Translations under genes and position numbers: made by a program
Source of the DNA: a virus
Reading direction: 5' to 3' (one strand)
IMG/VR virus record: IMGVR_UViG_3300037488_000722
Span: 1 to 23,775 of that record
Length of the DNA stretch: 23,775 bases
Notes under the pieces: model-generated
The model's database searches: none
What the model saw: the letters and a program-made list of their open reading frames with translations, nothing else
Told to the model about the DNA's origin: nothing
Part shown: positions 1 to 23,775 of the stretch, piece by piece
Numbering within the stretch: the stretch's first letter is position 1
Layout of the letters: each line of letters opens with the position of its first letter

Positions 1-2
1 CA

Positions 3-122
3 AACACCATCTGGCTTGGGACCATCGCTATCATTGCGCCACCTGTAGCCCTGGCACTGGGCGTCGTCATTGGCGCGTGGGTTACAAGGCTGGGGTTCGG
101 GTTGGACAAGCAACCCAAGTAA
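3..122 (+). CDS. C-terminal end of a membrane protein (partial, gene starts left of the window)
   Basis: An open frame enters from the left edge and ends at TAA 120-122, giving 39 residues. Most of it is one hydrophobic stretch (TIAIIAPPVALALGVVIGAW), followed by a short tail ending DKQPK. This is the pattern of a single transmembrane helix with a short charged end, as in holins and other small phage membrane proteins. It reads towards the minus-strand block, so the two converge. The ATG-initiated frame at 70 is a different frame and looks non-coding. A lysis function is possible from context but cannot be shown from 39 residues. Confidence 0.4.
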   Translation, partial: NTIWLGTIAIIAPPVALALGVVIGAWVTRLGFGLDKQPK

Positions 123-158
123 CTTTTCCGTGGCCCCGCGTGTGCGGACGCCTCGGTG

Positions 159-197
159 CTCCACCCGTCCGGAATGTTTCGACCCGGATGGGTGGAG
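159..197. terminator. Strong hairpin between convergent genes
   Basis: The arms 159-172 and 184-197 pair over 14 positions with one G-T wobble, around an 11-base loop. The hairpin lies in the 92-base gap between the plus-strand gene ending at 122 and the minus-strand gene ending at 215, where a bidirectional terminator is expected. The U-tract after the stem is weak on the plus strand (TAACTCTTT) and absent on the minus strand, so its efficiency as an intrinsic terminator is uncertain. The rest of the gap shows nothing recognisable. Confidence 0.55.
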
Positions 198-214
198 TAA
201 CTCTTTCCTAGCTA

Positions 215-628
215 CTAAATCCCCTTCACCGGAGACGACGCCAAGATCGACTTCTTGATGACCGGAAGCCCGGCAGGCGGATGCTCAATCCCTCGAACCT
301 GGAACTGCGTCGGATGAAGCTTGATCGGCTTCTCAGGAGGCTTCGGAGGGGGAGCCTGCTGGTAGGTCTTCGTGAACTTGACGCTCCTGCCGGTGACGGG
401 ACTTCTCTGGCCTCGGACGAAGCCTTGGACTTGCACTGACTTGACGCCGGTTGATACGGCAACGCGGGATCCATCACTGGTCAACTGTACGTTGACGTTC
501 GGGTTCTTGAGCACGTCCAAACGCTGGTTCACTCCGACGACGGTCTTTGACTTTGGAGTGCGTTGCTTGCGAGGAGGCTTAGGCTCCGTGATGGGTTGCG
601 GTTCTTGCTGTGGTTCTTGGGTATTCAT
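215..628 (-). CDS. Small basic Pro/Lys-rich protein, unknown function
   Basis: The protein has 137 residues. The N-terminus is a run of Pro, Gln, Glu and Lys (residues 1-30), and there is a second Pro-rich stretch (QQAPPPKPPEKPIKLHP) near residues 90-106. No signal peptide or membrane helix is visible and no family is recognised. Its ATG overlaps the stop of the upstream 954-residue gene as ATGA at 628-625, so it is probably translationally coupled and is the last gene of the tail/injection operon. A minor virion or chaperone role is only a guess from position. Confidence 0.7.
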   Translation of the reverse strand: MNTQEPQQEPQPITEPKPPRKQRTPKSKTVVGVNQRLDVLKNPNVNVQLTSDGSRVAVSTGVKSVQVQGFVRGQRSPVTGRSVKFTKTYQQAPPPKPPEKPIKLHPTQFQVRGIEHPPAGLPVIKKSILASSPVKGI

Positions 629-3489
629 TTGCTTGGCAGTGATTCTTCGACTTCTTTCGCCTGCTTGTAACGCTCGTCCTTCGGGCCGTACTTCTCAAGA
701 AGCTGCCGACTGACGAGATTTGAAACCGTTCGGAGCGACTGCTGGCTGGATGCGTCCAAAGGTGCCATTGCAGCACGTCGGAGTTCTGGCGTGGTTAGGA
801 ATGTGGAGGCGAACCTGTAACGAACCTCTGGATAGGCCGTCAACAATCGGCCCACGCTGTTGACTACGGAGTTTTGAGTTCCGCCAAGCGCGTTGCCACC
901 TGTGTATCCGAAAATCAGGTAGTTCATCAACCCGCGCCTTTGGTCGGTGTTCATCTGAAGCGGTGCTGGAATGTCTCCCATCGCCGCCATCGTACGCTGA
1001 ACATCCGCCAGTCCCGCATTCCCGAATAGGGCGCGTGCGGACTCGTTGTAAGTTCCACCCCGAGTTGCGCCAGTCGGATTACTGACCAATTCCGCAAAGC
1101 GTTGAGGGGAGAACTCTCCACCATCTTGAGCCTGCGTCATCAAGCGGTCGATGAACGAGGATCGAACGTCTTGAAGCAAAGCGGGGTTTCGAGCCTGGAG
1201 CCGGGTGACGAGGTTCTGGATCTTCGGCGTGTTGGTCGGGTCGATGACAAACCGCTCAATGTCGAAGGCGTTCCGGTCAGCGAGTTCATCAAGGCCAAGG
1301 TTGGCCAGCGTTCGACGCTCTGCCGCACCGCGAGCTACTGCCTGACGTGCCAGCGTTTCAGCAGTTGCAACGTCCGCTGCTCCGAATGCGCGTTGAAGCA
1401 AAGCGGGGTCGGCATCCAGCGCAGCCAAGAAGGCTTCAGGATTCCTAGTCGCCGCCTGACTCTGGCCAATGGACGCCTCCCGAAGCATCGCTTGGCGCAT
1501 GGCTCCGAAGTTGGGAAAGAGACGGGTTCTGTCAGCCGGTGGAAGCTGTTCAAGGACACGCTCAACAGTAGAGACCATGTTCCCGACGTTGAAAGCGCCC
1601 CCCCGACGCCCAGCGGTTCCAGCGGTTGAAAGGATGGCTTCACGGACCAACTCGGTTCCACGGTTGGACATGTCGGCTCCAGCGGTGGCTCCACGCCCAA
1701 GAATGCTCTCAAGCTGCTGGAGATTAGTGCGAGCGTCAGACCCGGTGAGTCTGCGGACAATCGCCTCCCCAGATAGTCCGCCATCCTCCCCGACATCACT
1801 GATGATGCCGTCAGCTAATGCGCTACGGAACCGACCAATGTTCTGGGCGTACATCCGGTTGGCATTGCCAAGTGCCGCTTCCAAAGCCGGGGAAGTGGCG
1901 ACAGCACGATCCAACTCACCCCGAGCCGTGTTCATTAAGTCGGCGCGAACCCGAGAGTCCACACCCGGCATGAAGTTGGAGTTCCGAAGGTTCCGGCCAA
2001 GCTCTGAGACAAATTGACGGGCTTGTTCAATGGAAACCGTGTTTTCCAACTGGCTTGCGCGGTCAACCGCAGTCCGAGCGCCAGCGGGAGCCGCCATAGC
2101 TGAGATATTCCCGGAGGCATCACGAACGAAGGACAAACCCATCGCGTTCGCTCTGTTAATCACCGGCTGAAAATCGACAGGGATTGTCTGATACTCCGGC
2201 ATCGCCCTTGCAGCCGAGTACGCAGCATTCCACTCGGTTTGAGCGGACCTGTTCACCGTGTCAGCGATTTCACCAATCTCGTTCCCAATGTCAGAGACGG
2301 ATCGACCTGGAGGAAAGAACCCTTGTCCAGCAGTGCGAACTTGCTGCTCTGCCTGACGCACGGAGCGAGACGCTTGATTTGCGAAACGATCCACCGCTTG
2401 GCGAACCTGCCCCTGAATGCCGCGCCTCTGTGGATCCAGAATGTCGAATACCTGACGGCTGATTTCCTGCGGAGTGTTGCCGGATCGACCAGAGCGTGCG
2501 GCAGTGTGAAGCACCAACTCCGAGATTTGAGCCATCTCTTCGGGAGTAGGTTCAGCACCTTCCAATCCCATTCGGCGGGTAAGGGTTCCGGAGTCAATGG
2601 CTTCAGCGAGCCCGATTGGAACCTCGGCACCAGTGACGGTGCGAACAGTCTCCCGAGCCCGCAAACCCCGAAGCTGATCCGGTGTCAATTCGTAGGGCCG
2701 GAACAGGTCTGCCACCGCGCCGGAAAGGCGTCCGCCTCCGCGGACTGCGGCTTGAGCCAAACGGCCAGCGCCTCCCATTGCAGCGGGAACAGTGACCTCA
2801 ACGGTAGCTTCTTCCAGCGTCGGAAGCTCCATCCCTTTTTCAACAGTCTTGGCTCCAAGGTTTCCAATTCCTTGAAGCCCGACGTTGGCGAGTGTTCTCA
2901 GTGCTGGGTTGGCAAGCCGTGCTCCCGGGACTCCTCCACGGATCAAGGCTCCTAGCGCAGCTTTTTGATCCATTTCTTCTCTATTGCCGGTAGCGATTTC
3001 CGCCCCTTGAGCAACCTCTTCGCCAGCGAGACTCGTCAAGCCCATTACCCCAGCGGCAGGAAGAGCCCCCATTCCTCCGGTAGCAAGACCGGCAGCGATT
3101 GGGACACCAAAACGGGCCGCTCCAGCGGCAGCTTTTCCAATGCCCCTGGATTCAGCCTCGTACCCCGGAGTTCCTGGAATTGAGCGTGCTGGAACCGCAG
3201 AGCCAGTAGGTCCAAACGGCTGCATGTTTCCAAGGGTCTCTCCAAAGACGCTTTCCTTTGCAGCCATGTCACGCTCTGCCTGCTTGAGATTTCCCATTCC
3301 AACAGCAGGCTCACCAATCCTCTGCTCCGCCACCTTCAAGTTTCCCATGCCGGTGGACTGACCGGCACCCTCGTACTTGGTCTTGAAATCGTTTACGACA
3401 AACTGGATGTCTTCAGGCTTCTCTCGGTTCGCTTCCATCTGCGAAACGATGCCATCCAGCTTCAGCCTGTTTTCTTCGGAAAGTGGCAT
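625..3489 (-). CDS. Large probable internal virion (DNA ejection) protein
   Basis: The protein has 954 residues and is rich in Ala, Gly, Arg and Gln. Residues 1-40 are charged. Two copies of a GMGNLK(V/Q)AE element follow (about 47-57 and 64-73). A Gly/Ala-rich, moderately hydrophobic segment covers about 115-170, and the rest is a long, mostly helical body with many Gln/Arg/Glu segments. No catalytic motif is recognised. Large Ala-rich helical proteins downstream of the tail genes are typical of podovirus internal proteins that leave the capsid with the DNA, and the two neighbours upstream have the same style. The ejection role is an inference from composition and order. The start is ATG at 3489, two bases after the previous stop, with only a weak ribosome binding site. 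Confidence 0.75.
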   Translation of the reverse strand: MPLSEENRLKLDGIVSQMEANREKPEDIQFVVNDFKTKYEGAGQSTGMGNLKVAEQRIGEPAVGMGNLKQAERDMAAKESVFGETLGNMQPFGPTGSAVPARSIPGTPGYEAESRGIGKAAAGAARFGVPIAAGLATGGMGALPAAGVMGLTSLAGEEVAQGAEIATGNREEMDQKAALGALIRGGVPGARLANPALRTLANVGLQGIGNLGAKTVEKGMELPTLEEATVEVTVPAAMGGAGRLAQAAVRGGGRLSGAVADLFRPYELTPDQLRGLRARETVRTVTGAEVPIGLAEAIDSGTLTRRMGLEGAEPTPEEMAQISELVLHTAARSGRSGNTPQEISRQVFDILDPQRRGIQGQVRQAVDRFANQASRSVRQAEQQVRTAGQGFFPPGRSVSDIGNEIGEIADTVNRSAQTEWNAAYSAARAMPEYQTIPVDFQPVINRANAMGLSFVRDASGNISAMAAPAGARTAVDRASQLENTVSIEQARQFVSELGRNLRNSNFMPGVDSRVRADLMNTARGELDRAVATSPALEAALGNANRMYAQNIGRFRSALADGIISDVGEDGGLSGEAIVRRLTGSDARTNLQQLESILGRGATAGADMSNRGTELVREAILSTAGTAGRRGGAFNVGNMVSTVERVLEQLPPADRTRLFPNFGAMRQAMLREASIGQSQAATRNPEAFLAALDADPALLQRAFGAADVATAETLARQAVARGAAERRTLANLGLDELADRNAFDIERFVIDPTNTPKIQNLVTRLQARNPALLQDVRSSFIDRLMTQAQDGGEFSPQRFAELVSNPTGATRGGTYNESARALFGNAGLADVQRTMAAMGDIPAPLQMNTDQRRGLMNYLIFGYTGGNALGGTQNSVVNSVGRLLTAYPEVRYRFASTFLTTPELRRAAMAPLDASSQQSLRTVSNLVSRQLLEKYGPKDERYKQAKEVEESLPSK

Positions 3490-3491
3490 GG

Positions 3492-4922
3492 CTAGTAGTT
3501 GTACTTCTGCCGGAAGTCAGCACCCTTAGGCATGAACTGATCCTTAATTCGGGTTGGAATGTTGGGTGCCAACTTGTAGTCCTGAATCTGCTCTCCGACG
3601 CGCTGGCGGAGGATGTTGCCGAAGTTTGCGATGGAGTCCGTGTAATCGGCAAAGGTCGGGTTTGAAAGGATCTGCTGAAACGACTGAATTTCAGGAGCAG
3701 TTAGAGCGGTTCCAAAGTTTGGCTTCCTAAAAGCCTGAGCGATAAGCTCAACCTGTTGGAAAATCTGCTTTGCCTCCGATGTGGCTTCGGCCCGCTTTTC
3801 AGTTGGGATGATCTGAGCTTTCAGCTTTGTCGCCCTTCCTTCAATCGGGCCAACAAACTTATCAAATGCCTTTTCACCGTACTTGGCGTTGAACGCATTG
3901 ATTCTGTCTGAAACAGACGAAATCTGACGGAGGTTGTCCGCTTCTGTGGTTACGTCCTTGAGAATCTGAGTGGGAGCGTTCATTGACTGCACGCCGGCAA
4001 GAGCCTTGGCGCGGACCTCAGAAAGCTCTCTTTCGGTCAACTTTCTACCAGAAGCACCCTCAATCTCCTTGGCAAAGGCTTCGGCTCGACGTTCCGCCGC
4101 CGAAATTGCGTTGCGGTCCAAACGCTCACGCTCAGGCGTACCCGGAGCAGCGAGTTCGTTCTTCAGTTCTTCTGGGGTAGTCAACCAACGCTGTGACGCA
4201 GAAAGTCCCTTGGCAGCATTCAGCTTGGGAGCAATTCCGGAGTATCTTTCGGCAACGACATCCGCCCGATCTGGAGAAAACACCCCATTTTCATCGTAAA
4301 TGTTCAACGCTTCAGCGTCAGAAGTTGGATCATTTGCCAACAGGAAATCACGTTGCTTTAAGGCGTTTCGCTCTTGAGTGGAAAGAGACGTGTTTCGAGC
4401 GCGACCAAGAAGAGCCGCGTTTGCCTTGTTCAACTCAAAGTCCTGCCGCGCCTTTTCCGCAATCCCCTTCGTGTACGCCGCCTGAAACTGCGGAGATTTG
4501 CCCTCAAGATTGACCTCTCCCGGTAGCGAGTTTGACAACCCAAGCGCACCAAGCATCTCCGGAGTGAATCCAGCTTCACCCTTGGTCATGTCAACCATAG
4601 GAGGCTGAATGGCGGTGCGAAGGCCCCTCGCTTGATCCATCAAAGCCGCATCCTGGCGCTTCTGCTGATTGGCGGCAGAGGCTTGGTAGTCAACCGTTCC
4701 ATCCGGCGTCACCACAGCGTCAGCGCCGAAAGCCTGAACTCCGCGAGCGTTGAACTCCCGGATCTTCTCGGCACGCGCAAGATCGTTCAACTCCTTCTGC
4801 TGCTGAAGTTGCTTGTCCATTTGCTCACGCCGCTTGCGACGGTCCATCGCCCCTTCAAGGTCAGGAGTCGGAAAGCGGGTGTTGGTGTAATCGGCAATGC
4901 TGGTCCTGAGTTCAAATGCCAT
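3492..4922 (-). CDS. Coiled-coil probable internal virion protein
   Basis: The protein has 476 residues. A highly charged helical segment covers about 25-60 (many Arg, Lys, Gln and Glu) and further Ala/Lys/Glu-rich helices run through the middle, with predicted coiled-coil character. There is no signal peptide, membrane helix or enzyme motif. It lies between two Gly/Ala-rich proteins at the end of the tail operon, where podoviruses encode two or three internal ejection proteins. The start ATG at 4922 is supported by one of the few good Shine-Dalgarno sequences in the window. The stop is TAG, two bases before the next start. Function is inferred from context only. Confidence 0.75.
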   Translation of the reverse strand: MAFELRTSIADYTNTRFPTPDLEGAMDRRKRREQMDKQLQQQKELNDLARAEKIREFNARGVQAFGADAVVTPDGTVDYQASAANQQKRQDAALMDQARGLRTAIQPPMVDMTKGEAGFTPEMLGALGLSNSLPGEVNLEGKSPQFQAAYTKGIAEKARQDFELNKANAALLGRARNTSLSTQERNALKQRDFLLANDPTSDAEALNIYDENGVFSPDRADVVAERYSGIAPKLNAAKGLSASQRWLTTPEELKNELAAPGTPERERLDRNAISAAERRAEAFAKEIEGASGRKLTERELSEVRAKALAGVQSMNAPTQILKDVTTEADNLRQISSVSDRINAFNAKYGEKAFDKFVGPIEGRATKLKAQIIPTEKRAEATSEAKQIFQQVELIAQAFRKPNFGTALTAPEIQSFQQILSNPTFADYTDSIANFGNILRQRVGEQIQDYKLAPNIPTRIKDQFMPKGADFRQKYNY

Positions 4923-4930
4923 ATGTCATG

Positions 4931-4936
4931 TCCCTT
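4931..4936 (-). promoter_or_regulatory. Ribosome binding site AAGGGA
   Basis: On the minus strand AAGGGA lies 8 bases before the ATG at 4922. It stands out because most other starts in the window lack such a site, and it supports this start for the 476-residue protein. Confidence 0.6.
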
Positions 4937-4939
4937 CGA

Positions 4940-5620
4940 TTACTTGTCCTTGCCAAACCCAGATTGAAGTCCGGCCATGCCGATGGAGTCTCCGGCGCTT
5001 TGAAGCTGTTTGCCCCAGACCGCGCTCTTGCCGGGTTGCTGTTCGGCGGCAAACTGAGCCTGCATCTTCATTGCACGCTCCTGAGAACGAAGCTGGGAAA
5101 CCTGCTCTGGGCTCATGTCGTAATCCGCCATCTTCGCCATTGGGGTGCTTCCAAGGATGCCGCCAAACTCTTGAGCACCTTGGCCGGTGAGATCCAGCGA
5201 AGTCAGGCCAAGATCCCGAGCGAGAAGGTTGCGTCCGGCACCAGATCCACCGTATCCGCCCTCAAGAGACTTTGCCGCAGCACTTCGAGCAAGCTGCTGT
5301 TGAACGTCCAGCGGGATTTCACCACGGAGCTTGGCGAGAGCGTTGTTGGTCCGAAGACTTTGGCCGGTAGCGTAACCCGGAATTGACGTTTCGAGCATCT
5401 TGTTCAACTCGCCAGCGTTGAACTGGTTGCGCTTGGACTCCAACTGCTGCGCCCTCGGCATCAGGTTTCCCGCCTCGGTGTACTGAGCGCCAAGGTCCAG
5501 TCCTGGAGTCTCCGCAATACGCCGCAGTGCGCGTTTCGTTTGACCGGCAGAGTTGGCCGCCATGGCAGTTCCGCCAATTGCCATACCCGCCCCAACAACA
5601 CCTGCTGCGATTGCGCCCAT
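4940..5620 (-). CDS. Gly/Ala-rich probable internal virion protein
   Basis: The protein has 226 residues. The N-terminus is a Gly/Ala-rich hydrophobic segment (residues 1-25, including GVVGAGMAIGGTAMAA) that could insert in a membrane. Helices rich in Gln, Arg and Leu follow, and there is a Gly-rich GGYGGSGAGRN stretch near residues 121-131 followed by RDLGLTSLDLTGQG. This arrangement resembles small podovirus internal/ejection proteins that start with a Gly-rich hydrophobic head. It begins 3 bases after the stop of the sulfotransferase-like gene. No Shine-Dalgarno is visible; the ATG sits in an ATTTATGG context shared with two other virion genes. The family assignment is an inference. Confidence 0.7.
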   Translation of the reverse strand: MGAIAAGVVGAGMAIGGTAMAANSAGQTKRALRRIAETPGLDLGAQYTEAGNLMPRAQQLESKRNQFNAGELNKMLETSIPGYATGQSLRTNNALAKLRGEIPLDVQQQLARSAAAKSLEGGYGGSGAGRNLLARDLGLTSLDLTGQGAQEFGGILGSTPMAKMADYDMSPEQVSQLRSQERAMKMQAQFAAEQQPGKSAVWGKQLQSAGDSIGMAGLQSGFGKDK

Positions 5621-5623
5621 AAA

Positions 5624-6163
5624 TCAGAAGAGAGTTGCGACCCGATTTGAAAGTGAAGAAGTGCCGAAAGCCTGCTCCGCGTTGATCCGTTGAATCAGCA
5701 TCTTGAGAAGCTGTTCAACCTTGGACTTCGGAAAGGTGTCAGCCTGAAAGCAGTAGGACCAAATGCGGGTGAGACCCCTCACGGTCCACACGTCGTTGAA
5801 CGGGACAACCAGCGGCTGGTGCTTTTCAATCCACACCCGAGAAGCGTCCACCGCCTTGGCGTAATCCTTTTGGGGTATATCGTACCCAAACGCCATCTCC
5901 GCCGCCTGCCGACTGGATTCAGGATCCCGGTCAATGAACACCTTCCTTGAGCCTTCGATCACTGCTCCCGGAAGGTACTGGTAAGTGCCACAGTCCCCCA
6001 CGAACTCAAACTGTTCCTGAGCCTGTGCAAGCGCACCCTTCCAATCGTCCACGTCACTGATGATGTCGTGATACGAAAAGGCCCGAGGGTGCAAGTTCAG
6101 GAGCGTGGACAGGAATGCTGTTCCTGAGCGAGCGAGTCCGGTTACTTGGAGGACTGTGGCCAT
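5624..6163 (-). CDS. Sulfotransferase-like P-loop protein
   Basis: The protein has 179 residues. The start, VTGLARSGTAFLSTLLNLHP (about residues 7-26), matches the 5'-phosphosulfate loop of PAPS-dependent sulfotransferases (G-x-x-R-S-G-T-x-x-L). KVFIDRDPESS at 74-84 fits the second, 3'-phosphate-binding element, normally RDPR-x-x-x-x-S. Sulfotransferases move sulfate from PAPS to hydroxyl or amino groups of sugars or proteins. This one is shorter than the usual 250-300 residues and lacks an obvious large acceptor domain. It lies between the citrate-synthase-like gene and the first internal virion protein, 3 bases from each. A nucleotide-kinase-like P-loop protein is an alternative. The acceptor cannot be read from the sequence. 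Confidence 0.7.
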   Translation of the reverse strand: MATVLQVTGLARSGTAFLSTLLNLHPRAFSYHDIISDVDDWKGALAQAQEQFEFVGDCGTYQYLPGAVIEGSRKVFIDRDPESSRQAAEMAFGYDIPQKDYAKAVDASRVWIEKHQPLVVPFNDVWTVRGLTRIWSYCFQADTFPKSKVEQLLKMLIQRINAEQAFGTSSLSNRVATLF

Positions 6164-6166
6164 GGC

Positions 6167-6754
6167 TTAGGTCAGGATCGGGGACTTTTCCTGTTTCTCA
6201 TCCCATCCCTTGGTCATCTCGTTCACCCAAACGGGGAGACGCCAGAGGATGAAAAGCGAAGTCTCGGTTCCGCCACGGATGCCAAGCTCCGAGCACACGG
6301 CAGCGGTAATGAGTGCCGCATTCGGGTAGAGCGGCTTTCCAGCTTCAATCAGCCAACCAGAAAGCTCGTTGATGCGAGCCATGACCTTCGGAAAGCTGAC
6401 TTGCAGGATGGCCATGACATCGTTGAAAGCCGGGTCGATGCTGGTCTTGTAGAAGCTGTTGCCAAACCCGGCAATCATCTGACCTCGCCGGATCATGACT
6501 TGGACAACCTGTTTCTCGCCGTTCTCGTACAAGCCGCGAGCCGCCAGGATGGGCGCGTGAATGTGGCCGAGCGTGAGAACTGCGGCAGCGATGCCGTTCT
6601 CAATGCGCCCAGACCCCATCATGGCGTTCATCATGGTGATGGTGCTCACGTTGCGATTCGCCTTTGCAGCCTCTTGGTGAGCCCAGCAAAGAGCGTCAAG
6701 GAGCCTTTTCTGCTCCCCGTTCAGATTCGGAATGTAATCAATGGGTATTTTCAT
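6167..6754 (-). CDS. Half-length citrate-synthase-fold protein, probably not a normal citrate synthase
   Basis: The protein has 195 residues and corresponds to the C-terminal half of type II citrate synthase. NVST (35-38) matches the NAST element. GHIHAP (63-68) matches the GPLHGG loop and keeps its histidine at 66. GFGNSFYK (96-103) and DPAF (107-110) match GFGHRVYK...DPRA. LYPNAAL (142-148) matches LYPNVDF, and the C-terminal LFILWRLPVWVNEM keeps the arginine of the FAMARTVGW element. Compared with the family, the second catalytic His is Asn99, the catalytic Asp is Ala147 and the DPR arginine is Ala110. The N-terminal large-domain half is missing. Family membership is well supported by the order of motifs. 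Loss of normal activity is an inference. It lies 8 bases downstream of the adaptor-like gene. Confidence 0.75.
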   Translation of the reverse strand: MKIPIDYIPNLNGEQKRLLDALCWAHQEAAKANRNVSTITMMNAMMGSGRIENGIAAAVLTLGHIHAPILAARGLYENGEKQVVQVMIRRGQMIAGFGNSFYKTSIDPAFNDVMAILQVSFPKVMARINELSGWLIEAGKPLYPNAALITAAVCSELGIRGGTETSLFILWRLPVWVNEMTKGWDEKQEKSPILT

Positions 6755-6762
6755 CGTCGGAA

Positions 6763-7827
6763 TCAGACCATTCCCGAGTTGTAGACGCGATTGAAATCCG
6801 CGTTGCCTTCAGGGAGGTTGGTGATGACAAGTCGTTGCTGCGGGCTGTAAGCCTCAAGCTCTTGGCGAAGCATTCGGATGGCCCGCTTATGGTTGAGTTC
6901 GGATTGCTCATCCTCGTTCCTGCGCTCCTGCTGAATAGCAACCATCTCACGCTCAAGAGCGGGGAGCTTACTGATGATAAGCCAATCAGAGTCAACCAGC
7001 GCAGGGATGAACTCTTGCCGGTACAGGACCTCTACGGACAGGTCGGTACAGAGCGCATCTGCCGGTCGGCAACCGTCGCCGTGGTCTTTGCACTGCCAAG
7101 TCAGGTTGGTTCCGCAATTTGGCCGATTGACCAAGTAGGTCCTGCGGTAGGAAGGGTTGGTTTCAGAAGGTTGCCAAACGGCGATTTCGGTTTCGGTGCC
7201 CAAATCAGGGTCAACAGAAGTGGCGGTAACATTGTACTTGGTAACTGGCTTCTGAACTCCAGTCAGATTCGGTTTCTTGAACGTGCTGACGCTTTCAACG
7301 AACGGAAGCGCAAGGGTGAGGTATTCGCCGTCAATCACGTTGCCGCTTACAGTGTCCAGCGTGCGGATGACGACCCCGTTGGCATCCTTGCCTTGCAACA
7401 GGACCCGAAGCCCAACGTCGGCAGCGTTCGGGTACAGTCGAATGGTCGAATCCACGTCAAAGTCCCGATACTGGCAGGCGGGAGGAAGCCCACGCTCAAG
7501 AAGCTGTGGAGTCTGGCAATAGCCGTTGTCGCTGCATCCAGCTTGAGGAGCACGAACGTAGGTCTGGAACTCAAACCATCCGTTGCGGATCGGAATCGAC
7601 CATCCGCAGAGGTTGAATCCTTCGACGGTCTTCACTTCCCGAGGCCACGTCAGACACGCCCTTGGAGCGCAGACGTTCATTCGGGCGTACGTCCCCCACC
7701 ACTTCCCGTCTTCGGAAAGCCGGTACTGCGCGTCATTCAGAAGCTGAACGAAACGAGGGTCGCAAGCGTTTAACCCGACTGCTGCCGGGAGTGCGCTGTT
7801 TTTGGCGTTTCCGAGTGTGGTTCTCAT
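6763..7827 (-). CDS. Probable tail adaptor (gp11 / tail tubular A-like) protein, Cys-rich
   Basis: The protein has 354 residues. Residues 25-80 (FVQLLNDAQYRLSEDGKWWG, then WPREVKTVEGF and IPIRNGWFEF) read like the start of T7 gp11-type adaptors that join the portal to the nozzle. Beta-rich stretches about metabolite-free 'RLYPNAADVGLRVLLQG' follow, and the C-terminal 70 residues are helical and charged (EREMVAIQQERRNEDEQSEL). Eleven cysteines are spread over residues 20-255, unusual for a phage tail protein. Its ATG overlaps the stop of the fibre-like gene (ATGA, 7827-7824). The adaptor assignment rests on weak sequence resemblance and on its place beside the nozzle gene, so another neck or tail role is possible. 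Confidence 0.6.
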   Translation of the reverse strand: MRTTLGNAKNSALPAAVGLNACDPRFVQLLNDAQYRLSEDGKWWGTYARMNVCAPRACLTWPREVKTVEGFNLCGWSIPIRNGWFEFQTYVRAPQAGCSDNGYCQTPQLLERGLPPACQYRDFDVDSTIRLYPNAADVGLRVLLQGKDANGVVIRTLDTVSGNVIDGEYLTLALPFVESVSTFKKPNLTGVQKPVTKYNVTATSVDPDLGTETEIAVWQPSETNPSYRRTYLVNRPNCGTNLTWQCKDHGDGCRPADALCTDLSVEVLYRQEFIPALVDSDWLIISKLPALEREMVAIQQERRNEDEQSELNHKRAIRMLRQELEAYSPQQRLVITNLPEGNADFNRVYNSGMV

Positions 7828-8750
7828 GTGTTGTACATGATTGCGACAAACCTAAATTTCCAGTTTGCCGCAGTGAAAGCGTACATGATTCCGTCTGTTT
7901 TTCCTGAGATAAACGGGGATTGTCCGTTTGAAGCAGCGTTTTGTGTAAGCGTGAGATCCGTTGGGCCGTAGGAATACCCAAAAACTTCAGCAGCGTCACC
8001 AGTGGCATCTCCTGCGCCTCCAGAATCCAACTTGATAATGCCTAGCTGAACAACCTCATCCGTAACGTATCCAGCCTCTGTGGTGACGCAAACCATCATT
8101 CCCTGAATTGCGTCTGGAGCGGTTGCAAATCCATGAGTAACAGTGGCTGACGTTCCCGCCCCTGGAAGTCCTGCGATTTCAGTTGTGACCGTCTGAATGT
8201 CCAAAGAAACAACAGGAGTCGGGTTTATCAGAAGGAAGTTTGTCCCAAGAGATCCTGTCACAAGGATCATCGCTTGGCCTGTAACAATGTTGCCCGCAAC
8301 CAGCGGAGTAACTCCGTCTGAAAGTGTAATTGGTTTCGGGCCGGATCCATCAATGTTCAAGGTGGACGGACCCGTGTTTCCAGCGACCGCAAAAGTTACC
8401 CAGACTTGGCCTTGTCGAGAGATGAGAGGTCCTGTCATTGATGGCGTGTTCGTGATCGTGTAAATGTCTGCAATGCCGCCAGAAACGCCCGTTGAAATCA
8501 CCTCCGAAAGCCACCGAACCCAAGCCCCGTCAGTGATTGACCATTGAAGTGCTTCAACGGGACGATTATTGGAATCCAATCGAAGCCAGAAAAGCGTCAG
8601 GTCAGCGGGCGCAACTTGCGAGGCTTCCCATTGAACACCCCCCGTAATCGTCGCAACAATGGACGCAACGTAGGCGTCAAACCTCGCCTGCTCTGAGTCG
8701 TAGCAGGCTGGAGGCGGGAGAGTTCCCGGTGTCAGTTGGATGTCAGCCAT
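7824..8750 (-). CDS. Tail-fibre-like or tail appendage protein
   Basis: The protein has 308 residues. Residues 120-180 contain an element common in phage tail fibres: AGNTGPSTLNIDGSGPKPI, then TPLVAGNIVTGQAMILV and a TNFLLINP end. The N-terminus (residues 10-85) has a Pro-rich start followed by WLRLD and a WVRWLSE stretch that could be the virion attachment part. The C-terminal 100 residues are beta-rich with many Thr, Gly and Ala and end in MYNT. It lies between nozzle and adaptor genes, overlapping the nozzle stop by 8 bases. Base composition is more AT-rich than its neighbours, as is common for host-range genes. Receptor binding is likely but the receptor is unknown. Confidence 0.65.
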   Translation of the reverse strand: MADIQLTPGTLPPPACYDSEQARFDAYVASIVATITGGVQWEASQVAPADLTLFWLRLDSNNRPVEALQWSITDGAWVRWLSEVISTGVSGGIADIYTITNTPSMTGPLISRQGQVWVTFAVAGNTGPSTLNIDGSGPKPITLSDGVTPLVAGNIVTGQAMILVTGSLGTNFLLINPTPVVSLDIQTVTTEIAGLPGAGTSATVTHGFATAPDAIQGMMVCVTTEAGYVTDEVVQLGIIKLDSGGAGDATGDAAEVFGYSYGPTDLTLTQNAASNGQSPFISGKTDGIMYAFTAANWKFRFVAIMYNT

Positions 8751-10647
8751 AAATCGAGTATCCGTAGTCGTTTGGAGCGCACGCCTCTACTCCAGTACAG
8801 GCGTCCGTATCGCACACCGTTGTCGGAGTTTCAACGCAGATTGAGCCGGTCAAGTCTGCGTACTGGTCTTCGTCCTGATTGCTCATGACGAGAATCGGAC
8901 GCTTCAAGCGGAGGTAGCCAGAGTTCTCAAACCGAAGCTGGAACTCGTACCCGGTGCCCGCAAATCCACCCCGCTGTTGGTCGGGAATGTCGGGAGGAAG
9001 AGGGATTCCGCGCCTGGATCTGGTTTGGCCGACGTAGTACCGCACATCCAGCGTGGTGGCGTACCCGCACGGGATTGTCTCATCGCAGTTCCGGTACTTG
9101 GCGCAATCATCCCACCCACCGAAATCGTACCAAACCTGTTCCAAGTCAGGCTTGAACTTCACCCGAGACGAGACTTCACCGGCAACCTCGTCGTACCACA
9201 TTTCCAGACCTTGAATCTTCTTCTGGTTGTTCGGATTGCCGCCAGTCATGGACTTGGTTTCCATGATCCACTGGATAGGAACGTCGTCGCCACCGTCAAA
9301 GTCGAAGATGTTCTCCCGAGTGATCTCCCAAAGGCAGATTCGCTGGTCGGTGTTGACCGCGAAGATAAAGCACCGCTGCGTTGCCCCGGATCCAAGGGTG
9401 AGGATCTGGAGAATCTTGAGTCCGGTCCAAACGCCTTCCCAAGCAGGAGGAGCCTTCAGGCCCATGCCGCTGACAAGGTGATAGTCCAAGGCGACAAGAC
9501 CGCGATGGTAGACCCCGGTTGCGCGTTGACCGTCAGGATACCGGGTTGTCGGCAACTGCTGGGGCTGAACCGTCATGAGGAGACGGTTATCGAAGTTCAC
9601 TGCGCTGGCGTATCGAAGGAGGGGGCGAGTGTCGTACCGGAGAGCGCGGTAAATCTGCCTGCTGATGGGCGTTTGCCCCCAAGTGTCCCAGTCCCGGCGT
9701 GAAATCTGGACCGTGCGGATGCCGTCAGGAGCGCGGAAACCAACGTCACCGTTCATCGTGACGAGAGACCCCTGATTGACAGAGCCGAAGTTCAGCGCGG
9801 CATATCGCTGAATCGGATACTGGAGGTTTTTCCACACCGTCCGGTCAATCGGGGCATCGAAAGCGAACACTGCCGACTCGGTGAAGACGAACAGGTTGCC
9901 GTCTCCGAGCGTGGTATCAAGGTTTGCCCCGTAGGCCATGCCGGTAATCGGCCCTTGAGGCACCGCAAAGCTGCCTCCCTCGTTTAAGAAGTCGTTTTCG
10001 GTGAAGTTGATGACTGAATCCCGGCCAAGAACGGGATCGGAGTTCACCAAGTCGCCCATGGTGTACGAGTAACCAGAAGCGACCGCCAACCGACCCCTGC
10101 CGTACGCCATTGGCCCACCAATCGGCACTTGGAAGGGTTGCTGAGTCTGGACGTTGCTGCGAGTGACGCCGGACCCATTCCAGAGGAGCGGACGGTCAAT
10201 CCCGTTCTGCACGATCAAGTATCGCTCTGCTTGAACGAACCACGCTTGAGGCTGCTTCTCCTGATTGCGGTAGGTGGCAGTGGTAAGCTCCGAAACAACG
10301 TAGGGACTGTTCGCTGCCGTGACCTTGATTGTGTAAACCCGGCCTGAAATGGAGACCGCCAAGTAGCCCTGACCGCCGCCTGTCTGACCAAGGGGTGAAT
10401 CGGCAACGTACGTCCCGGCACCTTGGAACAGGCCATCCTCGAACGCTGCCTGCGTCTCTTCGTCTGGAAACGAGAGCGGACGGAACGCCCAACCCGGCCT
10501 TGGATGAGGGAATCCGCCTCGAACCGTGGTGTTCACCGCCCAGGCAAGCTGGTTGGGCTGAATCAGTGAAGCCGCGAACCCGGAATCAACGCCAGCCTCC
10601 AGCGTGAGGTAGCCATCGACGATTCTGTTAGATTCCCGTACACCCAT
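8743..10647 (-). CDS. Tail nozzle / stabilisation protein, beta-propeller type (gp12 or P22 gp10-like)
   Basis: The protein has 634 residues from ATG 10647. It is beta-rich with many Trp, Tyr and Gly and shows propeller-like repeats with NG/DG turns, for example YLIVQNGIDRPLLWNGSG (about residues 145-160), FVFTESAVFAF (about 255-265) and the VTMNGDVGFRAPDGIRTV stretch (about 298-315). These features fit the P22 gp10 / T7 gp12 group that closes the tail tube. The last 100 residues carry two Cys clusters, CAKYRNC...C and C...VCDTDACTGVEAC. A TTG five codons upstream is open, but the ATG has AAGG 5 bases before it. It is the first gene of the leftward operon. Fold is inferred from pattern, not from alignment. 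Confidence 0.7.
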   Translation of the reverse strand: MGVRESNRIVDGYLTLEAGVDSGFAASLIQPNQLAWAVNTTVRGGFPHPRPGWAFRPLSFPDEETQAAFEDGLFQGAGTYVADSPLGQTGGGQGYLAVSISGRVYTIKVTAANSPYVVSELTTATYRNQEKQPQAWFVQAERYLIVQNGIDRPLLWNGSGVTRSNVQTQQPFQVPIGGPMAYGRGRLAVASGYSYTMGDLVNSDPVLGRDSVINFTENDFLNEGGSFAVPQGPITGMAYGANLDTTLGDGNLFVFTESAVFAFDAPIDRTVWKNLQYPIQRYAALNFGSVNQGSLVTMNGDVGFRAPDGIRTVQISRRDWDTWGQTPISRQIYRALRYDTRPLLRYASAVNFDNRLLMTVQPQQLPTTRYPDGQRATGVYHRGLVALDYHLVSGMGLKAPPAWEGVWTGLKILQILTLGSGATQRCFIFAVNTDQRICLWEITRENIFDFDGGDDVPIQWIMETKSMTGGNPNNQKKIQGLEMWYDEVAGEVSSRVKFKPDLEQVWYDFGGWDDCAKYRNCDETIPCGYATTLDVRYYVGQTRSRRGIPLPPDIPDQQRGGFAGTGYEFQLRFENSGYLRLKRPILVMSNQDEDQYADLTGSICVETPTTVCDTDACTGVEACAPNDYGYSIYG

Positions 10648-10652
10648 ATGAG

Positions 10653-10656
10653 CCTT
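10653..10656 (-). promoter_or_regulatory. Ribosome binding site AAGG of the nozzle gene, overlapping the terminase start
   Basis: On the minus strand AAGG lies 5 bases before the ATG at 10647 and decides that start over the upstream TTG at 10662. The same bases, read on the plus strand, include the first two bases of the TTG 10655-10657 that is the earliest possible terminase start. Confidence 0.5.
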
Positions 10657-12475
10657 GCCCAAACATGCGTCCCACTCGTACTTTCAATCAAGAGTGAACT
10701 ACGAAGGCGAAGCGTACCTTTCCGAGAAGTGGAATACCCGAGACCGATTTCTGATTGAGAAAGCGATGTTCGTGTCTGGCGGTTACAAAACCCATGGCAA
10801 GGACACTTACGGGAATGGAAAAGTCTACCATTTCAAGGAGGCGATGAAGGCGTTGCTGCCTCATTTGAAGTGGCATGCGTGGGTGGATCTGGAGGTCGAA
10901 TGCTTCATCAACTACCGGGAAATCGGGATCGCTGGCCCTGCTAGTAGTGGTAAGACGTACATCATTGCTGCCTGCGTTTACACCTACATTCAGATTTACC
11001 CGAAGGATACGTCCGTCATCATGTCCACGACGACGGTTCAAGCCCTTCAGCTTCGCATTTGGGGCTCAATCAAGGAGATCCACAACGAGGCAAAGCGTCG
11101 CAGAACGTGGTTGCCGGGAACCGTGATGGAAAGCCGATGCTCTTTGGCGTTTGAGCATGTGACGGATGAAGCGCGTGATTTCAGAGATGGCTTGATCGGG
11201 GTGGCTTGCCGCGTTGGCGGGACGTGGGTTGGAATCAGCGGCTACGTCGGGCTCAAGAACGACCGCATTATCCTTGTTGCGGACGAAGCGCACTTGATGG
11301 ATCGAGGCTTCCTGAATGCCATCGCCAACCTCCGTAAAGGGTCCAAGAAGGAGCCTTTCAAGCTGATTGCGATGGGCAATCCGAAGGACACCAGCGACGC
11401 CTTGGGGACCGTTTGCGAGCCGAGGGCAGAAGATGGCGGATGGGAGGGTTACACTGGCGATTCCCGCACTAAGACATGGCTTACGAGAGCTGAAGGTGGC
11501 ATTGCAATCCAGCTTTGCGGATACGACACGCCGAACGGTGATTCAACCAAGGGGAATGAGCCTTTCCCTGGGCTTATCCTCAAGGAAGACATTGAGAACG
11601 ACGCCAACTATTACGGGCGTGAGAGTATTGAGTTTACCATGATGAATCTGGGCATATTCCCCAGAAACAGCATAGATAAGCGCGTAGTTACCGTTACATT
11701 GTGCGAAACAAGCAAAGCGTTTGAAGAGGTTGCTTGGGAGTCAAAGCACACCCTGAAGAGGGCAATCGGAGTTGACGCTGCGTACTCCGGCGTTGGCGGA
11801 GACCGATGCGTAATGACGGACTTGACGTGGGGTCAAGAAGCCAACGGGGAGATCGTCATGGCGTTTACTTGCAAACCGATTGTAATTCCGGTGAACCCAC
11901 GCCTAAAGGATCAACCAGAGGATCAAATCGCCCTGTTCATGAAGGAGTATTGCGACCGGGAAGGAATCAGCCTTTCCAGCGTCGGGATCGACTCCACCGG
12001 CAAGGGAACGCTTGTGGCTGCCATTGGCCGTCTCTGGGGAACTGACGTAATTCCCGTGGAGTTCGGAGGAAAGCCGACCGAGCGCGTCGTCCAACAGCGG
12101 GACAACAAACGGGCCTGCGACGCTTACGGCAAGTTCGTGACGGAGCTTTGGTTTGCTGCAAGATCCGCAATCGTTGGTCGGCAGATCCGCAAGATGCCAA
12201 TGGAAGTGGCCCGTGAAGGTGCAACCCGCGCTTGGGATTACACCAAGGGAATGAAGCAGGACGTGGAGCCAAAGGAGTACACCAAAGAGCGTCTTGGACG
12301 TTCCCCTGACTTGTTCGACTCCTTCGTGGTTGCCCTTGAGGTAGCGCGACGCAATGGGTTTGAAATTGCAAACACGCAAGCGGTGGGTGTAAGAGTGAAG
12401 ACAAGGCGAAGCAACTGGCTGATGCGAGCGGTCGAAAAGGCGAAGCAGGCAAAACACGAGTTGGTCTACCAATGA
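10655..12475 (+). CDS. terL: Terminase large subunit
   Basis: The protein has 606 residues and is the packaging motor with ATPase and nuclease domains. Walker A is GPASSGKT at 94-101. Walker B is IILVADEAH at 205-213, with D210 and E211. The coupling motif IAMGNP is at 238-243. The nuclease domain has GVDAAYSG with D374, GIDSTGKG with D446, and RSPDLFDSF with D552 and D555, as expected for the RNase H-like fold. Length is normal for the family. The earliest start is TTG 10655, because a TGA lies in frame at 10649. GTG at 10694 is an alternative. Neither has a good ribosome binding site. No small terminase gene is seen in the window. It heads the rightward operon. Confidence 0.95.
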   Translation: MPKHASHSYFQSRVNYEGEAYLSEKWNTRDRFLIEKAMFVSGGYKTHGKDTYGNGKVYHFKEAMKALLPHLKWHAWVDLEVECFINYREIGIAGPASSGKTYIIAACVYTYIQIYPKDTSVIMSTTTVQALQLRIWGSIKEIHNEAKRRRTWLPGTVMESRCSLAFEHVTDEARDFRDGLIGVACRVGGTWVGISGYVGLKNDRIILVADEAHLMDRGFLNAIANLRKGSKKEPFKLIAMGNPKDTSDALGTVCEPRAEDGGWEGYTGDSRTKTWLTRAEGGIAIQLCGYDTPNGDSTKGNEPFPGLILKEDIENDANYYGRESIEFTMMNLGIFPRNSIDKRVVTVTLCETSKAFEEVAWESKHTLKRAIGVDAAYSGVGGDRCVMTDLTWGQEANGEIVMAFTCKPIVIPVNPRLKDQPEDQIALFMKEYCDREGISLSSVGIDSTGKGTLVAAIGRLWGTDVIPVEFGGKPTERVVQQRDNKRACDAYGKFVTELWFAARSAIVGRQIRKMPMEVAREGATRAWDYTKGMKQDVEPKEYTKERLGRSPDLFDSFVVALEVARRNGFEIANTQAVGVRVKTRRSNWLMRAVEKAKQAKHELVYQ

Positions 12476-12774
12476 GTACCCTCAAGCGAAGCGATTTCCC
12501 ACCTGGAGGCTGGAGGTTTTACCAACCGGAAACGAAGTGGAACGCCCCCGACCCGCTTATCAACAGCTTCCACCGCATGGTCGCTGTCATTTATCAGCAC
12601 CGAGCGGCGAATCCGCAGGCAAGCTTGAGTTTGGACACTGACAAGATTGGCCAGGATCTTGAGGAATACACCCGGACAAGGCTGAACATCCGTCCGGTTG
12701 CTCCCTACGCTGATTTGCCTGACAAACCCGCTGCAAAGAAGCGCAGAGGGTGCGGAACTTGTGGAAGCCGATGA
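12472..12774 (+). CDS. Small protein with C-terminal CxxC, unknown function
   Basis: The protein has 100 residues. The N-terminus has aromatic residues (WRFYQPETKW), the middle is charged, and the last ten residues are basic with two cysteines (RRGCGTCGSR). No family is recognised. The start ATG overlaps the terminase stop (ATGA at 12472-12475), and its own stop overlaps the next start in the same way, so it is translationally coupled on both sides. The basic CxxC tail could bind metal or nucleic acid, but this is not shown. A small-terminase role is possible from position but the protein lacks a clear helix-turn-helix. Confidence 0.7.
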   Translation: MSTLKRSDFPPGGWRFYQPETKWNAPDPLINSFHRMVAVIYQHRAANPQASLSLDTDKIGQDLEEYTRTRLNIRPVAPYADLPDKPAAKKRRGCGTCGSR

Positions 12775-14723
12775 ACTTTTTAGACCGCATCAAGTCGGAC
12801 CTTCGGGGTCTTCGGATTCTCGCTGACTGGATCGGTGAGGGAGCCAAGCCGGTTGACCAAAAGCTGGCAAATGCGAGAGCGCAGCACTGCATCAGCTGTC
12901 ATGGAAGGCACAACAAGTTCGATCATCGACGGCTTGAGAAGTCGATTGCCGAAGCCATCCGCGAGCAAGAAAGCATCAGGAGCAAGGTTGCTCTCAGAAC
13001 TCCTCAAGATGGCCGGTTGCATTCCTGCTTGGACTCAAACGGCAAGAAGGGTTGCGGATGCTACCTGAAACTCAAAGTCTGGGTTCCGATTGAAAACCAA
13101 GGCGACTTCCCGATGCCCAACTATTGCTGGGTCACGAAGGAGCAGCAGAAGTTGCCAAAGACTCCAGAAGGGGTGACGGCAAAGATGATTTCGGTTCAGC
13201 GGTGGGCAGCGTTTGGCGATGTTCTGATGGCTCTTCCGCTAATCGACAAGCTGGCGGCAAAGGGCATCTCTGTGACGCTGAATTGCGCGTCCATGATTGC
13301 GCCCATCGTCAAAGGGCATCCGTCCATCCGCAGGGTTGTCACCGACAAGTCGATGGCTTGTGAGATTGACCTGGACAACTCGTACGAGCGGAACCAAGAG
13401 CGGGCAACCAAGTCAGTTCAGCAACTCTTCATCGAAGCGTCAGCGCATCAACTGAAGCGGGTTGGCCTTGATCCAATCGAATCGACCAACTTGGTCTCTC
13501 GGATTCACATCCACGATTGGGAGAAGCAGGAAATCCTCAAGCGTGGCGCTAACATCCCGAGGCCATGGGTCTGCATCAATTACCGCTCCCAGTCTTGGCC
13601 GTCTCGCTCCGTTGACGAACGCTCGCTGGTTGCGGCTGCTAAAAAGATCAACGGTTCCTGCATCTGGACTCACCCTGGGCCCGTTCCTGACGGGTTGCAC
13701 TCCATCAAGACGAACTCCTTCCGGGAACTGATGGCGTTGCTCTCGATCTCTGACCTGTGCATCACGCCGGACTCTGGCCCAATGCACGCGGCGGCAGTGG
13801 TTGGATGCCCCGTCATCGCGCTGGAGCAAAGCATCCCGATTGCTCTCCGCCTGTCCAACCTGACCGACCACACCGTTCTGTCGGCACCCGTCGATTGCGT
13901 GCGTTGCTTGGAGTGGAAATGCCCCAAGGACGAAAAGAAGCCACCTTGTCAGGTGTTTGATCCATCCGTCATTTCAAACGCCGCCAACAAGCGTTTGGAC
14001 GGCATGGGGATGGTTTCTGCGGTGATCCCAGTCTACAAGCAGCATCCACGACTCGACCGTTGCATCAAAGCGGTGCCTGACAACGTGGAAGTTGTCGTCT
14101 CGCTGGATGGGCCGGACAAGTTCGAGGTGAAAGGAGCGGACATTGTTTCACCTTCCACCGGCAAGCGGGTTGGCTTTGGTAAGACATGTACCCGTGGAGC
14201 GCGAGCAGCGAATGGCGAGTTCTTGTTGTTCCTGAACGATGATTGCTACCTGAACACGGGAGCCGTGGAACGAATGCTGGAGGAAATGAAACCTGACGTT
14301 GCCGTTGTCGGGTGCCTGCTTCGGTATCCAGACGGCAGGATTCAGCACGGGGGAACACTCCGCCTTGGGATTGAGCAGGGTTACGGCCACATCGACCACG
14401 GCAGGATTGCGCCGTCAATTACCGCTCCAAAGGAGATGGAGTTCGTCACTTTCGCTGCCGTTCTCGTTCGCAGGAAGGCGTTCTTTGAAGTGGGCGGGTT
14501 TGACGAGGATTACGACACCTACTGCGAGGACTCAGACCTTTGCTTGAGGCTTCGGAAGGTGGGATGGAAGGTGATTTACACCCCTCACGCCTCCGCGATC
14601 CATGACGAAAGCCAAACCACGTCTCCGATGAAGAGTGAGCTTTGGCACAAGTCGCAGGCGGTGTTCATGAAGAAGTGGCGGAGATACTTTACGGAAAACG
14701 CGGGCAACCAACTTGGACAATGA
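12771..14723 (+). CDS. Two-domain glycosyltransferase: GT9 (heptosyltransferase-like) fused to GT2
   Basis: The protein has 650 residues. Residues 1-135 hold a possible zinc-binding region with Cys 40, 43, 86, 95, 97 and 119. Residues 139-400 match GT9 ADP-heptose:LPS heptosyltransferases, with FGDVLMALP at 148-156, TPDSGPMHAAAVVGCPVIAL at 332-351 and a terminal Cys cluster (376, 379, 384, 393). Residues 414-645 match GT2: VSAVIPVYK, a DxD-region NDDC at 489-492, GGFDEDYD and EDSDLCLRLRKVGW at 586-599. A GT9-GT2 fusion would add or extend a sugar chain, but the donor and acceptor are unknown. ATG 12771 overlaps the previous stop and has GGAAG upstream, which is better than the GTG at 12750. 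Confidence 0.85.
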   Translation: MNFLDRIKSDLRGLRILADWIGEGAKPVDQKLANARAQHCISCHGRHNKFDHRRLEKSIAEAIREQESIRSKVALRTPQDGRLHSCLDSNGKKGCGCYLKLKVWVPIENQGDFPMPNYCWVTKEQQKLPKTPEGVTAKMISVQRWAAFGDVLMALPLIDKLAAKGISVTLNCASMIAPIVKGHPSIRRVVTDKSMACEIDLDNSYERNQERATKSVQQLFIEASAHQLKRVGLDPIESTNLVSRIHIHDWEKQEILKRGANIPRPWVCINYRSQSWPSRSVDERSLVAAAKKINGSCIWTHPGPVPDGLHSIKTNSFRELMALLSISDLCITPDSGPMHAAAVVGCPVIALEQSIPIALRLSNLTDHTVLSAPVDCVRCLEWKCPKDEKKPPCQVFDPSVISNAANKRLDGMGMVSAVIPVYKQHPRLDRCIKAVPDNVEVVVSLDGPDKFEVKGADIVSPSTGKRVGFGKTCTRGARAANGEFLLFLNDDCYLNTGAVERMLEEMKPDVAVVGCLLRYPDGRIQHGGTLRLGIEQGYGHIDHGRIAPSITAPKEMEFVTFAAVLVRRKAFFEVGGFDEDYDTYCEDSDLCLRLRKVGWKVIYTPHASAIHDESQTTSPMKSELWHKSQAVFMKKWRRYFTENAGNQLGQ

Positions 14724-15271
14724 TTACCAACCGGATCGGTAAGTTTGAGGAGTCAACGAGGATTGTGAAAGCCCTCCACATTGAGGGTAAGCGTGCGCTT
14801 GATCTTGGGTGCGGAAAGGCGGAACACACGCTTCCTCTTGGAGACTTAATGCTGGTCGATGCGATCAAGATGGAGGGCGCACCGGAAGGGGTGTTGATTG
14901 CGGACATTCGGAACATCGACCCCATCGTTGAATCCAACCGATTCGGAACGGTGTACCTGTTGGACGTGATGGAGCACTTGACCAAGGTGGAAGGTCTCAA
15001 GTTGCTCAAGGAGCTTGAACGCCATTGCGACCGGATCGTGTTCTTCACTCCACTTGGGGATCTTTGGATGACAAACGACGACCACCCCTACTCTCACAAG
15101 TGCGGGTGGATGCCGAAGGAAGCCGTTGACCTTGGGTACAAGGTTTGGGAATGGCCAATCTTCCACAAGTTTGCTGACGGACAAATTCACGGGGCGTTCT
15201 GGGCGTGGAAGGACTCAGTGAAAACGCCGAGTGCAGATTCCATTGCAAAACTCGCGGGGGTTGCGCCGTGA
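14720..15271 (+). CDS. SAM-dependent methyltransferase, class I
   Basis: The protein has 183 residues from ATG 14720. Motif I is ALDLGCGKA at 26-34, the acidic end of strand 2 is LVDAIK at 45-50, and LLDVMEHL at 80-87 matches the DVxEH of Methyltransf_11 proteins. It lies between two glycosyltransferase genes with 4-base overlaps, so its target is most likely a sugar or a lipid-linked saccharide, as in O-antigen and glycan clusters. The longer frame starting at 14642 overlaps the previous gene by 81 bases and lacks the ATGA junction, so I reject that start. The substrate is not visible. Confidence 0.85.
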   Translation: MITNRIGKFEESTRIVKALHIEGKRALDLGCGKAEHTLPLGDLMLVDAIKMEGAPEGVLIADIRNIDPIVESNRFGTVYLLDVMEHLTKVEGLKLLKELERHCDRIVFFTPLGDLWMTNDDHPYSHKCGWMPKEAVDLGYKVWEWPIFHKFADGQIHGAFWAWKDSVKTPSADSIAKLAGVAP

Positions 15272-15999
15272 CTTTCTACGGTCCTGTTTACGGTCCAGAC
15301 GGTGAGCAACTGCACGTCTTGGAAGATTGCTACGGCATATTCTATTGGAATGACGCCTGTTGGCACAGGTCTGTTCCAGAGGACAGCAAAGGGCTAACCT
15401 ACCTGGATGTTGGGTTCCACACGGGTTTCAACCTTTTGCGATTCGAGCAACGGGGAGGAATTGCCACCGGACTTGATTTCCACGGGTTGGGAGAAATTCA
15501 AGCTGGAGCCGAGGGGTGGGATGTCGGAGATGAGTTTTCAGGCGACACGGCAAAGCGAATCAGAAGCCTCTACAATGGGGCTTACAGCATGCGGGTTGGA
15601 GGATTCGACAATGGAGCAATCGTTCCGGCCAGCGTCGGAAAATTCACCGTCGTCTCCGCCTTAAACGTGATCGAATACATGGACGATCCGCTGTCTTGCG
15701 TCAGAAGCCTTTTTAACCACGCAACGGACAGGGTTCTGATTGCAACGGACACCGCCCTGGAAACAATTTATCCTTCAGACATTCCGCCATTGAAGGTCAA
15801 GCTGAGTCGCAAAGACCTTGTTGCTGCATGCCCTTGGCCATGCGTTGTTTGGGAGTATGACGGAGGAGCAACCAAGCAGGCGCAAATCTTTGCCTGCGCC
15901 ACCAGAGAGGGCTCAAGCCTTCCGCCTGTGGATCCAAGCGACCTTCGTTGGGACATGGCAAAAACCAACACGCAGAAATTCTGGGAGTCGAAGAAATGA
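15268..15999 (+). CDS. SAM-dependent methyltransferase, second copy type
   Basis: The protein has 243 residues. Motif I is YLDVGFHTGFN at 45-55 and the strand-2 acidic end is TGLDF at 67-71. VVSALNVIEYMDDP at about 128-141 fits the post-motif region of Methyltransf_23/11. The N-terminus has a Tyr-rich cap. The start is GTG 15268, which overlaps the previous TGA (GTGA) and is preceded by a GCGGGGG stretch. A 21-residue longer frame from 15205 overlaps the previous gene by 67 bases and is not preferred. It is not a duplicate of the first methyltransferase: motif I and length differ. Target likely a sugar or glycan in context. Confidence 0.75.
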   Translation: MTFYGPVYGPDGEQLHVLEDCYGIFYWNDACWHRSVPEDSKGLTYLDVGFHTGFNLLRFEQRGGIATGLDFHGLGEIQAGAEGWDVGDEFSGDTAKRIRSLYNGAYSMRVGGFDNGAIVPASVGKFTVVSALNVIEYMDDPLSCVRSLFNHATDRVLIATDTALETIYPSDIPPLKVKLSRKDLVAACPWPCVVWEYDGGATKQAQIFACATREGSSLPPVDPSDLRWDMAKTNTQKFWESKK

Positions 16000-16889
16000 T
16001 CCTCCTGAATCAGCCTCACACTCCTTGGGCGTGCATGTTTGCCGAAGCCTTCAGCGAGCTTGAGATCCACATACCGGAATGGAGGTTTGAGCTAAGGGAT
16101 CTTCCAGAGAATGTCTCCGTCGTTCCGGTGGACGATATTTTACCCCAATCGTACGACTGCATCATCACTGATTTCGCCCATGATGATTTTGCCAAAGTGT
16201 CAACGAAAAGGAGGATTTCAGTTGTTCACATTGAGCAAAACATTGGGGATGAGAGCCACAGAAAGCTGATTGAGAAGGTGTACGCCTCAAATGACTTCGT
16301 GGTTGCCGTTACGGACCACAAGAAATGGACTTTGCAGGATTTTGCTTTGTCTCCGAAGACTCGCGTAATCAACTGTATCGCTCCAGAAAACCCGATGCTT
16401 CCATTGGATACAGGTATCATTGGATGCGTTCAGAATCGGATGACGCCTGAAAAGATGGCCATTTGGGACGCTGTTGCAGAGCATCAAAACTGCGTTGCTA
16501 TTGGGCATTTCAACGCCATCACCAAAGGAGGGGCTTTCGTTCCAAACGGGACAAACGCATATCTATCCGTTCTCAAGACGCTTTCAGTGTTTGTGAATGT
16601 GGTCAGCGGAGACGCTTTTGGCATGTCCCCAGTTGAAGCAATGTCCTTTGGAATCCCAATGGTAACTGGCTTCTCAAGGGACATCGAAGACGAGTTCATT
16701 TCCGGGTGGAACTGCCTGATGACAGACAACCGTGGACACAGATCGGCATTGCAAATAGCCGCCTTTGCAATTCAACTCCGCAATGACCAGTCCCTCCGTG
16801 AGCGCATTGGAAGTGCCGGAAGGGACACGGTTAGGCGCATCTTCTCCAAAGAGAAATTCAGAAGCTCTTTTGAAGAGATCATGTCATAA
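15996..16889 (+). CDS. GT4-type glycosyltransferase (GT-B fold)
   Basis: The protein has 297 residues from ATG 15996. The C-terminal half carries DAFGMSPVEAMSFGIPMV at 206-223, the nucleotide-sugar-binding E-x7-E element of GT4 enzymes with the first Glu as Asp. It also has the usual end helix with LRNDQSLRERIGSAGRDTVR. The N-terminal half is short for GT-B and lacks a clear Gly-rich loop, so the acceptor domain may be reduced. Base composition looks lower in GC than the neighbouring portal (about 43% in two sampled lines against 62% in one portal line), which suggests recent transfer. It ends 9 bases before the portal start and closes the modification cassette. Confidence 0.8.
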   Translation: MILLNQPHTPWACMFAEAFSELEIHIPEWRFELRDLPENVSVVPVDDILPQSYDCIITDFAHDDFAKVSTKRRISVVHIEQNIGDESHRKLIEKVYASNDFVVAVTDHKKWTLQDFALSPKTRVINCIAPENPMLPLDTGIIGCVQNRMTPEKMAIWDAVAEHQNCVAIGHFNAITKGGAFVPNGTNAYLSVLKTLSVFVNVVSGDAFGMSPVEAMSFGIPMVTGFSRDIEDEFISGWNCLMTDNRGHRSALQIAAFAIQLRNDQSLRERIGSAGRDTVRRIFSKEKFRSSFEEIMS

Positions 16890-16898
16890 CGATTTCAA

Positions 16899-19202
16899 AT
16901 GAGTTTTTCAACGCCAGCGCAGGTTCAGGACATCATCCAACAGATGCTCTACGCCGACATGTGGCGTGGCCAGAACCGTGCGAACATCAACAACCTGTTC
17001 AACGGATTCCCTCCGTACACGCCAAACGAGCAGCGTGACAACAGGATCGACTTCAACGTAAACGACCTGTCTGGCACCCGGATCATCTTCCAAGCCCACC
17101 AGACGTACACCAAGGCGTTCCAAGGGGCTCCGAGGTACTTCGACGTGGCATTGGACACCGGCCCGAAGTTCAAGCGTGAAGTCTGGTCGGAGATCATCTC
17201 CAAGGAAATCAACCGCATCATGAAGCGGTCGGAGACCTACTCCAACACGATGGACTCCCAGTTCGGGGCGTCGGTGCTTCATGGCGTTGGCCCGGTTGTC
17301 TGGCCACGGGATGGCGCTTGGTGCCCGACTGCAAAGGGACCAGAGGACATTCTGGTTCCGATGAACACCCTGCGTTCGCTGGAAAACCTACAGTATTTCG
17401 CGGTCCAGATGACAATGACGAGCAAGGAGCTTGTGAGGCTTGCGGCTGGCAACGCTGACGGAGCGTGGAATCAGCCGATGCTCAAGGAGATCATCCAGAA
17501 GCTCGCTGAACAGACGAAGTTCAACATGGGAAACGTGCCGTTCAATCAGTGGCAGTTCCCTGAGAAGGTGGCGGAGTATTTCAAGGAGAACTCGACGTAC
17601 CTTGGAAGCGACACTTGCCCAACCATTCGATGCTGGGACTTCTACTTCGTTGACGACGACACCAGCGAGTGGCGGCGAAGGATCGTTGTTGATCCAAACA
17701 CGGTTTCCGTTCGTGGGCTCAACACGCGGGACACGTTCCTCTTCAATCCAAAGGATCGAAACTACGGAGCCAACAGCAACCACATCATGAGCGTGCTATT
17801 TGCGGACGGATGCGTGGTTGCACCCTACAAGTGGCATTCGATCCGGTCGCTTGGCTACCTGCTTTACGCGGTTTGCCATGCGAACAACCGGATTCGGTCC
17901 AAGTTCTACTCCGCTGTCATGGAGTCCATGCAGTGGTACTTCCGCAACAACCCGGATGGCGACGAGGAGCGGCTTGAGCGGGTGGACTTGCACCACCTCG
18001 GCGTCATTCCAAACGGGGTGACGTGGGTTCTTCCGCAGGAACGCCACACCATCGACAAGGACCTCGTTGGCGCTGCATTCTCGATGAACCGGCAACTCAT
18101 GGCCGAAAGCGCGGCTTCGTACGTCCAGGACGCCGACAACGGCAGCGGGAAGGAGCAAACGGCCACCGAAGTCATGGCGAAGGTCCAACAGGCCAATGCG
18201 CTTGTTGGATCCATGCTGACCTACGCCTACCGCATCAAGGGTTCCGAGTACCGGGAGATTGCACGCCGGTTCTGTTCCGTAGACAGCGTGGACACCAACC
18301 GCTTCCGCGAGCGTTGCATGGCTCAAGGCGTGGACAAGGCGGTATTTGACGACATCGAAGCGTGGGACATCAACCCGATCAAAGTCGGTGGCGCTGGCAA
18401 CAAGATCCTCCAGATGGCTCAGGCTCAAGCCATGATGCAGGTTTACGACCGATACAGCCCGAAAGGTCAGGCAGTCATTCGTCGTCAGTATGCCGAAGCT
18501 GCAATGGACAACCCGGAACTTGCTCAGGAAATCGAACCCGAGCAGGAACAACAGGCTTCAAGCTCCGAGGAGAAGGCTACGCTGTCTTGGGGAACCCTCA
18601 TGGATGGCAAGCAAGTGGTCATCTCCGGATACATCAACACGATTGAGTACGTTGAGACCTTGCTGAAGATGCTGGTTGAGGACGTGGCTACCGTGTCGCA
18701 GACCGGCCAGACTCCACCCGTCAATCGCATTATCGGCTACGAGACTGTTCTGAAGACCTTGGATGGGTACATTCGCGAGATTGGTGCCGATCCCAACCAG
18801 AAGGGCCGCGTTCAGTCCTACATGGACCTCATGGGACAAATTCAGAACCGGCTTAAGGCGTGGATCCAGCAGACTCAGGAAGCCATGCAGGCGCAGCAGG
18901 AACAGGGCGCTGGCGGCGAAGGTCAGGCTGAGATGGTCAAGGCTCAGACTGAGGCTGAAATCTCCAAGGCGCGCGCTTTGCAAGAGATGGAGCAGGACCA
19001 GATTCGGTTCCAGAACGAGAACATGCGGAAGGACGCGCAAGCCGTTCTTGAAGCCCAGCGTTCCAATCTTCGGGTTGAAGCCGAGACCCAGGCGACGGCA
19101 GCCAGAACCCAAGCTGAAATTGCGGCGAGTGCTGCAAAGACGGCGGCTGACATCGAGTTCAAAGGCGCGAAAGCGGAGGCAGTACGCCCCGCGTACACAT
19201 GA
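16899..19202 (+). CDS. Portal protein
   Basis: The protein has 767 residues. It is the dodecameric ring at the capsid vertex through which DNA passes. The N-terminal and central part has the pattern of large podovirus portals: an early helical region with NRIDFNVND and AHQTYTKAFQGAP, a middle with Trp-rich beta segments and SFGA/HGVGPVVWP, and a helical stretch NRIRSKFYSAVMES. The last 120 residues are almost all Gln, Ala, Glu and Arg and form a long coiled coil, matching the C-terminal barrel or tail seen in several portals. It is bigger than the 500-550 residues of T7 and near P22 size. It follows the terminase-plus-cassette and precedes the scaffold. The call rests on size, order and composition. 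Confidence 0.8.
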   Translation: MSFSTPAQVQDIIQQMLYADMWRGQNRANINNLFNGFPPYTPNEQRDNRIDFNVNDLSGTRIIFQAHQTYTKAFQGAPRYFDVALDTGPKFKREVWSEIISKEINRIMKRSETYSNTMDSQFGASVLHGVGPVVWPRDGAWCPTAKGPEDILVPMNTLRSLENLQYFAVQMTMTSKELVRLAAGNADGAWNQPMLKEIIQKLAEQTKFNMGNVPFNQWQFPEKVAEYFKENSTYLGSDTCPTIRCWDFYFVDDDTSEWRRRIVVDPNTVSVRGLNTRDTFLFNPKDRNYGANSNHIMSVLFADGCVVAPYKWHSIRSLGYLLYAVCHANNRIRSKFYSAVMESMQWYFRNNPDGDEERLERVDLHHLGVIPNGVTWVLPQERHTIDKDLVGAAFSMNRQLMAESAASYVQDADNGSGKEQTATEVMAKVQQANALVGSMLTYAYRIKGSEYREIARRFCSVDSVDTNRFRERCMAQGVDKAVFDDIEAWDINPIKVGGAGNKILQMAQAQAMMQVYDRYSPKGQAVIRRQYAEAAMDNPELAQEIEPEQEQQASSSEEKATLSWGTLMDGKQVVISGYINTIEYVETLLKMLVEDVATVSQTGQTPPVNRIIGYETVLKTLDGYIREIGADPNQKGRVQSYMDLMGQIQNRLKAWIQQTQEAMQAQQEQGAGGEGQAEMVKAQTEAEISKARALQEMEQDQIRFQNENMRKDAQAVLEAQRSNLRVEAETQATAARTQAEIAASAAKTAADIEFKGAKAEAVRPAYT

Positions 19203-19495
19203 AAACACCCAAGCAACTGTTTCACCGAGAAGAGAACAAGGCGGATGTTCGATGGCTTGCAGGCATCATTGACGATCCGCGGTTTGAGCAAGTCCTTCTC
19301 ATGGTGGAGGCGAATCTTCACGGGAACATGGCAAACATCACTGGGCCAAATCAGATGATGATCGACAACGCCATCCGCATTGGGATGCACCGATTCCGGA
19401 CTGAATTACTCCACTTCGCAAGTCCCGCGTCCAAGCCCCAGCAATGGGCGATGCCTCCCGTTCTTCACGATCCCGACCGTCCAGCAACAACGTAA
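19199..19495 (+). CDS. Small protein between portal and scaffold, unknown function
   Basis: The protein has 98 residues, with a charged N-terminus (MKTPKQLFHREENKADVRW), a helical middle and a Pro-rich end (PPVLHDPDRPATT). No family is recognised. The ATG overlaps the portal stop (ATGA, 19199-19202). No Shine-Dalgarno is visible, so coupling to portal translation is likely. Position suggests a small head protein or assembly factor. Confidence 0.7.
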   Translation: MKTPKQLFHREENKADVRWLAGIIDDPRFEQVLLMVEANLHGNMANITGPNQMMIDNAIRIGMHRFRTELLHFASPASKPQQWAMPPVLHDPDRPATT

Positions 19496-19507
19496 TACCC
19501 AAAGCAA

Positions 19508-20794
19508 ATGCCAACAGAAGCACCTCCAGCACCGTCGTCAGCGATGGATTCGTCGTTTGACGCCCTTATCGACGCAGCGCCAGTTGATTCAAGGTATCAG
19601 GCGGCACAACCCCCCCAAGCGCAGGAGCCGTCTGCAAGGGAGTCAGCGCCGTCAAAGCCTGCCGAGACTCCGAAGGCGGAGACGACTCCTGACGCGCCCA
19701 AGGCCCAGGAATCCGCGCCCGACTTGGACCTGTCAGATGGGCTTGGAAAGCTCCGCAAGCAAGCAGCCAAGCCGCAAGCCACTGCTGCCGTTGAACCAGA
19801 CAACGCTCCGGTTGACGCTCCAAAGACCCCAAAAGCCCTGCGTGAAGCCTATGACCTTTCCAAGAAGGAAAACGCTTCCCTCCAAGCCAAGATCCAAGAG
19901 CTTGCCAAGGCAAAGGAAGAGGGAACCAAAGCTGAAGTCGCGAAAGTTCAGTCCGAACTGAACGTTAAGATCGAACAGCTTCAAAAGAAGTACGAAGACA
20001 ACGAGACCCGGCTTCGCTACGTCGATTACGAGCGTTCCGACGAGCACATCGAGAAGTACCAGAAACCTTTGGACGAAGCGTGGAGTCGCGCAGGAACTCA
20101 GTTGCGCGGGTACAACGCCCAGCTTCCAGATGGCACCACTCGCCCGTTTCAGGGAAGCGATCTTGTAGAGCTTGTCACGATGGAGCCGGGTTCTGCCCAT
20201 GAAAAGGCAGAGCAGATGTTTGGTTCCGCCCGTGGAGCCTACGTCATGCGCTACGTTGAGAAGATCCGCGACTTGAACGACGCCAAGAACGAGGCGGTTG
20301 AGGATTGGAAGAAGCGCGGGTCCGAATACCAAGCGGAACAGACCCGGACTCGCGAAGAGACGATGCAATTCGCGATCAAGAACTACGAGGGCCGTCAGGA
20401 GCAGCTTCGGAAAGATGCGCCTGACCTGTTCGACTTCAACCCGGAGGACTCTGTTGGCAAGGAAGCCAAGGAGTACGTCGAATCCCGCGAGAAGTTGAAT
20501 GCGCTGGCATTCCGAGGGATTGGCTTGAAAGAAGGCGTCACTCCTCAAGAGCGGGCGACCATCATGAGCAAGGCGCAGGCTGAAGTTGCCGCCGCCTCTC
20601 GCATCCTTCCGTATCACATCGTCCGCGCAAACAAGGCGGAGGAGCGAATCAAGGAACTGGAGGGCAAGATTGCGAAACTCCAAGGCACGGAACCGGGTCC
20701 TGGCGGCAAGGCGTCGGTCAATGGAGGCGCAAAGGCGGCTGGACCTAAGAGCTTCAGTGATCTTATTGACGAGGCTCCTGCGCTTGTTCGTTGA
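19508..20794 (+). CDS. Probable scaffolding protein
   Basis: The protein has 428 residues and lies directly upstream of the major capsid gene. The first 110 residues are disordered, rich in Ala, Pro, Lys and Ser. Residues 115-170 form a charged coiled coil, and more Glu/Lys/Arg-rich helices follow to about 395. The C-terminus is Gly-rich and then ends in SFSDLIDEAPALVR. The motif S-F-x-x-L-I-D-x-A-P occurs at residues 16-25 and again at 415-424. Scaffolds typically have a central coiled coil and a short capsid-binding element at one end, so this is consistent. There is no enzyme motif, and no protease domain is seen in the window. The start ATG lacks a Shine-Dalgarno. Confidence 0.75.
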   Translation: MPTEAPPAPSSAMDSSFDALIDAAPVDSRYQAAQPPQAQEPSARESAPSKPAETPKAETTPDAPKAQESAPDLDLSDGLGKLRKQAAKPQATAAVEPDNAPVDAPKTPKALREAYDLSKKENASLQAKIQELAKAKEEGTKAEVAKVQSELNVKIEQLQKKYEDNETRLRYVDYERSDEHIEKYQKPLDEAWSRAGTQLRGYNAQLPDGTTRPFQGSDLVELVTMEPGSAHEKAEQMFGSARGAYVMRYVEKIRDLNDAKNEAVEDWKKRGSEYQAEQTRTREETMQFAIKNYEGRQEQLRKDAPDLFDFNPEDSVGKEAKEYVESREKLNALAFRGIGLKEGVTPQERATIMSKAQAEVAAASRILPYHIVRANKAEERIKELEGKIAKLQGTEPGPGGKASVNGGAKAAGPKSFSDLIDEAPALVR

Positions 20795-20837
20795 CAAGAC
20801 GATGCTCTAGGGAGTAATCCATCGCTTGGTGTAAATA

Positions 20838-20856
20838 CTTCAGCCCACCACTGAAG
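20838..20856 (+). other. Small hairpin in the capsid leader region
   Basis: CTTCAG (20838-20843) and CTGAAG (20851-20856) pair perfectly around a 7-base loop. A second small stem (GCCG/CGGC, 20885-20896) lies downstream. Together with the terminator-like hairpin they suggest a folded RNA between scaffold and capsid genes. Function unknown. Confidence 0.4.
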
Positions 20857-20921
20857 GGTCAGAGGAGACCGCAAACCTCAAGCGCCGTTCAGCGGCAAGC
20901 CCACCCAAGGGCCGGTTTCGC

Positions 20922-20970
20922 AACCGGGATTGGTTCAAGGATCACAAATCCTGCAACCTCCCGGTTTTTT
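20922..20970 (+). terminator. Rho-independent terminator-like hairpin before the capsid gene
   Basis: The outer arms AACCGGGA (20922-20929) and TCCCGGTT (20959-20966) pair perfectly. Inside are two further helices, GGTT with AACC and AGGAT with ATCCT, around a CACAA loop. The last T of the stem runs into six Ts (20965-20970). This is the strongest terminator signal in the window. It would limit read-through from packaging and scaffold genes into the capsid gene, so capsid expression would need a promoter downstream of it or partial read-through. Confidence 0.75.
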
Positions 20971-20989
20971 CGCGTACCGATGAGGCCAA

Positions 20990-21014
20990 GTACCAACTAG
21001 CGCGAGGTAGGTAC
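20990..21014 (+). other. Hairpin just before the capsid start
   Basis: GTACC (20990-20994) pairs with GGTAC (21010-21014) with a further partial stem inside. It covers the GAGGTAGG stretch (21004-21011) that is the only purine-rich element before the capsid ATG at 21026. That stretch is 14 bases away, far for a Shine-Dalgarno. A translational control role is possible but unproven. Confidence 0.35.
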
Positions 21015-21025
21015 ACACTTCATTT

Positions 21026-22615
21026 ATGGCCGCAGCAGATGTTATCAGTTGTCGCGCCTTCACGGACATCCTGATTACTCAGGAGCCGGTGTATGACACC
21101 GAAATCGTGAAGGACATTCGTCCCTCCGCCTCCGGGCTGTTGGGCTACTACATGACGGCACCGTGGGATGCTTTCACATCCACGACTCACACGTTTGACC
21201 GTGTGAAAGCCGTCTTTCCGAACCTGACCAAGCCTTGGCGTGCTACGACCTCAGGCAACTGCGTCGGGACTCCGTGCGATCCGGTCTCCAACCAGATTGG
21301 CATGGGCAACCAGCGGTTCACTTACTCGCTGGAGGAGCAGTCTTGGGAATCCCAACTCATGTGCTTTGACGAGCAGATGACGCGGACCAAGGCCAAGGAA
21401 AGTATCGCCTACTTCATCTCCGACATCCTGCGTCCGGCGACTCAGTGGATCACGAATTTCTGGCTGATGCGTCAGGCGATGCAGTTGTCCGGACGAAAGA
21501 TTGTCGTGACCACTCCGGTTGCTGGCCAGCTTCCTGAGTTCGACTTCTCTTGGGACACGGACTCCGAAGGCAACGATGTCTACGAGTACCTGAACATCAC
21601 CAACGCTGACACTGGCGCTCCGATTGACCCCACGGGTCTTCTGACGCAGAACGTGCTTCAGCGCGAAGTGTTCCCGCTCTATCAGGTGGGCGCAACCGAA
21701 GCCGGTAAGAACGAGTACAACAAGCTCGAACTGCACACCGACATCGACTCCGCGCATTACCTGAGTCGCGAAGACCCGACGCTGTACAACCAGTGGCGTT
21801 TCAACGAGTTCGACAAGGCTTCGGCTGAGTACTACAAATACGGATTCACCGGCATTGTTGGCGACTACATGGTGAAGGTCTGGCAGACGCCGCTTCGGTT
21901 CAACCGGGTGTCCACGGGTCGGTTCCAGATGGTTCAGCCGTACGTCAATCGTGCGGTCACGAACGGTCTCGGCAACTTCCCGAACCCCGACTACCAGAAC
22001 GCTTGGTATCAGTTCAGCCAGATCAACAACCCGGCTGGCCTGCGATTCATGACCTTCTCCCCGGAGGCTGTGAATCCCCAGATGCCGTACCTCGTTCGCT
22101 CCTACGCTGGTCAGTGGCGCTTCGCCATCGACAACCTGGGCGCGGATTGCGACGGCAAGCCGATTGCCAACTACCGCCGCAACAAGGGCAAGTGGTGGGC
22201 TGACTTCCGCTGGGCCATGAAGGCGGAACATCCGGAGTTCCTTGTCAGCATCTTCCACCTCCGCCAGCCGCCTTGCTTGACCATTGTTGAACCTTGCGGT
22301 GAAGACCCCGGCTACCCCGAGCAGGTCTACGACAGCGCGAACGATGCGTGCGATACTACGATCACGTTCGTTGCGGTTGCCCGAGCCAGTGGGACGTTCT
22401 CCATCCCGGCAAACGGCGTAACCTGCAACGGCAATGCCGTGGCAACTGGAGCACTTTCCAACGCTACTCTGGCTGGCTTTGTTGCCGCCCTTCAAGTGGC
22501 TTGGGATGCGGCTAATCGGGATGGTACTTGGAGCGTGGTTGACGCCGCCTCCAACACCATTCAGGTCACTGGCACCACCTGCGAAAACGTGGGCTTGGCG
22601 TTCATCGTTGACTAA
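21026..22615 (+). CDS. Probable major capsid protein
   Basis: The protein has 529 residues. It follows the scaffold and is preceded by a structured leader and followed by hairpins, as highly expressed capsid genes often are. Residues 1-430 are mixed alpha/beta with many Trp, Tyr and Phe, including a FDEQMTRTKAKESIAYF helix and a NKGKWWADFRWAMK segment. Residues 440-529 form an extra beta-rich part (TITFVAVARASGTFSIPANG...) with Gly/Ala/Thr repeats, like an added surface domain. Ten cysteines are present. The start ATG lies in the ATTTATGG context. The capsid call rests on gene order and size rather than a recognised signature, so the HK97 fold is assumed. Confidence 0.75.
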   Translation: MAAADVISCRAFTDILITQEPVYDTEIVKDIRPSASGLLGYYMTAPWDAFTSTTHTFDRVKAVFPNLTKPWRATTSGNCVGTPCDPVSNQIGMGNQRFTYSLEEQSWESQLMCFDEQMTRTKAKESIAYFISDILRPATQWITNFWLMRQAMQLSGRKIVVTTPVAGQLPEFDFSWDTDSEGNDVYEYLNITNADTGAPIDPTGLLTQNVLQREVFPLYQVGATEAGKNEYNKLELHTDIDSAHYLSREDPTLYNQWRFNEFDKASAEYYKYGFTGIVGDYMVKVWQTPLRFNRVSTGRFQMVQPYVNRAVTNGLGNFPNPDYQNAWYQFSQINNPAGLRFMTFSPEAVNPQMPYLVRSYAGQWRFAIDNLGADCDGKPIANYRRNKGKWWADFRWAMKAEHPEFLVSIFHLRQPPCLTIVEPCGEDPGYPEQVYDSANDACDTTITFVAVARASGTFSIPANGVTCNGNAVATGALSNATLAGFVAALQVAWDAANRDGTWSVVDAASNTIQVTGTTCENVGLAFIVD

Positions 22616-22620
22616 ACCTT

Positions 22621-22681
22621 CGCCCCATTCGCCGGGGCGTAAGCGCGGGGTGGGTTGTCTTGGGTATTCAGCCCATCCCGC
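22621..22681 (+). terminator. Two tandem hairpins after the capsid gene
   Basis: CGCCCC (22621-22626) pairs with GGGGCG (22634-22639). A second stem pairs 22645-22654 with 22672-22681 over ten positions with one G-T wobble around a 17-base loop. Neither is followed by a clear T-run, so they may act as an mRNA stabiliser, an attenuator or a weak terminator downstream of the capsid gene. Confidence 0.45.
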
Positions 22682-22699
22682 GTCACTTTCTTACAGACC

Positions 22700-22987
22700 A
22701 TGAAAACGATTGATTCGCGAGCAAGGAACGGTTCCGGCCAACTGATGGGGCATCCCATGCGGAAGGAGGAGGAAGTCACGGGCGTTGAGTTCATGCCTCC
22801 ATCCGGGTTGGACCTGAAGGGTCGGAAGGGGACCGCGACAGTCGCATGGTCTCGCAAATCCGATGGCAAGATGGTCATCACCTCCGTAAACGGCGTCAGC
22901 ATTGGTGCCGACGACGAAGAGGATGATTCCATGGAAATGGAAGACGCCCAGGCAGGAGCCGAGGTTCCCGCCGAAGAGATGGCTTAA
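22700..22987 (+). CDS. Small acidic-tailed probable head protein, unknown function
   Basis: The protein has 95 residues from ATG 22700. The N-terminal half is basic and Gly-rich and the middle forms short beta strands (GTATVAWSRKSDGKMVITSVNG). The end is strongly acidic (DDEEDDSMEMEDAQ). A longer frame from 22655 runs into the hairpin and is less likely. No family is recognised. A decoration or head-completion role is possible from the place right after the capsid gene. Confidence 0.65.
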   Translation: MKTIDSRARNGSGQLMGHPMRKEEEVTGVEFMPPSGLDLKGRKGTATVAWSRKSDGKMVITSVNGVSIGADDEEDDSMEMEDAQAGAEVPAEEMA

Positions 22988-22999
22988 CCAACAAATCAC

Positions 23000-23518
23000 A
23001 TGTCAACCCCATACGTACCAAGTGGCCAATTATTGCTGTATCTTGCGAACAATGTTCTCAAGCTCTACAACGAAACCTACCGAGAAGGCGTTTCGGCTGG
23101 GGCTTTGGCTGCCGCAAACAACGGGACCCCGCTTCCTCCAGATGCAACGACTCAGGAGTTGTTGGATTACATTGGGGGAACCATGCAAAAGTACATCCCC
23201 TCAGACCTGAGGAGCATTTTCATTCAACAGCTTTTGACGTTCCTGCAAAGGCACTCGGTGTTGACTGGATCGGCTCCTTTGAGCGGGTCGATCAATCCAA
23301 ACGGCCTTGGTGGCGCGTTCCTTACTATCGAAGGCGCTGAACCTGGAGACTTCGTGGATGTTTCGTTCAGCGATGGCCTTGGCGCATCCCCGTACCAAGT
23401 GACCGCTTTGGTTAGCGCACTGAATACGGTGACTGTCGGGATATGGAATCCCCCCGGATTCTTCACTCTGGATCTGAATGGAAAAACGGCATACGTCAGG
23501 GTCACAAAGAGGACCTAA
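23000..23518 (+). CDS. Probable virion protein, unknown function
   Basis: The protein has 172 residues. Residues 1-90 are helical (LLLYLANNVLKLYNETYREG, then IPSDLRSIFIQQLLTFLQRH). Residues 95-172 form a small beta-rich domain (GGAFLTIEGAEPGDFVDVSF, FTLDLNGKTAYVRVTKRT). This helix-plus-beta-sandwich pattern resembles small trimeric virion proteins with an attachment part and a surface domain, but no family is recognised. It starts 12 bases after the previous stop without a Shine-Dalgarno. Confidence 0.7.
   Translation: MSTPYVPSGQLLLYLANNVLKLYNETYREGVSAGALAAANNGTPLPPDATTQELLDYIGGTMQKYIPSDLRSIFIQQLLTFLQRHSVLTGSAPLSGSINPNGLGGAFLTIEGAEPGDFVDVSFSDGLGASPYQVTALVSALNTVTVGIWNPPGFFTLDLNGKTAYVRVTKRT
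23508..23513 (+). promoter_or_regulatory. Ribosome binding site AGAGGA
   Basis: AGAGGA lies 8 bases before the ATG at 23522. It is one of the clear Shine-Dalgarno sites in a window where most genes lack one. Confidence 0.6.
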
Positions 23519-23521
23519 GCC

Positions 23522-23758
23522 ATGCCCTGCGACACTCAACAACTCTTGAGCGATGGGCGTTGTTTCTCCAACGCCTGTCTTACCCCTGACCAGCAGACCA
23601 TTGTGCAACTTCAGCTGCTCAAGGAACTTGCTGGTTACGGCGGTACTGTTCAGGAGTTGTTGAGTGAAGGCAGATGCTTTTCAAATGCCTGCCTCACACG
23701 GGGGCAACAGACGCAGATTCAAATTCAGTTGCTCTGCGAGATCAATGATGGGTTGTAA
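23522..23758 (+). CDS. Two-repeat Cys-containing small protein
   Basis: The protein has 78 residues built of two copies of one unit: residues 5-36 and 43-74. Both contain LLS(D/E)GRCFSNACLT followed by a Q-rich helix (Q-x-x-I/V-Q-I/L-Q-LL). The two CFSNACL elements are spaced 38 residues apart. Similar short C-x4-C plus Gln/Leu helix units occur in some phage virion proteins, but I do not recognise a named family. A small structural or assembly protein is likely from place. The gene follows with a 3-base gap after the previous stop. Confidence 0.75.
   Translation: MPCDTQQLLSDGRCFSNACLTPDQQTIVQLQLLKELAGYGGTVQELLSEGRCFSNACLTRGQQTQIQIQLLCEINDGL
23534..23743 (+). repeat. Internal duplication in the last gene
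   Basis: The units 23534-23629 and 23648-23743 encode nearly the same protein sequence, but the codons differ (for example TGTTTCTCCAACGCC against TGCTTTTCAAATGCC). The duplication is therefore old and kept at protein level, not a recent DNA copy. Confidence 0.7.
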
Positions 23759-23775
23759 CGATCGGATTATTTTAT

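Follow-up and report, generated by a model that had tools for sequence, protein, structure and literature searches.

A phage gene for the C-terminal half of a citrate synthase fold with an altered active site

The window, which is the whole of an IMG/VR virus record (23,775 bases), contains a gene whose product is confirmed to correspond to the C-terminal half of the fold shared by citrate synthase (CS) and citryl-CoA lyase (CCL). Most of the residues that CS needs for catalysis are replaced in this protein. We assign a probability of roughly 45% to the reading that the protein is specific to phages, is an accessory product outside the virion, and uses its CS half fold to bind a ligand in the infected cell.

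Fold and active-site residues

The open reading frame lies on the minus strand (6754→6167), starts with ATG, and encodes 195 amino acids. The protein matches Pfam PF00285 (E = 2.9e-6, 27.0 bits; cut-off 27) and belongs to the CS-fold superfamily by both profile and fold; a genome search gave the same frame 25.8 bits, slightly below the cut-off. The best NCBIfam score was obtained with the CCL model PRK06224 (2.2e-9, 37 bits), far under its cut-off of 212. A family profile searched against the PDB matched 28 chains, all of them CS, methylcitrate synthase, or CCL, with CS chain 2p2w as the best match (3.5e-14). The AlphaFold2 model (pLDDT 84.9, pTM 0.81) has the CCL structure 6hxp as its first Foldseek match (E = 4e-6, probability 1.0, TMq 0.71).

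A first-pass annotation had proposed a C-terminal-half CS fold and a structure search against citrate synthases as its check. The profile and model matches agree with this proposal, and all 50 of the 50 PDB matches listed by Foldseek are CS, methylcitrate synthase, CCL, or ACLY. The motifs that it had placed in CS order are all present, although three residues (TSI), not four, separate GFGNSFYK from DPA. The Pfam alignment begins at position 165 of 357, and ∼210 N-terminal residues of Escherichia coli GltA are missing; by both measures the protein is devoid of the full-length N-terminal part of the CS large domain.

We mapped the active site onto GltA from E. coli MG1655, with the following correspondences.

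6167–6754, minus strand: phage protein of CS/CCL fold with altered active site (195 aa; profile, AlphaFold2, Foldseek, and residue map)
6548–6568, minus strand: GHIHAPI (residues 63–69), equivalent of GPLHGG; H66 corresponds to GltA H264 and is kept
6428–6469, minus strand: GFGNSFYKTSIDPA (residues 96–109), equivalent of GFGHRVYK-DPR; H305 is replaced by N99 and R314 by A109
6302–6331, minus strand: LYPNAALITA (residues 142–151), equivalent of YPNVDFYSG; D362 is replaced by A147
6239–6241, minus strand: R172, corresponding to GltA R387, kept in every aligned member

In addition, H229 of GltA aligns with A32, and the GG of the GPLHGG loop has become AP in the window protein and GP in relatives. 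In CS active sites, Arg407′ is contributed by the partner chain; it has no counterpart here, because the phage chain ends earlier. R387 is therefore the only kept member of the oxaloacetate-binding set H229, R314, R387, and R407′. Judging from the alignment, neither the carbonyl-polarising His of CS nor its general base is intact. The pocket is nonetheless partly intact, since S37 corresponds to the Ser that in pig CS makes contact with the H264-type His.

The protein is thus not classed as a citrate synthase enzyme, as His264 alone is kept of the catalytic set His264/His305/Asp362 in the GltA alignment. Neither is it classed as a CCL, given its score against the curated NCBIfam model and the absence of the GxGH and N-x-D motifs. 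The first-pass annotation had called these residues correctly (a single kept His, Asn99, Ala147, and a lost DPR arginine) and had overlooked the kept R387 equivalent.

A phage family under purifying selection

An alignment-guided scan of viral contigs, with a pattern that accepted either His or Asn, yielded 18 relatives. A second scan yielded 70 loci, a set that is biased because the scan demanded a GFGNSFY or IDPAW stretch. GFGN occurs in all of the first set (43 different sequences), and Ala occupies the Asp position in nearly all; the exceptions carry Asp (L057) or Gly (L084). In L057 (3618–4181), the motif reads PNADLY, which restores an Asp at the general-base position of CS; the His position remains Asn.

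Because the second scan selected on the Asn-containing motif or the stretch beside it, conservation of the Asn was rechecked on loci fetched via neighboring genes. GFGN was found without exception among the CS-like genes shown from a tail-gene anchor and among 67 CS-like genes found via a sulfotransferase-like gene; the loci fetched in this way include the divergent L145.

Pocket invariants were scored on 11 representatives with <85% identity and include N35, S37, H66, P68, R73, GFGN (96–99), F101, D107, P144, N145, E164, R172, and W176. The median dN/dS is 0.08 over 91 pairs. The family is under strong purifying selection, and the changed pocket is conserved, with ∼35–45% identity across unrelated phages that span 41% to 68% GC.

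Half length and lost catalytic residues are what a decaying auxiliary metabolic gene, formerly a citrate synthase, would leave behind. We consider decay hardly credible, however, as purifying selection (dN/dS ∼0.08) acts on the gene and even deeply diverged members retain both the length and the substitutions. The earlier suggestion of reuse after the loss of normal CS catalysis fits these data on both counts: the catalytic residues are gone in the GltA map, and the substituted pocket is maintained.

The invariant pocket also bears on a somewhat doubtful alternative, namely that the protein is an enzyme with another activity, acting on a CoA thioester or a keto acid, putatively via H66, N99, S37, R73, and R172. 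The polar residues are strictly conserved, among them the H66/S37 pair and the N99 that stands where CS has His, dN/dS is enzyme-like, and in one lineage the gene usually adjoins that of another enzyme-fold protein. However, the position of the Asp has not been taken over by a conserved general base; it is Ala in nearly all members, Asp in L057, and Gly in L084.

In a tree, 14 phage representatives split from 42 cellular proteins with a support of 100/100; branches are long and the tree is unrooted. Cellular scans with GFGN-type patterns returned no relative. With an [NH] pattern, at least 42 cellular CS/CCL relatives were obtained (22–30% identity), and those listed keep HGG and GxGH, as well as N-x-D, where the motifs are readable. 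We describe a new phage family; a close cellular member was not found in our scans.

No tblastn match was found among INPHARED isolated phages for the window protein or two relatives, nor among plasmids for the window protein. Searched by structure, BFVD yielded no viral protein resembling CS (best E = 0.34), and neither PHROG nor BFVD names the family in any entry. Single-sequence viral scans returned nothing for the CS-like protein, the 529-aa protein at 21026–22615, or the terminase. PADLOC defense profiles did not match the window protein, and one relative gave a chance-level BrxL match (E = 0.055). Literature searches for phage-encoded pseudoenzymes or inhibitors of citrate synthase found nothing on point.

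An optional gene in tail and replication loci

Across the window's lineage, the gene order is terminase (divergent), tail gene, further genes, cl7, CS-like gene, sulfotransferase-like gene, and cl8. The neighbors of the CS-like gene are the following.

6763–7827, minus strand: upstream flank cl7, a lineage-conserved tail-module gene
5624–6163, minus strand: sulfotransferase-like P-loop protein of 179 aa, immediately downstream (PF13469, weak at E = 0.016)
4940–5620, minus strand: downstream flank cl8, a lineage-conserved gene

With the tail gene as anchor, a scan detected 378 members of the lineage, and the 80 best of these were retrieved. Of the 77 loci among these 80 that were newly retrieved, 20 carry the CS-like gene, and 29 have cl7 followed by cl8 with neither insert gene; in relatives without the CS-like gene, cl8 directly follows cl7. 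L085 shares 96% identity with L087 as far as the final codons of cl7; beyond this point, L085 alone has an insert of ∼1.1 kb. The CS-like gene is thus optional in the window's lineage, sits between two tail genes, and, in the lineage loci compared, does not belong to the conserved core of the tail module.

The terminase of this lineage has one INPHARED match (23% identity) and the tail protein none; the lineage is almost absent among isolates, yet hundreds of tail-protein relatives exist in IMG/VR. Elsewhere in the window, four accessory-type genes lie between the terminase and portal-like genes (12750–16889). They encode two methyltransferase-like proteins, one GT1/GT4-like protein, and a protein of 657 aa that combines glycosyltransferase domains of the GT9 and GT2 types, and they possibly form a surface or virion modification cassette. 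At the right-hand end of the contig, a small open reading frame (23522–23758) contains an internal near-exact repeat (LLSDGRCFSNACLT / LLSEGRCFSNACLT).

The first-pass annotation had placed the gene next to an injection protein. According to PF13469 (weakly) and Foldseek, the immediate downstream neighbor is instead a sulfotransferase-like P-loop protein; its model (pLDDT 84.9) matches tyrosylprotein sulfotransferases best (1.5e-4). Where both flanks are present, no member of the window's lineage was seen to have the CS-like gene without this neighbor. An obligate two-gene cassette was nevertheless rejected: the sulfotransferase-like gene occurs alone at the same site in L109, L284, L296, L297, and L299–L301, and in T7-like phages the CS-like gene stands alone, with no sulfotransferase-like gene near it in the loci checked.

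The sulfotransferase-like fold binds PAP/PAPS, and 3′-phosphoadenosine is common to PAP/PAPS and CoA. This CoA/PAPS link between the neighbors is only suggestive, because either gene can be found without its partner. In a comparison with L020, L145, and relatives, the loop of the sulfotransferase-like protein is of the RSGT type in the window, L065, and L109, and reads RFGS in most relatives, which may hint that this protein too has lost its original chemistry in a subclade.

In T7-like phages (L067, L068, L072, L018, and L019), the CS-like gene lies in the early/replication region. The order is T7-type RNA polymerase, metallophosphoesterase, CS-like protein, and Gp2.5-like ssDNA-binding protein, followed by RusA, ThyX, primase/helicase, and DNA polymerase; in L018 and L019 the CS-like gene is found further along, ahead of the primase/helicase gene. 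Among loci with a visible ssDNA-binding gene, a metallophosphoesterase-anchored scan counted 16 that carry the CS-like gene and 49 that lack it. L216 has the gene and L217 lacks it; the sequences to either side match at ∼92% identity, and the two differ by a clean single-gene insertion of ∼560 bp. An additional context is the GC-rich contig L084. The same family has been gained or lost as an optional gene in unrelated phages, in early as well as late loci.

These contexts make a virion or tail structural protein with the CS fold as scaffold, as had been suggested, very unlikely. The gene does lie among tail genes in the window's lineage, and in relatives it overlaps the upstream gene by a few bases, but close relatives with an otherwise intact module lack it, and its T7-like neighbors are genes for RNA polymerase, ssDNA-binding protein, RusA, ThyX, primase, and DNA polymerase. 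Accessory virion proteins exist, and since the window-lineage gene sits among late tail genes, its product may be a low-copy virion protein there.

Early-locus accessory genes of T7-like phages often encode host-takeover proteins. This, together with the retained C-terminal half of the CS fold, is consistent with a putative mixed dimer with host citrate synthase, or with another host enzyme being bound and inhibited or redirected. We consider this unlikely, as the ∼210 N-terminal GltA residues and the Arg407′ region are missing, the invariants cluster in pocket motifs and not surface-wide, and one interface would have to fit the hosts of phages at 41% to 68% GC.

Proposed function and comparison with known systems

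According to our preferred reading, ligand binding by an accessory protein, the CS-like protein would be made in the infected cell, where its remodelled pocket would bind a small molecule but would not carry out the CS condensation. The most probable ligand would be a CoA thioester or a related adenine-nucleotide/carboxylate compound. Infection would then benefit because the protein sequesters or senses a host metabolite, or because it serves as a regulatory subunit. Against this reading, the losses of H229, R314, and R407′ should weaken oxaloacetate/citrate binding, and CoA binding may be altered by the replacement of GG with GP or AP in the HxGG loop.

Unrelated phages share a consistent pocket change in an optional gene, so the CS fold appears to have taken on a new role in infection. 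Tentatively, and with low confidence, we picture a transferable host-takeover family in which the fold now serves as a metabolite sponge or as a new catalyst on a CoA/3′-phosphoadenosine compound. Phages carry working metabolic enzymes; here, the fixed swap of catalytic residues and the movement between unrelated phages as a single gene suggest that the family serves a conserved function in infection, either at the acetyl-CoA/citrate node or on related cofactors. The protein is small enough for direct testing.

Among known systems, CCL (Hydrogenobacter, 6hxp), taken together with the CS-homology module of ACLY, is the closest fold and likewise a short CS-fold protein, in which the H264-type His and R387-type Arg are kept as in the phage protein. 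Whereas CCL relatives hold GxGH and NVD, the phage protein has GFGN and PNAA and is ∼70 aa shorter. With E. coli GltA (PF00285), it shares the fold of the C-terminal half and the motif order, but it lacks the N-terminal ∼210 residues and equivalents of H229, H305, R314, D362, and R407′.

The CS-homology domain of human ACLY, for which a non-catalytic role in CoA loading has been argued (PMC10115795), is the nearest precedent for non-catalytic CoA handling. The laboratory-made D1026A variant of ACLY carries the same Asp-to-Ala change in this domain; CoA still binds to the mutant and fills the hole left by the Asp (PMC10115795). D1026A is, however, an engineered single change in a large tetrameric enzyme, whereas the phage family has also lost the His and the DPR Arg.
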